A DNA stretch of 64,000 bases. Origin: Pseudomonas fluorescens. Lineage in GTDB: Bacteria > Pseudomonadota > Gammaproteobacteria > Pseudomonadales > Pseudomonadaceae. Shown here in pieces: positions 1 through 64,000 of this stretch. The translations under genes and the position numbers were made by a program. Positions within the stretch are counted from its first letter, which is position 1. Each line of letters starts with the position of its first letter. The stretch covers positions 5,440,326 through 5,504,325 of the forward strand of contig NZ_OZ024668.1 of the NCBI RefSeq assembly GCF_902497775.2, given 5' to 3'. The notes below the pieces were generated by a model. That model did no database searches. It was not told where the DNA came from and saw nothing but the letters and a program-made list of their open reading frames with translations.

Positions 1-137
1 TGGTGGTGATCGACGTGCTGGCCATGGGCGTGGCCATGGCCCGCGGCCCGAGCCTGGTCAACCACCTCAAGAGCGTCAAGCGCAGCTTGCGCAGCCTGCG
101 CCTGTCGCCCAAGTCGATCAAGGCGATGGACGACTGA
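1..137 (+). CDS. RpiR/HexR-type transcriptional regulator, C-terminal end (partial)
   Basis: Only the last 44 codons are present, read from base 3 to the TGA at 135-137; the gene starts before the window. The visible tail contains VVIDVLAMGVAMARG followed by a basic helix (HLKSVKRSLRSLRL). This resembles the end of the sugar-isomerase (SIS) domain of MurR/RpiR-family regulators such as HexR, which control sugar-phosphate metabolism. From memory, a gene of this type sits next to a glucose-6-phosphate dehydrogenase gene at this place in Pseudomonas, but that gene is not in view. The family call rests on a short tail, so it is tentative. Confidence 0.55.
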   Translation, partial: VVIDVLAMGVAMARGPSLVNHLKSVKRSLRSLRLSPKSIKAMDD

Positions 138-236
138 GCGACCCGGCAGGTTCATTGATTTGTCATTGGTACGCCGCCAAACCGTAATGCTGCGACGTCA
201 GTCTGAAGCTCCCGCACTCGATAAGGGAGATATGCA

Positions 237-455
237 ATGGCTCGTGAATTCGATGGCTCGTACCAACCCAACGCCAAATCCCGCAAGCAGCAGGAAAAAG
301 ACCAGCGCCGCATGGAGTTTCGCCGCGCGATCGAAAGCTATTCCGAGCAGCGCCGCCTGCTGCAGGAAATCACCGACTACGCCGACTTGCAGACCCTCAG
401 CGTGTGGCAGGTATCGGCGGCAGAATCCCCGAGAAACGCTCAACAAGCCCGCTGA
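237..455 (+). CDS. small charged conserved protein of unknown function
   Basis: This encodes 72 residues and has a good ribosome-binding site (AGGGAGA, 6-7 bases before ATG). The protein is very hydrophilic: a K/R/Q/E-rich stretch (SRKQQEKDQRRMEFRRAIE) is predicted to form one long helix, followed by QRRLLQEITDY. It has no signal peptide, cysteine pair or membrane segment. Its size and charge pattern recall small Pseudomonas proteins annotated as the PA3496 family, but I cannot confirm this. Its last 59 bases overlap the end of the convergent LysR gene, so either a shorter product or a real tail-to-tail overlap is possible. Confidence 0.6.
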   Translation: MAREFDGSYQPNAKSRKQQEKDQRRMEFRRAIESYSEQRRLLQEITDYADLQTLSVWQVSAAESPRNAQQAR

Positions 456-1359
456 TCTGTGCACGTTCGCTGCGAATGAACGCTAAAAAGGCCAGGGCCA
501 CCGGTGACTGCCGTTTGGCCTTGGACTGCACCACGCACCAACTGCGGTACAGGGGTAGCTCTTCAACCGGCAATTCTCGCAGCACGCCAGTGGCCAGTTC
601 CAGGTTCAACGCGTGGCGGGTCAGCAGGGCGATGCCCAGGCCGGCAATCACGCACTCGCGCTGGGCATCGGCGGAAGCCACCTCCAGCGTCTGGGTGAAG
701 TGCACACGCTTCTCCTTGAAGTATTCTTCGCAGGCCTTGCGCGTGCCCGAGCCCTGTTCGCGGACCAGCAAGGTATGCGGTTCCAGATCCTGCAGGCGCA
801 GGCTGTCGAGCTTGCACAGCGGGTGATCGGGCGGTGCCACTGCGACAATCGGATTGTTGAGGAACGGCAAGAACTCCAAGCCCATGTCCTGAGGCACCAT
901 GGACATGATGATCAGGTCGTCGCGGTTGTCCGAGAGGCGACGGATGGCCTGGGCCCGGTTGACCACGGTGAGGGTAAGATTGACTTCGGGGTGCAGGCGT
1001 TTGAAGGCGGCGAACAGGTGCGGGACGAAGTACTTGGCGCTGGATTCGACCGCCAGCTTCAGTTGCCCTTGAAGCGAGCCCTGCATGTCCGAGAGCTGCA
1101 TGTCGAGGCTCTCCAGGCGCCCGAAGATATCGCGGCTGGCGCGTTGCAGCGCTTCGGCGGCTTCGGTCAGGTAGAGCTTTTTGCCGACGTACTCGAACAG
1201 CGGTTGGCCGACCAGTTCTTCGAGCTGGCGGATCTGTAGACTAACGGCGGGTTGCGTCAGGTTCATCTCCTCGGCCGCCCGGCTGTAGGAACGCAAGTCA
1301 CAGACCTCATTGAAGATCTGCAGTTGACGCAATGTCATACGCATCAATGACTTACGCAT
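397..1359 (-). CDS. pycR: LysR-family regulator, PycR-like
   Basis: 320 residues, the normal LysR length. The N-terminal winged helix-turn-helix is clear (TLRQLQIFNEV, SRAAEEMNLTQPAVSLQIRQLEELVG), and an effector-binding domain with the usual two lobes follows. The ATG at 1359 is preferred. A TTG nine bases upstream and ATGs six and eight codons downstream are possible, and none has a strong ribosome-binding site. The gene is divergent from the pyruvate carboxylase genes, across a 188-bp gap, which is the arrangement of pycR in Pseudomonas. It probably controls pycA-oadA. The symbol is given from context and overall resemblance. Confidence 0.85.
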   Translation of the reverse strand: MRKSLMRMTLRQLQIFNEVCDLRSYSRAAEEMNLTQPAVSLQIRQLEELVGQPLFEYVGKKLYLTEAAEALQRASRDIFGRLESLDMQLSDMQGSLQGQLKLAVESSAKYFVPHLFAAFKRLHPEVNLTLTVVNRAQAIRRLSDNRDDLIIMSMVPQDMGLEFLPFLNNPIVAVAPPDHPLCKLDSLRLQDLEPHTLLVREQGSGTRKACEEYFKEKRVHFTQTLEVASADAQRECVIAGLGIALLTRHALNLELATGVLRELPVEELPLYRSWCVVQSKAKRQSPVALAFLAFIRSERAQISGLVERFSGILPPIPATR

Positions 1360-1547
1360 TTGTCTCAAACCCCGGAAAAACCTTGTAACAGCACTATAAG
1401 CTTTTGCTTATGCACACCCTAATAAATATTGATTTTTGTTTATCCAGAGACAGCGCTAGGGTAAAGATGCGACTGACCAGCGACGATTGGTCACGCGCCG
1501 ACCGGCATTGCCGGCTCGTTTGTTCTAGCGGCCTTGGGAATACTCCA

Positions 1548-2963
1548 GTGATAAAAAAGATCCTGATCGCCAACCGCGGTGAAATTGCTGTCCGAATCGT
1601 GCGCGCCTGTGCCGAGATGGGCATCCGTTCCGTGGCGATCTACTCCGACGCCGACCGCCATGCCTTGCACGTCAAACGTGCCGATGAGGCCCACAGCATT
1701 GGTGCCGAGCCCCTGGCCGGCTACCTGAACCCGCGCAAGCTGGTGAACCTGGCTGTGGAAACCGGTTGTGATGCGCTGCATCCCGGTTATGGTTTTCTGT
1801 CTGAGAACGCTGAACTTGCGGACATCTGCACCGAACGCGGTATCAAATTCATCGGCCCGTCGGCCGAAGTCATTCGTCGCATGGGCGACAAGACCGAAGC
1901 CCGCCGCAGCATGATCAAGGCCGGTGTACCGGTCACCCCGGGCACCGAAGGCAACGTCGCCGACATCCACGAAGCCCTGCTTGAAGGCGACCGCATCGGT
2001 TATCCGGTGATGCTCAAGGCCACCTCCGGCGGCGGCGGCCGTGGCATTCGTCGCTGCAACAGCCGTGAAGAGCTGGAACAAGCTTTCCCACGGGTGATTT
2101 CCGAAGCGACCAAGGCTTTTGGCTCGGCGCAAGTGTTCCTGGAAAAATGCATCGTCAACCCGAAACACATCGAGGCGCAAATCCTCGGCGACAGCTTCGG
2201 CAATGTCGTACACCTGTTCGAGCGCGACTGCTCGATCCAGCGGCGTAACCAGAAGCTCATCGAAATCGCCCCGAGCCCGCAACTGACCCCCGAACAGCGC
2301 GCCTATATCGGCGACCTGTCGGTGCGCGCAGCCAAGGCCGTGGGTTACGAGAACGCCGGCACCGTGGAGTTCCTGCTCGCCGATGGCGAGGTGTACTTCA
2401 TGGAGATGAACACCCGGGTGCAGGTGGAACACACCATCACCGAAGAAATCACAGGCATCGATATCGTCCGCGAGCAGATCCGCATTGCCTCCGGCCTGCC
2501 GCTGTCGGTCAAGCAGGAAGACATCCAGCACCGCGGCTTTGCCTTGCAGTTCCGGATCAACGCCGAAGACCCGAAGAACAACTTCCTGCCCAGCTTCGGC
2601 AAGATCACCCGCTACTACGCGCCCGGCGGCCCGGGTGTGCGCACCGACACGGCAATCTATACCGGCTACACCATTCCACCGTTCTACGATTCGATGTGCC
2701 TGAAACTGGTGGTCTGGGCGCTGACCTGGGAAGAAGCCATGGACCGCGGCCTGCGGGCCCTGGACGACATGCGTGTGCAAGGGGTGAAGACCACTGCCGC
2801 CTATTACCAGGAAATCCTGCGCAATCCGGAATTTCGCAGCGGTCAGTTCAATACCAGCTTCGTTGAAAGCCATCCGGAACTGACCAACTACTCGATCAAG
2901 CGCAAACCCGAAGAGCTGGCCCTGGCCATCGCCGCCGCCATCGCCGCCCACGCAGGCCTGTGA
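1548..2963 (+). CDS. pycA: pyruvate carboxylase subunit A (biotin carboxylase)
   Basis: 471 residues from a GTG start; the frame is open further upstream, but the family begins at IKKILIANRGEIAVRI, and GGGAA lies ahead of this GTG. The protein carboxylates biotin on the partner subunit using ATP and bicarbonate. The biotin carboxylase fold shows in order: the N-terminal domain, the ATP-grasp glycine loop (KATSGGGGRGIRR), the catalytic EMNTRVQVEHTITEE segment and the C-terminal biotin carboxylase domain. It lies 10 bp upstream of the biotin-bearing subunit, so this is the two-subunit anaplerotic pyruvate carboxylase of pseudomonads. The gene is often annotated accC because acetyl-CoA carboxylase uses a similar subunit. 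Confidence 0.93.
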   Translation: MIKKILIANRGEIAVRIVRACAEMGIRSVAIYSDADRHALHVKRADEAHSIGAEPLAGYLNPRKLVNLAVETGCDALHPGYGFLSENAELADICTERGIKFIGPSAEVIRRMGDKTEARRSMIKAGVPVTPGTEGNVADIHEALLEGDRIGYPVMLKATSGGGGRGIRRCNSREELEQAFPRVISEATKAFGSAQVFLEKCIVNPKHIEAQILGDSFGNVVHLFERDCSIQRRNQKLIEIAPSPQLTPEQRAYIGDLSVRAAKAVGYENAGTVEFLLADGEVYFMEMNTRVQVEHTITEEITGIDIVREQIRIASGLPLSVKQEDIQHRGFALQFRINAEDPKNNFLPSFGKITRYYAPGGPGVRTDTAIYTGYTIPPFYDSMCLKLVVWALTWEEAMDRGLRALDDMRVQGVKTTAAYYQEILRNPEFRSGQFNTSFVESHPELTNYSIKRKPEELALAIAAAIAAHAGL

Positions 2964-2973
2964 GGAACCCATA

Positions 2974-4782
2974 ATGTCCAAGAAAATCTTTGTAACCGAC
3001 ACAATCCTGCGCGACGCCCACCAGTCCCTGCTGGCCACCCGCATGCGTACCGACGACATGCTGCCGATCTGCGACAAGCTCGACAAGGTCGGCTACTGGT
3101 CGCTGGAAGTCTGGGGCGGCGCTACCTTCGACGCCTGCGTGCGCTTCCTCAAGGAGGACCCGTGGGAGCGCCTGCGCAAACTGCGCGCGGCACTGCCCAA
3201 CACCCGCCTGCAGATGCTCCTGCGCGGGCAGAACCTGCTCGGCTACCGCCACTACAGCGATGATGTGGTCAAAGCCTTCGTCGCCAAAGCGGCGGTCAAC
3301 GGTATCGACGTGTTCCGCATCTTCGACGCCATGAACGATGTGCGTAACCTGCGCGTGGCCATCGAAGCGGTCAAGGCTGCCGGCAAACATGCCCAGGGCA
3401 CCATCGCCTACACCACCAGCCCCGTGCACACCATCGAAGCCTTCGTCGCCCAGGCCAAGCAGATGGAAGCCATGGGTTGCGACTCGGTGGCAATCAAGGA
3501 CATGGCTGGCCTGCTGACTCCATACGCTACCGGCGAGCTGGTCAAGGCACTGAAGGCCGAGCAGTCGCTGCCGGTGTTCGTCCATTCCCATGACACCGCC
3601 GGCCTGGCTGCCATGTGCCAGCTCAAGGCGATCGAGAACGGCGCCGATCATATCGACACAGCGATCTCCAGCTTCGCCTGGGGCACCAGCCACCCAGGCA
3701 CCGAGTCGATGGTCGCCGCCCTCAAGGGCAGCGAATTCGACACCGGCCTGAGCCTGGAGCTGCTGCAAGAGATCGGCCTGTACTTCTATGCCGTGCGCAA
3801 GAAGTACCACCAGTTCGAAAGTGAATTCACCGCCGTCGACACCCGCGTGCAAGTCAACCAGGTACCGGGCGGGATGATTTCCAACCTGGCCAACCAGCTC
3901 AAGGAGCAGGGCGCGCTCAACCGCATGAACGAAGTGCTGGCGGAAATTCCACGGGTCCGCGAAGACCTCGGCTTCCCGCCACTGGTGACCCCGACCTCGC
4001 AGATCGTCGGCACCCAGGCGTTCTTCAACGTACTCGCCGGCGAGCGCTACAAGACCATCACCAACGAGGTGAAGCTGTACCTGCAAGGCGGCTACGGCAA
4101 GGCCCCGGGTGTGGTCGACGAAAAACTGCGGCGTCAGGCCATCGGCAGCGAAGAGGTCATCGACGTTCGCCCGGCCGACTTGCTCAAGCCGGAAATGGCC
4201 AAGTTGCGCAATGACATTGGCGCTTTGGCCAAGTCGGAAGAAGACGTGCTGACCTACGCCATGTTCCCGGACATCGGGCGCAAGTTCCTCGAAGAGCGTG
4301 AGGCCGGCACCCTGACCCCTGAAGTGCTGCTGCCTATTCCCGAGGCTGGCGCCGTGGCTTCGGCCGGTGGCGAAGGCGTGCCGACCGAGTTCGTCATCGA
4401 CGTGCACGGCGAGACCTACCGGGTGGATATCACCGGCGTTGGCGTCAAGGCTGAAGGCAAGCGCCACTTCTACCTGTCCATCGACGGCATGCCGGAAGAA
4501 GTGGTGTTCGAGCCGCTCAACGAGTTCGTCGGCGGCGGCAGCAGCAAACGCAAGCAGGCCAGTGCTCCGGGCCATGTCAGCACCACCATGCCCGGCAACA
4601 TCGTCGATGTGCTGGTCAAGGAAGGCGACATGGTCAAGGCCGGCCAGCCAGTGCTGATCACCGAGGCAATGAAGATGGAGACCGAAGTGCAGGCGGCGAT
4701 TGCCGGCAAGGTCACCGCCATTCATGTGGCCAAGGGCGACCGGGTCAACCCGGGCGAGATCCTGATCGAGATCGAGGGCTGA
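2974..4782 (+). CDS. oadA: pyruvate carboxylase subunit B / oxaloacetate decarboxylase alpha-like
   Basis: 602 residues. The N-terminal carboxyltransferase barrel starts with VTDTILRDAHQSLLATRM and carries the metal-site stretch HSHDTAG, followed by the conserved PYC/OADA domain. A linker of alanine, glycine and serine leads to a C-terminal biotinyl domain with EAMKMETEV; the biotinylated lysine is about residue 567. The protein transfers carboxyl from biotin to pyruvate, giving oxaloacetate. No membrane decarboxylase subunits (beta, gamma) are nearby, so it belongs with PycA rather than a sodium pump. The gene is co-transcribed with pycA, and a terminator follows. Confidence 0.93.
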   Translation: MSKKIFVTDTILRDAHQSLLATRMRTDDMLPICDKLDKVGYWSLEVWGGATFDACVRFLKEDPWERLRKLRAALPNTRLQMLLRGQNLLGYRHYSDDVVKAFVAKAAVNGIDVFRIFDAMNDVRNLRVAIEAVKAAGKHAQGTIAYTTSPVHTIEAFVAQAKQMEAMGCDSVAIKDMAGLLTPYATGELVKALKAEQSLPVFVHSHDTAGLAAMCQLKAIENGADHIDTAISSFAWGTSHPGTESMVAALKGSEFDTGLSLELLQEIGLYFYAVRKKYHQFESEFTAVDTRVQVNQVPGGMISNLANQLKEQGALNRMNEVLAEIPRVREDLGFPPLVTPTSQIVGTQAFFNVLAGERYKTITNEVKLYLQGGYGKAPGVVDEKLRRQAIGSEEVIDVRPADLLKPEMAKLRNDIGALAKSEEDVLTYAMFPDIGRKFLEEREAGTLTPEVLLPIPEAGAVASAGGEGVPTEFVIDVHGETYRVDITGVGVKAEGKRHFYLSIDGMPEEVVFEPLNEFVGGGSSKRKQASAPGHVSTTMPGNIVDVLVKEGDMVKAGQPVLITEAMKMETEVQAAIAGKVTAIHVAKGDRVNPGEILIEIEG

Positions 4783-4816
4783 TGTTCAGGCCCTCATCTA
4801 CACGCGGTTAACCTCT

Positions 4817-4842
4817 GGGGGGCGTATGCTCCCCTTTTTTTT
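4817..4842 (+). terminator. Rho-independent terminator after oadA
   Basis: A GC-rich stem (GGGGGGC pairing with GCTCCCC, short GTAT loop) is followed by eight T residues. It lies 35 bp past the oadA stop and would end the pycA-oadA transcript. The next gene is convergent. Confidence 0.85.
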
Positions 4843-4850
4843 GCACGCAC

Positions 4851-5516
4851 CTACCGACACGCTTGCAGTGTTCGCACCTGCCCTTCAGGGCGTTGGTTAT
4901 CTTCCGCCAACCAGCGCTCAAACCCCGCCGCAATCGCCGGCCATTCATCATCGGTAATCGAGAACCACGCTGTGTCGCGGTTACGGTCCTTGATCACCAT
5001 ATGCTTGCGAAACACCCCTTCGAAGGTGAAGCCAAAGCGCAGTGCAGCGCGCTTGGAGCGGGCGTTGTCGTTGTTGCACTTCCATTCCAGGCGGCGGTTA
5101 CCCAGTTCGAACGCCAGCTTGCCGAGCAGGTACACGGCCTCGGTGCCCTTTGGGGTGCGCTGCATGGCGGCGCCAAAGGCGATGTGGCCAATCTCGATGC
5201 GGCCCTGGTCGGGCACGATCGACATCAGGCTGAGGATGCCTTGGGTCTGGCCGCTGGCCAGGTCGATCACGCTGTAGAACAGCGGATCGCTGCTGGCGGC
5301 GTTGATGTCGAGCCAGTGATCGAAGTCTTCCCGCTCACTGAACGGACCATAGGCCAGGTAATCCCACAGTTTGCCGTCGGCCTGGGGACCCTGGAGCACT
5401 TCCCAGAGGTCTTCGGTGTCGCGCTTGGGGTCGAGTTTTTCCAGGCGCACGAAGCGCCCGGTCAAGGTTGCAGGTTGCGGGCGCTTGGCCGGATGCCAGT
5501 GCAATGGACTGCTCAT
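4851..5516 (-). CDS. GNAT-family N-acetyltransferase (RimJ/RimL-like)
   Basis: 221 residues from MSSPLHWHPAKRP, which has AGAGGAG seven bases upstream; longer reading of the frame is not supported. The body shows the GNAT pattern of RimJ/RimL-type enzymes: TGRFVRLEKLDP at the start, a central beta strand (IEIGHIAFGAAMQRTPKGTEA) containing the acetyl-CoA pyrophosphate-loop region, and the typical RLEWKCNNDNARSKRAALRFGF near the end. It is the last gene of a three-gene minus-strand unit with a second GNAT protein and a PaiB-type protein. The substrate cannot be read from sequence. The neighbouring polyamine genes make a polyamine or amino-group acceptor plausible. Confidence 0.85.
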   Translation of the reverse strand: MSSPLHWHPAKRPQPATLTGRFVRLEKLDPKRDTEDLWEVLQGPQADGKLWDYLAYGPFSEREDFDHWLDINAASSDPLFYSVIDLASGQTQGILSLMSIVPDQGRIEIGHIAFGAAMQRTPKGTEAVYLLGKLAFELGNRRLEWKCNNDNARSKRAALRFGFTFEGVFRKHMVIKDRNRDTAWFSITDDEWPAIAAGFERWLAEDNQRPEGQVRTLQACR

Positions 5517-5533
5517 GGGGTGGCTCCTCTGGC

Positions 5534-5980
5534 TTACAGCGGTTTGCGGAACTGAATGAAGCCGGGCCGCTCGGCGACCTGTTCGTACAGGCTGATGGCC
5601 GTGGCATTGGTTTCGTGGGTCAGCCAGTGCACCTTGGCGCAACCTGCCACCTTTGCCGTAGCGTAGACGTATTCGATCAACTGGCGGCCGATACCCAGGC
5701 CACGTTGCTCACTTTGCACGTACAGGTCCTGCAGGTAGCAGGAGTTCTCGATGCTCCAGTTGGAGCGGTGGTAGATCCAGTGGACCATGCCCAGCGCCTT
5801 GCCGTCGACCCAGGCCAGGGCGGCGTTGGTCGGCTCGGCCGGGTCGAGCATGCGTTCCCAGGCCACGGCGCTGACCTCGTAGGCAATACGGGTTTCGTAG
5901 AAGCGCTGATACGCCTGCCACAACGGCAGCCAGGCACTGTGATCATCGCTAGTGACGGGGCGGATGGTTACGTGAGGCAT
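5534..5980 (-). CDS. GNAT-family N-acetyltransferase
   Basis: 148 residues, a compact single-domain GNAT. Strand one and helix one are seen in VTIRPVTSDDHSAWLPLW. The acetyl-CoA-binding motif A is LQDLYVQSEQRGLGIGRQLI (R-x-x-G-x-G/A), followed by HETNATAISLYEQV. It lies 12 bp downstream of the PaiB-type gene and 17 bp upstream of the other GNAT gene, so the three are probably one transcript. In Bacillus, PaiA (a GNAT polyamine acetyltransferase) is paired with PaiB, and this gene may be the PaiA counterpart here. That is inference from context only. Confidence 0.88.
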   Translation of the reverse strand: MPHVTIRPVTSDDHSAWLPLWQAYQRFYETRIAYEVSAVAWERMLDPAEPTNAALAWVDGKALGMVHWIYHRSNWSIENSCYLQDLYVQSEQRGLGIGRQLIEYVYATAKVAGCAKVHWLTHETNATAISLYEQVAERPGFIQFRKPL

Positions 5981-5992
5981 CGATGTGTTCCT

Positions 5993-6622
5993 TCAAGGTT
6001 GGCCCATGAGGGCGGCCAGTTGGTTGTCCAGAGGGTCGCTGCTGTTGGCCAGGCCGGTGCGCACGCCTTCGATGTCGATGGTCGAACGGTTCTGGCTGAG
6101 TTTGCGTGTGCCTTGCAGGCGCTCGATGGGCAGGGCGAAGCCGACGATCGCCTTGAGCATGCCGGCCATGTAGTCGGCCGGGGCCTCATCCACCGACCAG
6201 GGTTTGGCCTGGCTTTGTTCATGCTGATCACTCAGGCGCCGGACGATAGCCAGCAGGCGCTCGGCATCATGGAAAACCTCGGCCTTGCCCCAGGCGTGCA
6301 CGGCCACATAATTCCAGGTCGGAACCGTGCGCGGGTCGTCGACCTTGCTGGGGTAGTAGCCGGCGCTGACATAAGCATCCGGCCCGGCAAACACCACCAG
6401 TGCCTCGGCGTCGTTGCTCAACGCCTGCCACTGCTTGTTGGCGCGGGCGAAGTGGCCGTAAAGGGTGCCGTTGCTGCCCTGGCGGCGATCCAGCAGCAGG
6501 GGCAGGTGGCTGGCTTGCAAACCCTGTTCGCCGTGGGTGACCAGTACGGCCAGGCGCGTTTGCTCGATCTGCTGATGCAGGTGCTCGAGGTCGGTTTCCT
6601 TGTAGCTCGAAGGTGTGAACAT
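5993..6622 (-). CDS. PaiB-family FMN-binding protein
   Basis: 209 residues from MFTPSSYKETD, the usual start of the family (an upstream in-frame start is less likely). The split-barrel flavin-reductase-like fold is suggested by LAVLVTHGEQGLQASHLPLLLD and YGHFARANKQW. The signature VPTWNYVAVHAWGKAEVF is characteristic of PaiB. The C-terminal KLSQNRS also matches the family. PaiB was described in Bacillus as a negative regulator of sporulation and protease genes; in proteobacteria its role is unclear, and redox or flavin binding is likely. It is first of three minus-strand genes and divergent from the MocR regulator 90 bp away. Confidence 0.85.
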   Translation of the reverse strand: MFTPSSYKETDLEHLHQQIEQTRLAVLVTHGEQGLQASHLPLLLDRRQGSNGTLYGHFARANKQWQALSNDAEALVVFAGPDAYVSAGYYPSKVDDPRTVPTWNYVAVHAWGKAEVFHDAERLLAIVRRLSDQHEQSQAKPWSVDEAPADYMAGMLKAIVGFALPIERLQGTRKLSQNRSTIDIEGVRTGLANSSDPLDNQLAALMGQP

Positions 6623-6664
6623 GTGGATTGTCCTTGGCGAATGGCTCAATCCTAGGCAGGCTAT

Positions 6665-6707
6665 TGGACTAAGGTAAGAGCCATTTCCAGCTAATTTAAT
6701 AGGTCCA
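6665..6707. promoter_or_regulatory. candidate MocR operator in the divergent promoter region
   Basis: The 90-bp gap between paiB (minus) and the MocR gene (plus) contains TTGGACTAA at the left and TAGGTCCATTA at the right. The inner half-sites TGGAC (6665-6669) and GTCCA (6703-6707) are an inverted pair. GntR/MocR regulators commonly bind repeated half-sites in their own divergent promoter. The right half-site lies only a few bases before the MocR start codon (6713). This is a candidate only. Confidence 0.35.
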
Positions 6708-6712
6708 TTATC

Positions 6713-8242
6713 ATGAGCGAGCGTCCCTTCACTTTGCCGTTCGACCCGACGGGCATCGTTCTTGATCGCCGCCAGGGACTCAGCCGCCAGCTTTACCAGG
6801 CCCTGCGCATGCGGGTGCTGGACGGCCGCCTGAGCAGTGGCACGCGCCTGCCGGCCAGCCGCGACATGGCTGCGGTGCTGGCGCTTTCACGCAACAGCGT
6901 GGTACGTGCCTATGACCAGTTGTACGCCGAAGGCTATATCGAAAGCCGGGTCGGCGATGGCACCTATGTCAGCCAGCTGCCAAAACTATCCACAAAAGTA
7001 TCCACAGGGTTATCCCTGGGTTTTTCCACAGGGTTATCCACAAAATCGGTGGAAAATACTGAGGATTCATCCAGTAAAGTTATCCACAGAACGCCTCTAA
7101 GTCGCCTGGAAAACCACCATTTACCGCCGCCGAAAAGCGGTCCGCCGCGGGCATTCCGCGTCGGTTTACCGGCGTTCGACCTGTTCCCGTTCGACGTCTG
7201 GGCCAAGCTGCAGGCGGGTTTCTGGCGCAATCCTGATCCGACGGCGCTGGGTTACGGCGACCCGGCCGGCGAGCCACAACTTCGCGAACTGATTGCGACC
7301 TATTTGCGCCTGTCTCGTGGGCTTTCCTGCATGGCTGAACAAATTGTGATCACCAGCGGCGCACAGCAAGCCATCAGCCTTTGTGCACAGCTGCTGCTGG
7401 AGCCCGGCGAAGTAGTGGCTGTGGAAAACCCCGGTTACCGGGCTGCCGGCAACGCCTTCGCGCTGACCGGGGCAAAGGTGCAAGGGGTGGCGGTGGATCA
7501 CGAAGGCCTGGACTGCACAGCGCTCAATGCCGTGGAACATTGCCGCCTCAGCTACGTGACGCCGTCGCACCAGTACCCCACCGGCGTCACCATGAGCCTG
7601 GCCCGGCGCCTGCAACTGCTGGCCTGGGCCGAGCGCAAGGACGGCTGGATCATCGAGGACGACTATGACGGCGAGTACCGCTACAGCGGTGACCCGCTCG
7701 CGCCTCTGGCGGCGCTGGATCGTAGCGGGCGGGTGCTGTATGTCGGCACCTTCGGCAAGATCGCCTTTCCGGCGCTGCGCCTGGGCTACCTGGTGTTGCC
7801 CAAGCAACTGGTGCAGGCCTTTTCCCGCTGTCGGGCGCTGGCCGTACGGCATTCGGAGGTGGGCACCCAGGCGGTAATGGCGCAGTTCATGGCCCAGGGG
7901 CATTTCCAGCGGCATATCCGGCGCATGCGCCGAGCCGCCTTGAATCGACGCAATGCGTTGAAAGCGGGCTGGCCCACGGACGTTGCAGGTGTCGGGCCGA
8001 TGCCTGAGGTAGCGGCCGGATTGCATGTGAAAGTCGACGTCGACAGCTATGCCCGCGAGCAGGATTTGATCGCTCGCGCTGAAGCGGTGGGCGTTGAGCT
8101 CAATGCCCTGAGCGATTACTGGTTGCCAGACTCGACGGTCCCTGTGGATAAGCGCGCCGGCCTGGTGCTGGGCTTCGCCGCTGTGGACGAAGCCGCCACT
8201 GCCGACGCCCTGGCCCGCTTGCGGCGGGCCTGGCGCCAGTGA
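6713..8242 (+). CDS. MocR/PdxR-family regulator (GntR helix-turn-helix + aminotransferase-like domain)
   Basis: 509 residues. Residues 20-88 form a GntR winged helix (GTRLPASRDMAAVLALSRNS, YIESRVGDGTYVS). A linker of about 50 residues (90-140) precedes a fold-type-I aminotransferase domain. PLP-binding residues are visible: EDDYDGEYRY and the Schiff-base lysine in GTFGK at about residue 349, followed by LRLGYLV. MocR regulators sense PLP or an amine/amino acid adduct. The linker is odd: residues 92-111 repeat a four-residue unit (LSTK, VSTG, LSLG, FSTG, LSTK) encoded by tandem DnaA-box-like nonamers. Divergent paiB-GNAT-GNAT is the obvious target. It converges on the broken polyamine-binding protein gene, only 3 bp away. 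Confidence 0.92.
   Translation: MSERPFTLPFDPTGIVLDRRQGLSRQLYQALRMRVLDGRLSSGTRLPASRDMAAVLALSRNSVVRAYDQLYAEGYIESRVGDGTYVSQLPKLSTKVSTGLSLGFSTGLSTKSVENTEDSSSKVIHRTPLSRLENHHLPPPKSGPPRAFRVGLPAFDLFPFDVWAKLQAGFWRNPDPTALGYGDPAGEPQLRELIATYLRLSRGLSCMAEQIVITSGAQQAISLCAQLLLEPGEVVAVENPGYRAAGNAFALTGAKVQGVAVDHEGLDCTALNAVEHCRLSYVTPSHQYPTGVTMSLARRLQLLAWAERKDGWIIEDDYDGEYRYSGDPLAPLAALDRSGRVLYVGTFGKIAFPALRLGYLVLPKQLVQAFSRCRALAVRHSEVGTQAVMAQFMAQGHFQRHIRRMRRAALNRRNALKAGWPTDVAGVGPMPEVAAGLHVKVDVDSYAREQDLIARAEAVGVELNALSDYWLPDSTVPVDKRAGLVLGFAAVDEAATADALARLRRAWRQ
6986..7042 (+). repeat. five tandem 12-bp repeats containing DnaA-box-like nonamers
   Basis: Nonamers start every 12 bp: CTATCCACA (6986), GTATCCACA (6998), TTATCCCTG (7010), TTTTCCACA (7022) and TTATCCACA (7034). 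The last is a perfect DnaA box. Three others differ from it at one position, and the 7010 copy at two. The array lies inside the MocR coding sequence, in the interdomain linker. The repeat unit is a multiple of three, so it also repeats four amino acids. Confidence 0.85.
7080..7088 (+). promoter_or_regulatory. perfect DnaA box (TTATCCACA)
   Basis: A second perfect TTATCCACA lies 46 bp after the last tandem copy, in a different reading frame from the array (it encodes VIH rather than LST). A third perfect box, inverted (TGTGGATAA), is at 8143-8151 near the 3' end of the same gene. DnaA-box identity is seen in sequence; protein binding is inference. Confidence 0.6.
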
Positions 8243-8245
8243 GGG

Positions 8246-10389
<2,144 letters not shown>

Positions 10390-10530
10390 TTTGTTGTTCT
10401 CCGGGTCACTGGCGTCGCTCCATTGTTGGTGGCGCGGGCCCGGTGCAGAACGACGGAAACGGCCAAAAGGGGATCGATATGGCCAACCTGGTTGTCCGGA
10501 TTTCGCCCCCTGGCGGAGCAACCGCCGTGT

Positions 10531-11523
10531 TCAGGCGCGAAAGTGACTCGGCGCAACCCCGCTCCAACGCATGAAGGCGTGGCGAAAACTGGCGGTTTCA
10601 CTGAAGCCGAGCAGTTCGGCGATGCGGTAAATGGGCAACTGGTCTTCAGCCAACAGCTGCTTGGCGCGTTCGAAGCGCAATTCATCGAGCAGCTGTTGAT
10701 AACTGCTGCCCAGTTCCTGCAAATGCCGGCGCAAGGTGCGCGACGAGCAGTTCATCTGCCGCGCCAGGCCTTCCAGGCCGGGGGCCGCATCGAGTTGGTC
10801 CAGTAGCAGTTGGCGGATTCGGCCGAGCCAGGCCTGGCGGCCGGTGAACTCCAGGTTAAGCCGCCGGCAGCGCTCGCTCATGGCCCGGTGGGTAATCTGG
10901 TCGGCCAGCGGCAGAGGATGGTCCAGCCATGAACGGGCGAAGGCGAAGGCATTGTCCGCAGCGTCGAAGCGCAACGGGCAGGCGAAACTTTCGCCATAAA
11001 GCGCATGGTAATCCGGAGTCGGGTGGGCGAAGCGTGCAGCCAGCAACGGCAGCGGTTGGCCGAGCAGGTCGTCGCAGATGACTTTCAGCGAGGTCAGGCA
11101 GAACTCGGCATTGAATGCCGCCAGTTGAGGTTCTTCGCGATAATCGCTGGCGCTGAACCATACCCGCTCGCCGTCGTCGACCAGGCGCAGCTGGAAAAGT
11201 GTTCCCAGTAGCGCCGGGTACTGCATCGCCAGGCGCAAAGCGTCACCTAAGGTGGCACTGGAGAGCAGGGCGTAACCCAGCATGCCGTAGCAGGAAACAT
11301 GCATGCGCCGGCCTAGCTCCAGGCCCACCTCGCGGCGCTGGGCCACGGCATTGGCACACACCAGCATCTCTTGGCGGGTGGTGATGCGTGAGTCGGCGCG
11401 GCCCAGGTCTGCCGGGCTGATACCGCTGCCCGCAAGCAGCACTTGATCGCCGGGGCCCTGGCCTTGAAAGGCTTGTAGAACCAGGGACACGGCGTTGAGG
11501 GTGGTGAGGTGTGAATGGAGCAT
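10531..11523 (-). CDS. AraC-family transcriptional regulator (OruR-type)
   Basis: 330 residues. The N-terminal two thirds match the arabinose-binding-like domain of the OruR/ArgR-type group (GISPADLGRADSRITTRQEML, MLGYALLSSATLGDALRLAM). The C-terminal 85 residues contain the two AraC helix-turn-helix motifs (LARQMNCSSRTLRRHLQELG and IYRIAELLGFSETASFRHAF) and end with the usual GVAPSHFR. It lies between the asparaginase gene (60 bp upstream) and the deacetylase gene (141 bp downstream), all on the minus strand, so it may regulate the deacetylase unit. The ribosome-binding site (GAAAGAAG) is weak. The effector is unknown. Confidence 0.88.
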   Translation of the reverse strand: MLHSHLTTLNAVSLVLQAFQGQGPGDQVLLAGSGISPADLGRADSRITTRQEMLVCANAVAQRREVGLELGRRMHVSCYGMLGYALLSSATLGDALRLAMQYPALLGTLFQLRLVDDGERVWFSASDYREEPQLAAFNAEFCLTSLKVICDDLLGQPLPLLAARFAHPTPDYHALYGESFACPLRFDAADNAFAFARSWLDHPLPLADQITHRAMSERCRRLNLEFTGRQAWLGRIRQLLLDQLDAAPGLEGLARQMNCSSRTLRRHLQELGSSYQQLLDELRFERAKQLLAEDQLPIYRIAELLGFSETASFRHAFMRWSGVAPSHFRA

Positions 11524-11583
11524 GCTCGGCTTCTTTCGGCAGGTTGGCCGAACAAGTCGAGCAATTTGTATGCCTTGAGCCGC

Positions 11584-12573
11584 TTACCGCAACTCCCCGC
11601 AAAGATCCTGCTCGACCAGGCGCCGTACTTCGGCAACTGGCAAGCCACTGCCCAGCAGCAACTGCAACTTGCCGAACAGCGCTTCACGGGTCATGCCGCC
11701 GCCCGACAGCACGCCGACCTGACGCAGCCGACTGCCAGCCTCGTAGACATCCAGCTCGACCCCGCCTTCATGGCACTGGGTGATGGCGACCACAACGATG
11801 TCACGTGCCTGAGCTTCGGCCAGGGCGGCGAGAAAGTCGGGGTTGTCGGACGGGCCGGTGCCACTGCCAAAGCATTCGAGAATCAAGCCCTGTACACCGC
11901 TGGCAAGCGCAGCCTGCAACAGGGGTGCGCCAAACCCCGGTACCAGCGGCAGCACTGCGATGTTGGCAAGCTGTTTCGGCTGGCGATAGTCGAGCGCCGC
12001 AGGCACGGGCTGTGTTGCGCCAGCGCCTGAAAAGCGCTTGAGGGTAACGAACGGGTGCCGGCCAAAGCTGCGTACCTTGGCGGTACGGTGCGGGGCCAGC
12101 AGTTCACCGTGAAAGTACAGTTGCACACCCGGCGTGACGCCTGCGGCCAGGGCTTGTAGTGCTTCGGTGAGGTTTTCCCAGGCATCGCTGTCGGCCACGC
12201 CGGCCGGCAGCATGGAGCCGGTGAACAGCACCGGGGCCTGCAAGCCAAGCAACTGGAAGCTCATGGCCGCGGCGCTGTAGGCCAGGGTGTCGGTGCCGTG
12301 CAAGACCAGTACGGCATCGCCGCCTGCGTCGACCGCCTCGATGATCGCCGCACGCAAGCGCTGCCAGTACTGCGGGGTCATGTTGGCGCTATCGATCAGC
12401 GGCAGCAGTTCACGGAACTGCCAGGAGGGAATGTCGGCCTGGCCGGCGAGTTGTTCGCGCATCCGTTGCTCGAAGCCCGAGGCCGGGGCCAGGCCGTTGG
12501 CGCTGGCTTGCATGCCGATGGTGCCGCCGGTGTACAGCACCATGATGTTGCGGGCCGGTTGCGCAGTTGCCAT
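11584..12573 (-). CDS. L-asparaginase (type I, cytoplasmic)
   Basis: 329 residues from MATAQPARNIMVLYTGGTIG, with GGAG eight bases before the ATG. Both asparaginase active-site signatures are present: LYTGGTIGM (first catalytic Thr) and VLHGTDTLAYSA (second Thr and Asp). There is no signal peptide, so the enzyme is cytoplasmic and probably of the low-affinity AnsA type. It hydrolyses asparagine to aspartate and ammonia. Aspartase and an amino acid:sodium symporter lie just upstream on the same strand, which together would feed asparagine and aspartate into fumarate. An 11-bp perfect hairpin lies directly before the ribosome-binding site. Confidence 0.9.
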   Translation of the reverse strand: MATAQPARNIMVLYTGGTIGMQASANGLAPASGFEQRMREQLAGQADIPSWQFRELLPLIDSANMTPQYWQRLRAAIIEAVDAGGDAVLVLHGTDTLAYSAAAMSFQLLGLQAPVLFTGSMLPAGVADSDAWENLTEALQALAAGVTPGVQLYFHGELLAPHRTAKVRSFGRHPFVTLKRFSGAGATQPVPAALDYRQPKQLANIAVLPLVPGFGAPLLQAALASGVQGLILECFGSGTGPSDNPDFLAALAEAQARDIVVVAITQCHEGGVELDVYEAGSRLRQVGVLSGGGMTREALFGKLQLLLGSGLPVAEVRRLVEQDLCGELR

Positions 12574-12585
12574 ACGCCTGTCTCC

Positions 12586-12612
12586 GTGGTCGGCTTGGGA
12601 TAAGCCGACCAC
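12586..12612 (-). promoter_or_regulatory. perfect hairpin abutting the asparaginase ribosome-binding site
   Basis: The arms GTGGTCGGCTT (12586-12596) and AAGCCGACCAC (12602-12612) pair perfectly over 11 bp with a 5-nt loop. On the minus strand the right edge of the hairpin touches GGAG of the asparaginase ribosome-binding site. No T tract follows, so it is not a typical terminator. It could end or process the symporter transcript, be a protein operator, or affect translation. Confidence 0.5.
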
Positions 12613-12636
12613 AGTACGCCATCAGTCGGCTGGCTG

Positions 12637-14046
12637 TCAGCGCTTGGCGTCTTCGACCTTGGCTGGCCAGGCTTTGGTGTCGAGGTCCAGGTCGGCGAAC
12701 TTGGCCGAATCGAACACCGGCGTTTTTATCCCGGCGGCGCGCTGGTCGTCGTAGTCGCGCAGTACGCGCATGGCCACCTTGAACAGCAGGGCCAGGGCGA
12801 TCAGGTTGACGAAGGCCAGGCACGTCATGGTGATGTCGGCGAACGCGAACACCGTGCCCAGGTTTTGCACCGCGCCCCAGAAGATCAGCAGCAACACCAG
12901 TGCGCGGTAACCGATCAGGGCCTTGCGGTTGTCGCCGACCAGAAAGCGCAGGTTGCTCTCGCCCAGGTAATAGTTGTAGAGGATCGAGGTGAACACGAAC
13001 AGCGCCAGGGCAACGCTGATGAAGATTCGCCCCCAGTCACCGACCACCGCTGCCAGCGAGTTCTGGGTCAGGGCGATGCCGTCACCTTCGAAGCCCGGGG
13101 TATAGAAGCCCGAAAGCAGGATCAGCAAGGCGGTGCAGGTGCAGATGATGAAGGTGTCGAGGAACACCGAAAACGCCTGGACCACGCCCTGGGCAATCGG
13201 ATGGTCGACTTCGGCTACGGCGGCGACGTTGGGCGCGCTGCCAAGACCGGCTTCGTTGGCGAACACGCCGCGTTTGACGCCCATGATGATGGCGCTGCCG
13301 ACCAGGCCACCGAAGGCCTGGTCCAGGCCGAACGCGCTCTTGACGATGGTCATCAGCATGTCCGGTACCTGGTCGAACTGCAGCACGATCACGTACAGGG
13401 TCACGGCGATGTAGGCCAGGGTCTTGACCGGCACCAGCAGGTCGGCGACAGCGGCGATGCGCTTGATGCCGCCGATGAACACCAGGCCCAGCAGCACGGC
13501 CAGGGCGATGCCGGTGTAGGTGGTGTCGAACTGGAAGGCGTTGTTCAGCGAGTGAGTCACGGCGTGGGCTTGCAGGCCGTTGAAGGCGAAGCCGAAGGTC
13601 ACCAGCAGCAGGAAGGCCATGACCATGCCCAGCCAGCGTTTGCCCAGGCCGTGTTCGATGTAGTACGACGGGCCGCCGCGGTACTGGCCTTCGCTGTCGC
13701 AACGCTTGTACAGCTGGCCAAGGGTGCATTCGATGAAGCTGCTGGACATGCCGACCAGCGCGGTCACCCACATCCAGAACACCGCACCGGGGCCGCCGAG
13801 GGTCACGGCGATGCCGACCCCGGCAATGTTGCCGGCACCGACGCGCCCGGCCAGGCTGAGCATCAGCGCCTGGAACGAGCTGAGCTGTTCGCTGCTGCTG
13901 CGCAGGCTGTCGCGAAACACCGCGAACATGTGGGTGAAGTAACGCAACTGAACGAAACGCGAGCGGATCGTGAAGTAACTGCCCAGACCGACAATGAGCA
14001 CGATCAGTACCTTGCCCGAGAGGAAGTCGTTGATGACTTCAAGCAT
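12637..14046 (-). CDS. sodium:alanine/amino acid symporter, AGCS family
   Basis: 469 residues from MLEVINDFLSGKVLI, with GAGGAA before the ATG. There are many hydrophobic helices. AGCS signatures are visible: GAGNIAGVGIAVTLGGPGAVFWMW, VTALVGMSSSFIECTLGQLYK, GGPSYYIEHGLG and GVKRGVFANEAGLGSAPNVAA. The family imports alanine, glycine or related small amino acids with sodium. The genes around it (aspartase upstream, asparaginase downstream, same strand) suggest that the substrate may be part of Asp/Asn/Ala use, but substrate specificity cannot be read here. The inner-membrane location is clear. Confidence 0.92.
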   Translation of the reverse strand: MLEVINDFLSGKVLIVLIVGLGSYFTIRSRFVQLRYFTHMFAVFRDSLRSSSEQLSSFQALMLSLAGRVGAGNIAGVGIAVTLGGPGAVFWMWVTALVGMSSSFIECTLGQLYKRCDSEGQYRGGPSYYIEHGLGKRWLGMVMAFLLLVTFGFAFNGLQAHAVTHSLNNAFQFDTTYTGIALAVLLGLVFIGGIKRIAAVADLLVPVKTLAYIAVTLYVIVLQFDQVPDMLMTIVKSAFGLDQAFGGLVGSAIIMGVKRGVFANEAGLGSAPNVAAVAEVDHPIAQGVVQAFSVFLDTFIICTCTALLILLSGFYTPGFEGDGIALTQNSLAAVVGDWGRIFISVALALFVFTSILYNYYLGESNLRFLVGDNRKALIGYRALVLLLIFWGAVQNLGTVFAFADITMTCLAFVNLIALALLFKVAMRVLRDYDDQRAAGIKTPVFDSAKFADLDLDTKAWPAKVEDAKR

Positions 14047-14180
14047 GGAGTGTTCCTCGCTTTTGATGACTTTTACTGCGTGTAGCGCCAGGGGGCTGGC
14101 ACGCAAGAGGGCGGGCACTATACCGATGCGAGCGCCGCGCGTCTGCCTTGGCGTGGCGGATATGCCATCTGAAGGGGCAT

Positions 14181-14213
14181 AAAAAAAGGGCCCGGGGAAT
14201 GATCCCTGGGCCC
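14181..14213 (-). terminator. Rho-independent terminator after aspA
   Basis: On the minus strand the stem GGGCCCAGGG pairs with CCCCGGGCCC over a short AT-rich loop and is followed by seven T residues (seen as AAAAAAA at 14181-14187). It lies 56 bp past the aspA stop, which separates aspA from the symporter gene. Confidence 0.9.
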
Positions 14214-14268
14214 TCAAAAGGTGAGAGGTGTCTAGTCCCTCGACCTGGTGAGCGTGTTACAGCATCGG

Positions 14269-15693
14269 TTACGCCTTGAGCGGCACCAGACGCGGAGCAA
14301 TCATGTTTTCCGGACGCAGGATGTCGTTGAGCATCTCTTCGTCCAGCAGGCCTTCCTCACGGACCAGTTCCAGCACACCACGGCCGCTTTCCAGGGCGAT
14401 GGCAGCGATACGGGTGGCGTTTTCGTAGCCGATGTACGGGTTCAGGGCGGTGACCAGGCCGATCGAGTGCTCGACCAGTTCACGGCAGCGCTGTTCGTTG
14501 GCGGTGATGCCGACGATGCAGTGCTCGCGCAGCATGTCCATGGCGCGTTGCAACAGGCGGATCGAGTCGAAGATCTTGTAGGCAATCAGCGGCTCCATGA
14601 CGTTCAACTGCAGCTGGCCACCTTCGGCCGCGACAGTCAGGGCCAGGTCGTTGCCCATGATGGCGAAGGCCACCTGGTTGACCGCTTCCGGGATTACCGG
14701 GTTGACCTTGCCTGGCATGATCGAGCTGCCTGGCTGACGCGCTGGCAGGTTGATTTCGTTGATGCCGGTACGTGGGCCGCTGGACAGCAGACGCAGGTCG
14801 TTGCAGATCTTCGACAGCTTGACCGCAGTGCGCTTGAGCATGCCCGAGAACAGGACGAAGGCGCCCATGTCCGAGGTGGCTTCGATCAGGTCGGCTGCCG
14901 GTACCAGCGGCTGGCCGCTGATGGTGGCCAGACGCTGAACGGCGAGGGCCTGGTAGCCCGGGTCGGCGTTGATGCCAGTACCGATGGCGGTACCGCCCAG
15001 GTTGATTTCGGTCAGCAGCTCTGGCGCCAGCGAACGCAGACGGTTGAGGTCTTCGGTCATGGTGGTGGCGAAGGCGCGGAATTCCTGGCCCAGGGTCATC
15101 GGCACGGCGTCCTGCAGCTGGGTACGGCCCATCTTCAGTACGTGGTCGAATTCCTGACCTTTGGCGGCGAAGGCCTGGATCAGGCTGTCAAGGCTGGCCA
15201 GCAGGGCGTCGTGACCCAGCAGCAGACCCAGACGGATCGCGGTCGGGTAGGCGTCGTTGGTCGACTGCGCCATGTTCACGTCGTTGTTCGGGTGCAGGTA
15301 CTTGTACTCGCCTTTCTGGTGGCCCATGGCCTCCAGCGCGATGTTGGCGATCACTTCGTTGGCGTTCATGTTGGTAGAAGTACCAGCACCGCCTTGAATC
15401 ATGTCGACCACGAACTGCTCGTGGTAGTCGCCGCGGATCAGACGGGCGCAAGCCTCGCTGATGGCAGCGTGCTTGGCATCGCTCAGGTGACCCAGCTCGC
15501 GGTTCGCGTCAGCAGCAGCCTGTTTGACCATGGCCAGGGCCACAACCAGTTTAGGGTAGTGCGACAGCGGAACGCCGGAGAGGTGGAAGTTGTTGGCAGC
15601 ACGCAGAGTCTGGATACCGTAGTAGGCATCAGCAGGAACTTCGAGGGTGCCAAGCAGATCTTTTTCGACACGGAACGATGCAGCAGCGGACAT
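14269..15693 (-). CDS. aspA: aspartate ammonia-lyase (aspartase)
   Basis: 474 residues from MSAAASFRVEKDLLG (the frame opens 11 codons earlier, but GAG lies correctly before this ATG). The fumarase/aspartase superfamily signature GSSIMPGKVNP is exact, with the other conserved blocks GAGTSTNMNANEVIAN and HPNNDVNMAQSTND. The sequence is closer to aspartases than to fumarase C (for example DLLG-LEVPADAYYGIQT at the start). It deaminates aspartate to fumarate and ammonia. The neighbouring asparaginase and amino acid symporter fit this role. A divergent LysR gene 177 bp away may control it. Confidence 0.9.
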   Translation of the reverse strand: MSAAASFRVEKDLLGTLEVPADAYYGIQTLRAANNFHLSGVPLSHYPKLVVALAMVKQAAADANRELGHLSDAKHAAISEACARLIRGDYHEQFVVDMIQGGAGTSTNMNANEVIANIALEAMGHQKGEYKYLHPNNDVNMAQSTNDAYPTAIRLGLLLGHDALLASLDSLIQAFAAKGQEFDHVLKMGRTQLQDAVPMTLGQEFRAFATTMTEDLNRLRSLAPELLTEINLGGTAIGTGINADPGYQALAVQRLATISGQPLVPAADLIEATSDMGAFVLFSGMLKRTAVKLSKICNDLRLLSSGPRTGINEINLPARQPGSSIMPGKVNPVIPEAVNQVAFAIMGNDLALTVAAEGGQLQLNVMEPLIAYKIFDSIRLLQRAMDMLREHCIVGITANEQRCRELVEHSIGLVTALNPYIGYENATRIAAIALESGRGVLELVREEGLLDEEMLNDILRPENMIAPRLVPLKA

Positions 15694-15870
15694 GATGGAT
15701 ATCATCTCGATTTTGACCCGGCACATGCCGGAATGGCGCCAATCCTAGGCCCGCGCCGATTTTGCGGCCAATGCTGTTGCACGCTAACCTATGCACAAAC
15801 GGCATACGGGTTGATGTGACGCCAACTGCCGATCGAGCGTGTTCAATTTTGGTGCATGCCTGGAGAGCCC

Positions 15871-16779
15871 ATGAACCTTGAGAGCAAATGGCTGGAAGAT
15901 TTCAGTGCCCTGGCCGCGACCCGCAGCTTTTCCCAGGCCGCCGAGCGCCGCTTCGTCACCCAGCCGGCCTTCAGCCGGCGTATTCGCAGCCTGGAAGCAG
16001 CATTGGGGCTGACCCTGGTCAACCGCTCGCGTACGCCGATCGAACTGACGGCGGCGGGGCAATTGTTCCTGGTGACGGCGCGGACGGTGGTTGACCAGTT
16101 GGGCGAAGTGTTGCGCCATCTGCATCACCTGGAAGGCGGGCAGGGTGAGGTGATCCAGGTGTCGGCGGCGCACTCGCTGGCGCTGGGGTTCTTCCCGCGC
16201 TGGATCGCGCAGCTGCGCAACGACGGCCTGAACATCGCCACGCGCCTGGTGGCGACCAACGTCGGCGACGCCGTGCATGCGCTGCGCGAAGGCGGCTGCG
16301 ACCTGATGCTGGCCTTCTACGACCCCGATGCGGCTTTGCAGATGGATGCGGAAATCTTCCCCTCGCTGCACCTTGGCCACACCGAGATGCTCCCGGTGTG
16401 CGCCGCCGATGCCGACGGCAAGCCGCTGTTCGACCTGGAAGGCGAGGGCAGTGTGCCGTTGCTGGCCTACAGTGCCGGGGCGTTCCTCGGCCGTTCGGTC
16501 AATCTGCTGCTGCGCCAGCGCAACCTGCGCTTTACCACTGTCTATGAAACGGCGATGGCCGACAGCCTCAAGAGTATGGCCCTCGAAGGACTGGGCATCG
16601 CCTGGGTACCGCGGCTGTCGGCGCGGGCCGAGCTTGAGCGCGGCGAGCTGGTGATTTGCGGTGGTAGCCAATGGCACGTACCGCTGGAAATCCGCCTGTA
16701 TCGCTGCGCCCTGGTGCGCAAGGCCAACGTGCGCCTGCTGTGGCGCAAGCTGGAGGGTGGTTCGCCTGCCGGGGCTTGA
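15871..16779 (+). CDS. LysR-family transcriptional regulator
   Basis: 302 residues from MNLESKWLEDFSALA, with GGAG upstream; an earlier in-frame ATG has no ribosome-binding site. The N-terminal helix-turn-helix (RSFSQAAERRFVTQPAFSRRIRSLEAALG) and the LysR substrate domain (VQVSAAHSLALGFFPRWI, MALEGLGIAWVPRLSARAEL) are clear. It is divergent from aspA, so aspartate or asparagine metabolism is the likely target. The ligand is unknown. A terminator-like hairpin 124 bp after its stop precedes purE. Confidence 0.88.
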   Translation: MNLESKWLEDFSALAATRSFSQAAERRFVTQPAFSRRIRSLEAALGLTLVNRSRTPIELTAAGQLFLVTARTVVDQLGEVLRHLHHLEGGQGEVIQVSAAHSLALGFFPRWIAQLRNDGLNIATRLVATNVGDAVHALREGGCDLMLAFYDPDAALQMDAEIFPSLHLGHTEMLPVCAADADGKPLFDLEGEGSVPLLAYSAGAFLGRSVNLLLRQRNLRFTTVYETAMADSLKSMALEGLGIAWVPRLSARAELERGELVICGGSQWHVPLEIRLYRCALVRKANVRLLWRKLEGGSPAGA

Positions 16780-16856
16780 CTCGAAAGTCAGCCAAAGCCC
16801 CGAAAAATAAGGCCGACAGTTGGTCGTCGGAGTGCATTAAACGCACCGCTTTGCGA

Positions 16857-16862
16857 TATACT
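16857..16862 (+). promoter_or_regulatory. candidate -10 element upstream of purE
   Basis: TATACT at 16857-16862 is a good sigma-70 -10 hexamer, 119 bp before the purE start. No convincing -35 was found at the right spacing. If it is used, the transcript begins before the leader hairpin at 16903-16943. Confidence 0.35.
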
Positions 16863-16902
16863 GCGCGGCCTTCGGTCGGTTTCACCCGGCCCTAATTCGT
16901 AT

Positions 16903-16943
16903 AACAAGCCACGCCGGTCGTCCCGCGTGGCTTGTTGTTTTTT
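16903..16943 (+). terminator. terminator-like hairpin in the purE leader (possible attenuator)
   Basis: A perfect 12-bp stem, AACAAGCCACGC with GCGTGGCTTGTT, around a 10-nt loop is followed by G and six T residues. It ends 37 bp before the purE ATG. It may terminate transcription from the LysR gene. It may also attenuate purE if the -10 at 16857 is used. No known purine riboswitch pattern was recognised. Confidence 0.75.
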
Positions 16944-16980
16944 GACGCGCCTGCGGGCGCCCAAGAGAAGAGGCTCGACG

Positions 16981-17472
16981 ATGAGTGCACTGGTTGGCGT
17001 GATCATGGGCTCCAAGTCCGATTGGTCCACCCTTAGCCACACCGCCGATATGCTGGAAAAACTCGGCATTCCCTACGAGGTCAAAGTGGTCTCTGCCCAC
17101 CGTACCCCGGACCTGCTGTTCCAGTATGCCGAAGAGGCCGAAGGCCGTGGCATCGAGGTGATCATCGCCGGAGCCGGTGGTGCTGCCCACCTGCCAGGCA
17201 TGTGCGCCGCCAAGACTCACCTGCCGGTGCTGGGCGTGCCGGTGCAGTCGTCGATGCTCTCGGGTGTCGATTCGCTGCTGTCGATCGTGCAGATGCCAGC
17301 TGGCATTCCGGTTGCCACCCTGGCCATCGGCAAGGCCGGTGCGATCAACGCCGCGCTGCTCTCGGCGAGCATCCTCGGCGCCAAGCACCCGCAGTTCCAC
17401 ACTGTGCTCAAACAGTTCCGCGCTGAGCAGACAGACAACGTTCTGGACCATCCAGATCCGCGCCAGGCTTGA
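16981..17472 (+). CDS. purE: N5-carboxyaminoimidazole ribonucleotide mutase
   Basis: 163 residues, the standard class I PurE length, from [15 protein letters not shown] with AGAGG upstream. The nucleotide-binding and active-site motifs GSKSDW and VVSAHRTPD are intact, as are [11 protein letters not shown] and [11 protein letters not shown]. The enzyme converts N5-CAIR to CAIR in de novo purine synthesis. It lies 10 bp upstream of purK, the enzyme that makes its substrate. A terminator-like hairpin in its leader suggests possible control by attenuation. Confidence 0.96.
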
Positions 17473-17482
17473 GGTCAAAAGC

Positions 17483-18565
17483 ATGAAAATCGGTGTAATC
17501 GGTGGCGGCCAGCTGGGCCGCATGTTGGCCCTGGCAGGTACGCCGCTGGGCATGAACTTCGCTTTCCTCGATCCGGCTCCGGACGCCTGCGCGGCGCCCC
17601 TGGGCGAGCACCTGCGCGCCGATTACGGTGACCAGGACCACCTGCGGCAGTTGGCCGACGAAGTTGACCTGGTGACCTTCGAGTTCGAAAGCGTCCCGGC
17701 TGAAACCGTGGCCTTCCTCTCGCAATTCGTGCCGGTCTACCCGAGTGCCGAATCCCTGCGCATCGCCCGCGACCGTTGGTTCGAAAAGAGCATGTTCAAG
17801 GACCTGGGCATTCCCACCCCGGCCTTCGCCGATATCCAGTCGCAAGCCGACCTGGATGCTGCCGTCGCCAGCATTGGCCTGCCTGCCGTGCTCAAGACCC
17901 GTACCCTGGGTTATGACGGCAAAGGTCAGAAAGTGCTGCGAACTGCCGAGGATGTTGTGGGTACCTTCGCCGAACTGGGCAGTGTTCCGTGCCTGCTCGA
18001 AGGCTTCGTGCCGTTCACTGGCGAAGTGTCGCTGATCGCCGTGCGCGCCCGTGATGGCGAAACCCGTTTCTACCCGTTGGTGCACAACACCCACGAGAAC
18101 GGCATCCTGCGCCTGTCGGTGGCCAGCGAAGACCACTTGCTCCAGAGCCTGGCCGAAGACTACGCCGGCCGCGTGCTCAAGCAGCTCGACTATGTCGGCG
18201 TGCTGGCTTTCGAGTTCTTTGAAGTCGATGGCGGCCTCAAGGCCAACGAGATCGCCCCGCGGGTGCATAACTCCGGGCACTGGACCATTGAAGGCGCCGA
18301 GTGCAGCCAGTTTGAGAACCACCTGCGCGCCGTCGCCGGCCTGCCGCTGGGCTCGACCGCCAAGGTCGGTGAAAGCGCCATGCTCAACTTCATCGGTGAA
18401 GTGCCGGCAGTCGACCAGGTGATCGCCATCGACGAATGCCACCTGCACCACTACGGCAAGGCCTTCAAGGTCGGCCGCAAGGTTGGCCACGCCACCCTGC
18501 GCTGCGACGACCTGACGACCCTGGAGCAGAAAATCCAGCAAGTCGAAGCCCTGATCAAGGGCTGA
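17483..18565 (+). CDS. purK: N5-carboxyaminoimidazole ribonucleotide synthase
   Basis: 360 residues from MKIGVIGGGQLGRMLALAG, the typical PurK start. ATP-grasp features follow: LKTRTLGYDGKGQKVL (ATP loop), LLEGFVPFTGEVSLIAVR, and the metal-binding ANEIAPRVHNSGHWT. The enzyme uses ATP and bicarbonate to turn AIR into N5-CAIR. It forms an operon with purE. A hairpin 39 bp downstream probably ends the message. Confidence 0.96.
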   Translation: MKIGVIGGGQLGRMLALAGTPLGMNFAFLDPAPDACAAPLGEHLRADYGDQDHLRQLADEVDLVTFEFESVPAETVAFLSQFVPVYPSAESLRIARDRWFEKSMFKDLGIPTPAFADIQSQADLDAAVASIGLPAVLKTRTLGYDGKGQKVLRTAEDVVGTFAELGSVPCLLEGFVPFTGEVSLIAVRARDGETRFYPLVHNTHENGILRLSVASEDHLLQSLAEDYAGRVLKQLDYVGVLAFEFFEVDGGLKANEIAPRVHNSGHWTIEGAECSQFENHLRAVAGLPLGSTAKVGESAMLNFIGEVPAVDQVIAIDECHLHHYGKAFKVGRKVGHATLRCDDLTTLEQKIQQVEALIKG

Positions 18566-18603
18566 AGGGAACCTTCCCGCCCCGCTGTCCCTCTGATGGC
18601 AGG

Positions 18604-18632
18604 ATGCCAAAGCGCTGACTAGGCTTTGGCAT
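18604..18632 (+). terminator. hairpin after purK
   Basis: A perfect 10-bp stem, ATGCCAAAGC with GCTTTGGCAT, closes a 9-nt loop. Only a short T-containing tail follows, so termination is likely but not strongly supported. Confidence 0.5.
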
Positions 18633-18658
18633 GCGCCATTTAACTCAGAGGGATTGCC

Positions 18659-18907
18659 ATGGGTATCATCGGAACCATCTTCATCGGCCTGATCGTCGGT
18701 CTGTTGGCACGCTTTCTAAAGCCGGGCGACGACAGCATGGGCTGGATCATGACCATTCTACTGGGTATTGCCGGTTCGCTTGCCGCGACCTACGGCGGCC
18801 AGGCGTTGGGCATCTATCATGCTGGAGAAGGTGCAGGTTTCCTCGGCGCGCTGGTGGGCGCGATTATCCTGCTGGTGGTCTACGGTCTGGTCGTCAAAAA
18901 GAGCTGA
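18659..18907 (+). CDS. GlsB/YeaQ/YmgE-family stress-associated membrane protein
   Basis: 82 residues and very hydrophobic, with three membrane segments: IIGTIFIGLIVGLLARFL, WIMTILLGIAGSLAATYGG and GFLGALVGAIILLVVYGLVV. The glycine-rich pattern GLIVGLLARFLKPG is the mark of the transglycosylase-associated protein (GlsB/YeaQ/YmgE) family. AGAGGGA lies before the ATG. Such proteins are often induced by general stress; their function is unknown. It stands alone between purK and a periplasmic DUF3299 protein. Confidence 0.88.
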   Translation: MGIIGTIFIGLIVGLLARFLKPGDDSMGWIMTILLGIAGSLAATYGGQALGIYHAGEGAGFLGALVGAIILLVVYGLVVKKS

Positions 18908-18957
18908 TGGCAGGCTAGAATGCTCGGCACCGAACTCCTTCGTTGCCGAGCTTTTTC

Positions 18958-19491
18958 ATGCGCCGAGTATTACTCCTTTCCCTGTTGCTGCTGAGCGGCC
19001 TGGCCCGGGCGGAACTGCCGGAAACCGACTGGCTGGAACTGATGCCCAAGTCGGACCAGAAAGCTCTCGAGCAGATGCCCGAAATCGACCACAACTCTCC
19101 GGAAGCCATGGGCACCTTCACCGACAAGGGTGGCCTGAAGCAGAGCAAAGGCCTGCCGGCGGTGATGTATTCGAGCAAGACCGTGGCCGCCATGAACGGC
19201 AAGCAGATCCGCCTGGGTGGTTATCCGGTGCCGCTGGAAACCGACGCCAAGGGCAACAGCACCCTGTTTTTCCTGGTGCCTTACCCGGGCGCCTGCATCC
19301 ACGTGCCGCCACCGCCTCCAAACCAGCTGGTGCTGGTTCGCTATCCCAAGGGCCTGAAGCTCGACGACATCTACACGCCGCTGTGGGTCAACGGAACCCT
19401 GAAGGTCGAGAAGGTCAGCAATGATCTGGCTGATGCAGCCTATGCAATGGATGCGGCCAAGGTGCGGGTGGTGGAAGACGCGGATCTGTGA
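18958..19491 (+). CDS. exported DUF3299-family protein
   Basis: 177 residues from MRRVLLLSLLLLSGLARA, a clear signal peptide with cleavage expected after ARA. The mature part contains IRLGGYPVPLETDAKGNSTLFF and YPGACIHVPPPPPNQLV, the conserved core of DUF3299. A single cysteine in GACIHVPPPPPNQ and the two glycine-rich strands are typical of the family. It is expected in the periplasm. Members often occur beside metal or ABC-transport genes, but nothing of that kind is near here. The gene ends 3 bp before a REP palindrome. Confidence 0.82.
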   Translation: MRRVLLLSLLLLSGLARAELPETDWLELMPKSDQKALEQMPEIDHNSPEAMGTFTDKGGLKQSKGLPAVMYSSKTVAAMNGKQIRLGGYPVPLETDAKGNSTLFFLVPYPGACIHVPPPPPNQLVLVRYPKGLKLDDIYTPLWVNGTLKVEKVSNDLADAAYAMDAAKVRVVEDADL

Positions 19492-19494
19492 ATG

Positions 19495-19540
19495 ATCGCG
19501 GGTCAAGCCTGCTCCTGTAGGAGTGGGCTTGACTCGCGAT
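19495..19540. repeat. REP-type palindrome between convergent genes
   Basis: Two 22-nt arms (ATCGCGGGTCAAGCC... and ...GGGCTTGACTCGCGAT) pair with only G-U style mismatches around a 2-nt loop. The core GCAAGCCNGCTCCT matches the short REP family common in Pseudomonas putida/fluorescens. It sits between convergent genes and could end both transcripts. Confidence 0.8.
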
Positions 19541-19546
19541 AACGAT

Positions 19547-20443
19547 CTAGAGCGCTTTGCTAGCGATGGTAAGGCTCAGCGAATGGGTCGCGCCCGGCGC
19601 CAAGGTGACCAGGTCATCCACCACGTTGGCGGTCTCGATGCAGAGCATGCGCTGCCAGCCATCGTCGGCCATGTCCGGCAGCTCAAGGGCGCGCTCGGTC
19701 CAGGGGTTCCAGATCACTGCCGTACGCGAGCCCTTGGCCGTTATGACCACGCGCCGGTTCCAGGCCGGATCGACAATGCTCAGTTGCTCAGGTGCCTGCA
19801 GGTAGATACGGTCGGTTTCCCCGGCAAAACCAAGGTTGCCTTGCTGCTGGCGCTGCTCCCAGTTAGCCAGGGTTTCGATGTAGTTCAGGCCATCGACCCC
19901 TTCGACTTGCACCTGGCGCACATCGCTGACGGCGAAATAGCTGTGCAGCGCCTGGCTGAGAGTGACCGGGACGTTGTCGAGGTTGTAGCTGGAGAGGGTG
20001 ATGCTCAGCTGTTCGCCCATGACGATAGTCAGCTTGAGCTCGACAAGGTGCGGCCAGCCGGGAAGGTCGCCCTGGGTGTCGGGAAGGGAGAATTCAATGC
20101 AGATGCCGTCGCCACTGCTGTCGATGCCCAGCAATTGCCAGTCACGGCCGCGCACCAGGCCATGGGCCGGGCCGTCGTCAGCGTGATACATGGCCTGCAC
20201 GGCCTCGGGGTTGCGCTTGAAAATGCCAAACCAGGGCCAGCACACCGGAATCCCGGCGCGCACGGATTTGCCCTGCTTGAAAATGGCCTGTTCGCTGAGC
20301 CACAGCAAAGGCGGCTCGCCGAGCCGTTGATAGCTGAGCACCTGCGCGCCTTGCTGGGCGACCAGCAGTTCAGCCGTGTCGCTGGTGATGCGCCAGCAAT
20401 TGAGTTCGCCGTGCTTTTCGGATTCGACCTTGGGTGTGGACAT
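19547..20443 (-). CDS. D-hexose-6-phosphate mutarotase (YeaD-like, aldose 1-epimerase family)
   Basis: 298 residues. It has the galactose-mutarotase beta-sandwich pattern: LLVAQQGAQVLSYQRLGEPP, a central VRAGIPVCWPWFG, HADDGPAHGLVRGRDWQL (with the catalytic histidine region) and ALHSYFAVSDVRQVQVEGVDG. The tail WNPWTERALELPDMADDGWQ with CIETANV is typical of YeaD-like enzymes that interconvert anomers of glucose-6-phosphate. It converges on the DUF3299 gene. No operon partner is obvious, although the thioesterase lies 72 bp upstream on the same strand. Confidence 0.88.
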   Translation of the reverse strand: MSTPKVESEKHGELNCWRITSDTAELLVAQQGAQVLSYQRLGEPPLLWLSEQAIFKQGKSVRAGIPVCWPWFGIFKRNPEAVQAMYHADDGPAHGLVRGRDWQLLGIDSSGDGICIEFSLPDTQGDLPGWPHLVELKLTIVMGEQLSITLSSYNLDNVPVTLSQALHSYFAVSDVRQVQVEGVDGLNYIETLANWEQRQQQGNLGFAGETDRIYLQAPEQLSIVDPAWNRRVVITAKGSRTAVIWNPWTERALELPDMADDGWQRMLCIETANVVDDLVTLAPGATHSLSLTIASKAL

Positions 20444-20515
20444 GCGCTTTATCTCGTTGGTTTGCCGTACGGCCTTGGACCGCTTGCATACCTTCGAGTT
20501 TACCGCGCAGTGGTC

Positions 20516-20917
20516 TCAGCGACGAGGAGGAACCGAGCGGGTGCGACCGCTGCCGTCGATGGCGACAAACACGAATACCGCTTCGGTAACCTTGCGCCAC
20601 TCGCTGGACAACGGATCGTCGCTCCACACCTCAACCATCATCTGAATCGAGCTACGGCCGATTTCCAGGGTCTGGGTATAGAAGGACAGCTGCGCGCCGA
20701 CAGCCACCGGCACCAGGAATGCCATGCGATCAATGGCCACGGTAGCCACTCTGCCACCGGCAACGCGGCTGGCCATGGCGGTACCGGCCAGGTCCATCTG
20801 GGCGACTAGCCAGCCGCCAAAGATATCGCCGAAACCGTTGGTTTCACGGGGCAATGCAGTGATTTGCAAGGCCAGGTCGCCTTGCGGGATAGGATCTTCT
20901 TGTTCGAGTTCAATCAT
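20516..20917 (-). CDS. acyl-CoA thioesterase (YciA-type hotdog fold)
   Basis: 133 residues. The hotdog thioesterase core is visible: NGFGDIFGGWLVAQMDLAGTAMA (with the catalytic Asp and central helix) and VAIDRMAFLVPVAVGAQLSFY. The short length and hexameric YciA-like pattern point to a general acyl-CoA hydrolase in the cytoplasm. It ends with a basic tail (RTRSVPPRR). It lies on the minus strand upstream of the mutarotase gene and is divergent from the MFS gene across a 371-bp gap. Confidence 0.88.
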   Translation of the reverse strand: MIELEQEDPIPQGDLALQITALPRETNGFGDIFGGWLVAQMDLAGTAMASRVAGGRVATVAIDRMAFLVPVAVGAQLSFYTQTLEIGRSSIQMMVEVWSDDPLSSEWRKVTEAVFVFVAIDGSGRTRSVPPRR

Positions 20918-21288
20918 GCCGGGGGTGCCTCTGACCCATGACGCTTCGTTGGTTGGCGCTATGACAGACGCCTCGAAAAACGATTCAGCACAACTATTCT
21001 ACGCTGCTTTCGCTTTGCCAGGCGGCGAAGGGAAACTCTGCGAAACCGACTAAGCATATCTAGCGGCGTTTTCGCACAACATCCTTCAGAAGACGCAACC
21101 CCTTCCTACAAGCGGCCAGTATATAGAGACGAAAGCGCAGCGACGACCATGCAGTCATGAATACTTGTATTGAATTTGTACTGCTATGTGCTTTTTCTGC
21201 CAATTTGCTATCGTTCCAGGCTTCCCAGGCCCAAACCCGCGCGCCAGGCGGCCTGCACCCCAATAAGAAATGCCAACAAGAGAGACCT
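20918..21288. other. intergenic region without a recognisable gene
   Basis: 371 bp between the divergent thioesterase and MFS genes. The right half (about 21040-21250) is more AT-rich than its surroundings and probably carries the MFS promoter. No small gene, RNA or clear operator was recognised. An open frame from 21157 joins the MFS gene in frame but lacks a ribosome-binding site and does not resemble the family's N terminus. Confidence 0.5.
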
Positions 21289-22578
21289 ATGACCTCCGTG
21301 CCCGGCACCATCGCGCAGCCTTCGAGGCCGCTGACCCGCAGTGACTACAAGACTTTGTCGCTTTCCGCCCTGGGCGGTGCGCTGGAGTTCTACGATTTCA
21401 TCATCTTCGTGTTCTTCGCCACGGTGGTCGGCAAGCTGTTCTTTCCCGCCGAAATGCCTGAATGGCTGCGTTTGATGCAAACGTTTGGTATCTTCGCCGC
21501 CGGCTACCTGGCGCGGCCGCTGGGCGGCATCGTCATGGCCCACTTTGGCGACCTGCTGGGGCGCAAGAAGATGTTCACCCTGAGCATTTTCATGATGGCC
21601 GTGCCGACCCTGATCATGGGCCTGTTGCCAACCTACGCGCAGATCGGCCTGTGGGCACCGATCCTGCTGCTGGTGATGCGTGTGATCCAGGGCGCGGCAA
21701 TTGGCGGTGAAGTGCCGGGCGCCTGGGTGTTCGTCTCCGAGCACGTGCCGGCCCGCAACACCGGCTACGCCTGCGGTACGCTGACGGCGGGCCTGACGGC
21801 CGGGATCCTGCTTGGCTCGTTGGTGGCAACGCTGATCAACACGGTTTACAGCCCGCAGGAAGTCGCCGATTACGCCTGGCGTATCCCGTTCCTGCTTGGC
21901 GGGGTGTTCGGTTTGTTCGCCGTGTACCTGCGTCGCTGGCTGCATGAAACCCCGGTGTTTGCCGAGATGCAGGCGCGCAAGGCGCTGGCCGAAGAGGTGC
22001 CGCTGCGTGCGGTGCTGCGTGACCACCGCGGTGCCATCGCGCTGTCTATGCTGCTGACCTGGCTGCTGTCGGCTGGCATCGTCGTGGTGATCCTGATGAC
22101 CCCGGCGCTGCTGCAGAGCTTTTATCAGGTCAGCCCGACCGATTCGCTGAAGGCCAACAGCCTGGCCATTGTCCTGCTCAGCCTGGGCTGCATCGGTACC
22201 GGGGCTTTGGCCGACCGCTTTGGCGCCGGGCGGGTGTTCATTGTTGGCAGCCTGGCGTTGCTGGTGACTTCCTGGACTTTCTATCACACCTTGCCCAGCC
22301 ATCCCGAGTGGCTGTTCCCGCTGTATGCCCTGACCGGCCTGTGTGTCGGCATCGTCGGCGCTGTGCCCTACGTCATGGTCAAGGCCTTCCCGCCAGTCGT
22401 ACGTTTCAGCGGCCTGTCGTTTTCCTACAACCTGGCTTACGCGATCTTCGGTGGCCTGACGCCAATGGTGGTCACCGCGCTGCTTAAGGTCAGCCCGATG
22501 GCGCCGGCCTATTACGTTGCTGGTATCTGCGCCATTGGTCTGTTGGTGGGAATCTACCTTTGGCTCAAAGGTCGCTGA
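21289..22578 (+). CDS. MFS transporter, metabolite:H+ symporter (MHS) type
   Basis: 429 residues from MTSVPGTIAQPSRPLTRSDY, with AAGAGAG upstream. The frame could begin 44 codons earlier, but that extension is hydrophilic and atypical. Twelve membrane helices are predicted. Signatures of the citrate/proline/shikimate group are present: ALGGALEFYDFIIFVFFATVVGKLFFP at the first helix, ARPLGGIVMAHFGDLLGRKKMF after helix two, and IQGAAIGGEVPGAWVFVSEH in helix four. The substrate is likely an organic acid or amino acid but cannot be read. It stands alone; a perfect hairpin follows it. Confidence 0.88.
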   Translation: MTSVPGTIAQPSRPLTRSDYKTLSLSALGGALEFYDFIIFVFFATVVGKLFFPAEMPEWLRLMQTFGIFAAGYLARPLGGIVMAHFGDLLGRKKMFTLSIFMMAVPTLIMGLLPTYAQIGLWAPILLLVMRVIQGAAIGGEVPGAWVFVSEHVPARNTGYACGTLTAGLTAGILLGSLVATLINTVYSPQEVADYAWRIPFLLGGVFGLFAVYLRRWLHETPVFAEMQARKALAEEVPLRAVLRDHRGAIALSMLLTWLLSAGIVVVILMTPALLQSFYQVSPTDSLKANSLAIVLLSLGCIGTGALADRFGAGRVFIVGSLALLVTSWTFYHTLPSHPEWLFPLYALTGLCVGIVGAVPYVMVKAFPPVVRFSGLSFSYNLAYAIFGGLTPMVVTALLKVSPMAPAYYVAGICAIGLLVGIYLWLKGR

Positions 22579-22590
22579 CAGCTCGCATCA

Positions 22591-22617
22591 GTCGTTGCAG
22601 GGCAACCCTGCAACGAC
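22591..22617 (+). terminator. perfect hairpin after the MFS gene
   Basis: The arms GTCGTTGCAGG and CCTGCAACGAC pair over 11 bp around GCAAC, 12 bp past the stop codon. No T tract follows, so it may be a Rho-dependent or stabilising structure rather than a classic terminator. Confidence 0.5.
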
Positions 22618-22734
22618 CTCCTATGACTCGTCTTGATACAGATTGACCGGTGCACCGTGCCCCGTCGATAAAGATGTACCACTTTCGCCAAGCCCCAATC
22701 GCCACCCTGCGCCATACAGACAAGGAGACTCTGT

Positions 22735-23754
22735 ATGGACACCAGAAACTTTCAGGACAGAAGCACAGGTGAAGTCGTCATCACACCGGGTTCCTCCGGA
22801 TCCAGCAGTGGCGGTGGCGGCTTTTTCAGTATCGGTGGCGGTGGTGGCTTTGGTGGCGGCTTCGGTGGGTCAAGCAGCAAGCGCCGCAAGAAACGGGCAA
22901 AAGCACGTGCCGCAGCGCTGGCCAGGGCCCAGGCTGAAGCGCAGGCCATCGCCCAGGCGCACGCCTATCGCCAGTTGGTCGAGGGCTACAGCCAGGTCCG
23001 CGATGCAAGGAAGTTGGCGCTGGAACAACTGTTCGTTGCTCAGGTTTCGCGCCTGGAGCAGGTCCTTCAAGCTGAGATCGACGCGGCCAGAAGGCCTCCA
23101 CAAAGTAGTGGAAGCGAGCGTTGGGATTTGTATCTCATCAGCAAGCAACCGGATGAGATCAATGGTCTGATCGCTGCAAAGACCGTTGAACTGTCCGGTA
23201 AACAAGGTCAAGCCCTGGCCTTTGACGGCCAGGATCCTTTACAGCGCACGACCCAAGACTACGTCTCACACCTGGCTGCCCTGGGTTCTGCCCAAGCGGC
23301 TGCCCAAGCTCATCAAGCATGGGAAGCTTCCTATGCCGCGGGCCAGGAAGCAAAGCTGCTTTCTGAGGCCATCAGGCAACTGGGTGAAAAGTCGAATGCC
23401 CTGACCCAGCGGTACGTACAACTGCAAGCCGTCTGGCGTGAGCGCGAGCAAGAGTGGGAGCGCCAGCGTCTTTACGCGTTGCAGCGCGAGGCGCGCATCC
23501 GCTTCAAACGGCACGCTGATGCCGACCTGCGTCATGAGCGTCTCAGGCAAGCCAACACCCTGAAAGCACCCATGTCGGCGACAGCTGCCGGTGGCATGTT
23601 GCTGACCCGTGGCGGTGCTCTGGTAGCCCAAACGGCAGCCGCGACGATCGAACTGGCGATCCTGGACACCATCAAGGAAATCGGTCGTATCCTGCTGATC
23701 CGCACCGGGCAGACGGTCAGCCTGACAGCGACTGCGTTGTTCTATCAACGGTGA
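22735..23754 (+). CDS. S-type pyocin/colicin-like bacteriocin, N-terminal part (frameshifted from the next gene)
   Basis: 339 residues with a strong ribosome-binding site (AAGGAG). Residues 1-50 are Gly/Ser-rich and flexible, as in colicin N termini, and contain GEVVITP, which resembles a TonB box. Residues 50-105 are an Ala/Lys/Arg/Gln helix, and 105-290 form a long charged coiled coil. The final part (AATIELAILDTIKEIGRILLI and TATALFY) matches the helix that precedes the pyocin-S translocation domain. The frame stops at TGA 23752-23754. Dropping one base at about 23746 gives FYNGELTPEQ and joins the 508-residue frame that follows. I read this as the first half of one bacteriocin of about 862 residues. 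Confidence 0.75.
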   Translation: MDTRNFQDRSTGEVVITPGSSGSSSGGGGFFSIGGGGGFGGGFGGSSSKRRKKRAKARAAALARAQAEAQAIAQAHAYRQLVEGYSQVRDARKLALEQLFVAQVSRLEQVLQAEIDAARRPPQSSGSERWDLYLISKQPDEINGLIAAKTVELSGKQGQALAFDGQDPLQRTTQDYVSHLAALGSAQAAAQAHQAWEASYAAGQEAKLLSEAIRQLGEKSNALTQRYVQLQAVWREREQEWERQRLYALQREARIRFKRHADADLRHERLRQANTLKAPMSATAAGGMLLTRGGALVAQTAAATIELAILDTIKEIGRILLIRTGQTVSLTATALFYQR

Positions 23755-23797
23755 GCTCACCCCGGAACAACGCAATCGCAGACTTCAGGGGCTTGGG

Positions 23798-25324
23798 GTG
23801 CGAGCTGAAGTTCTGGGCTTACGTCCGGGGCAAAACCTGCAGGCGCTTGCAGACGCTGGTGGTATGGCGATCATCGACCATCGGCTCAAGACCGAGCAGG
23901 TGGCGGGTGGCACAGCCATCCATGTAGCTGCCACGGGGGGCACGATTGCCGCTGAAGTGCCGGTGCGCAATGCCGTTCTGGACCCGCTGAGCAACACCTA
24001 CGTCCTCGACGGCGAGACGCCTGGCGATAAAAGCCTGCGTTTTGTTGCAGACCCTGATCCAGCCGCCCATGGCGCCACCGCACAAGGTACTGCTGGTGAT
24101 CTTCCCGGTCTGCTGGCGCTAGGTGCGCCAGCGGACAGCATTCCCCTGGGAGCCGACCTGCGCATAGACGACTGCATTGTCTGTATCCCCGGGCAGTCGC
24201 CGTTGTACTTCACTTTTGCTGTGCGCCCCGTTGGTAGCGGTGTGGTCAATGGCACAGGGCAAGCCGTTACCCATGACTGGTGGGAAGCGGTTGAAAAGGA
24301 TGCAGGGGCGCCGGTGCCCATGGCGGTAGGCGAGCGCTTTCGTGGTCGTGAATTTACTTCTTTCGCAAGCTTCGAGTGCGCCCTCTGGCGTGCTGTCACC
24401 GAAGAAGGCTTGTTGATTTCACAGCTCGATGAGATCAACAGGAAACGGTTGGCTAATGGTTATGCTCCCTATGCGCGCAAAAGCGACTGGCTGGGTGAGC
24501 GGCATGAGTTCGAAATCCGCTACGCCCGGGCTGCGGTGTACGGCACGGACTCCTACAACCTCGACCGTATAAGCATCCACAAGCCTACTGCTGCCCAGGG
24601 CTTGCGACCTGTTACCCAGCCGTTCGCACCTTGGCTGAGCCTTGAGCTCCAGGGATCGCTAGACCTTGTTACAACACAAGCACATTCAGTTTCGGGCAAT
24701 CGAACCTGGACGCCACTGGTGCCGCCCGGACGTGAAGCCCTCGGCCCGACGGCGTTGCCGCCTGGACCTTCGATACCAGCGGTGTTGCCTGGTACTCCCC
24801 TGGCACCCGCCCGGCCGCAAATCGAAATACTTCCGGGCGAGAACATTGAGGACATCAATGCCAATATTCCTGGTTTCGGTGCGGGAACGGAACTGCCGTC
24901 TCCGGGACTGGTTTTTGCTCTTGAGCCGGCGAAGCCGCTGGAAACGGGAGATTATATTGATATACGGCGGCGGAGTATCAATGATGATATGGATGCAGAT
25001 CATATCGTTTCTCGGAAGGCGTTGGAGCTTTTTATAGATAATAACTACCTTGAAATTGATGTGCGTCTGAAGAAAAGCTTTCTTGAACAAGCCCCCAGCA
25101 TCGTTATCCCTTCAAGTGTGCATAGGAGATTCAGTGAAACTTATGGCGGTAGAAACACAAAGGCTAAGCAAAAGAAAGATGCCGCCGATCTGCGGGCGGC
25201 AGTTGATAGTAATATGGATGCCTTGAAATCAGGACTTCTTGAATATGGCTTTACCGATCAAGAAGTCGAAAGGACCCGTCACCAGTTGCATGAATTGCAT
25301 CAAGCAAAAGGGTGGTACAAATGA
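23798..25324 (+). CDS. bacteriocin C-terminal part: pyocin-S domain plus putative HNH-like nuclease domain
   Basis: 508 residues from a GTG without a convincing ribosome-binding site. The same frame is open back to 23726 and reads NGELTPEQRNRRLQGLGVRAE, which continues the preceding gene. Residues 60-250 are the pyocin-S domain (VPVRNAVLDPLSNTYVLDG, IDDCIVCIPGQSPLYFTFAV, YGTDSYNLDRISI). A Pro-rich linker (300-370) leads to a C-terminal domain with DADHIVSRKALE (His about 402) and SSVHRRFSETYGGRN (His about 442), a pattern suggesting a metal-dependent HNH-like nuclease. The exact nuclease family is not recognised. Base composition becomes AT-rich from about 24,940, marking an exchangeable killing module. 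The stop overlaps the next start by ATGA. Confidence 0.78.
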   Translation: MRAEVLGLRPGQNLQALADAGGMAIIDHRLKTEQVAGGTAIHVAATGGTIAAEVPVRNAVLDPLSNTYVLDGETPGDKSLRFVADPDPAAHGATAQGTAGDLPGLLALGAPADSIPLGADLRIDDCIVCIPGQSPLYFTFAVRPVGSGVVNGTGQAVTHDWWEAVEKDAGAPVPMAVGERFRGREFTSFASFECALWRAVTEEGLLISQLDEINRKRLANGYAPYARKSDWLGERHEFEIRYARAAVYGTDSYNLDRISIHKPTAAQGLRPVTQPFAPWLSLELQGSLDLVTTQAHSVSGNRTWTPLVPPGREALGPTALPPGPSIPAVLPGTPLAPARPQIEILPGENIEDINANIPGFGAGTELPSPGLVFALEPAKPLETGDYIDIRRRSINDDMDADHIVSRKALELFIDNNYLEIDVRLKKSFLEQAPSIVIPSSVHRRFSETYGGRNTKAKQKKDAADLRAAVDSNMDALKSGLLEYGFTDQEVERTRHQLHELHQAKGWYK

Positions 25325-25797
25325 ACTTAAGTAACATTGATACTTGGCTGAGCAGTGTTGGGCAGACCTACCAAGATTTGGTGAGGAAAAAAATTATCTC
25401 GGATACTCCTTTTATAGAGCTGTATCCTGGCACAGATTATTTGCACATCGAACCTGAGCGAGGTGTCGACTTTGGTTTTTTTGCTGAAACAAAAAAACTC
25501 GAAGCGATTTGTATCACACTGCAGAAAATAGCGCCTTCACAAATTGACTATGCAGGAGAACTGTCAGCGCCCTACGGTTCGCTTAAAACGCGGGATGCCG
25601 TGCATGAATTTTTTGGTGTTCCTTTCGAGCAAAAAGGACCAATGACGCTCCCCCTGCCAGTAGGTAAGACAGGGGGGTGGGACTTGTATCATCTTAGCTC
25701 TAAAGGGCACGAAAATATTAGAGTGATATTCAAGTACAACGTGAACTTGGAAGTTTGTAGCTTGGTGTTTTCTTTGCTTGACAAAGGTCGAGATTGA
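25321..25797 (+). CDS. probable bacteriocin immunity protein (DUF6392-like)
   Basis: 158 residues from ATG 25321, overlapping the bacteriocin stop by four bases; a GTG nine bases upstream is less likely. It begins NIDTWLSSVGQTYQDLVRKKII and contains PYGSLKTRDAVHEFFGVPFE and GGWDLYHL. These segments recall the DUF6392 proteins found next to S-type pyocin genes. It is acidic overall and has no signal peptide or membrane helix, as expected for a cytoplasmic antitoxin of a nuclease. It is clearly AT-rich compared with the genome, like the nuclease module before it. Immunity to that module is inferred from position and translational coupling, not shown. Confidence 0.65.
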   Translation: MNLSNIDTWLSSVGQTYQDLVRKKIISDTPFIELYPGTDYLHIEPERGVDFGFFAETKKLEAICITLQKIAPSQIDYAGELSAPYGSLKTRDAVHEFFGVPFEQKGPMTLPLPVGKTGGWDLYHLSSKGHENIRVIFKYNVNLEVCSLVFSLLDKGRD

Positions 25798-25872
25798 TCC
25801 TTGCTCGATGAGTGTTTGGGTTTATATTCTTTAGTTATCACATAGCAGTGGCTTAATCTTGAGGTATTCGAG

Positions 25873-27768
25873 ATGGATCTCAAATCTTCTTTACAAGACT
25901 ACACCGAGTCAGAGTTTCTGAACCTGGTGAAAAAAATCTGGGCTGTCGATGTTTCCAAAGAGGATCACGACAGACTCATTGAGCATTTCGACACCATTGT
26001 CGACCACACCGGTGGGGCGGATTTGATTCTGTACACCGAGGATGTAATCACCGGCAACGTCACGCTCCCGCAATCGTTCATTGGCTTTCTCAGGCGCTTG
26101 CACCGACAGCAAGGTACTGCGGCGTTCAAGGGCGACCCGCTACCTGGTGCACAACCCACGCCGCCACCGAAGCCATCGTTTTGGAGTTTGAATGCAACAG
26201 AGCGGGCCCTGGCGAATTCATCGAGACAGCAGGAAGAGGTTCGCAAGCTCGACGCAGGCATCAGCAAAACCGCCCCGGCAGCCGTGCGTGCACTGGATCA
26301 GCTCGACCGTTTGCTGACGCAATTGCAGGCACTTCAGGTTGCGCCGGCTGAAGAGCCGGTGGAGCAGCGGCTTTCCACCTGCGTGAATGACATCGCTGGG
26401 CTGGAACAGGCGCAAGAAGAAGCCGACAGCGCTGTGGTCGGTCTGCAGTACTACCGGTCGAGTGTGCGCTTTGCCAAAGAGAGAGCGGTACGCGATGTGA
26501 GTAACGGGTTCTATGACCGTGCAATGCAAGAAATCGTGCTGGCGCAGATGACCCGCATCAGCGATGACTATGGTGTTCAGTTGTCACAGGCAAGTGAACG
26601 CCACACTATTTTGCACGCGCGTGCTATGTCGTTGCTCGACAGGCTGGAGGAGCAACATGTACGCCTTGTAGCTGCCACTGGCACTGGCCCAGGCAATGTA
26701 GCCCGTGCCTTCAACGCGCCTGTGCATGGGGCGCAACTGCGACCTTGTTTGCTGGCTGGCGAAGGTGGGACTGTAGCGAGCGAAGAGCAAATGATCAGCC
26801 TGCAAAGCGCTGTTCGCTCTGCAGTGGGAGAGTTCACCTGGCAGGTGACTTCGACACAGGAAGTGCATCCAGGCACCTACGCCGATGTGCTGCAGTTTGT
26901 TTTCAACCGTATTGCGGTGGACCACCGCTTTGCTCTGACCCTTCCGCTTGTCGAGCTGTTACCCATCGAAGGCCAACCCTGGCACGAGCTCGCGCAAGCA
27001 CAGGCAAGCGTCGAATTGCCGATGCGGTTGTGCTCGGGTACCGCTGCGGCAACAGCGGATAAGCGCTTCAAGGGATTGCAGGAAGTAACCGAGTTCGCTC
27101 AGGTGCGGCTGACTTCGACGAACGGTGGCAAGTTGCCAACCGAGGTGAGAGTCAGGGCTGCTGAATGGGACGAACAAGCCAAAGTCTTTCGCTTCACCAG
27201 TGAGGGAGTGGCGCCTATCACGCTGTTCTGGTCGCCACGTCCTCGCGTCGAGAACCCTGGGCGGGGCGTAACCTTGCCTGTCGGGTTGTTCCATGTGCCG
27301 CGCGTGCCGCCGCTGGAGCCCTTTGGCCAACTGGCGGATGTCCGTTTCGATGACTATGTGGTGGTGTTCCCTGAAGGGACCGGACTGGACCCGCTCTACC
27401 TCATGCTAAAGGATCGTCGTGAGTTTGCGGGGGTGGTGAGCGGCGAGGGGCGGGCGGTATCGGCTGCGTGGCTTGAACAGACCCTGCAGGCGGGAGGAGC
27501 ACCAGTTCCCGAGCAGATCGCCAGGCAGTTACATGGGCAGGTGTTCAAGAGATTCGGTTTACTCGCGTCAGCGGTCTGGAAATCGGTGGCAGCCGATCCG
27601 CAATTGGCTCGCCTATTCGATGCGACAAATATCGAGCGAATGGAGAGTGGCTTGGGGCCTGTTGTTTCTGCGATCACCGGTGAAGCAGGGCTGGTGCTGC
27701 GGCACAGGAAGGCTCTTGCAGAAGGGGGCGAAGGCTACAATCTGGATAACATCTGCATAGGTGTTTAA
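25873..27768 (+). CDS. immunity domain (colicin E/pyocin type) fused to a pyocin-S domain, no killing domain
   Basis: 631 residues, ribosome-binding site GAGG. Residues 1-88 match E-type colicin/pyocin immunity proteins: MDLKSSLQDYTESEFLNLVK, HFDTIVDHTGGADLILYTED and TGNVTLPQSFIGFLRRLHR. The toxin-binding Tyr-Tyr-Pro of Im proteins reads LYT here. Residues 105-330 form a long helical region. Residues 330-631 are a pyocin-S domain (ADVRFDDYVVVFPEGTGLDPLYLMLKD, TNIERMESGLGPVVSAITGE) that ends at EGYNLDNICIGV, just where a nuclease domain would normally begin. It is either a functional chimera or the product of a deletion between two bacteriocin modules. It lies 75 bp after the immunity-like gene. 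Confidence 0.8.
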   Translation: MDLKSSLQDYTESEFLNLVKKIWAVDVSKEDHDRLIEHFDTIVDHTGGADLILYTEDVITGNVTLPQSFIGFLRRLHRQQGTAAFKGDPLPGAQPTPPPKPSFWSLNATERALANSSRQQEEVRKLDAGISKTAPAAVRALDQLDRLLTQLQALQVAPAEEPVEQRLSTCVNDIAGLEQAQEEADSAVVGLQYYRSSVRFAKERAVRDVSNGFYDRAMQEIVLAQMTRISDDYGVQLSQASERHTILHARAMSLLDRLEEQHVRLVAATGTGPGNVARAFNAPVHGAQLRPCLLAGEGGTVASEEQMISLQSAVRSAVGEFTWQVTSTQEVHPGTYADVLQFVFNRIAVDHRFALTLPLVELLPIEGQPWHELAQAQASVELPMRLCSGTAAATADKRFKGLQEVTEFAQVRLTSTNGGKLPTEVRVRAAEWDEQAKVFRFTSEGVAPITLFWSPRPRVENPGRGVTLPVGLFHVPRVPPLEPFGQLADVRFDDYVVVFPEGTGLDPLYLMLKDRREFAGVVSGEGRAVSAAWLEQTLQAGGAPVPEQIARQLHGQVFKRFGLLASAVWKSVAADPQLARLFDATNIERMESGLGPVVSAITGEAGLVLRHRKALAEGGEGYNLDNICIGV

Positions 27769-27803
27769 TGACTTGGGGTGGGATGCTGGCCATTCATCTA
27801 ATT

Positions 27804-27830
27804 GTCACATTCGTTTCATAGAGTAGTCAT
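27804..27830 (+). promoter_or_regulatory. PhoB binding sites (Pho boxes) upstream of pstS
   Basis: Three PhoB-like half-sites occur on one face at exact 11-bp spacing: GTCAC (27804), TTCAT (27815) and GTCAT (27826). The 18-mer at 27802-27819 matches the Pho box consensus CTGTCATAAATCTGTCAT at 11 positions. The sites end 59 bp before the pstS ATG, which suits PhoB activation. Confidence 0.75.
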
Positions 27831-27889
27831 ACGGCCTGCAGATACTTGGGCCCGATCCATCTCACCCCAATTCCTGCTAGGAGCAAGGC

Positions 27890-28888
27890 ATGAAACTGAA
27901 GCGTTTGATGGCGGCCCTGACTTTCGTCGCCGCTGGCGTTGCCACCGCCAATGCGGTTGCCGCTGTTGACCCTGCTATTCCGACCTACACCAAGACCACC
28001 GGTGTGTCGGGCAACCTCTCCAGCGTCGGTTCCGATACCCTGGCGAACCTGATGACCTTGTGGGCTGAGGCTTACAAAAAGGAATATCCGAACGTCAATA
28101 TCCAGATTCAGGCTGCCGGCTCCTCCACCGCGCCACCCGCGCTGACCGAAGGTACCGCCAACCTCGGCCCGATGAGCCGCAAGATGAAGGACGTCGAGCT
28201 GCAGGCCTTCGAGCAGAAGTACGGCTACAAGCCAACCGCCATCCCGGTTGCCGTCGACGCCCTGGCCGTATTCGTACACAAGGACAACCCGATCAAAGGC
28301 CTGACCATGGCTCAGGTCGATGCGATCTTCTCCTCGACCCGTCTGTGCGGCGCCAAGGCCGACGTGAAAACCTGGGGCGACCTGGGCGTGACCGGCGACC
28401 TGGCTAACAAGCCAGTGCAGCTGTTCGGCCGTAACTCGGTGTCTGGCACCTACGGCTACTTCAAGGAAGAGGCCCTGTGCAAAGGCGACTTCAAGCCTAA
28501 CGTCAACGAACAACCTGGCTCGGCTTCGGTCGTGCAGTCGATCAGCAGCTCGCTGAACGGCATCGGTTACTCGGGCATCGGCTACAAGACCGCCAGCGTC
28601 AAAACCGTGCCTCTGGCCAAGAAAGAAGGCGGTGCTTTCGTTGAAGACAACGAAGCCAACGCCCTGAACGGCACCTACCCGCTGTCGCGCTTCCTCTACG
28701 TCTACGTCAACAAGGCGCCGAACAAGCCTCTGGCTCCGCTGGAAGCTGAGTTCGTCAAGCTGGTGCTGTCGCAAGCCGGCCAGCAAGTGGTGGTGAAAGA
28801 CGGTTACATCCCGCTGCCAGCCAAAGTGGTTGATAAAGCCCTGGCTGACCTGGGTCTGAATCACAACGGCAACGTTGCGAAGAAGTAA
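27890..28888 (+). CDS. pstS: periplasmic phosphate-binding protein PstS
   Basis: 332 residues with a strong ribosome-binding site (AGGAG) and a signal peptide ([22 protein letters not shown], cleavage near AVAA). The phosphate site is visible: [35 protein letters not shown] and [16 protein letters not shown]. It binds periplasmic phosphate and delivers it to PstCA. Pho boxes upstream place it under PhoB. It belongs to the larger PstS group of pseudomonads, which lacks the classic E. coli lipobox or extra motifs. A terminator-like structure and a second Pho box separate it from pstC, so it may be transcribed alone at high level. Confidence 0.95.
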
Positions 28889-28941
28889 TTGAAGGACCGG
28901 CGGGGGCGGGTTTTGACCCGGTCTCGCCACTCATTGTGAGT

Positions 28942-28976
28942 CCGCTGCCAGGGATATCTGCGCGGCGGGCTTTTTT
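28942..28976 (+). terminator. probable terminator after pstS
   Basis: CCGC pairs with GCGG around an imperfect stem (CAG/CTG inside) and is followed by GGGC and six T residues at 28971-28976. The stem is weak, but the T tract and position between pstS and the pstC Pho box support partial termination. Confidence 0.5.
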
Positions 28977-28987
28977 GCGTCACTGCA

Positions 28988-29005
28988 TTGTCATGTTTTT
29001 GTCAT
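28988..29005 (+). promoter_or_regulatory. Pho box upstream of pstC
   Basis: TTGTCATGTTTTTGTCAT matches the Pho box consensus at 13 of 18 positions, with two TGTCAT repeats 11 bp apart. It ends 22 bp before the pstC start, so pstCAB-phoU probably has its own PhoB-dependent promoter. That is very close, and the transcript may have a very short leader or a start further downstream. Confidence 0.75.
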
Positions 29006-29027
29006 ACGGGACCGCTAGGGTGTGCGC

Positions 29028-31316
29028 ATGAATGATCTGGCCAACTCCACCATGACCCAAAATTCTCCCCCCGTGCGGATTGACTTCAATACGCCCGAGC
29101 TGCAACGCAAGCGGCGCATTCGTGCGCTCAAGGACCGCCTGACCCGCTGGTATGTACTGGTGGGCGGGCTCGCCGTGCTGGCAGCAATTACCCTGATCTT
29201 CTTCTACCTGGCCTACGTGGTTGTGCCGCTGTTTCAGGGCGCTACCCTGACCAGCAAGAAGGCCCTGGAGCCGACCTGGCTGCAACAGGACGCCGGCAAG
29301 CCGCTGATGATCGCCCTGGAAGAGCAGAACCTGGTCGGTATGCGCGTTTCCGACAAGGGCCAGGCGCTGTTCTTCGACACCAAGTCCGGTGCCGAGCTCA
29401 AGCGTGTCGAGTTGCCAGTACCTGCCGGTACCCAGGTGACTTCGATCGGTGCCGATCAGCCGGGTAACCCGCTGGTGGTGCTGGGCCTGTCCAATGGCCA
29501 GGCGCTGGTGTTCAGCCACAGCTACAAGATCACCTACCCGGACAACCAGAAAACCATCACCCCGGGCATCGACTTCCCTTACGGCCAGGAGCCGTTCGCC
29601 CTGGATGACCAGGGCCGGGCGCTGGAGCACGTCAGCCTCAACGTCAATGGCGAAACCCTGGTGGTGGCCGGTTCTACCGGTGCGCACCTGCAGGTGGTGT
29701 CGCTGAGCCGCGAAGAGAACATGATGACTGGCGAAGTCACCAGCGAGCAGAGCCGTATCGAGCTGCCGCAGATGACCGAGGCGGTGAAGGCGATCTTCAT
29801 CGACCCGCGCCAGCAATGGCTGTATGTAATCAACGGGCGTGCCCAGGCTGACGTCTTCAGCCTGCGCGAGAAGAGCCTCAACGGCCGCTACAAGCTGCTC
29901 GACGACGGCAATGCCGAAGTCACCGCCAGCACCCAACTGGTGGGCGGTATTTCGCTGATCATCGGTGATTCCAAAGGCGGCCTGGCCCAGTGGTTCATGG
30001 CCCGCGACCCGGATGGCGAGCAGCGCTTCAAGCGTATTCGCGAGTTCCAGATGGGCAAGGCGCCGATCGTGCAGATCGATGCCGAAGAGCGCCGCAAGGG
30101 CTTTATCGCCCTCGACGCCGACGGCAAGCTCGGCGTGTTCCACAGCACCGCGCACCGTACCCTGTTGGTCGAGCCGGCCGCTGGGGGCGCGGGCGTCCTG
30201 GCGCTGTCGCCACGGGCCAACCGCATCATCATCGAAGAAGGCGGCAAGCTGCTGCCGCTGACCTTGAAGAACCCGCACCCGGAAGTGTCCTGGAGCGCGC
30301 TGTGGAGCAAGGTCTGGTACGAGAACTACGACGAGCCCAAGTACGTTTGGCAGTCGACTGCTTCGAACACCGACTTCGAACCCAAGCTGAGCCTGTCGCC
30401 GCTGACCTTCGGTACCCTGAAGGCTGCGTTCTACGCGATGATCCTCGCTGCACCACTGGCCATTGCCGCCGCCATCTACACCGCCTACTTCATGGCCCCG
30501 GGCATGCGCCGCAAGGTCAAGCCGGTGATCGAGCTGATGGAGGCGATGCCGACGGTGATTCTCGGCTTCTTCGCCGGCCTGTTCCTGGCGCCGTTCCTTG
30601 AAGGTCACCTGCCGGGTGTGTTCAGCCTGTTCCTGTTGATGCCACTGGGCATCCTGGTTGCCGGCTTTGCCTGGAGCCGCCTGCCCGAGTCGCTGCGCCT
30701 GCGGGTTCCGGATGGCTGGGAAGCGGCGATCCTGATTCCGGTGATCCTCTTCACCGGCTGGTTCGCCCTGTACATGAGCCCGTTCGTCGAGACCTGGTTC
30801 TTCGATGGCGACATGCGCCTGTGGATCACCAATGACCTGGGGATTACCTACGACCAGCGCAACGCCCTGGTGGTCGGTATCGCCATGGGCTTCGCGGTGA
30901 TCCCGAACATCTACTCGATCGCCGAAGACGCCGTGTTCAGCGTGCCGCGCAGCCTGACCCTGGGTTCGCTGGCGCTCGGTGCCACGCCGTGGCAGACCCT
31001 GACCCGCGTGGTCATCCTGACCGCCAGCCCGGGGATCTTCTCGGCGCTGATGATCGGCATGGGCCGCGCCGTGGGTGAAACCATGATCGTGCTGATGGCT
31101 ACCGGCAACACCCCGGTCATGGAAATGAACCTGTTCGAAGGTATGCGCACCCTGGCGGCCAACGTTGCGGTGGAGATGCCCGAGTCGGAAGTCGGTGGCA
31201 GTCATTATCGCGTGCTGTTCCTCGCCGCGCTGGTGCTGCTGATGTTCACCTTCGTGATGAACACCTTGGCCGAGCTGATTCGCCAGCGTCTGCGCAAGAA
31301 ATACTCGTCGCTTTGA
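29028..31316 (+). CDS. pstC: phosphate ABC transporter permease PstC (long form)
   Basis: 762 residues from ATG 29028 (a GTG two codons earlier and an ATG eight codons later are possible). After a charged N terminus, one membrane helix at about 45-70 anchors a periplasmic domain of about 400 residues. The six-helix permease core occupies roughly the last 300, with TLKAAFYAMILAAPLAIAAAIYTAYF and the conserved inner-membrane loop SVPRSLTLGSLALGATPWQTL. E. coli PstC is only about 320 residues; the extra periplasmic domain is usual in Pseudomonas. It forms the phosphate channel with PstA. The gene is first of pstCAB-phoU. Confidence 0.93.
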   Translation: MNDLANSTMTQNSPPVRIDFNTPELQRKRRIRALKDRLTRWYVLVGGLAVLAAITLIFFYLAYVVVPLFQGATLTSKKALEPTWLQQDAGKPLMIALEEQNLVGMRVSDKGQALFFDTKSGAELKRVELPVPAGTQVTSIGADQPGNPLVVLGLSNGQALVFSHSYKITYPDNQKTITPGIDFPYGQEPFALDDQGRALEHVSLNVNGETLVVAGSTGAHLQVVSLSREENMMTGEVTSEQSRIELPQMTEAVKAIFIDPRQQWLYVINGRAQADVFSLREKSLNGRYKLLDDGNAEVTASTQLVGGISLIIGDSKGGLAQWFMARDPDGEQRFKRIREFQMGKAPIVQIDAEERRKGFIALDADGKLGVFHSTAHRTLLVEPAAGGAGVLALSPRANRIIIEEGGKLLPLTLKNPHPEVSWSALWSKVWYENYDEPKYVWQSTASNTDFEPKLSLSPLTFGTLKAAFYAMILAAPLAIAAAIYTAYFMAPGMRRKVKPVIELMEAMPTVILGFFAGLFLAPFLEGHLPGVFSLFLLMPLGILVAGFAWSRLPESLRLRVPDGWEAAILIPVILFTGWFALYMSPFVETWFFDGDMRLWITNDLGITYDQRNALVVGIAMGFAVIPNIYSIAEDAVFSVPRSLTLGSLALGATPWQTLTRVVILTASPGIFSALMIGMGRAVGETMIVLMATGNTPVMEMNLFEGMRTLAANVAVEMPESEVGGSHYRVLFLAALVLLMFTFVMNTLAELIRQRLRKKYSSL

Positions 31317-31333
31317 TAGAAAGGTAGCGATCC

Positions 31334-33004
31334 GTGAAAAAGGATTCCCTCAAAAGCTGGTTCAAGAGCGGCGCCCCCGGCGTCTGGATGAGCGGTGGCG
31401 CGGTCGCCATCGCGGTGATCATGACCATCGGTCTGCTCGCCGTGATCGCGGTGCGCGGCCTTGGCCACTTCTGGCCGGCCGACCTGCTGCAAGCCAGCTA
31501 CAACGTGCCTGGCCAGGCCAACCATATCGTCGTTGGCGAAGTGGTGCAGAAGGAAGAAGTACCTCGTGCCCGTCTGAAGGGTGCCGGCTTGCCGGTACCT
31601 GACGAAGGCCCGGAGTTCATGACCCGCGAGCTGATCAAGGTCGGTAACCGCGACCTCAATGGCAGCGACTTCACCTGGGTGGTCGGCGAATGGCTGACCG
31701 ACCAGCAGAAGCCGGTTGACCTGATTGCCCTGGAACGCCGCGAGTGGGGCAACTTCTACGGCTACCTGGTCAGCGTCAAGGAAAACGGCAAGGTGATCGC
31801 CGAAGGCCAGGCCGCCTGGACCGAGCTGCAAAGCCGTCTCAAGCGTGCCGACAAGCTGGCCGGCGAGCTGCAGAAGCTTGAGAAGAAAGACATCGGTGCG
31901 ATCAACTACGGCCTTGAGCGTCTGCGCCTGCAGACCCGCAAGCTGGAGCTGGACGGCAAGCTGGACGCCGCTGCCCAGGCCGATATCGAAGCCGAGCGTG
32001 CCGAGCTGAACAACCGCTACAAGGCCATTGAAGAGCGTCTGGGCGGTCTGCACCAGGACTTCGGCCGCGACAGCCTGGTGGCCAAGGACGGTAATGGTCG
32101 TGAGGTGGAAATCAACCTGAGCAAGGTGGTGCATGCCTACCAGCCGAACGGCATGGGCATCTTCACCAAGCTGGGCGTTTACTTCGCCAAGGTCTGGGAA
32201 TTCCTCAGCGACGACCCGCGTGAAGCCAACACCGAAGGCGGGATCTTCCCGGCGATCTTCGGTACTGTGATGATGACCCTGATCATGGCCGTGATCGTCA
32301 CCCCGTTTGGCGTGCTGGCGGCGGTGTACCTGCGTGAATATGCGCGTCAGGGGCCGGTGACCCGCCTGATTCGTATTGCGGTGAACAACCTGGCGGGTGT
32401 TCCGGCGATTGTTTACGGCGTGTTCGGCCTGGGTTTCTTCGTCTATGTGCTGGGTGGCTCGCTCGACCGCCTGTTCTTCCCCGAAGCGCTGCCGGCGCCG
32501 ACCCTGGGTACCCCGGGCCTGCTCTGGGCTTCGCTGACCCTGGCGTTGCTGGCGGTGCCGGTGGTGATCGTGGCCACTGAAGAAGGCCTGGCACGGATTC
32601 CGCGTACGGTCCGCGAAGGATCGCTGGCGCTCGGTGCGACCAAGGCCGAGACCCTGTGGAAGATCGTCCTGCCAATGGCAAGCCCGGCAATGATGACCGG
32701 CATGATCCTCGCCGTGGCCCGCGCTGCGGGTGAAGTAGCGCCGCTGATGTTGGTGGGTGTGGTCAAGCTTGCGCCTTCGCTGCCGGTGGACGGCAACTAC
32801 CCGTACCTGCACCTGGACCAGAAGATCATGCACCTGGGCTTCCACATCTACGACGTCGGCTTCCAGAGCCCGAACGTCGAGGCCGCACGGCCGCTGGTGT
32901 ACGCCACCGCGCTGCTGCTGGTGCTGGTAATCGCCACCCTGAACCTCTCGGCGGTATGGATTCGTAACCACCTGCGCGAGAAGTACAAGGCGCTGGACAG
33001 CTGA
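31334..33004 (+). CDS. pstA: phosphate ABC transporter permease PstA (long form)
   Basis: 556 residues from GTG 31334, 17 bp after pstC. A membrane helix near the N terminus (SGGAVAIAVIMTIGLLAVIAV) is followed by a long periplasmic, helical insert (about residues 50-290) and the permease core. The core has the motif RTVREGSLALGATKAETLWKIVLP and helices such as TVMMTLIMAVIVTPFGVLAAVYL. The usual enterobacterial PstA is about 300 residues, so this is the extended Pseudomonas form. It pairs with PstC in the inner membrane and is energised by PstB. Confidence 0.93.
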   Translation: MKKDSLKSWFKSGAPGVWMSGGAVAIAVIMTIGLLAVIAVRGLGHFWPADLLQASYNVPGQANHIVVGEVVQKEEVPRARLKGAGLPVPDEGPEFMTRELIKVGNRDLNGSDFTWVVGEWLTDQQKPVDLIALERREWGNFYGYLVSVKENGKVIAEGQAAWTELQSRLKRADKLAGELQKLEKKDIGAINYGLERLRLQTRKLELDGKLDAAAQADIEAERAELNNRYKAIEERLGGLHQDFGRDSLVAKDGNGREVEINLSKVVHAYQPNGMGIFTKLGVYFAKVWEFLSDDPREANTEGGIFPAIFGTVMMTLIMAVIVTPFGVLAAVYLREYARQGPVTRLIRIAVNNLAGVPAIVYGVFGLGFFVYVLGGSLDRLFFPEALPAPTLGTPGLLWASLTLALLAVPVVIVATEEGLARIPRTVREGSLALGATKAETLWKIVLPMASPAMMTGMILAVARAAGEVAPLMLVGVVKLAPSLPVDGNYPYLHLDQKIMHLGFHIYDVGFQSPNVEAARPLVYATALLLVLVIATLNLSAVWIRNHLREKYKALDS

Positions 33005-33022
33005 CTGAAAGCTATTAGCCAT

Positions 33023-33047
33023 AAGCGGCAAGCTACAAGCCGCTTTT
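33023..33047 (+). repeat. hairpin in the pstA-pstB gap
   Basis: AAGCGGC and GCCGCTT pair over 7 bp around a 9-nt loop and run into TTT. The whole 97-bp gap is rich in short repeats of AGCTAC/GCAAGC/GCAGC. It may slow or process the operon message between pstA and pstB. Confidence 0.5.
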
Positions 33048-33101
33048 GCTCAAACTTGCAGCTTGCAGCGAGAAGCTAGCAGCTACAAACGGAGTGAAAT
33101 C

Positions 33102-33935
33102 ATGCAACATGAAACCCATTCTCACGGTATAGACATGTCGGCCCTGGGTCGCGACAAACAGAGCCTGCGCCTGGCTGAAGAAACCGTAGCCATCGAAGTG
33201 CCTGGCCTGAGCCTGTACTACGGCGACAAGCAAGCCCTGTTCGATGTCAGCATGAACATTCCCAAGCAGCGCGTGACTGCCTTCATCGGCCCGTCCGGCT
33301 GCGGTAAATCGACCTTGCTGCGTACCTTCAACCGCATGAACGACCTGGTTGACGGCTGCCGCGTGGAAGGCGCGATCAACCTCTATGGCAACAACATCTA
33401 CCGCAAGGGCGAAGACGTTGCCGAGCTGCGCCGCCGGGTCGGCATGGTGTTCCAGAAGCCCAACCCGTTCCCCAAGACCATCTATGAGAACGTGGTCTAC
33501 GGCCTGCGCATCCAGGGCATCAACAAGAAGCGCGTGCTCGACGAAGCCGTGGAGTGGGCGCTCAAGGGCGCGGCGCTGTGGGATGAGGTCAAGGACCGCC
33601 TGCACGAGTCGGCGCTGGGCCTGTCCGGTGGTCAGCAGCAGCGTCTGGTGATTGCCCGCACCATTGCCGTGGAGCCGGAAGTACTGCTGCTCGACGAACC
33701 TTGCTCGGCACTCGACCCGATTTCGACGCTGAAGGTCGAAGAGCTGATCTACGAGCTCAAGTCCAAGTACACCATCGTCATCGTTACCCATAACATGCAG
33801 CAGGCGGCGCGGGTTTCCGACTACACCGCATTCATGTACATGGGCAAACTGGTGGAGTTCGGTGATACCGACACGCTGTTCACCAACCCGGCGAAGAAGC
33901 AGACCGAAGACTACATCACCGGCCGGTATGGCTAG
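33102..33935 (+). CDS. pstB: phosphate ABC transporter ATPase PstB
   Basis: 277 residues from [16 protein letters not shown], with GGAGTG upstream. All ABC ATPase motifs are intact: Walker [11 protein letters not shown]-loop VFQKPNPFP (typical of PstB), signature LSGGQQQRL, Walker [14 protein letters not shown], and the switch histidine in VTHNMQQA. The C-terminal [18 protein letters not shown] is the standard PstB tail. It drives phosphate import through PstCA and takes part in signalling to PhoR with PhoU. Confidence 0.97.
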
Positions 33936-33991
33936 GTTTCAATGATTGAACGCCGCCTGATCGCACCTACCGGACGCTCCAAGGATTTCTC

Positions 33992-34750
33992 ATGATCGAT
34001 AAAGACAGCCTTACCCACCATATCTCCCAGCAGTTCAACGCCGAACTCGAAGAGGTTCGCAGCCACCTCCTGGCGATGGGCGGCCTGGTCGAGAAGCAGG
34101 TCAACGACGCGGTTACCGCGCTGATCGAGGCCGATTCGGGCCTGGCCCAGCAGGTGCGCGAAGTCGACGAGCAGATCAACCAGATGGAGCGCAACATCGA
34201 CGAAGAGTGCGTGCGCATCCTGGCCCGGCGTCAGCCGGCGGCATCCGACCTGCGTCTGATCATCAGCATTTCCAAGTCGGTGATTGACCTGGAGCGCATC
34301 GGCGACGAGTCGACCAAGATCGCCCGCCGTGCCATCCAGCTGTGCGAGGAGGGCGAGTCGCCGCGCGGTTACGTCGAAGTGCGCCACATCGGCGACCAGG
34401 TGCGCAACATGGTCCGCGATGCGCTGGATGCCTTTGCCCGTTTCGACGCCGACCTGGCGCTGTCGGTTGCCCAGTACGACAAGACCATCGACCGCGAGTA
34501 CAAGACCGCCCTGCGTGAGCTGGTCACCTACATGATGGAAGATCCACGCTCGATCTCGCGCGTTCTCAGCGTGATCTGGGCTTTGCGTTCGCTGGAGCGT
34601 ATCGGCGACCACGCACGCAACATCTCCGAGCTGGTGATCTATCTGGTGCGCGGCACCGACGTGCGTCACCTGGGCCTCAAGCGCATGCAGGAAGAGGTTC
34701 AGCGCAGTGGCGAAAAGGCTAATGTTCCGGGCAAATCTGACGATAACTAA
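33992..34750 (+). CDS. phoU: phosphate signalling regulator PhoU
   Basis: 252 residues. Two three-helix PhoU repeats are seen, each with the metal-binding E/D-x-x-x-D pattern: EVDEQINQMERNIDEECVRIL and DKTIDREYKTALRELVTYM. The conserved segments IGDESTKIARRA and ERIGDHARNISELVIYLV are present. PhoU passes the phosphate status of PstSCAB to PhoR and shuts down the Pho regulon when phosphate is plentiful. It is the last gene of the pst operon and is followed by a strong terminator. Confidence 0.96.
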   Translation: MIDKDSLTHHISQQFNAELEEVRSHLLAMGGLVEKQVNDAVTALIEADSGLAQQVREVDEQINQMERNIDEECVRILARRQPAASDLRLIISISKSVIDLERIGDESTKIARRAIQLCEEGESPRGYVEVRHIGDQVRNMVRDALDAFARFDADLALSVAQYDKTIDREYKTALRELVTYMMEDPRSISRVLSVIWALRSLERIGDHARNISELVIYLVRGTDVRHLGLKRMQEEVQRSGEKANVPGKSDDN

Positions 34751-34766
34751 GACTGCCCCGAGAATG

Positions 34767-34793
34767 AACGCCCGGCCCTGGCCGGGCGTTTTC
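34767..34793 (+). terminator. Rho-independent terminator of the pst-phoU operon
   Basis: The stem AACGCCCGGCC with GGCCGGGCGTT is nearly perfect with a minimal loop and is followed by TTTTCGTTT. It lies 17 bp past the phoU stop. Confidence 0.88.
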
Positions 34794-34903
34794 GTTTGCG
34801 GGTGAGGCAGCCGCGAACGAAACAACGAGTCCCGGCGTGACCCAATGTTTGGCAAATGGCCATCAGTCAGCGTTATGCTAGTCGGGATTCAATAGGAGTG
34901 GCG

Positions 34904-35797
34904 ATGAGTAAAGTCAGTGTGTTGGTTGTGGATGATGCGCCGTTCATTCGCGACCTGGTCAAGAAATGCCTGCGTAACTACTTCCCCGGTATCGTCATCG
35001 AAGATGCGGTCAATGGCCGCAAGGCCCAGACCATGTTGAGCCGCGAGACTTTCGATCTGGTCCTGTGCGACTGGGAAATGCCGGAAATGTCCGGCCTTGA
35101 GCTGCTGACCTGGTGCCGTCAGCAAGAGTCGATGAAGACCCTGCCGTTCATCATGGTGACCAGCCGTGGCGACAAGGAAAACGTGGTCCAGGCGATTCAG
35201 GCCGGGGTTTCGGATTTTGTCGGCAAGCCGTTCACCAACGAGCAACTGCTGACCAAGGTGAAGAAGGCCCTGACCAAGGTCGGCAAGCTCGATACCTTGC
35301 TGGCCAGCGCCCCAACCCGCGCTACGTCGGCGTTTGCCAACGATTCGCTGAGTGCCCTGACCGGCGGCCGTGCCGAAACGGTCAAGCCGTCAGCGCCAGC
35401 GGCCCCGGCGGCGGCCAAACCACTGGTGAGCGCTCCCAAGCCTGCAGCAGCGGCGCCGGCAGGGCGTGGCCAGGGCCAACTGCGCCTGCCCAGCGGCGTT
35501 CAGCCATGCGTGATCAAGGCGTTGAGCCTCAAGGAAGCGCTGCTGGTGGTGCGCCGTGGCGAAACCCTGCCGCAGGTACTGGAAGGCGCGGTGCTCGACC
35601 TGGAGCAGGGCGAGAACGCCGAGATCGCCCGTCTCAATGGCTACCTGCATGCGATTGCTGCACTGGAGCCCAAGCCGGATAGCGACTGGTTGCAACTGAC
35701 CTTCAAGTTCGTTGATCAGGATGCCCAGAAGCTCGACTACCTGTCGCGCTTGATCGCTCGCGGCTCGGCGCAGAAGCACTTCGTGCCGGGGGCCTGA
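34904..35797 (+). CDS. response regulator with C-terminal PilZ-like domain
   Basis: 297 residues from MSKVSVLVVDDAP, with AGGAG upstream. Residues 1-125 are a CheY-like receiver: acidic pair VVDD at 9-11, phosphoacceptor Asp 56 (LVLCDWEMPEMSG), and KPF at about 108-110. An Ala/Pro-rich linker (150-200) leads to about 100 residues (GQLRLPSGVQPCVIKALSLK, GAVLDLEQGENAEIARLNG, LTFKFVDQDAQKLDYLSRLI) that look like a PilZ-type domain without the full c-di-GMP RxxxR motif. No histidine kinase is adjacent. From memory, orthologues sit beside phoU in other Pseudomonas. The role is unknown. Confidence 0.82.
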   Translation: MSKVSVLVVDDAPFIRDLVKKCLRNYFPGIVIEDAVNGRKAQTMLSRETFDLVLCDWEMPEMSGLELLTWCRQQESMKTLPFIMVTSRGDKENVVQAIQAGVSDFVGKPFTNEQLLTKVKKALTKVGKLDTLLASAPTRATSAFANDSLSALTGGRAETVKPSAPAAPAAAKPLVSAPKPAAAAPAGRGQGQLRLPSGVQPCVIKALSLKEALLVVRRGETLPQVLEGAVLDLEQGENAEIARLNGYLHAIAALEPKPDSDWLQLTFKFVDQDAQKLDYLSRLIARGSAQKHFVPGA

Positions 35798-35804
35798 TTA
35801 GCCC

Positions 35805-35855
35805 ATCGCGGGGCAAGTCGGATCGCCGCACCGCCGCTCCGACTTGCCCCGCGAT
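35805..35855. repeat. REP-type palindrome, 18-bp perfect arms
   Basis: ATCGCGGGGCAAGTCGGA pairs perfectly with TCCGACTTGCCCCGCGAT around a 15-nt loop. The outer half (ATCGCGGGGCAAG) is the same as in the palindrome at 40896; the inner half differs. It lies between the response regulator and the M23 peptidase genes. Confidence 0.8.
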
Positions 35856-35964
35856 GAATGCACCGTTCGTCTCCTGGCACATCCCGCAAACACTCTCGCC
35901 ATACCCCCGCCAAAATCCGCTGCTAGGCTTCGACAGACCACTAACTGTCAAAAAGCCACTACTC

Positions 35965-36861
35965 ATGCCCGCACGCACGCTGCTGTTCTGCGCCTTGCTC
36001 ATGGCTTGCGGCCCTGTGCTGGCCATGACCCTCTACAAAAGTACCGACGCCAATGGCGTGGTGTCCTATTCCGATCGGCCGATCCCCGGCAGCCGGGCGT
36101 TTGTCTTTGGCGACAGGATGGTTGAACAGCTGGAAACCCAGGTGCAGTTGCAGGTCAACAGGTTTGCCGGTGGCGTGCGTTTCAGCGCACGCAACGACAC
36201 CTATGCGCCGGTCGAGGTGGAGCTGCGCCTGGAGCGCATGGGCAATGTGCAGGGTGGGGCATCACGGCTGGTACGGGGGGTAATACCGGCGCGTACGACG
36301 ATGCCGTTGACCCTGCTAAGTGCGCGGCAGCCCGGAAGACCGGTGAGCTATAAGGAGAAATTCTCTTACGCCCTGGGCAACCCAGGCCAGCGCCAACTGG
36401 CCTTCCGCTACCCCTTGCCCTGGCGTGGCGGGCCCTTTCGCCTGAGCCAGGGGCCCAATGGCCGCTATAGCCACTTCGGGCCCAAGGGCCGCTATGCCAT
36501 GGACATTGCCATGCCCGAAGGCACGCCGATCATTGCTGCAAGGGCGGGAGTGGTGATCAAGACCGAAAACAGCCAGAGCGGCCGCGGTAGCCATCCTTCG
36601 GGCAACTTTGTGCGGATCCTCCACGAAGACGGCACCATGGGTGTGTATCTGCACCTGATGCGCGGCTCGGTGGTGGTCAGGGAGGGGCAGCGGGTGGCGT
36701 ACGGCACGCCGCTGGCCAAATCCGGCAATACCGGCAACAGCAGCGGCCCGCACCTGCACTTTGTGGTGCAGCGCAACGTCGGGCTGGCGCTGGAGTCGAT
36801 ACCCTACCAGTTCAACCAGCCCGTCGGTGGCTTGCCGAACTTTACCGCCGGCAACCCCTGA
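35965..36861 (+). CDS. exported M23-family (LytM-type) peptidase
   Basis: 298 residues from MPARTLLFCALLMACGPVLA, a signal peptide (cleavage after VLA). The N-terminal mature part (YKSTDANGVVSYSDRPI) resembles a DUF4124-like segment. The C-terminal 160 residues are the LytM domain with zinc ligands in RYSHFGPKGRYAMDIAMPEG (His, Asp) and GPHLHF (HxH). The ligands are intact, so it is probably an active peptidoglycan endopeptidase in the periplasm. The longer open frame upstream crosses the REP palindrome and is not coding. It converges on the CBS-domain gene with a 6-bp gap. Confidence 0.88.
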   Translation: MPARTLLFCALLMACGPVLAMTLYKSTDANGVVSYSDRPIPGSRAFVFGDRMVEQLETQVQLQVNRFAGGVRFSARNDTYAPVEVELRLERMGNVQGGASRLVRGVIPARTTMPLTLLSARQPGRPVSYKEKFSYALGNPGQRQLAFRYPLPWRGGPFRLSQGPNGRYSHFGPKGRYAMDIAMPEGTPIIAARAGVVIKTENSQSGRGSHPSGNFVRILHEDGTMGVYLHLMRGSVVVREGQRVAYGTPLAKSGNTGNSSGPHLHFVVQRNVGLALESIPYQFNQPVGGLPNFTAGNP

Positions 36862-36867
36862 GGCGGC

Positions 36868-38208
36868 TCAATCGAGCTTGAGCACTTTGGCCAGGACGAT
36901 CTTCGGCCCTTTCATCTTCTTGATGATGATGCGCAGGCCTTCGACTTCCAGCAACTCTTCCTCTTCCGGAACCCGCTTGAGGGTCTCGTAGACCAGGCCG
37001 GCGAGGGTTTCCGCCTCGATGTGGTCCAGGTCCACGCCAAGCAGGCGTTCGACCTTGAACAATGGCGTGTCGCCGCGTACCAGCAGCTTGCCCGGCTGGT
37101 AGGCGAGGATGCCGCGTTCAGCCTTGCGGTGTTCGTCCTGGATGTCACCAACCAGCACTTCCAGCACGTCTTCCATGGTCAGGTAACCGATGACCTTGCC
37201 GTCGGCTTCCTCGACCAACGCAAAGTGCGCGCCGCCTTTGCGGAACTGTTCCAGCAGGTGCGCCAGCGGCATGTGCCGCGACACGCGCTCCAGTGGGCGG
37301 GTCAGCTCTGCCAGGTTGAACGACTCGGGGATATGGTCGAGGTCGGCCAGCTCCAGCAGCAGGTCCTTGATGTGCAGCAGGCCGATGAACTCGCCGCGCT
37401 CGGCATCAAGCACCGGGTAGCGGCTGAACTTGTGCCGGCGGAACATCGCGAGGATTTCCTTGAGCGGCGCGTTGGCATCGAGGCAGACCATGTCTTCGCG
37501 GGAGTTGGCCCAGTCGACCACTTCCAGCTCGCCCATTTCCACGGCCGAGGCCAGTACGCGCATGCCCTGGTCGCTAGGGTCCTGGCCACGGCTGGAGTGC
37601 AGGATCAGCTTGAGCTCTTCGCGGCTGTAGTGGTGTTCGTGATGCGGCCCGGGCTCGCCTTGGCCGGCGATACGCAGGATGGCGTTGGCGCTGGCGTTGA
37701 GCAGGTAGATGGCCGGGTACATCAGCCAGTAGAACAGGTACAGCGGCACCGCCGTCCACAGCGACAGCAGCTCGGGCTTGCGGATCGCCCAGGACTTGGG
37801 CGCCAGCTCACCGACGACGATGTGCAGGTAGGAAATCACGAAGAAGGCGCTGAAGAACGAGATGCCCTTGATGACTTCCGGCGATTCGACGCCGACCGCG
37901 CCCAGCAGTGGTTCGAGCAAATGGGCGAAAGCCGGCTCACCCACCCAGCCCAGGCCCAGCGAGGCGAGGGTGATACCCAGTTGGCAGGCGGACAGGTAGG
38001 CGTCCAGCTGGCTGTGTACGGTGCGCAGGATCTGCCCGCGCCAGCCATGCTGCTCGGCGATCGACTCGACCCGGGTCGAGCGCAATTTGACCATGGCGAA
38101 CTCGGCGGCAACGAAAAAGCCGTTGAGCAGAACCAGCAGCAGAGCAAAAAGAATCATGCCGAAGTCGGCGAAAAGTGCAGCGAGGTTGAAACCAGGGGAA
38201 GGGTCCAT
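36868..38208 (-). CDS. CorC/HlyC-type membrane protein (DUF21 + CBS pair)
   Basis: 446 residues. The N-terminal 190 residues are the DUF21/CNNM membrane domain (LLVLLNGFFVAAEFAMVKLRSTR, QLGITLASLGLGWVGEPAF, several helices). Residues 210-340 contain two CBS domains (VCLDANAPLKEILAMFRRHKFSRYPVLDAERGEFIGLLHIKD and the following pair). The C-terminal 80 residues are the CorC_HlyC domain (LLGVDLDHIEAETLAGLVYETLKRVPEEEE). Such proteins are linked to magnesium or cobalt efflux; this role is a family inference. It lies downstream of phoR on the same strand, 113 bp away. Confidence 0.9.
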   Translation of the reverse strand: MDPSPGFNLAALFADFGMILFALLLVLLNGFFVAAEFAMVKLRSTRVESIAEQHGWRGQILRTVHSQLDAYLSACQLGITLASLGLGWVGEPAFAHLLEPLLGAVGVESPEVIKGISFFSAFFVISYLHIVVGELAPKSWAIRKPELLSLWTAVPLYLFYWLMYPAIYLLNASANAILRIAGQGEPGPHHEHHYSREELKLILHSSRGQDPSDQGMRVLASAVEMGELEVVDWANSREDMVCLDANAPLKEILAMFRRHKFSRYPVLDAERGEFIGLLHIKDLLLELADLDHIPESFNLAELTRPLERVSRHMPLAHLLEQFRKGGAHFALVEEADGKVIGYLTMEDVLEVLVGDIQDEHRKAERGILAYQPGKLLVRGDTPLFKVERLLGVDLDHIEAETLAGLVYETLKRVPEEEELLEVEGLRIIIKKMKGPKIVLAKVLKLD

Positions 38209-38321
38209 GATGGAGTTTTACGGGGTCCGTCATCTAAGAAAGGGAGTACAGCAATGCCAGCACATACTGGCGCGAGTCAGCCAATGTAGCGGCTGACTGC
38301 GCAAATTTAAAGGGCGGTGGC

Positions 38322-39632
38322 TCAGGAGGCTTGGCGCGCCGCTATCTGGACCGGGGCGAAATGGCAGGTAAAGGTGCTGCCATGGCCCGGTACGCTGCTG
38401 ATTTCCAGGCGGGCGCGGTGGCGCAACAGCACGTGCTTGACGATCGCCAGGCCCAGGCCGGTGCCGCCGGTATTCGACGCACGGCTGGAGTCGACCCGGT
38501 AGAAGCGTTCGGTCAGGCGTGGCAGGTGCTTGGGGTCGATGCCGATGCCCGAGTCCTGCACGCTCAGGTGTGCGCCTTGCTCGTCGGCCCACCAGCGGAT
38601 GCGAATCTGGCCTTCGTCCTGGGTGTATTTGACTGCGTTGAACACCAGGTTGGAGAAGGCGCTGCGCAGTTCCGCCTCGCTGCCTTTGAGGCGGATGCCG
38701 GGTTGGGCCTCCAGGCTGATACGCTGGTTGCGCTGCCCGGACAGCGCCTGGGCGTCGCCCTTGATCGATTGCAGCAGGGTATCGACGGCCACCGGCTGGT
38801 TGTCCGAGGGGTAATCGGTGGCTTCCAGTTTGGCCAGCAACAGCAGGTCGTTGAGCAGGGTCTGCATGCGTCCGCCTTGCTGCTGCATCTGCTGCAGGGC
38901 GCGAACCCAGCGCGGGTTCACCTCTTCGACGTTGTCGAGCAGGGTTTCCAGGTAGCCGGCAATTACTGTCAGCGGTGTGCGCAACTCGTGGGAGACGTTG
39001 GCGACGAAGTCCTTGCGCATCTGCTCCAGCTGATGAATACGAGTGACATCGCGCACCAGCATCAGGTGTTCATTATTGCCGTAGCGAGTGATGTGCAACT
39101 GCACACGCATGCGATCGTTGATCGGCGAGGGGATTTCCAGCGGTTCGAGGTAGTTCTCCTGCTCGAAATACTCCTTGAAGCGCGGATGACGCACCAGGTT
39201 GGTCACCGGCTGGCCGCTGTCCTGCGGGGTCTTGAGGCCCAGCAGGGTTTCCGCGGCACGGTTCCACCACTCCAGGTTGCCATCGCTGTCGAGCATGATC
39301 ACCGCGTCCTTGAGCGCGGCGGTGGACTCCTGCACCCGGTCGATCACCGCCTGCAGGCGCCCGCGCACGCGTTGGTCGCGGCGTTGCAGGTGATAGATGC
39401 TGTCGAACACCTCGCCCCACAGGCCATAACCATCGGGCGGTGCTTCATCGGGTTTGTGCAGGCGCAGCCATTCGTGCAGGCGCAGCAGTTGCTTGAGGGT
39501 CCAGCCCAGGTAGATCGCCAGGCCCAGGGCCAGGCTCCAGCCATAGTAGCCGCTGATCAGCCCTGCCAGCAGGCAGACGGTGATCAGCAACAGCATGTGG
39601 CGAATCAGGGTGCCATGCCAGTTCTGGTTCAA
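38322..39632 (-). CDS. phoR: phosphate regulon sensor histidine kinase PhoR
   Basis: 436 residues. A TTG start at 39632 is forced: an in-frame stop (TAA) lies immediately before it, and AGGA is 11-12 bases upstream. Two membrane helices (residues 10-45) are followed by a PAS domain (DAVIMLDSDGNLEWWNRAAETLLG), the dimerisation H-box (FVANVSHELRTPLTVIAGYL) and the ATPase domain with SNLVFNAVKYTQDEG (N box) and DSGIGID plus GTGLGLAIVKHVL (G boxes). It senses phosphate status through PstSCAB-PhoU and phosphorylates PhoB. It follows phoB by 43 bp. Confidence 0.95.
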   Translation of the reverse strand: MNQNWHGTLIRHMLLLITVCLLAGLISGYYGWSLALGLAIYLGWTLKQLLRLHEWLRLHKPDEAPPDGYGLWGEVFDSIYHLQRRDQRVRGRLQAVIDRVQESTAALKDAVIMLDSDGNLEWWNRAAETLLGLKTPQDSGQPVTNLVRHPRFKEYFEQENYLEPLEIPSPINDRMRVQLHITRYGNNEHLMLVRDVTRIHQLEQMRKDFVANVSHELRTPLTVIAGYLETLLDNVEEVNPRWVRALQQMQQQGGRMQTLLNDLLLLAKLEATDYPSDNQPVAVDTLLQSIKGDAQALSGQRNQRISLEAQPGIRLKGSEAELRSAFSNLVFNAVKYTQDEGQIRIRWWADEQGAHLSVQDSGIGIDPKHLPRLTERFYRVDSSRASNTGGTGLGLAIVKHVLLRHRARLEISSVPGHGSTFTCHFAPVQIAARQAS

Positions 39633-39675
39633 TTAACGACGCGTCCTTTCCATTGCCTTGGCGATATGCAGCGGT

Positions 39676-40365
39676 TCAGCTCTTGGTAGAGAAGCGGTAA
39701 CCGGTGCCGCGGACGGTTTGTACCAGATTTTCGTAGGCATCACCCAGCGCCTTGCGCAGGCGGCGGATGTGCACGTCGACGGTGCGTTCCTCGACATAGA
39801 CGTTGCCGCCCCAGACCTGATCCAGCAGTTGGCCGCGGGTGTAGGCGCGCTCCTGGTGGGTCATGAAGAATTGCAGCAGGCGGTATTCGGTCGGGCCCAT
39901 TTCGGCGGGTTTGCCGTCGATGGTCACCCGATGGCTGATCGGGTCGAGCAGCAGGCCGCCGACTTCGATCGGTGCTTCGCCGTCGCTCGGGCCTGCGCGG
40001 CGCAGCACGGCCTTGAGCCGGGCCACCAGCTCGCGCGGCGAGAAGGGTTTGGTGATGTAGTCGTCGGCGCCGACTTCCAGGCCCTGGATCTTGTTGTCTT
40101 CCTCACCCTTGGCGGTGAGCATGATGATCGGGATGTCGCCGGTCAGCTCGTCGCGCTTGAGGCGCCGGGCCAGCTCGATGCCCGAGGTGCCCGGAAGCAT
40201 CCAGTCGAGCAGGATCAGGTCCGGCTTGCGGTCGACGATGATGGCGTGGGCCTGCTGGGAGTTTTCGGCTTCCAGGCAGTCATAGCCGGCCATTTCCAAT
40301 GCAACGGCGATCATCTCGCGAATTGGCGCTTCGTCGTCAACGATCAGAATGTTTCTGCCAACCAT
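39676..40365 (-). CDS. phoB: phosphate regulon response regulator PhoB
   Basis: 229 residues from [19 protein letters not shown], with GGAAGAGG upstream of the ATG. The receiver domain has the acidic pair at 10-11, phosphoacceptor Asp 54 ([10 protein letters not shown]), and [11 protein letters not shown]. The OmpR-type winged helix follows ([53 protein letters not shown]). A Pho box on the minus strand 53 bp upstream suggests autoregulation. It activates pstS, pstCAB-phoU and other phosphate-starvation genes. Confidence 0.97.
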
Positions 40366-40417
40366 GCTTAAACCTCTTCCATTAAAGGTGTCTTGGCCCG
40401 CATTAGATAACGGAATT

Positions 40418-40435
40418 ATTGCAGTCGTGTGACAG
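40418..40435 (-). promoter_or_regulatory. Pho box upstream of phoB
   Basis: Read on the minus strand, CTGTCACACGACTGCAAT matches the Pho box consensus at 12 of 18 positions. It lies 52 bp before the phoB start. The second repeat is weaker than the first. Confidence 0.65.
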
Positions 40436-40512
40436 CTCGTGGGCCGTTGCAGCAACATTCTGTTACTGGGCTAGGCTTAAAAACCCCTCTCCCGAGAATA
40501 ACGGTGAATCCA

Positions 40513-40884
40513 ATGACACGACATACGCTGAACTGGATGAGTCTGTTCGCTGCAGTGGCACTGGCGTTGCCAGGGATAGCGTCGGCCCATCATGCCATGA
40601 TGAAAGGCGGCATGATGGTCGATCCTGCTGGCATGACGCTCTACACCTTTGACAAGGATTCGGGCGGCAAGTCCATGTGCAACGATGAGTGTGCCAAGAA
40701 CTGGCCGCCGCTGATGGTCAAAGCTGGCGACATGGCTGAAGAGGGCTGGACACAAATCAAGCGCAATGACGGTTCTATGCAGTGGGCCTACAAAGGCAAG
40801 CCGGTGTACACCTTCATCAAGGACAAGAAAGCCGGTGACATGACCGGTGATGGCATGAAAGATGTCTGGCACGTGATCAAGTAA
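40513..40884 (+). CDS. exported COG4315-type repeat protein of unknown function
   Basis: 123 residues from MTRHTLNWMSLFAAVALALPG with a signal peptide ending at IASA; no lipobox cysteine is present. Two copies of the family repeat are visible: MMVDPAGMTLYTFDKDSGGKSMCNDECAKNWPP and QWAYKGKPVYTFIKDKKAGDMTGDG. This is the secreted-repeat (COG4315) pattern, whose role is unknown. The two cysteines in CNDEC may pair in the periplasm, and the N-terminal HHAMMKGGMM is rich in possible metal ligands. It is divergent from phoB and ends at a REP palindrome. Confidence 0.82.
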   Translation: MTRHTLNWMSLFAAVALALPGIASAHHAMMKGGMMVDPAGMTLYTFDKDSGGKSMCNDECAKNWPPLMVKAGDMAEEGWTQIKRNDGSMQWAYKGKPVYTFIKDKKAGDMTGDGMKDVWHVIK

Positions 40885-40895
40885 TAGTGCCTTCA

Positions 40896-40945
40896 ATCGC
40901 GGGGCAAGCCCGCTCCTGCATGTAGGAGCGGGCTTGCCCCGCGAT
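40896..40945. repeat. REP-type palindrome, 22-bp perfect arms
   Basis: ATCGCGGGGCAAGCCCGCTCCT and its exact complement flank a 6-nt loop (GCATGT). This is a complete copy of the REP type typical of the P. putida/fluorescens group. It lies between the convergent COG4315 gene and ubiA, ending 3 bp from the ubiA stop. Confidence 0.88.
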
Positions 40946-40948
40946 GAA

Positions 40949-41836
40949 TCAGAAGCTGTAATCCAGCACAATTCCCACAAACACCAGCAAGCCCGCCCAG
41001 TGGTTGTGCAAAAAGGCCTTGAAGCACGACTCGCGGTCGAGCTTGCGCGTCGTCCAGAACTCCCAGGCAAAGCACAGCACCGCGGCCACCAGCCCCAGGT
41101 GGAACCAGCCACCCAGCTCGAAGCGGTTGCCGGCCAGCAGCAGGCAGCCCAGTGACAATACCTGCAAGGTCAGGATGATCACCCGATCGGCTTCGCCGAA
41201 CAGGATGGCAGTGGATTTGACCCCGATCTTCAAGTCGTCATCGCGGTCGACCATGGCGTAATAGGTGTCGTAGCCCACGGTCCACAGCACATTGGCGATG
41301 TACAGCAGCCAGGCTATGGCCGGCAGCTCGCCGGTGGCGGCGGTAAACGCCATGGGTATGCCCCAGGAGTAGGCCGCCCCCAGTACCACCTGCGGGTAGT
41401 AGGTGTAGCGCTTCATGAACGGGTAACAGGCCGCCAGCGCCACCGCGCCGAACGACAGCCACACCGTGGTGGCGTTGGTGCACAGCACCAGCAGGAAACT
41501 CACTCCGACCAGCACGGCAAACAGGGTCAGTGCCTCACGGGCGTTGATCCGCCCGGCGGCCAGCGGGCGGTCGGCGGTGCGTTTGACGTGGCCATCGACC
41601 TTGCGGTCGGCGAAGTCGTTGATGGCGCAGCCAGCGGCGCGCATCAGCACCACACCGAGGGTGAAAATCAGCACGTTGGCCAGGGTCGGCGTGCCCTTGG
41701 CGGCAATCCACACGGCCGAGAGGGTAGGCCACAGCAACAGGTAGATGCCGATCGGGCGGTCCATCCGGCTGAGCTGGATGAAGTCCCAGGCCCTCGGGTG
41801 CAGGCGATTGAACGACTTGAGCAACTGCAGATACAT
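40949..41836 (-). CDS. ubiA: 4-hydroxybenzoate octaprenyltransferase
   Basis: 295 residues from [21 protein letters not shown], with GGAG before the ATG. The two Asp-rich motifs that bind magnesium-prenyl diphosphate are present: [15 protein letters not shown] and [16 protein letters not shown]. Multiple membrane helices fit the UbiA fold. It attaches the polyprenyl tail to 4-hydroxybenzoate, the second step of ubiquinone synthesis. Its start codon shares one base with the ubiC stop, so the two are translationally coupled. Confidence 0.95.
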
Positions 41837-42399
41837 CAGCGGGTCTCCGAAGGTGTTTCGGCGGCAGTCCACAGTGTAGGCAAGAACACCTCGGCCACCA
41901 GCACGCTCAAGGCGCCGCGATCAAAGCGTGAGCGGCGTCCCCACAACCCTTCATGGCCCTGCTCCAGCGGCAGCCAGGCTTGCGGATAGCGGCAGACCTC
42001 GATGGGGCGGCGGACAAAACCCTTTTCGCAGAACAACAGCTCGCCCAATGAGCGGCTGCCCAGGGCTTCCAGGTCCAGGCCGCCACTTTCCAGCGAGCTG
42101 CGCGCGGCCACGCTGCGAGCGAATACCCAAGGCTGGCCATGGCCGCGCAAGTACACTTCGCGCACCCAGCCTTCGCTGCCCAGCGGCAGGTCAAGGGCCT
42201 GGCATTCGTCGTCGCGCAGGCGCTGCCAGCCCTCGTAAAGGGGTGTCACGGAAAACTGGTCGGCAGATAATTGAATCAGGCGGCGGGTCAGGGAGCCCTG
42301 GTCGTACAACCAGTCGAGGGTCGCGGGCGATGTGCTGTCTGCCACGTCAGGGTGCTGCAGCCAGTGTGCAGCGGGCGCTTGCAATGTTTCGTACGGCAC
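41836..42399 (-). CDS. ubiC: chorismate lyase (chorismate--pyruvate lyase)
   Basis: 187 residues. It matches UbiC through [20 protein letters not shown], the substrate pocket ([18 protein letters not shown]) and [18 protein letters not shown]. The enzyme splits chorismate into 4-hydroxybenzoate and pyruvate, feeding UbiA encoded directly downstream. The gene is divergent from the rubredoxin gene, with a 167-bp gap. Confidence 0.93.
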
Positions 42400-42566
42400 G
42401 GCGGTATCGAATAACAGGCCAGAGAGACGCCGAGCTTAGCATGATTGCCCGATCCGGCTTGCATGCTGGCACCTGGCTCCAGTACAAAGCCTTTCTTTGA
42501 TGGTCGCCACTGTAATGTTCACGAGAGCGGCCACTCCAAAGTCTGAGTCTTTTGAGGAAATACGTT

Positions 42567-42734
42567 ATGAAAAAGTGGCAGTGCATCGTTTGTGGCCTGA
42601 TCTACAACGAAGCTGACGGTTGGCCGGATGACGGTATCGCTCCAGGCACCAAGTGGGAAGACGTACCCGAAGACTGGCTGTGCCCGGACTGCGGTGTTGG
42701 CAAAATGGATTTCGAGATGATCGAAATCAACTGA
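42567..42734 (+). CDS. rubredoxin
   Basis: 55 residues from [20 protein letters not shown], with GAGGAAAT upstream; an earlier in-frame ATG is not preferred. The iron ligands are two CxxC pairs at Cys 6/9 and Cys 39/42 (LCPDCGVGK), in the standard rubredoxin spacing. It is a small one-electron carrier in the cytoplasm. The next gene, 32 bp downstream, encodes its NAD(P)H-dependent reductase. In Pseudomonas this pair serves alkane hydroxylases or oxidative stress protection; no alkane genes are in the window. Confidence 0.95.
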
Positions 42735-42766
42735 TCTCATTCAATCAGATTCAAGGAAAGCAGCGC

Positions 42767-43915
42767 ATGACGGCTCCAGTGGTGATTGTCGGTACGGGTC
42801 TGGCGGGTTACAACCTGGCCCGCGAATTTCGCAAGCTCGACGGCGAAACGCCGTTGTTGCTGATCACCGCCGACGACGGCCGTTCCTACTCCAAGCCGAT
42901 GCTTTCCACCGGGTTTGCCAAGAACAAGGATGCCGACGGTCTGAGCATGGCCGAGCCGGGCGCGATGGCCGAGCAACTCAAGGCCGAAGTGCGCACCCAC
43001 ACCCGCATCAGCGGCATCGACCCGGGCCACAAGCGCCTGTGGATCGGCGAAGAGCAGGTGGCTTATCGCGACCTGATCCTGGCCTGGGGTGCCGAGACCG
43101 TGCGGGTGCCGGTCGAAGGCGACGCTGCTGACCTGATCTTCCCGATCAACGACCTCGAAGACTACGCCCGTTTCCGTGCCGCAGCCGCTGGCAAGCAGCG
43201 GGTGCTGATCCTCGGCGCCGGCCTGATCGGCTGTGAATTCGCCAATGACATGAGCCTGGGTGGCTATCAGGTCGAGCTGGTAGCACCGTGCGAACAGGTC
43301 ATGCCGACCTTGCTGCACCCGATGGCGGCAGCCGCTGTTCAGGCCGGCCTGCAAGGGCTGGGCGTGCGTTTCCACCTGGGGCCGGTGCTGACCCGCCTGC
43401 AGCGGGTGGAGCAGGGCCTGGAAGCGCACTTGTCCGATGGCAGCGTGATCGCTTGTGACCTGGTGGTTTCGGCCGTCGGCCTGCGGCCACGTATCGATCT
43501 GGCCTCGGCAGCCGGTTTGCAGGTCAACCGCGGTGTGGTGGTCGACCGCCAGCTGCGCACCTCTCACGCCAATATCTTCGCCCTGGGCGACTGCGCCGAA
43601 GTCGACGGCCTCAACCTGCTGTACGTGATGCCCTTGATGAGCTGCGCCCGTGCGCTGGCGCAAACCCTGGCCGCAAATCCGACAGCGGTCGCCTATGGGC
43701 CGATGCCGGTCACGGTGAAAACCCCGGCCTGCCCGCTGGTGGTTTCGCCTGTACCCCATGGCCGTGAAGGCCATTGGAGTGTCGAAGGGCAGGGCGCCGA
43801 CCTCAAGGTGCTCTGCCACGATGCTGACGGCCAGCTGCTGGGCTATGCCCTGACCGGCACTGCAGTCATGGAGAAGCTGGCTCTAAATCGGCAACTTCCG
43901 GCGCTGATGGCGTAA
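42767..43915 (+). CDS. rubredoxin--NAD(+) reductase
   Basis: 382 residues from [21 protein letters not shown] (AAGGAAAG upstream). The protein is a two-dinucleotide-fold flavoprotein: FAD motif [14 protein letters not shown] near the N terminus, NAD motif [17 protein letters not shown] at about 145-165, and the second FAD contact [10 protein letters not shown] at about 275. It also has the C-terminal domain of AlkT/RubB-type reductases. It moves electrons from NADH to the rubredoxin encoded just upstream. Confidence 0.93.
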
Positions 43916-44103
43916 ATAACCGGCGTTCTGTCGGATTTCCCCTGCCTTTGCCCCAACAATGGCCGCCCAGAGACTGGCGCGGCCCCTGAGGGCATGCCAT
44001 TCTCACTCCCGTCTGCCGCAGTTTAGAGCCTGCGGTGCCTTGGGCGCTGTTCTTGAAGAGCAGCACGGCATAACAACAAAAAAACCGTCAAAGAGGCTTC
44101 ACT

Positions 44104-44379
44104 ATGCGTAAACCAGAACTCGCCGCCGCCATTGCGGAAAAGGCTGATCTCACCAAAGAGCAAGCTAACCGCGTGCTCAACGCCGTGCTCGAAGAAATCA
44201 CCGGCGCCCTGCATCGCAAGGACAGCGTGACGCTGGTCGGCTTCGGTACCTTCCTGCAGCGCCACCGTGGTGCCCGCACTGGTAAAAACCCGCAAACCGG
44301 CGAACCGGTCAAGATCAAGGCCAGCAACACTGTTGCATTCAAACCAGGTAAATCCCTGAAGGACAGCGTCAATCCGTGA
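44104..44379 (+). CDS. hupN: DNA-binding protein HU
   Basis: 91 residues. The HU pattern is complete: helix pair MRKPELAAAIAEKADLTKEQ, the beta arm VGFGTFLQRHRGARTGKNPQTGE, and KASNTVAFKPGKSLKDSVN. HU bends and compacts DNA and supports replication initiation. AGAGG lies before the ATG, and a strong terminator follows. Position by the rubredoxin reductase gene matches hupN of P. putida from memory; P. putida has other HU genes, so the symbol is less certain than the family. Confidence 0.9.
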   Translation: MRKPELAAAIAEKADLTKEQANRVLNAVLEEITGALHRKDSVTLVGFGTFLQRHRGARTGKNPQTGEPVKIKASNTVAFKPGKSLKDSVNP

Positions 44380-44404
44380 TGCCTCGCACAGATCGATTGC
44401 AGTG

Positions 44405-44438
44405 AAAAACGGGCACCGCACAAGGTGCCCGTTTTTTA
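44405..44438 (+). terminator. Rho-independent terminator after the HU gene
   Basis: AAAACGGGCACC pairs with GGTGCCCGTTTT around a 6-nt loop, and further T residues follow. It is a textbook terminator 25 bp after the stop. Confidence 0.93.
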
Positions 44439-44560
44439 TTGCCGCCGCTCTGGCATCTGGCTAGCATACGCGGCCCCCGTCGCAAGGATGGGGAGGTGTC
44501 CAGGGAAGGCCGTGATGAAGATCGAAGGATTCGCAGTAACCGCTAGCGCAGGGCAACGCC

Positions 44561-44779
44561 ATGTATGACGGCCTGACCTTGCCCAACTACCTGGCGGGTG
44601 TCGCCGACAGCGACCTGTTCGGCAGCCTGGCCTTTGTCTGCCTGATATTGATCCTCACCAGTCTGCACAGGCGCTGGCGTGACCTGCTCTGGCATCGCCT
44701 GCTGACGTTCATTTGCCTGACCACCGTGGTGGTCATGGAGCTGGTGGGCGCCTACTACGCGAACTTGCCGCCAGCATGA
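44561..44779 (+). CDS. small membrane protein of unknown function (cluster gene 1)
   Basis: 72 residues. Two hydrophobic segments are likely membrane helices (DLFGSLAFVCLILILTSL and LLTFICLTTVVVMELVGAYY), joined by a basic loop (HRRWRDLLWHR). It is not recognised. It is the first of six same-strand genes that overlap by 4-10 bases; its TGA overlaps the next ATG (ATGA). The ribosome-binding site is weak (AGGGCAA). The cluster is set off from the HU gene by a terminator. Confidence 0.7.
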   Translation: MYDGLTLPNYLAGVADSDLFGSLAFVCLILILTSLHRRWRDLLWHRLLTFICLTTVVVMELVGAYYANLPPA

Positions 44780-45108
44780 GCAAAGGCAAGTGGCTCACCC
44801 TGGCGTTGCTGGTACTTCTGCTGCTGCCGGGCGTCACTACGCAGTTGTACTGGAACGCGCTGCTGCTATGGATGGAACCTGACAACTTCATCCCCCCCGA
44901 GTCCTCGATACTGACCTTCGAGCCCTACCAGATTTCCCAGGGCTCCTCGTCGTATTGGCTGTACGGCCAGGACACGCACAACTACTACCACTTCACCTAC
45001 GAAGCCGCGCACCCTTATCGCTATATCGCCCGCGACAACAACTGCCCGGGGTTCGACAGGAACGATGTACGCAGCTGGTGCCAGGCCTTGCAAGGAAACG
45101 CCCGATGA
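44776..45108 (+). CDS. exported or membrane-anchored protein of unknown function (cluster gene 2)
   Basis: 110 residues. One N-terminal hydrophobic segment (WLTLALLVLLLLPGVTTQLYW) acts as a signal anchor or signal peptide. The remainder is polar and aromatic, with many Tyr, Trp and His residues (YWLYGQDTHNYYHFTYEAAHPY), and ends with two cysteines (NNCPGF, SWCQAL) likely to pair in the periplasm. It is not recognised. It overlaps the genes on either side by four bases, so coupled translation is likely. Confidence 0.68.
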   Translation: MSKGKWLTLALLVLLLLPGVTTQLYWNALLLWMEPDNFIPPESSILTFEPYQISQGSSSYWLYGQDTHNYYHFTYEAAHPYRYIARDNNCPGFDRNDVRSWCQALQGNAR

Positions 45109-45485
45109 TCAAACGCTGGCTTATCGCTCTGGCTGTGCACGCGCTGGCCTGCTTCCTGTTCCTGGTGCTCAACGACATCGGGGTTCATTACTACAAGCAG
45201 AACTATGGCGGTTTCACCGCCCGCGGCGTGGCGTCTGGCGCCATTGTCTGGCTGGTCTTCGACGTGATGGTGATCTTCAGCCTGGTGATCGCCTTTGTGC
45301 CGCGGCTCAAGCACAAACTCATGCTCAATACCGCGCTGGTGGCGTTGATCATCTACTGGCTGATGCCGGATCACCCGGTGCGCACGATGTTCTTCAGCCC
45401 CCTGGCCGGTGGCCTGACGTTCCTGGCGATAATGATTGCCCACGGGTTGGGCCGGCTGAAAGTGTTCAATAAGGAACAGTCTTGA
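45105..45485 (+). CDS. membrane protein of unknown function (cluster gene 3, paralogue of gene 6)
   Basis: 126 residues with four hydrophobic segments: WLIALAVHALACFLFLVLND, GVASGAIVWLVFDVMVIFSLVIAFV, LMLNTALVALIIYWLM and LAGGLTFLAIMIAHGLGRL. The core pattern (Y-x-Q-x-x-x-GG-x-x-x-RGVA, LVIA-VPRLK, LMP-HPVR) recurs in the last gene of the cluster at 47007, so the two are paralogues. No family is recognised. It overlaps its neighbours by four bases at each end. Confidence 0.7.
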   Translation: MIKRWLIALAVHALACFLFLVLNDIGVHYYKQNYGGFTARGVASGAIVWLVFDVMVIFSLVIAFVPRLKHKLMLNTALVALIIYWLMPDHPVRTMFFSPLAGGLTFLAIMIAHGLGRLKVFNKEQS

Positions 45486-46012
45486 AACGTAGGTACTATT
45501 TTGCACTGGCGCTGGTTGGGGCATTGGTACTTTGGGTGGGACACAACATCCAGGTACTGATCGACCGGCCAGGCGAAGTCAGGGTGGTCAGCGAATCGGG
45601 CCGTTATCTCATGGAAAACGTGCCGGTTGGTGGTTGGCTGGTGCCTTTCGATGACCTGGCTTACCTGCGTTTCATTGACCGCAGCAATCAAAAGCAGGTT
45701 TACCGTACGCCGCTGTTCTCGCAGACCCCCTTGGACATGCGCGACTACGAAGACGACGGTACTGTCGGCATCGTCTGGATCAGCTTGTACAAGGCCGATG
45801 GGCATATCGAGATCGCGATGCCCAACTGGGAGCCCCATTGGCTCAACTATTTCATCAGCAATACGCCCTATGAGGTGGCCGACGAGCAGGCCGATTGCCG
45901 CAAGCCGGAAAATGCCCTGCGCTTTATCTGGGATGTGCTGAGTTACTGGCTGGGCTTCAGTGATTACTGGTGCACTCCCACTCAACAAGTGATCGACAGA
46001 GGAACACCATGA
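45482..46012 (+). CDS. membrane-anchored protein of unknown function (cluster gene 4)
   Basis: 176 residues from TTG 45482, whose first bases overlap the previous TGA; GGAA lies upstream. One N-terminal helix (YYFALALVGALVLWVGHNI) is followed by a mainly beta-strand, aromatic exported domain (VPVGGWLVPFDDLAYLRFID, IVWISLYKADGHIEIAMPNWE). Two cysteines (Cys in ADCRKP and in WCTP) could form a disulphide. It is not recognised. The stop overlaps the next ATG. Confidence 0.66.
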   Translation: MKRRYYFALALVGALVLWVGHNIQVLIDRPGEVRVVSESGRYLMENVPVGGWLVPFDDLAYLRFIDRSNQKQVYRTPLFSQTPLDMRDYEDDGTVGIVWISLYKADGHIEIAMPNWEPHWLNYFISNTPYEVADEQADCRKPENALRFIWDVLSYWLGFSDYWCTPTQQVIDRGTP

Positions 46013-47016
46013 AGGGCTTGTCGATGACCTGGCGCCAATTGGGCTGTGCACTGCTGCTCGCGGGTGGCGCGGCTACCTGCATGGCTGCGCCGGTGGACAT
46101 GCCGGATTGCTCCGACAATGACTTCGGCGCCTTCTTCAGCGCATTTGCCAAAAGCGAAGCGCTGCAGCAATCACTGGTAGCTGATCCGCTGATCGAGCAA
46201 CGGATCTACCCTGGGCGCAAGCAACCGCGTGTGTCGATTCGCAAGTTGACCCCGGAGCAGCGCCCGTCGCTGGCGTTGCTGCAGCCGGCCAAACGCGTCG
46301 AAAGGGGCCTGGTAGTCGAACAGGATGGCACACGGCAAATGGTGCTGCGCGACAGCAAGGGTGAGCTGCTCAAGGTCTACACCTTTACCCGCGGCCAGTG
46401 CTGGGTGTTGAGCCGGATCGACGACTGGTCCCTGGAAGGCTTCTTCACCGGGCGCAAGGAGAAGGTCGCTGGCGAGCTGGATGTCGAGCGTGCCAGGGTC
46501 TATGAGGGCCTGGGCCGGGCAGGGCTCTACGACAACCCTGGGCAACTGATGAACGCTGCACTCAACAGCCTGCTCAGTGCAGCCGGCAAGGGCAACAACG
46601 AGGCTGCGGTACAGGCGGTCATCCTGATTTTTTCGGGTGAAGCCGAGCGCCTGCCAGATTCGACCATCGTGCAGCTCCTGGAGTCAGCTATGAGCACTGA
46701 ACGGGATGCTGGGGCCATGCTGGCGCACTTTGTGTGCTACGGCGAAGAGTATGCCGAGAACTTGACCTGCCAAAATCCGGGCAAAGCGCTACAAGCCTTG
46801 CAGCAATCGGCGAAGCTGGAGTCCCCGAGGGGCCTGGTGGACCTTGGCTACGCCTACGAGCAGGGCAAGCTGGGCCAGCAGGACAATGCCCGGGCCATGG
46901 CCTGCTATCAACAAGCCGCCCTTGAGGCGAGCGGTTACCGCGATAGCGCCGTGGACGGTATCAAGCGCCTGAACGACAAAGGCCTGAACGAGGACCCGTC
47001 GCAATCATGCCTGTAG
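46009..47016 (+). CDS. exported Sel1-like repeat protein (cluster gene 5)
   Basis: 335 residues from MKGLSMTWRQLGCALLLAGG, a signal peptide ending near CMAAP; the cysteine is not in a convincing lipobox. The middle part is unrecognised. The C-terminal 100 residues contain Sel1-like (tetratricopeptide-type) repeats: GAMLAHFVCYGEEYAENLTC... and GLVDLGYAYEQGKLGQQDNARAMACYQQAALE. Such repeats bind partner proteins, which fits a role as the soluble adaptor of the cluster. It overlaps the gene before by four bases and the gene after by ten. Confidence 0.72.
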   Translation: MKGLSMTWRQLGCALLLAGGAATCMAAPVDMPDCSDNDFGAFFSAFAKSEALQQSLVADPLIEQRIYPGRKQPRVSIRKLTPEQRPSLALLQPAKRVERGLVVEQDGTRQMVLRDSKGELLKVYTFTRGQCWVLSRIDDWSLEGFFTGRKEKVAGELDVERARVYEGLGRAGLYDNPGQLMNAALNSLLSAAGKGNNEAAVQAVILIFSGEAERLPDSTIVQLLESAMSTERDAGAMLAHFVCYGEEYAENLTCQNPGKALQALQQSAKLESPRGLVDLGYAYEQGKLGQQDNARAMACYQQAALEASGYRDSAVDGIKRLNDKGLNEDPSQSCL

Positions 47017-47396
47017 CCAAACCTTACCGCCTGGCTATTGCGCTGACCGTGCACTTGTTGGCCATCGTCACTTACCTGTTGCTGCACAACACCGGCATGA
47101 CCCTGTACAGGCAGATGGCTGGCGGGCTGATGTCGCGCGGGGTGGCGATCGGCATGGGCATGTATTTGATCTTCTACTTCGTGGTGCTGATGAACCTGGT
47201 GATCGCCCTGGTGCCGCGGCTCAAGTGGCGGTTGCTGCTGGCGGCCGCGATTCCTGCTGCGATCCTGCTCTACCTGTTGCCACAGCATCCCCTGCGCGCG
47301 TTGTTTTGCAGTGTGCTGGGGTTTTCCACGGCACTGGCGGCAATCGGCGCGAATCAATTGATTCTGTACGGACTTAACAGGTTCAGGCGCCAGTGA
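47007..47396 (+). CDS. membrane protein of unknown function (cluster gene 6, paralogue of gene 3)
   Basis: 129 residues with four hydrophobic segments (LAIALTVHLLAIVTYLLLHN, MGMYLIFYFVVLMNLVIALV, LLLAAAIPAAILLYLL, LGFSTALAAIGANQLILY). It aligns along its length with the 126-residue protein at 45105, sharing GG-x-x-x-RGVA-G, LVIA-VPRLK and LLP-HPLR. It is the last gene in the cluster, overlapping gene 5 by ten bases. The function is unknown. Confidence 0.7.
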   Translation: MPVAKPYRLAIALTVHLLAIVTYLLLHNTGMTLYRQMAGGLMSRGVAIGMGMYLIFYFVVLMNLVIALVPRLKWRLLLAAAIPAAILLYLLPQHPLRALFCSVLGFSTALAAIGANQLILYGLNRFRRQ

Positions 47397-47513
47397 ATAA
47401 CCCGGTTACAAGGCCATCAGCGGCTATCGTCGCGTAAAGCGCAGAGAACGATGGCGTTTTTGCAGCGAGACTATAAACTGCTTCGCCAGTCACTTTTTAG
47501 CCGAGGCGCGCAC

Positions 47514-47888
47514 ATGAAGTTTCGCTTTCTCCTTTGGGCCATGGGCCTGCTGATGGCCAAGGCCAGCCGCAAAAACCCTGCCTTTCAGCAGCAACTGGCC
47601 GACAAGGACCTGGTGTTCCAGCTGCAGACCCTCGATGGCAAGGCGGCGCGCCATTTCATCGTCAAGGACATGCGCATCAGCAGCAAATCCGGCACTCACC
47701 CTGCACCGGCCTTTGCCATTGCCTTCAAGGATGCCGCGTTCGGCTTCGCCACCCTGCAGGCCAAGAACAAGCAGTTGGCCTTCATGCAGGGGATTCAGGA
47801 CAAGAGCATCCAGATCAAGGGCAACCCGGCGATGGTGATCTGGTTCCAGGGCCTGATGAAGTACCTGAAACCGAAAAAGAAGGCCTGA
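47514..47888 (+). CDS. conserved protein of unknown function
   Basis: 124 residues from MKFRFLLWAMGLLMAKASRKN. An N-terminal hydrophobic segment with basic residues precedes a domain with alternating strands and lysines (LQTLDGKAARHFIVKDMRIS, AFAIAFKDAAFGFATLQAKNK, IQIKGNPAMVIWFQGLMKYL). The last segment faintly resembles the C-terminal helix of SCP2-type lipid-binding domains, but this is weak. The gene follows the six-gene cluster after a 117-bp gap and converges on the HDOD gene. Confidence 0.65.
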   Translation: MKFRFLLWAMGLLMAKASRKNPAFQQQLADKDLVFQLQTLDGKAARHFIVKDMRISSKSGTHPAPAFAIAFKDAAFGFATLQAKNKQLAFMQGIQDKSIQIKGNPAMVIWFQGLMKYLKPKKKA

Positions 47889-47903
47889 CCGCCAAGGTCA
47901 GGC
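47883..47903. terminator. hairpin at the convergent gene end
   Basis: GCCTGACC and GGTCAGGC pair over 8 bp around a 5-nt loop and span the stop codon of the preceding gene. No T tract was seen on either side. Confidence 0.35.
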
Positions 47904-47910
47904 TCACGCC

Positions 47911-49311
47911 TCAGTGCTGGCTGAACTGCGAAGCCAGTTCACGCAGCATGGTTTCGGCTTCCAGCACCTTGTTGACCACATCCTCGGCTTTTTCGCGGGT
48001 CAGATTCAGACGCTCGAGCAGCTCGTCGGGGATGCTTTCCTGCGGCCCCGAGCCGATCCCACGGGAACGCAGCAAACGCACCGCCAGGCATACCAGGTTG
48101 GGGAACGCGGCGTAGTCGCCAGCATAGGTCGGGTCGTGCTGGAAGCGCAGCGCGGTGGACAGTTCTTCCGGCATGTCCCAGTAGCGCATCAGCCAGGCGC
48201 CGATCTGCTCGCGGCTGATACCCAGCAGGTGCTGCTCGACATAGCTGTGGCACAGGTGCGGATTGACCTCCAGGTGCCGGCAGATCAGCGAGAAATGCGG
48301 CGGAAACACGTGCGCCAGCAGCAGGTAGCCGAAGTTGTGCAGCAGCCCGGCCAGGTAGGTCAGGCCCGACTCCGGGCGCTCGGCTCGTGGCATGGCGCGG
48401 GTCAGGCCTTCGATCACCGCAGCGGTGTAGATCGATTGCTGCCAGTACGGGGTGGTCTGTTGCGGGTGGTCCTTGGGCAAGCTCAGGGTCTTGCCCAGCG
48501 CCAGGCCAAGGGCCAGGTTGATCACCAGGTCAAAGCCCAGCACGCGAACGATGGCGTCTTCCACCGAGCGGATCTTGCCCGGTGAGGCGTAGTAGGGCGA
48601 GGCCGCCCAGCTCACCACTTGCGCAGCGAGGGCCGGGTCGGTTTCGACTACACCGGTAATGTCGTCGATGGTGGCGTTGGGGTCGACTCGCAGCTTGATG
48701 ATCTTCTGCGCGGTTTCCGCCAGTGGCGGGATCTCGATGGTGCTTTCCAGGCGTTGCTGGATGCGCCTGGCGGTGAAGGCCTGGACGGCCTGGGTGATCT
48801 CTTCGCTGTCATCGTGCGGGCGGTCGAGGTTGGGACGGATGCTGCTGAGCAATTCGCCGAAGTTGCCCGCGCTGGCCTTGCTCAGCATCTTCTTGAAGTC
48901 GTCGCGTTCGATCTCCAGCAGCAACCCGGCTTCACCAGAATGAATCAGCAGACGCTCTGGGCGCAGCAGGCTTTCTTCGTACAGGCAGGGTGAGCTGGTC
49001 AGCGCCGGAATTCCCGGAAGGAGCTTGAGGCCATGTTTTTCCAGCATGTGGCGCAGGCGCTCGAGCGGTACCGCAGCCAGCTTGCGCCCGGTCAGCTCGG
49101 TCAGGCGGCTGAGGTCGAGCAACTGGTTCTGCGGGAACAGCACCATCAATGCGCCGACTTCATCGTCCAGCAGTACGGCCTGCACCTTGGCGGCGGCCGG
49201 CAGCTGCGGGTGGTCGGTCACTTCGCGGTAGGCGATGCCGAGCTTGTCGAGCAGCAACCGGATAACAGACGGAGCGTGGGGGGTTGCGGTGTCCAGAGCA
49301 ACTTCAGTCAT
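47911..49311 (-). CDS. HDOD-domain protein with N-terminal YbaK-like domain
   Basis: 466 residues from MTEVALDTATPHAPSVIRLL (an upstream start adds ten residues). The first 150 residues resemble a YbaK/aminoacyl-tRNA-deacylase-type domain (LLDKLGIAYREVTDHPQLPAAAKVQAVLLDD). Residues 195-400 form the HDOD domain (IEIPPLAETAQKIIKLRVDPNATIDDITGVVETDPALAAQVV, YLAGLLHNFGYLLLAH). HDOD proteins act in signalling and lack most metal residues of true HD hydrolases. The combination with a YbaK-like domain is seen in Pseudomonas relatives. It is a single gene between convergent neighbours; the function is unknown. Confidence 0.85.
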   Translation of the reverse strand: MTEVALDTATPHAPSVIRLLLDKLGIAYREVTDHPQLPAAAKVQAVLLDDEVGALMVLFPQNQLLDLSRLTELTGRKLAAVPLERLRHMLEKHGLKLLPGIPALTSSPCLYEESLLRPERLLIHSGEAGLLLEIERDDFKKMLSKASAGNFGELLSSIRPNLDRPHDDSEEITQAVQAFTARRIQQRLESTIEIPPLAETAQKIIKLRVDPNATIDDITGVVETDPALAAQVVSWAASPYYASPGKIRSVEDAIVRVLGFDLVINLALGLALGKTLSLPKDHPQQTTPYWQQSIYTAAVIEGLTRAMPRAERPESGLTYLAGLLHNFGYLLLAHVFPPHFSLICRHLEVNPHLCHSYVEQHLLGISREQIGAWLMRYWDMPEELSTALRFQHDPTYAGDYAAFPNLVCLAVRLLRSRGIGSGPQESIPDELLERLNLTREKAEDVVNKVLEAETMLRELASQFSQH

Positions 49312-49389
49312 GGTCTGTATCCAAAATTTTTTCAATCGCATGAGTATAACCAGCTTGAACCCTGGGCTGGCTGCAATCTGGGACGGGCG

Positions 49390-51465
49390 TCACACTTGGC
49401 CATATTGCTGGCCGTGGCGCAGCCAGCGCTCCAGCAGCGGGCTGACGTGCGAGGGCCAACGGGCCAGCAGGGCCTGGGCGGCATCACGCACGGCGGGCAA
49501 CAGGTCGGCATCGCGCATCAGGTCGGCGACCTTGAATTGCAGCAAGCCCGTCTGGCGGGTGCCGAGCATTTCCCCGGGGCCGCGCAACTCCAGGTCTTTC
49601 TCGGCGATGATGAAGCCGTCGTTGGTTTCGCGCATGATCCCCAGGCGTTCGCGGCCGATCTGCGACAGCGGCGGGTGATACAGCAGCACGCAGTGGCTCA
49701 CCGCGCTGCCACGGCCGACCCGGCCGCGCAGTTGGTGCAGCTGGGCCAGGCCCAGACGCTCGGGGTTCTCGATGATCATCAAGCTGGCATTGGGCACGTC
49801 GACACCGACCTCGATCACTGTGGTCGCCACCAGCAGTTGCAGGTTGCCCTGCTTGAAGTCGGCCATCACCGCGGCTTTTTCCGCAGGCTTCATGCGCCCG
49901 TGAATCAGGCCGACACGCAACTCGCCCAAGGCGCTACTGAGCTCCTCGAAGGTGGTTTCGGCGGCCTGGCAGGTGAGCTCTTCGGATTCTTCGATCAGGG
50001 TGCAGACCCAGTAGGTCTGGCGCCCTTCGGCACAGGCCGCACGGACCCGCTCGACCACCTCGAAGCGACGGCTGTCAGTCACCAGCACGGTGTTCACCGG
50101 CGTACGGCCTGGCGGCAGTTCGTCGAGGATCGACGTATCCAGGTCGGCATAGGCGCTCATTGCCAGGGTGCGCGGTATCGGTGTGGCGGTCATGATCAAC
50201 TGGTGTGGGCACAGTTGGCCGCCCACGCCTTTTTGGCGGAGGGCCAGGCGCTGCTGCACGCCGAAGCGGTGCTGTTCGTCGATGATCGCCAGGGCCAGGT
50301 TCTTGAACTTCACCTCTTCCTGGAACAAGGCATGGGTGCCGACCACCATTGGCGCACCGCCGGCGATCTGTTCCAGGGCGCTGGTGCGTGCCTTGCCCTT
50401 GAGCTTGCCGGCCAGCCAGGCGACTTCGATGCCCAGCGGCTCGAGCCAGCGCTTGAAGGTGATGAAGTGCTGCTCGGCAAGGATCTCGGTGGGGGCCATC
50501 AACGCCACCTGGTAACCGGCTTCCAGCGCCTGCAGGGCGGCCAGGGCAGCGACCACGGTCTTGCCCGCGCCGACATCGCCCTGGACCAGGCGCAGCATGG
50601 GCTCCGGCTGGCTGAGGTCGTAGGCGATCTCGTTGCCCACCCGCTGCTGCGCACCGGTCGGCGCAAAGCCGAGGTTGGCCAGGTACTGCTGGGGCAACCG
50701 GCTGGCCTTGGGCAATACCGGCGCACGCTGGGCGCGCAGGCTTTCGCGCAGGCGCTGCTGGGACAGCTGGTGGGTCAGTAGTTCTTCGAACGCCAGGCGG
50801 TGCTGGGCCCAATGGTGACCTTCGGCCAGTTCATCGACATCGGCATCGGCCGGTGGGTGATGCAGGTAGCGGATCGCATCGTCCAGCGGCGCCAGTTGAT
50901 AATCCCGGGCCAGTTCCTCCGGCAGCCAGTCCGGCAAGCTGCGCGGGCCGAGCAGCGCCAGGCTCTGCTGGCACAACTGGCGCAGGCGTTGCTGGGTCAG
51001 GCCTTCGGTGGTCGGGTAGATCGGGGTCAGGGTCTGTTCCACTGGGGCCGGCTCGTCGCCAGTCAGCGCGCGGTATTCCGGGTGGTAGATCTCCAGGCCC
51101 GAGGCGCCGGGGCGGGCTTCACCGTAGCAGCGCAGGTGAGTGCCGCGCTTGAGGCCTTCCTTCTGCGCGTTGCTGAAGTGGTAAAAGCGCAGGCTCAGCA
51201 CGCCGCTGCCGTCGCCCAGGCGCACCAGCAGGCTGCGGCGCTTGCCCATGACCACGTCGGTGCCACTGACCACGCCTTCGATGACCGCATCCTGGCCCGG
51301 GCGCAAGGCGCCGATGGGCACTACGCGGGTGCGGTCCTGATAGCGCAGCGGCAGGTGGAACAGCACGTCCTGGAGGTTCTCCAGGCCGACCTTGGCGAGC
51401 TTCTCGGCCATGGCCTCGCCGACACCCTTGAGCGCGGTCACCGAGACCTGGGACAACTCCGGCAT
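49390..51465 (-). CDS. recG: ATP-dependent DNA helicase RecG
   Basis: 691 residues, the normal RecG length. The N-terminal wedge (OB-fold) domain contains VTALKGVGEAMAEKLAKVGL and LRFYHFSNAQKEGLKRG. The helicase motifs are present: Walker A RLVQGDVGAGKTVVAALA, DEQH box (IIDEQHRFGVQQR), motif III TATPIPRTLAMSAYAD, and the motif V/VI region (QLHQLRGRVGRGSAVSHCVL). RecG rewinds stalled replication forks and processes branched DNA. It starts 9 bp after the oxyR stop, the oxyR-recG operon known in Pseudomonas. Confidence 0.97.
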   Translation of the reverse strand: MPELSQVSVTALKGVGEAMAEKLAKVGLENLQDVLFHLPLRYQDRTRVVPIGALRPGQDAVIEGVVSGTDVVMGKRRSLLVRLGDGSGVLSLRFYHFSNAQKEGLKRGTHLRCYGEARPGASGLEIYHPEYRALTGDEPAPVEQTLTPIYPTTEGLTQQRLRQLCQQSLALLGPRSLPDWLPEELARDYQLAPLDDAIRYLHHPPADADVDELAEGHHWAQHRLAFEELLTHQLSQQRLRESLRAQRAPVLPKASRLPQQYLANLGFAPTGAQQRVGNEIAYDLSQPEPMLRLVQGDVGAGKTVVAALAALQALEAGYQVALMAPTEILAEQHFITFKRWLEPLGIEVAWLAGKLKGKARTSALEQIAGGAPMVVGTHALFQEEVKFKNLALAIIDEQHRFGVQQRLALRQKGVGGQLCPHQLIMTATPIPRTLAMSAYADLDTSILDELPPGRTPVNTVLVTDSRRFEVVERVRAACAEGRQTYWVCTLIEESEELTCQAAETTFEELSSALGELRVGLIHGRMKPAEKAAVMADFKQGNLQLLVATTVIEVGVDVPNASLMIIENPERLGLAQLHQLRGRVGRGSAVSHCVLLYHPPLSQIGRERLGIMRETNDGFIIAEKDLELRGPGEMLGTRQTGLLQFKVADLMRDADLLPAVRDAAQALLARWPSHVSPLLERWLRHGQQYGQV

Positions 51466-51474
51466 GGTGCTTTC

Positions 51475-52395
51475 CTACTGGCTCGCGGCGGGTTTGGCGA
51501 CCGAGCACAGGCGGATCGAGTCAGCGAGGATCTCGATCGCCTTGGGCCGCGGGAAGCTGGCGCGCCAGGCGATGGCCACGGTGCGAAACGGCGCCGGAGG
51601 GCTCAGTGGGCGCACTTCGATCACGCCTGGAGCGTAATGATGGCTGTGCACTGCAGACAGCGGCAGGATCGACACGCCCAGGCCCGAAGCGACCATATGG
51701 CGGATGGTTTCCAGCGAGCTGGATTCGACCGTGGTGTGCTTGGCGCCATCGCTGCCCTTGGTCAGGGTCGGGCAAGCCTCGAGCACCTGGTCACGGAAGC
51801 AATGGCCTTCACCGAGCAGCAGCAGGCTCTTGTCGTTGAGCAGGCCGGCGTCGATGGTTTCTTTCTGGGTCCATGGATGCTCGCTGGGCATCAGTACGTA
51901 GAAAGGTTCGTCGTACAGCGGCAGGGTCAGGACATCAGCCTCGTTGAACGGCAGGGCGATGATCACCGCGTCCAGTTCACCGTTACGCAGCTTGTCGCGC
52001 AGTACGTGGGTGAAGTTCTCTTCGATGTACAACGGCATCTGCGGGGCGACCCGGTGCAGTTGCGGGATCAGGTGCGGGAACAGGTAGGGGCCGACGGTGT
52101 AGATCGCGCCGACTTTCAGCGGGGCGGTCAGCTGGTTCTTGCCGGCCTGGGCCAGTTCGCGGATGCCCTGGGCCTGCTCGAGAACCTTTTGCGCCTGGGC
52201 CACGATGCCTTCGCCGACCGGGGTCAGGCGCACCGCGCTTTTGCTGCGCTCGAAAATCAGTACACCCAGTTCGTCCTCAAGCTTTTTCACGCCGACCGAC
52301 AGGGTCGGCTGGCTGACGTGGCAGCGTTCGGCGGCATGGCCGAAGTGCTGCTCCTGGGCGAGGGTGACGATGTAGCGCAATTCTGTGAGGGTCAT
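51475..52395 (-). CDS. oxyR: hydrogen-peroxide-sensing regulator OxyR
   Basis: 306 residues. The LysR helix-turn-helix is MTLTELRYIVTLAQEQHFGHAAERCHVSQPTLSVGVKKLE. The redox pair is intact in GEGHCFRDQVLEACP: Cys 199 and Cys 208, exactly the positions in E. coli OxyR. On peroxide these form a disulphide and activate katB, ahpCF and similar genes. It is encoded in front of recG, which would link oxidative damage to fork repair. Confidence 0.97.
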   Translation of the reverse strand: MTLTELRYIVTLAQEQHFGHAAERCHVSQPTLSVGVKKLEDELGVLIFERSKSAVRLTPVGEGIVAQAQKVLEQAQGIRELAQAGKNQLTAPLKVGAIYTVGPYLFPHLIPQLHRVAPQMPLYIEENFTHVLRDKLRNGELDAVIIALPFNEADVLTLPLYDEPFYVLMPSEHPWTQKETIDAGLLNDKSLLLLGEGHCFRDQVLEACPTLTKGSDGAKHTTVESSSLETIRHMVASGLGVSILPLSAVHSHHYAPGVIEVRPLSPPAPFRTVAIAWRASFPRPKAIEILADSIRLCSVAKPAASQ

Positions 52396-52488
52396 AACGT
52401 GCGTCCATGAAGTTGCGGCCCCAGCATAGCGGCTGCAATCGATAGACGCACGTTATCAGACTTGCTCGTTTGTGACAGAAACAAAGCG

Positions 52489-53226
52489 TTAGCGTTTGTC
52501 TAGCGAGTAGACGAAAGGCGCGATCACTTCAATGCTGCCGTTGTTGAGCAGTTCCTTTGGCGGCGGTGGAACCGGTTGCGCGCGACGGATCATCTCCAGG
52601 GTCGCCCGATCCAGTGCCGCGCTGCCCGAACCACCGGCCAGGGCGTAGGAGAGGATCTTGCCCTCGCCATCGACCACGAAGCGCAGGCGGTTGATGCCTT
52701 CCATACGCATGCGCCGGGCGTTTTCCGGGTAGCGCTTGTACTTCGCCAGGTGACGCAGCAGGTCGCTCTGCCAGGTAGGCAGGGCATTACTGTTGGTGGC
52801 GATACTCGGCGCCGGGGCAGCCGATTTCTGCGCAGGTGCGGTAGTTGGCGGTGTATCCACCGCTTCCTCGTCGGCCGGCTTCTCTTGCGGCGGCTCAGGC
52901 TTCTTCTCAGGCTTGGGCGGCTGCGGTTTGGCTTTTGGCTTGACCTGCTTGGCGATGGCGATTTTCGGTTTAGGCGCCTCGGCCAGTTTCGGCAGCGGCA
53001 GTTCTTCGACCGGCGCTGGTGGCTGTGGCGGGGTGACCACCTTGGGTGGAGGTGGCGGCGCCGGTTCGGGCATCGGGGCCATTTCGATCATCATCGCCGC
53101 AGGCGGCAACTCGATCGCCTGGGGCACCGACCAATTGAGCGTCAGCAACACGGCAACGGCATGGATACCCAGCACAATCGCCAGACTACTGCTGTAACGC
53201 GCCAGCTTATGCCGCGTCTTGATCAT
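52489..53226 (-). CDS. tonB: energy-transducing protein TonB
   Basis: 245 residues. A single N-terminal signal anchor (YSSSLAIVLGIHAVAVLLTL), a long Pro/Lys/Glu-rich periplasmic spacer (PAPPPPPKVVTPPQPPAP and KPKAKPQPPKPEKKPEPPQE), and the C-terminal TonB domain (LLRHLAKYKRYPENARRMRMEGINRLRF) are seen. The conserved YP and the RA-x-PVPPPP segment are present. TonB passes inner-membrane energy to outer-membrane receptors, which bacteriocins can also use. Its start overlaps the exbD stop by four bases, so exbB-exbD-tonB is one operon. Confidence 0.95.
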   Translation of the reverse strand: MIKTRHKLARYSSSLAIVLGIHAVAVLLTLNWSVPQAIELPPAAMMIEMAPMPEPAPPPPPKVVTPPQPPAPVEELPLPKLAEAPKPKIAIAKQVKPKAKPQPPKPEKKPEPPQEKPADEEAVDTPPTTAPAQKSAAPAPSIATNSNALPTWQSDLLRHLAKYKRYPENARRMRMEGINRLRFVVDGEGKILSYALAGGSGSAALDRATLEMIRRAQPVPPPPKELLNNGSIEVIAPFVYSLDKR

Positions 53227-53648
53227 TTCTTGGCTGCCGTCTCAAGGCCGACCAGACCGACTTTCAGGTAACCGGCCGCGCGCAGCGTGTTCATGACTTC
53301 CATCAGATCGCCGTAATCCACGCCTTTATCGGCCTGGAAGAAGATCGTGGTGTCCTTGTCGCCCTTGGTCTTGGCGTCCAGCACCGCGCCGAGTTGGTCG
53401 CGCTGGACCTGCTCTTCGCCGACATACAGGTTCTGGTCCGCCTTGACGCTGAGGAACACCGGCTTCTCAGGCCGCGGCGCAGGTTTTGCGGTCGAGGCGG
53501 GCAGGTCGACTTTGATGTCGACGGTTGCCAGCGGCGCTGCCACCATGAAGATGATCAGCAGGACCAACATGACGTCGATGAACGGCGTGACGTTGATTTC
53601 GTGGTTTTCGGCGAGGTCGTCGCCACCTTCGTTAAGATGCAGGCCCAT
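53223..53648 (-). CDS. exbD: biopolymer transport protein ExbD
   Basis: 141 residues. The single membrane helix contains the functional aspartate (HEINVTPFIDVMLVLLIIFMVAAPL), followed by a periplasmic domain with VSLSPL-type strands (FFQADKGVDYGDLMEVMNTLRAAGYLKVGLV). It forms the proton-driven motor with ExbB that energises TonB. It lies 3 bp from exbB and overlaps tonB. Confidence 0.97.
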   Translation of the reverse strand: MGLHLNEGGDDLAENHEINVTPFIDVMLVLLIIFMVAAPLATVDIKVDLPASTAKPAPRPEKPVFLSVKADQNLYVGEEQVQRDQLGAVLDAKTKGDKDTTIFFQADKGVDYGDLMEVMNTLRAAGYLKVGLVGLETAAKK

Positions 53649-53651
53649 GGC

Positions 53652-54641
53652 TTAGCCTACTTTAACCATGTGAGGTGCATTGGCACGGTCGCTTGGCTGG
53701 TGGTCCAGGTCGCGGCTGACCAGCAGCAGGACCTCGGCCGAAGCATCGGACACCTGAGCCTTGTAGCCGGCGATGGAGCGGGCGAAGACGTTGTAGATGA
53801 CGACCGCAGGGATTGCTGCAACCAGGCCCAAGGCGGTGGCCAGCAGGGCTTCGGCGATACCCGGGGCAACCACGGCGAGGTTGGTGGTCTGGGTTTTGGC
53901 GATGCCGATGAAGCTGTTCATGATGCCCCAGACGGTACCGAACAGACCGACGAAGGGTGCGGTGGAACCGATGGTGGCCAGGACGCCAGTGCCGCTGCTC
54001 ATGTTGCGACCGCTGGCAGCTACCAGGCGCTCGAGGCGGAAGCTGACGCGCTCTTTGATGCCTTCTTTCTCGCGGGCATTGGCCGACAGGCGCATCTCAT
54101 CAAGAGCATCGTGAACCAGGATGTGGGCCAGGGTGCCTTCTTTGCTGGCGCTGTCGCTGGCTTCCTTGAGGGTGGTGGCACGCTTGAGGGCAGCGATCTC
54201 GCCACGCAGACGACGCTTGGCGCCCATCAGCTCGAAGCCTTTGGCGATCCAGATGGTCCAGGTGATGATCGAGGCGATGGCCAGGCCGATCATGACGATC
54301 TTCACCACGATGTCGGCGTTTTTGTACATGCCCCATGGCGACAGGTCGTGAGCCATGCCCAGGCTGGTGTCTTCAACCAGTGCTTCAACGCTTTCGTCGA
54401 CCGGATTGGCTGTCTGGCCATCGATTGGTGCAACGGCAGGGGCGGCAGCCGGATCGGTTGGCGCGGCAGCCTGTTCGGCACCTGGGGTGGCCGGTGCTAC
54501 GGCGGCGGCTGGAGTAGCGGGAGCGGTGGTCGGCTCATCGGCCAGAGCGGCGGGTGCCATCACCAGGCTGAACATCAGCGCGGCAACGGCGCGCCATGCG
54601 CGCGACGTGGTTGGCGAAGCGGAAGGTTGGATGCGTGTCAT
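53652..54641 (-). CDS. exbB: biopolymer transport protein ExbB (long N-terminal form)
   Basis: 329 residues from MTRIQPSASPTTSRAW, with AGGTCAGG upstream; a longer frame exists but starts without a ribosome-binding site. A signal peptide (ALMFSLVMAPAALA) and an Ala/Pro/Thr-rich periplasmic region of about 80 residues precede three membrane helices (IVVKIVMIGLAIASIITWTIWIAKGF; TIGSTAPFVGLFGTVWGIMNSF; LLATALGLVAAIPAVVIYNVF). The last two belong to the MotA/TolQ/ExbB channel. The extended N terminus is common in Pseudomonas ExbB. It is first in exbB-exbD-tonB. Confidence 0.95.
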   Translation of the reverse strand: MTRIQPSASPTTSRAWRAVAALMFSLVMAPAALADEPTTAPATPAAAVAPATPGAEQAAAPTDPAAAPAVAPIDGQTANPVDESVEALVEDTSLGMAHDLSPWGMYKNADIVVKIVMIGLAIASIITWTIWIAKGFELMGAKRRLRGEIAALKRATTLKEASDSASKEGTLAHILVHDALDEMRLSANAREKEGIKERVSFRLERLVAASGRNMSSGTGVLATIGSTAPFVGLFGTVWGIMNSFIGIAKTQTTNLAVVAPGIAEALLATALGLVAAIPAVVIYNVFARSIAGYKAQVSDASAEVLLLVSRDLDHQPSDRANAPHMVKVG

Positions 54642-54726
54642 GCTGGCCTGACCTGATGAAGAAGAAAGAGGTGGTTGTCCTTCCAGGCCTCGAGACAGGC
54701 CGAGAACAAATTGGGTGGCCATTATT

Positions 54727-54745
54727 GCAAGTAATTCTTGTTAGC
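54727..54745 (-). promoter_or_regulatory. candidate Fur box upstream of exbB
   Basis: GCAAGTAATTCTTGTTAGC matches the 19-bp Fur consensus at 10 positions and is partly palindromic, within the only strongly AT-rich stretch (54720-54780) of this divergent gap. Iron control of exbB-exbD-tonB is usual, but this site is only moderately good. Confidence 0.4.
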
Positions 54746-54835
54746 AGAAGTAATAAAGTTACTTTTTTTCCACCATAGCTAGCCGCCTATCGATTTATTT
54801 GGATAGGCTGGGCCTTTGATTTGCGGAGTTTTGGA

Positions 54836-55693
54836 ATGTCTGCGCCCTCAGTTCTGATCGTCGGTTGTGGCGATGTCGGTGGCCGTCTGGCCAAGCAATT
54901 GCTGGCCTCTGGCTGGCCAGTAAGTGGCCTGCGCCGCAGTGTTGGCCAGTTGCCAGCCGGGGTGGCGGCCATCGCTGCCGACTTGAATGATCCGCGCTGC
55001 CCGCTCGACTGGCCAGTTGACGCTCCGGATTACCTGGTCTACAGCGTGGCAGCGAGCCAGCATGACGAAGCCGGCTATCAGGCTGCGTATGTCGAGGGCC
55101 TGCGCAATGTGCTGAGCTGGCTGGCCGAGCGCAACCAGAAGCCGCGGCGCCTGTTGTTCGTTTCGAGCAGCAGCGTGTATGCGCAGAAGGACGGCGAGTG
55201 GATTGACGAAACCGCTGCCGTGGAGCCTGAAGGCTATTCGGGCAAGGTCATGCTCGAAGCCGAGCACCTGGCCCTGGCCAGCGGTATTGCCGCGACCATC
55301 GTGCGCCTCACGGGTATCTACGGCCCGGGCCGCGAATGGCTGCTCAGCCAAGTCCGCCAGGGCTATCGGGTAACTGAAGAGCCGCCACTGTATGGCAACC
55401 GTATCCACGCTGAGGACGCGGCCGGGCTACTGGCCTTTTTGCTCAGGGCTGATTACCAGGGCAAGGCAGTGGACGATTGCTATATCGGTGTCGACGACGC
55501 GCCGGTGCCACTGTTTGATGTGGTTGCCTGGCTGCGCGAGTACATGGGCGTTACCCAATGGTCGGAACAGGAGCGGGTGCGGCGTACCGGCAGCAAGCGT
55601 TGCAGCAACGCCCGGGCCCGGGCACTGGGCTGGGCGCCACAGTACCCAAGCTACAAGGAAGGCTATGCGGCCATCCTTGCCGGCAGTAATTAA
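54836..55693 (+). CDS. NAD-binding epimerase/dehydratase-like protein (YeeZ-type, extended SDR)
   Basis: 285 residues from MSAPSVLIVGCGDVGGRLAKQLL. The N-terminal dinucleotide motif GCGDVGGRLA is a shortened GxGxxG, as in atypical extended short-chain dehydrogenases. A serine-rich strand (LLFVSSSSVYA) replaces the catalytic Ser region and YSGKVMLEAE supplies YxxxK. NRIHAEDAAGLLAFLL follows. The substrate is unknown. It is divergent from exbB and converges with the lipoprotein gene three bases away. Confidence 0.85.
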   Translation: MSAPSVLIVGCGDVGGRLAKQLLASGWPVSGLRRSVGQLPAGVAAIAADLNDPRCPLDWPVDAPDYLVYSVAASQHDEAGYQAAYVEGLRNVLSWLAERNQKPRRLLFVSSSSVYAQKDGEWIDETAAVEPEGYSGKVMLEAEHLALASGIAATIVRLTGIYGPGREWLLSQVRQGYRVTEEPPLYGNRIHAEDAAGLLAFLLRADYQGKAVDDCYIGVDDAPVPLFDVVAWLREYMGVTQWSEQERVRRTGSKRCSNARARALGWAPQYPSYKEGYAAILAGSN

Positions 55694-55696
55694 CCC

Positions 55697-56434
55697 TTAC
55701 TGACGCTCAAGCAGCCAGCGGCGGGTGCCAGGATGCAAATCCGGCATCTCGTCGGCCTGGGCCTTGTTGACGGCCTGGAAGATTTCCAGCTGTTTGCCGT
55801 CACGCTTGAAGATCCACGGGTTGCCCTGCTGGTTGCGTTCCAGCCACAGGCTGTCGAACTCGCCGCTCATGGCCGCGCAATCGCCAGCCAGGCACAGGGC
55901 GTAGCGATCCAGGCCGGGCAGGCCATCGAGGCTGCCGTTGGCGCGAAAATGTACCAGCGCTCCCTGGCCCGGGCCTTCGACAATCTTCCAGTTGCCACTC
56001 AGGTAAGCGCTGTACAGCGCTGTTTCAAAGGTGGTGCCGGCCGGCGCGTCGATCGGTGCCGGCGTTTCGGCACGCTGGAAACTCTGCTGGCCATTGGCTT
56101 CGCTGGCCGCCTGGACCAGCTCATCACCGTCCAGGCTCAGGGTTTCGACGTAGTTGCCGTAGAAATCGACTTCCCACTGGCCGTCCTTGAGCGCCTTGAG
56201 CTTGCCGTCTCCGGCTTCGAAACCATTGCTGTAGGTGGCCTGGCCGGCGGCGACGTTGACCTTCCATTCAAGGTTCGGGCCGTTGGCGAGCAGGGCCTGG
56301 CGCAGGTTGGAACCTTTGGCGGCGGCATCGATGGCGTTCTGATTGATCCAGGTACCGTTGAGGTCTTCCGGGCTGTGGCTGGCGCAGCCGCTCAACAGGG
56401 TGGCGAGCAGCGACAGGGCGAGCGCGTAGCGCAT
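55697..56434 (-). CDS. lipoprotein of unknown function
   Basis: 245 residues from MRYALALSLLATLLSGCASHS. The lipobox LLSGC gives lipidation at Cys 17. The mature part is soluble, with repeated beta patterns (DGKLKALKDGQWEVDFYGNYVETLSLDGDEL and SGNWKIVEGPGQGALVHFRANGSLDGLPGLDRYALCLAGDCAAM). The second half resembles META-like or HslJ-like domains, although this is weak. The second Cys pair (LCLAGDC) is notable. It lies 61 bp downstream of ridA on the same strand. No partner is obvious. Confidence 0.75.
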   Translation of the reverse strand: MRYALALSLLATLLSGCASHSPEDLNGTWINQNAIDAAAKGSNLRQALLANGPNLEWKVNVAAGQATYSNGFEAGDGKLKALKDGQWEVDFYGNYVETLSLDGDELVQAASEANGQQSFQRAETPAPIDAPAGTTFETALYSAYLSGNWKIVEGPGQGALVHFRANGSLDGLPGLDRYALCLAGDCAAMSGEFDSLWLERNQQGNPWIFKRDGKQLEIFQAVNKAQADEMPDLHPGTRRWLLERQ

Positions 56435-56495
56435 GGCGGGGGTCCTTGCAGGGGCGGGGGATGAAGGCGCACCGGGCGGCGCGCCTTCGGGGGTG

Positions 56496-56876
56496 TTACT
56501 CGATGACCAGGATGGCATCCATTTCAACCTGCGAACCCTTCGGCAGGGCAGCAACGCCGATGGCGGCGCGAGCCGGATACGGCTGGTCGAAGTACTTGCC
56601 CATGATCTCGTTGACCTTGGCGAAGTGGCTCAGGTCGGTGAGGAAGATGTTCAGCTTGACGATGTCCTTGAACGAACCGCCAGCGGCTTCAGCAACGGCC
56701 TTGAGGTTTTCGAAGACCTGGACGGTCTGGGCTTCGAAGCCTTCGACCAGTTCCATGGTTTTCGGGTCCAGCGGGATCTGCCCGGACATGTACACCGTGT
56801 TGCCGGCCTTGATCGCCTGGGAGTAGGTGCCGATGGCGGCTGGGGCCTTGTCACTGGTGATGACGGTCTTGGTCAT
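56496..56876 (-). CDS. ridA: RidA-family enamine/imine deaminase
   Basis: 126 residues, the standard RidA length. Signatures are present: [29 protein letters not shown] at the N terminus and [23 protein letters not shown] at the C terminus, with the catalytic Arg in ARAAIGV. It removes reactive enamine or imine intermediates made by PLP enzymes. It follows spoT by 23 bp on the same strand, so it is likely part of the rpoZ-spoT-ridA unit. Confidence 0.95.
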
Positions 56877-56899
56877 GATGACTCCTTGCTGTTATTGGG

Positions 56900-59008
56900 C
56901 TACGCACGCATGCGGGTGATTCGGATCACCCCGGTCAGGGCGCGTAGTTTCTTGATCACGCGTGCCAGGTGCACACGGTCGTGCACGCTGACCACCAGTT
57001 GGACCACGCTGATGCGACCATCGCGTTCATCCATGCTGATTTTCTCGATATTGCCGTCGGCGGCATTGACGCTGCTGGCCAGCAGCGCGATCAGGCCGCG
57101 CTGGTGCTCAAGCTCGACGCGCAGCTCGACGTTGAATTCGCCGGTGACATCCTTGGCCCAGGACAGCTGGATGCATTTTTCCGGGTTGTGGCGGATTTCG
57201 CTGATGTTGCGGCAGTTTTCCAGGTGCACGACCATGCCTTTGCCCGCCGACAGGTGACCGACAATCGGGTCGCCCGGGATCGGCGTGCAGCATTTGGCGT
57301 AGCTCAGGACCAGGCCTTCGGTACCGCGAATGGCCAGCGGGCCTTCCGGGCTTGGCAGTTGCTCGCCCTCGGTGGACAGCAGGCGGCGGGCCACCACATA
57401 GGCCATGCGGTTGCCCAGGCCGATGTCTTCGAGCAGGTCTTCGATCAGATCCAGGCGGTACTCGCCGAGCATGGCCTGGATGCGCTCCTGGGGGATCTTG
57501 TCCAGGGCGCTGTCGAACCCGTTGAGGACCTTGTTCAGCAGGCGTTCGCCAAGGCTGATGGACTCCGAGCGGCGCTGCAGCTTGAGTGCGTGCCGGATGT
57601 GCGTTCGGGCCTTGCCGGTCACCACGAAGTTGAGCCAAGCCGGGTTCGGCCGCGCACCCGGGGCGCTGACGATCTCGACCGTCGAGCCGCTTTGCAGCGG
57701 TTCGGACAATGGCGCCAGGCGGCGGTTGATGCGACAGGCAATGCAGCTGTTGCCGACATCGGTGTGCACCGCGTAGGCGAAGTCGACCGCCGTGGAGCCT
57801 TTGGGCAGCTCCATGATCCGGCCTTTGGGCGTAAACACGTAGACCTCGTCCGGGAACAGGTCGATCTTTACGCTTTCGATGAATTCCAGGGAGTTGCCCG
57901 CACGTTGCTGCATCTCCAGCACGCCTTTGACCCACTGGCGTGCCCGGGCGTGGGTGCCCTTGGGCTGCTCGTCGTCACTGGACTTGTACAGCCAGTGGGC
58001 GGCAATGCCGTTATTGGCCATCTCTTCCATTTCGCGGGTGCGGATCTGGATCTCGATGGGCACCCCGTGCATGCCGAACAGCGTGGTATGCAGCGACTGG
58101 TAGCCGTTGGCCTTGGGGATCGCGATGTAATCCTTGAAGCGCCCCGGCAGCGGCTTGTACAGGTTGTGCACGGCGCCCAGCACGCGGTAGCAGGTGTCGA
58201 CCTTGTCGACAATGATGCGGAACGCGTAGACATCCATGATCTCGTTGAAGGCTCGGCGTTTGCCGCGCATCTTCTTGTAGATGCCATAGAGGTGCTTTTG
58301 CCGGCCGCTGACTTCGCCCTCGATACCGTCGACCGCCAGGCAGTGGGCCAGCGACTCTTCGATCTTGTTGACGATTTCCTTGCGGTTGCCGCGGGCGCGC
58401 TTGACCGCCTGGTAGATGCGCGCCGAGCGCATCGGATGCATGGCCTTGAAGCCGAGGTCTTCGAACTCTACGCGCACGCTGTGCATGCCCAGGCGGTTGG
58501 CGATGGGCGCGTAGATTTCCAGGGTTTCTTTGGCGATGCGCCGGCGTTTTTCGCCGGACAGCACTTCGAGGGTGCGCATGTTGTGCAGGCGGTCGGCCAG
58601 CTTGACCAGGATCACGCGGATGTCCCGGGCCATGGCCATGGCCATTTTCTGGAAGTTTTCCGCCTGGGCTTCGGCCTTGGTCTCGAAGTTCATCTGGGTC
58701 AGCTTGCTGACGCCGTCGACCAGTTCGGCCACGGTTTCGCCAAATTGCGAGCTGAGCGCTTCCTTGGCGATGCCGGTGTCTTCGATCACGTCATGCAGCA
58801 TGGCCGCCATCAGGCTCTGATGGTCCATGTGCATGTCGGCAAGGATGCTTGCCACCGCCAGCGGATGCGTGACGTAGGCTTCGCCGCTACGACGGCGCTG
58901 GCCGTCGTGTGCTTGTTCGGCGTAGAAGTACGCCCGGCGCACCAGATTGACCTGGTCAGCGCCGAGGTAGGTCGACAAGCGATCGGCGAGGGCGTCTATG
59001 CTCGGCAT
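56900..59008 (-). CDS. spoT: bifunctional (p)ppGpp synthetase/hydrolase SpoT
   Basis: 702 residues, the same length as E. coli SpoT, from MPSIDALADRLSTYLGADQ (AGAGGTAA upstream). The hydrolase domain is intact, with YVTHPL (His 48) and LHDVIEDT (His-Asp at 72-73). The synthetase domain follows (FKDYIAIPKANGYQSLHTTL), then the TGS domain (IDLFPDEVYVFTPKGRIMELPKGSTAVDFAYAVH), a helical region and the ACT domain at the end (HLARVIKKLRALTGVIRITRM). It sets the stringent-response alarmone level. It lies 60 bp after rpoZ. Confidence 0.97.
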   Translation of the reverse strand: MPSIDALADRLSTYLGADQVNLVRRAYFYAEQAHDGQRRRSGEAYVTHPLAVASILADMHMDHQSLMAAMLHDVIEDTGIAKEALSSQFGETVAELVDGVSKLTQMNFETKAEAQAENFQKMAMAMARDIRVILVKLADRLHNMRTLEVLSGEKRRRIAKETLEIYAPIANRLGMHSVRVEFEDLGFKAMHPMRSARIYQAVKRARGNRKEIVNKIEESLAHCLAVDGIEGEVSGRQKHLYGIYKKMRGKRRAFNEIMDVYAFRIIVDKVDTCYRVLGAVHNLYKPLPGRFKDYIAIPKANGYQSLHTTLFGMHGVPIEIQIRTREMEEMANNGIAAHWLYKSSDDEQPKGTHARARQWVKGVLEMQQRAGNSLEFIESVKIDLFPDEVYVFTPKGRIMELPKGSTAVDFAYAVHTDVGNSCIACRINRRLAPLSEPLQSGSTVEIVSAPGARPNPAWLNFVVTGKARTHIRHALKLQRRSESISLGERLLNKVLNGFDSALDKIPQERIQAMLGEYRLDLIEDLLEDIGLGNRMAYVVARRLLSTEGEQLPSPEGPLAIRGTEGLVLSYAKCCTPIPGDPIVGHLSAGKGMVVHLENCRNISEIRHNPEKCIQLSWAKDVTGEFNVELRVELEHQRGLIALLASSVNAADGNIEKISMDERDGRISVVQLVVSVHDRVHLARVIKKLRALTGVIRITRMRA

Positions 59009-59068
59009 GGGATTACCTCTTGCCAAGGGACGGTGACCGGCGCCGTACTACGTCGACCAGGCATGGGC

Positions 59069-59335
59069 TTAGACCGCCTCGTTGTTCTCTTCCTCACCGA
59101 ACGCGAAGATCGGATCTTCTTGAGTGCGGATATCTTGTTCGGCCATGAACTCAGGGGTGCAGATGCCTTCAGCGATTTCGCGCAGGGCAACAACGGTAGG
59201 CTTGTCGTTTTCCCATGCCACTTTCGGCTCTTTGCCGCCGGTGGCCAGTTGACGGGCACGCTTGGTGGAGAGCATGACCAGCTCAAAACGGTTATCCACG
59301 TGTTCTAGGCAGTCTTCAACGGTTACGCGGGCCAT
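59069..59335 (-). CDS. rpoZ: RNA polymerase omega subunit
   Basis: 88 residues from [20 protein letters not shown]. The conserved core [19 protein letters not shown] and [10 protein letters not shown] matches omega. The C-terminal tail is acidic. The protein helps beta-prime folding and supports ppGpp binding to RNA polymerase. Its position before spoT is normal for Pseudomonas. The usual upstream gmk gene is not adjacent here; a LysR gene and the puu operon lie between. Confidence 0.95.
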
Positions 59336-59495
59336 GGTCTTCCTCAAGTAGCAAATGCGGTGTTCAGCCCAAATGGGCGAGCGGACTCGATAGTTTAAAA
59401 AATCACCAGCCTTTAGGGAAGCGCTGATTTCATTTCGAGCCCTTGGTCCCTCGACGATAACCACTTAGAGGGCTCTAACACAACTGTCTTGTCTT

Positions 59496-60368
59496 TTACT
59501 GCCGACCGAGTGCATCACGCAGCCGCGGGGTCAATTCGTCGAACAGCGTCTGCACCGAGCGCAATGCCCGGCAATCCGGACGGGTCAGCAGCCACAGTTC
59601 GGTGTCGCAGCCGGGCAAGGCATCGCTGAGGGGGTCGACGCCGGGCAAGTCGTGGGCCATGTAGTCGGGCAGGGCGGCCACGCCGAGCCCGGCGGTCACC
59701 AGTTGGGCGATGGCGGAGATGCTGCTGCAGCGGTAGCGCGGCGTCACCCCGGGCAGGTGCTCGCTGCGCCAGACCACGGTGGGGTGATCCTGCATGGTGT
59801 CATCCGGGGCGATCCAGGGCAGGCTGGGCTCCTTGAGCCTTTCACGAAACTCCTCACGCCCGCAAATCACGTAGGACGCAGCCCCCAGGCAGCGTCCGAC
59901 CAGGTGCTCCGGCGGGGTGTTGGTCAAGCGCAGGGCCAGGTCGGCATCCCGTCGGCTGAGGTTGGCAAAGGTGTTGGAGGTTGCCAGCTCCAGCGACAGC
60001 GCCGGATATGCCGGCATGAACTCGGCCAGCGCCGGCAGCAGCAGGCTGTGCAACACGGCGTCGGTACAGGTCAGGCGCACCGTGCCGCTGACGACCTGCT
60101 CACCATGCTCCAGTGCCACCCGCGCGGCATCCAGCGCCTGTTCAGCGCGCTCGGCCTGTTCGGCCAGGGCCTGGGCGGTGCCGGTGGGAATGTAGCCCTT
60201 GCGGCTTTTGACGAATAACGCGGTACCAAGGGCGGCTTCCATGCGCCGGATCGAACGAAAAACAGTCGATACATCGACCTTCAGCAGCTCGGCGGCCTTG
60301 GCCAGGGAGCGGCCGCGGACCAGTGCAAGCACCAGGGAAAGGTCGGCGTGGCTGATCTGATATTGCAT
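59496..60368 (-). CDS. LysR-family regulator, probable regulator of puu genes
   Basis: 290 residues from MQYQISHADLSLVLALVRGRS; the frame opens earlier but this start fits the family. Helix-turn-helix: RGRSLAKAAELLKVDVSTVFRSIRRMEAALG. A normal LysR effector domain follows (VRLTCTDAVLHSLLLPALAEF, RRDADLALRLTNTPPEHLVG, ISAIAQLVTAGLGVAALPDYM). It is divergent from puuA across 247 bp, the usual layout for a local regulator, so polyamine catabolism is the likely target. The ligand is unknown. Confidence 0.86.
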   Translation of the reverse strand: MQYQISHADLSLVLALVRGRSLAKAAELLKVDVSTVFRSIRRMEAALGTALFVKSRKGYIPTGTAQALAEQAERAEQALDAARVALEHGEQVVSGTVRLTCTDAVLHSLLLPALAEFMPAYPALSLELATSNTFANLSRRDADLALRLTNTPPEHLVGRCLGAASYVICGREEFRERLKEPSLPWIAPDDTMQDHPTVVWRSEHLPGVTPRYRCSSISAIAQLVTAGLGVAALPDYMAHDLPGVDPLSDALPGCDTELWLLTRPDCRALRSVQTLFDELTPRLRDALGRQ

Positions 60369-60615
60369 GGATGCACTCTTTACTTGCCTAAATGCCAATG
60401 TCTGTTGCGTGGGGGCCATTCTATAGTGAGGCGGCAGTCGTGAATCAAGTCGCGACGTTGTCAGAAAAATCTGGAACGTCCGTGCGAAGCCACGGCGTTC
60501 AGCTGTTCCCCACGATGGGACCACTTAAAAAGAACAAATGAAACCATCGCCGCTCCCGATAGCGCAGTAGTACCTCCTCCATGTCGTTCGATAAAAAATC
60601 AAAGGATGCCTAGCC

Positions 60616-61998
60616 ATGACGTCGGTCTCCCCGTGCGCCATCCCTCTCGATGAGATGGGTGAATTTCTCCAGGCCCACCCTGAGGTGCAATTTGTCGATC
60701 TGCTGATTGCAGACATGAACGGCGTGGTGCGCGGCAAGCGCATCGAGCGTGCAAGCCTGGTTAAAGTCTACGAAAAAGGCATCAACCTGCCGGCTTCGCT
60801 GTTTGCCCTGGACATCAACGGCTCGACCGTCGAAAGCACAGGCCTTGGCCTGGACATCGGCGATGCCGACCGCATCTGCTTCCCGATCCCTGGCACCTTG
60901 GCCTACGAGCCCTGGCAGAAACGCCCGACCGCGCAATTGCTGATGACCATGCACGAGCTGGACGGTACGCCGTTCTTCGCCGACCCGCGGGAAGTGCTGC
61001 GCGGTGTCGTGGAAAAGTTCGATGCGCTGGGGCTGGATATCTGCGCGGCGTTTGAGCTCGAGTTCTACCTGATCGACCAGGACAACCTCAACGGCCGCCC
61101 GCAACCGCCGCGCTCGCCGATTTCCGGCAAGCGCCCGCAGTCGACCCAGGTGTACCTGATCGACGACCTCGACGAATACGTCGATTGCCTGCAAGACATG
61201 CTCGAAGCCGCCAAGGAGCAGGGCATCCCGGCAGATGCGATCGTCAAGGAAAGTGCCCCGGCGCAGTTCGAGGTCAACCTGCACCACGTTGCCGACCCAA
61301 TGAAGGCCTGTGACTACGCGGTGTTGCTCAAGCGCCTGATCAAGAACATCGCCTACGACCATGAAATGGACTCCACCTTCATGGCCAAGCCCTATCCGGG
61401 CCAGGCCGGTAACGGCCTGCATGTGCACATCTCGTTGCTGGACAAGAAAACCGGCAAGAACATTTTCACCAGCGAAGACCCCGAGCAAAGCGAAACCCTG
61501 CGCCACGCCATTGGTGGCGTGCTGGAGACCATGCCGGCGTCGATGGCCTTCTTGTGCCCGAACATCAACTCCTACCGGCGTTTCGGTGCTCAGTTCTATG
61601 TGCCCAACGCGCCGAGCTGGGGCCTGGACAACCGCACCGTAGCGGTCCGCGTACCGACCGGCAGCAGCGATGCCGTGCGCATCGAGCACCGTGTCGCCGG
61701 CGCTGACGCCAACCCGTACCTGATGATGGCGGCCATCCTCGCCGGCATCCACCACGGTCTGACCAACCAGATCGAGCCGGGAGCGCCTATCGAAGGCAAC
61801 TCCTACGAGCAACTGGAGCAGAGCCTGCCGAACAACCTGCGCGATGCGCTGCGTGAGCTCGATGACAGTGAAGTGCTGAACAAATACATCAGCCCGGACT
61901 ACATCGATATTTTTGTCGCCTGCAAGGAAAGCGAGATGGCTGAGTTCGAGGTGTCGATTTCCGACCTCGAATACAACTGGTACCTGCACACGGTGTGA
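60616..61998 (+). CDS. puuA: gamma-glutamylpolyamine synthetase (PuuA/SpuI type)
   Basis: 460 residues with AAGGA before the ATG. It belongs to the glutamine synthetase superfamily: the beta-grasp-like N terminus (LLIADMNGVVRGKRIERASL), the metal-site block AFELEFYLIDQDN, and GNGLHVHISLLDKKTG with NSYRRF and AVRVP. It lacks the adenylylation tyrosine region of GlnA. The enzyme joins glutamate to putrescine or other polyamines using ATP, the first step of the gamma-glutamyl route. The following aldehyde dehydrogenase and hydrolase genes support that call over true glutamine synthetase. Confidence 0.9.
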   Translation: MTSVSPCAIPLDEMGEFLQAHPEVQFVDLLIADMNGVVRGKRIERASLVKVYEKGINLPASLFALDINGSTVESTGLGLDIGDADRICFPIPGTLAYEPWQKRPTAQLLMTMHELDGTPFFADPREVLRGVVEKFDALGLDICAAFELEFYLIDQDNLNGRPQPPRSPISGKRPQSTQVYLIDDLDEYVDCLQDMLEAAKEQGIPADAIVKESAPAQFEVNLHHVADPMKACDYAVLLKRLIKNIAYDHEMDSTFMAKPYPGQAGNGLHVHISLLDKKTGKNIFTSEDPEQSETLRHAIGGVLETMPASMAFLCPNINSYRRFGAQFYVPNAPSWGLDNRTVAVRVPTGSSDAVRIEHRVAGADANPYLMMAAILAGIHHGLTNQIEPGAPIEGNSYEQLEQSLPNNLRDALRELDDSEVLNKYISPDYIDIFVACKESEMAEFEVSISDLEYNWYLHTV

Positions 61999-62015
61999 CG
62001 CCGGAGAGAACAACA

Positions 62016-63509
62016 ATGACAACAGCACCACGCCAACACTGGGAACAGCTTTTCCAGGGCCTGAACATCGAAGGCCGCGCCTTTATCGACGGCCAGTACT
62101 GCGCCAGTGTGTCCGGCGAGACCTTCGACTGCGCAAGCCCGGTCGACGGTCGCCAACTGGCGCAGATCGCCAGCTGTGACAGCGCCGACGCCGAACGCGC
62201 CGTGGCCGCTGCCCGGCGCAGTTTCGACAGTGGTGTCTGGGCCGACCAGGCCCCGGCCCAGCGCAAGCGGGTGCTGATCGCCTTTGCTGATTTGCTTCTG
62301 GCCAATGCCGAAGAACTGGCATTGCTGGAAACCCTGGACATGGGCAAGCCGATTGCCGATTCCCTGAGCATCGACATCCCGGCGGCGGCCAACGCCATTC
62401 GCTGGAACGCCGAAGCCATCGACAAGATTTACGACGAAGTTGCTGCGACCCCGTCCGACCAGCTGGGTTTGGTCACCCGCTCGCCGGTCGGCGTGGTCGC
62501 GGCCATTGTTCCGTGGAATTTTCCACTGATGATGGCCTGCTGGAAACTCGGCCCGGCCCTGGCCACCGGTAACTCGGTGATCCTCAAGCCGTCCGAAAAA
62601 TCGCCGCTGACCGCCATTCGTATTGCCCAGCTGGCAATCGAAGCAGGCTTGCCGGCGGGTGTGCTCAACGTGTTGCCAGGTTACGGCCACACCGTCGGCA
62701 AGGCCCTGGCCTTGCACATGGACGTCGATACCCTGGTATTCACCGGCTCCACCCGTATCGCCAAGCAGCTGATGGTCTACGCCGGTGAGTCGAACATGAA
62801 GCGCGTCTGGCTCGAAGCCGGGGGCAAGAGCCCGAACATCGTCTTCGCTGACGCCCCGGACCTGCAGGCCGCCGCCGAAGCTGCGGCCAGCGCCATCGCC
62901 TTCAACCAGGGCGAGGTGTGCATTGCCGGTTCGCGCCTGTTGGTCGAGCGCAGCATCAAGGAGCGCTTCCTGCCTATGGTGGTCGAGGCCCTCAAGGCCT
63001 GGAAACCCGGCCATGCGCTGGACCCGAACACCCGTGTCGGCGCCTTGGTCGACAGCACCCAGCTGGATACCGTGCTCGGTTACATCGAAGCCGGCAAGGC
63101 TGACGGTGCCACCCTGGTCACCGGCGGCGAGCGTGTACTGGAAGACACCTGCGGCGTGTATGTGCAGCCTGCGATCTTCGATGGCGTAACCAATGCCATG
63201 CGCATCGCCCGCGAAGAAATCTTCGGCCCGGTGTTGTCGGTGATCACCTTCGACAGCGCCGAAGAAGCCATCGCCATTGCCAACGACTCGCCTTTCGGTC
63301 TGGCCGCGGCCGTGTGGACCAGCAATATTTCCCGTGCCCACAACACCGCCCGCGCCCTGCGTGCCGGCAGCGTCTGGGTCAACCAGTACGACGGCGGCGA
63401 CATGACCGCCCCGTTCGGCGGCTTCAAGCAGTCGGGCAACGGCCGGGACAAATCGCTGCACGCTTTCGACAAATACACCGAACTCAAGGCGACCTGGATC
63501 AAGCTGTAA
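62016..63509 (+). CDS. puuC: gamma-glutamyl-gamma-aminobutyraldehyde dehydrogenase
   Basis: 497 residues from MTTAPRQHWEQLFQGLNIEG. All aldehyde dehydrogenase motifs are present: the cofactor segment VVAAIVPWNFPLMMACWKLGPALATGN, FTGST, the catalytic glutamate in WLEAGGKSPNIVF, the catalytic cysteine in NQGEVCIAGSRL, and EEIFGPVLSV. It oxidises gamma-glutamyl-aminobutyraldehyde in putrescine breakdown. It sits 17 bp after puuA and 14 bp before puuD, so it is specific to this pathway, although the family is broad. Confidence 0.9.
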   Translation: MTTAPRQHWEQLFQGLNIEGRAFIDGQYCASVSGETFDCASPVDGRQLAQIASCDSADAERAVAAARRSFDSGVWADQAPAQRKRVLIAFADLLLANAEELALLETLDMGKPIADSLSIDIPAAANAIRWNAEAIDKIYDEVAATPSDQLGLVTRSPVGVVAAIVPWNFPLMMACWKLGPALATGNSVILKPSEKSPLTAIRIAQLAIEAGLPAGVLNVLPGYGHTVGKALALHMDVDTLVFTGSTRIAKQLMVYAGESNMKRVWLEAGGKSPNIVFADAPDLQAAAEAAASAIAFNQGEVCIAGSRLLVERSIKERFLPMVVEALKAWKPGHALDPNTRVGALVDSTQLDTVLGYIEAGKADGATLVTGGERVLEDTCGVYVQPAIFDGVTNAMRIAREEIFGPVLSVITFDSAEEAIAIANDSPFGLAAAVWTSNISRAHNTARALRAGSVWVNQYDGGDMTAPFGGFKQSGNGRDKSLHAFDKYTELKATWIKL

Positions 63510-63523
63510 GGGAGGGTGAACCC

Positions 63524-64000
63524 ATGCAAACTACCACTGGAATGCCGCCTTTGATTGGCGTTTCCGCTTGCCGCCAGCAACTGGGCAAGAACTCGTCGCA
63601 CACCGTTGGCGACAAATATGTCGAGGCCGCAGGCTTTGCCGGGATCCCCCTGATCCTCCCGGCAAGGGCCGAGCCCAGCGACCCGCGCCGCGTACTGGAG
63701 CGGCTCGATGGCATTCTTTTTACCGGTTCGCCTTCAAATGTCGAGCCGCATCATTACAATGGCGCCCCCAGCGTGGAAGGGACCAGGCACGACGTGTTTC
63801 GCGATCGGCTGACCCTGCCGCTGCTGCAGGCGGCGATTGCCGACGGCGTGCCGGTGTTCTGCATCTGCCGTGGTTTCCAGGAACTCAACGTGGCCCTCGG
63901 TGGCACCCTGCACCAGCGGGTGCAGGAACTGCCTGGTTACCTGGATCACCGCGAGCCGCAGGATGCCCCGCTGGAAGAACAATACAGCCCCCGTCACCTG
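63524..64000 (+). CDS. puuD: gamma-glutamyl-gamma-aminobutyrate hydrolase, N-terminal part (runs off the window)
   Basis: The first 159 codons are present; the gene continues beyond 64,000. GGGAGG lies upstream of the ATG. It is a class I glutamine-amidotransferase-like hydrolase: MPPLIGVSACRQQLG start, YVEAAGFAGIPLILPAR, and the nucleophile elbow PVFCICRGFQELNVALGG with the catalytic cysteine (CRG). It releases GABA from gamma-glutamyl-GABA, the last step of the route encoded by puuA-puuC. Confidence 0.92.
   Translation, partial: MQTTTGMPPLIGVSACRQQLGKNSSHTVGDKYVEAAGFAGIPLILPARAEPSDPRRVLERLDGILFTGSPSNVEPHHYNGAPSVEGTRHDVFRDRLTLPLLQAAIADGVPVFCICRGFQELNVALGGTLHQRVQELPGYLDHREPQDAPLEEQYSPRHL

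Follow-up and report, generated by a model that had tools for sequence, protein, structure and literature searches.

An immunity-domain fusion protein as a candidate second subunit of a nuclease-type bacteriocin in Pseudomonas

Results

Organization of the locus

The window, by which we mean the whole 64,000-nucleotide stretch of Pseudomonas fluorescens DNA that was analysed, carries on its forward strand a set of three genes named here A, B and C. Gene C (25873..27768) encodes a protein of 631 residues where an immunity (Im) domain is followed by a long helical bundle, a Pyocin_S or inner-membrane-translocation (IMT) domain and a truncated DNase fold (D3), as assigned from the open reading frame, profile searches and an AF2 model. 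The Im (Colicin_Pyocin) domain was found by profile search at residues 4-86 (25882..26130) and its alignment with Im9 shows that the equivalents of D51 and Y55 are kept. The helical bundle was observed in the AF2 model at residues 108-269 (26194..26679) and the IMT domain by profile search at residues 370-511 (26980..27405; PF06958, E 5e-20), while a motif scan located an intact DPY motif (D-X4-FP-X8-Y; DYVVVFPEGTGLDPLY) at residues 494-509 (27352..27399). D3 (27430..27765) has a colicin-type DNase fold which ends ahead of the terminal HxxxH motif and is without the equivalents of H102 and E100, and judged from these residues it is a truncated, dead nuclease.

The original prediction described this frame as an Im domain joined to a helical region and a Pyocin_S domain, and this open reading frame is real, with a Colicin_Pyocin match (PF01320) at the N-terminus and a Pyocin_S match further on. 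Its statement that a killing domain is absent was wrong, as the dead fold of D3 lies at the C-terminal end. The altered Tyr-Tyr-Pro surface (LYT) that it noticed is indeed found at the hot-spot of the window's C next to the kept D51 and Y55, with Leu at position 54 occurring in 2 of 47 Im domains of C (ImC) and Thr at position 56 in 1 of 47. C is not of the size of a stand-alone Im protein (~85-95 residues) and its length ranges from 332 to 645 residues across 48 distinct loci, in which a frame of at least 300 residues had been demanded. C begins with the Im domain, and A begins with a Gly-rich N-terminus.

Gene A is present in the window as two frame pieces. The first (22735..23754; 339 residues) contains the Gly-rich N-terminus and a helical region, and the second (23798..25324; 508 residues) contains, in the order found in A generally, a Pyocin_S domain, an internal DNase domain (D1) and a variable C-terminal toxin domain. 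The Pyocin_S domain has an altered DPY region (DCIVCIPGQSPLYFTF; 24170..24217), D1 (24239..24589) is without the HNH histidines and is the proposed docking site for the Im domain of C, and the toxin domain is placed at 24920..25321 with an inferred boundary. A has about 860 residues (846-899 in 43 of 48 distinct loci and shorter or split in the others) and is whole in most relatives; its split in the window may be genuine or a sequencing error. Since A is split and the hot-spot of the window's C is atypical, the local copy of A-B-C may be decaying.

Gene B (25321..25797) encodes a DUF6392 protein of 158 residues (PF19929, E 9e-12), overlaps the end of A through ATGA and is the probable immunity protein of the variable toxin domain of A. 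Where the toxin of A is a DNase with intact HNH (D2), B is a free Im gene; otherwise it is mostly an open reading frame of ~155-175 residues, known by length, the DUF6392 assignment having been made on the B of the window. The last 150 residues of A (24872-25321 in the window) gave no Pfam family above the cut-off in 10 of 10 proteins scanned (the window, L098, L112, L113, L119, L127, L130, L107, L135 and L146) and together with B, a DUF6392 protein in the window, they possibly form undescribed toxin/immunity pairs.

In both collections of loci C is mostly the last gene of the A-B-C set. In four loci (L048, L052, L054 and L058) A/B and C are separated by apparent spare cassettes for toxins and immunity proteins, and C closes the locus at its 3' end, a layout that resembles polymorphic-toxin arrays. 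One subfamily (window 21157-31316; L032, L033, L036, L039, L047, L061 and L062) apparently occupies a single chromosomal site in several species, where the neighbours are what we take to be an MFS transporter gene and the pst phosphate genes. We also observed a 946-residue bacteriocin (L095:5261-8101) that combines two Pyocin_S domains with a dead DNase inside the chain and, at its end, a DNase that has the HNH histidines. Elsewhere in the genome of the window, another frame, of 658 residues, also matches the Pyocin_S part of the family (G000:C1:3690178-3690966).

Distribution and conservation of gene C

The Im and helical parts of C were found in 32 of 298 genomes of the genus, that of the window included, where a match had to start at or before residue 5 and to reach at least residue 379 and up to four candidates were scored per genome. 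Among 390 genomes of the order, no full-length C was found outside the genus, the matches within it being G000 and G083, and a plasmid search returned a pstS match only and no related bacteriocin locus. A protein search gave 46 relatives of C at E 1e-20 or better, several of which are named bacteriocin immunity protein by NCBI. From a scan of GTDB genomes 56 loci were fetched, and C was called in 39 of them, which belong to named Pseudomonas species apart from one record titled Pantoea sp.; the remaining 17 contain ordinary bacteriocins or a broken or partial C.

In all 25 of the closest C pairs listed, dN was lower than dS overall and did not exceed dS in any domain, and by this measure C is under purifying selection. 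The original prediction had considered that C could be the scar of a deletion, and had asked whether the fusion occurs in other Pseudomonas. Many intact copies with one conserved junction were found there, and since C also belongs to a recurring operon, occurs in many species and shows dN below dS, both a deletion scar and an assembly join of two genes are rejected. On a midpoint-rooted tree of C (60 rows), D3 is found in several deep branches and its presence needs six changes, at least five of which are forced by well-supported branches, while the Im-helical-IMT part is retained.

The presence of C follows that of A closely. A was found in 30 of the 298 genomes, whole in 27 and split or partial in three (G000, G245 and G155), and all 30 are among the 32 that contain C; the other two, G112 and G215, both have an eroded A. 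When both collections were pooled with redundancy kept, C was present in 71 loci and D1 in 67, and the two occurred together in 65. The six loci with C and no D1 come from four genomes in which A is split or eroded (G245, G112, G155 and G215), and the two with D1 and no called C are G146 and L126. L126 is a short contig where the Im part of C lies outside the called frame. G146 has a divergent A with two Pyocin_S domains and had been considered a single-chain replacement of A and C, an idea that was withdrawn when a divergent C-like open reading frame was found downstream.

The statistics that follow were computed on 48 distinct A-C pairs, broken loci being excluded. C is present with an in-frame intact D2 at the end of A in 22 of these and without it in 26, five of which have a free Im gene. 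Its retention in either case suggests that C is more than the cognate immunity protein of the toxin of A.

A conserved exosite on a dead nuclease

D1 has lost its catalytic residues in all 48 loci and on this basis is a dead DNase. Position 102 is not histidine in any of them, position 103 is still histidine in 10, and the HxxxH motif is missing from the extended D1 tail in all 48. In D2, H102 and H103 were both observed in 22 of 22 sequences and the terminal motif in 19 of 22. The surface through which such a nuclease is bound by its immunity protein shows the opposite trend. The mean column entropy of D1 is 1.02 at 19 exosite positions versus 1.54 elsewhere (n=48), whereas the active D2 of such loci has 1.67 at the exosite and 0.80 elsewhere (n=22), and the contrast was significant by permutation (p 5e-5) with none of 116 circular shifts as extreme. 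Residues N75, R78, P85, A87 and W92 are invariant in all 48 D1 sequences.

A similar reversal was observed in the Im domains. ImC has a mean entropy of 0.94 at 15 interface positions and 1.60 elsewhere (n=47), whereas free Im proteins have 1.29 at the interface and 0.95 elsewhere (n=31; contrast p 0.001, 1 of 82 circular shifts as extreme). The exosite and interface residue lists are taken in part from the E9-Im9 literature; coarser definitions based on whole segments gave the same direction (p 5e-5 and 3 of 116 shifts for D1/D2; p 2.5e-4 and 13 of 82 shifts for Im). The usual constant and variable pattern is turned round in D1, whose immunity-binding exosite varies less than its other positions. 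Within Im proteins, one study describes helix III (D51, Y54 and Y55) as a constant clamp and helix II as the variable part that gives specificity (PMC12927319).

These patterns make a decoy or immunity receptor, one of the roles first suggested for C, less likely, as the free Im-D2 interface is more variable than the rest of its domains and the ImC and D1 surfaces are less variable. D3 was considered as a partner of ImC in cis. R78 is present in 1 and W92 in none of the 15 D3 rows listed, 13 of which have a 3-residue gap at the W92 site, and because the exosite residues of D1 are absent from D3 and D3 was gained or lost repeatedly on the tree, such pairing is unlikely.

Correlated divergence of the two surfaces

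Distances at the ImC interface and the D1 exosite were found to be correlated across 47 loci when the rest of both domains was partialled out (0.40, p 0.0005). The ImC interface showed no correlation with the rest of D1 (0.00, p 0.51), and the rest of ImC correlated weakly with the D1 exosite (0.19, p 0.015). In the 22 loci that also contain D2 and a free Im gene, the partial correlation was 0.54 for ImC-D1 (p 0.008) and 0.26 for free Im-D2, a pair of established type (p 0.008), while the mismatched pairs gave 0.22 for ImC-D2 (p 0.07) and -0.08 for free Im-D1 (p 0.72). When the test was run in eight variants, the value for ImC-D1 was lowest at 0.25 (p 0.096) and highest at 0.60 (p 0.003), and neither mismatched pair exceeded 0.22 (p at least 0.07). 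Mutual information between single columns of ImC and D1 showed no enrichment (4 of the top 100 pairs versus 2.9 expected). Because A and C are linked, a common history by itself would produce correlated divergence, which the partial test corrects only in part, and the joint divergence of the ImC and D1 surfaces is support for their pairing and not proof of it.

The DPY motif and the IMT domain

The DPY motif marks the IMT domain of nuclease bacteriocins and is stated to be present in all the sequences that its authors examined (PMC5536347). In our set the strict motif was observed in 44 of 48 C proteins and in 4 of 48 A proteins. These four A proteins belong to divergent loci (L035, L107, L135 and L146), all of which have C; in most of the remaining A proteins the region reads DC-x-x-C-[VIL]-P and the spacer is shortened. 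Ordinary nuclease bacteriocins of the same genomes have the strict motif in 18 of 20 cases and YP for FP in the other two; these controls are the 20 places ranked next after the C matches and were not selected by pattern, yet were found by their likeness to C. An earlier control set (11 of 11 with the motif) was discarded because the peptide pattern used to fetch it overlapped the motif.

The retention of DPY in C and its loss from most A proteins looks, at the level of sequence, like a division of labour after duplication. A CxxC of the form DC[IV][IV]C was also noticed in the altered DPY region of 47 of 48 A proteins and was not seen in the motifs of ordinary bacteriocins; it might be a disulphide or a metal site.

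Discussion

We propose a nuclease-type bacteriocin of two chains in which C, as the second subunit, clamps onto D1 and supplies a delivery function in trans, and we give this reading a probability of roughly 60%. The reading follows from the co-occurrence of A and C, the catalytic loss in D1, the crossed conservation of the surfaces, their correlated divergence and the DPY motif that is mostly lost in A and kept in C, and it is favoured further by the six changes of D3 on a tree where the Im-helical-IMT part stays. Gene A would be an S-type bacteriocin in which the original DNase, D1, is no longer catalytic and precedes an exchangeable toxin domain that B would neutralise. The Im domain of C would dock on the preserved immunity-binding exosite of D1, and the old toxin/immunity pair would have become an assembly clamp that places the helical bundle and the intact IMT domain of C on A. 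C would then most likely provide the inner-membrane-translocation function no longer given by the altered IMT domain of A. Physical binding of C to D1 appears likely from the features above; delivery in trans is a more tentative hypothesis, for which we would put the chances somewhat below even. A structure model of A from a relative (L122) was poor (pLDDT 57.5) and was not used.

Several observations weigh against delivery by C. Four divergent A proteins keep the DPY motif despite having C, 4 of 48 C proteins are without the strict motif, and the altered motif of A may still work. If A threads through the outer membrane, it might leave a bound, folded C behind, as happens with ordinary Im proteins. 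Import of xenocin did not need the extra part of its fused immunity protein (PMC4745447).

The binding evidence, that is the conservation of exosite and interface together with their correlated divergence, would serve equally if C bound D1 but worked in the producer only, as a chaperone or stabiliser of A in folding, protection or release, and were shed at the target; ordinary Im proteins are released from the toxin as it is imported (PMC5264503, PMC5536347). A chaperone for the neighbouring toxin came nearest among the three roles suggested in the original prediction, as the data suggest that C binds the dead DNase within the neighbouring bacteriocin. A role confined to the producer leaves unexplained why an intact DPY motif is found in the IMT domain of 44 of 48 C proteins while it is absent from 44 of 48 A proteins, and we consider it unlikely. 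C could also be a broad immunity protein that catches any incoming A-type bacteriocin through D1, which is constant while the toxin domains vary, and both its Im domain and the name immunity protein in several records agree with such a role. However, an arms race would be expected to make the interface diverse, as is seen for free Im and D2, whereas the ImC and D1 surfaces are conserved; C lies beside A in 30 of 32 genomes and its large helical-IMT part would be left unexplained, all of which renders broad immunity improbable. Although the position of C at the 3' end of loci with apparent spare cassettes (e.g. L048, L052 and L054) and the split A of the window would suit a remnant of an Im gene-bacteriocin gene scar, kept as homologous DNA for the exchange of toxin cassettes, this very improbable reading has for the most part been refuted by a reading frame conserved over long times (dN below dS in 25 of 25 pairs listed), the invariant surface residues and the many species that carry C.

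The two-chain reading can be compared with known systems. Residues 1-88 of C resemble the DNase immunity proteins of E colicins and S-type pyocins (Im2, Im7, Im9 and ImS2; PF01320) in fold and sequence, including Asp51 and Tyr55 of the helix III hot-spot. C differs from them in that its Im domain is fused to a helical-IMT(-DNase) protein, its binding face is conserved and not diversified, and a separate gene B lies beside the toxin. C occurs both with and without an intact D2, and the correlation of its interface is weaker with D2 (0.22) than with D1 (0.54). Sharp et al. 2017 described, with reference to Ghequire and De Mot 2014, Pseudomonas nuclease bacteriocins with tandem pyocin_S domains and an additional DNase without functional HNH (PMC5536347). 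These fit gene A with its Pyocin_S domain, internal dead DNase and C-terminal toxin; the accessible text says nothing of gene C or of what the dead DNase might do. Atanaskovic et al. 2022 included Colicin_Pyocin among the domains that co-occur with IMT (PMC9040868); the proteins concerned are probably C, and the accessible entry gives the domain pair without function, operon or partner.

XimB of Xenorhabdus nematophila is another example of an N-terminal immunity domain on a larger protein adjoining a bacteriocin (PMC4745447). Its domain neutralises an active toxin, its 32-kDa part is hemolysin-like and not Pyocin_S, and the bacteriocin is active without that part, in all of which it differs from what is proposed for C. 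A similar Pyocin_S-DNase segment is found in the T6SS DNase effectors of the VPA1263 type (NF047924), for which C scores 89 against a cut-off of 900, and no PAAR, MIX, VgrG, Hcp or other T6SS Pfam domain was detected in C or in the four A proteins scanned. In agreement with the original prediction, which knew of no described function for this arrangement, neither a function for C nor a link between C and D1 was found in the titles, abstracts and text passages covered by the literature search.

If the two-chain reading is true, this bacteriocin would perhaps have split its delivery machinery onto a second chain, with the dead DNase as the socket and the Im domain as the plug, and an immunity domain would have become part of a weapon. 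Transport of pyocin G across the inner membrane requires the IMT domain (PMC9040868) and the role of this domain is stated to be an open question (PMC12927319). An IMT domain on a separate and removable subunit would allow its role to be tested by adding or omitting one protein, and the ancestral-type pair of free Im and D2, present alongside in 22 of 48 loci, would be a built-in control. A high-affinity toxin/immunity interface would in this family have been turned from defence to assembly.
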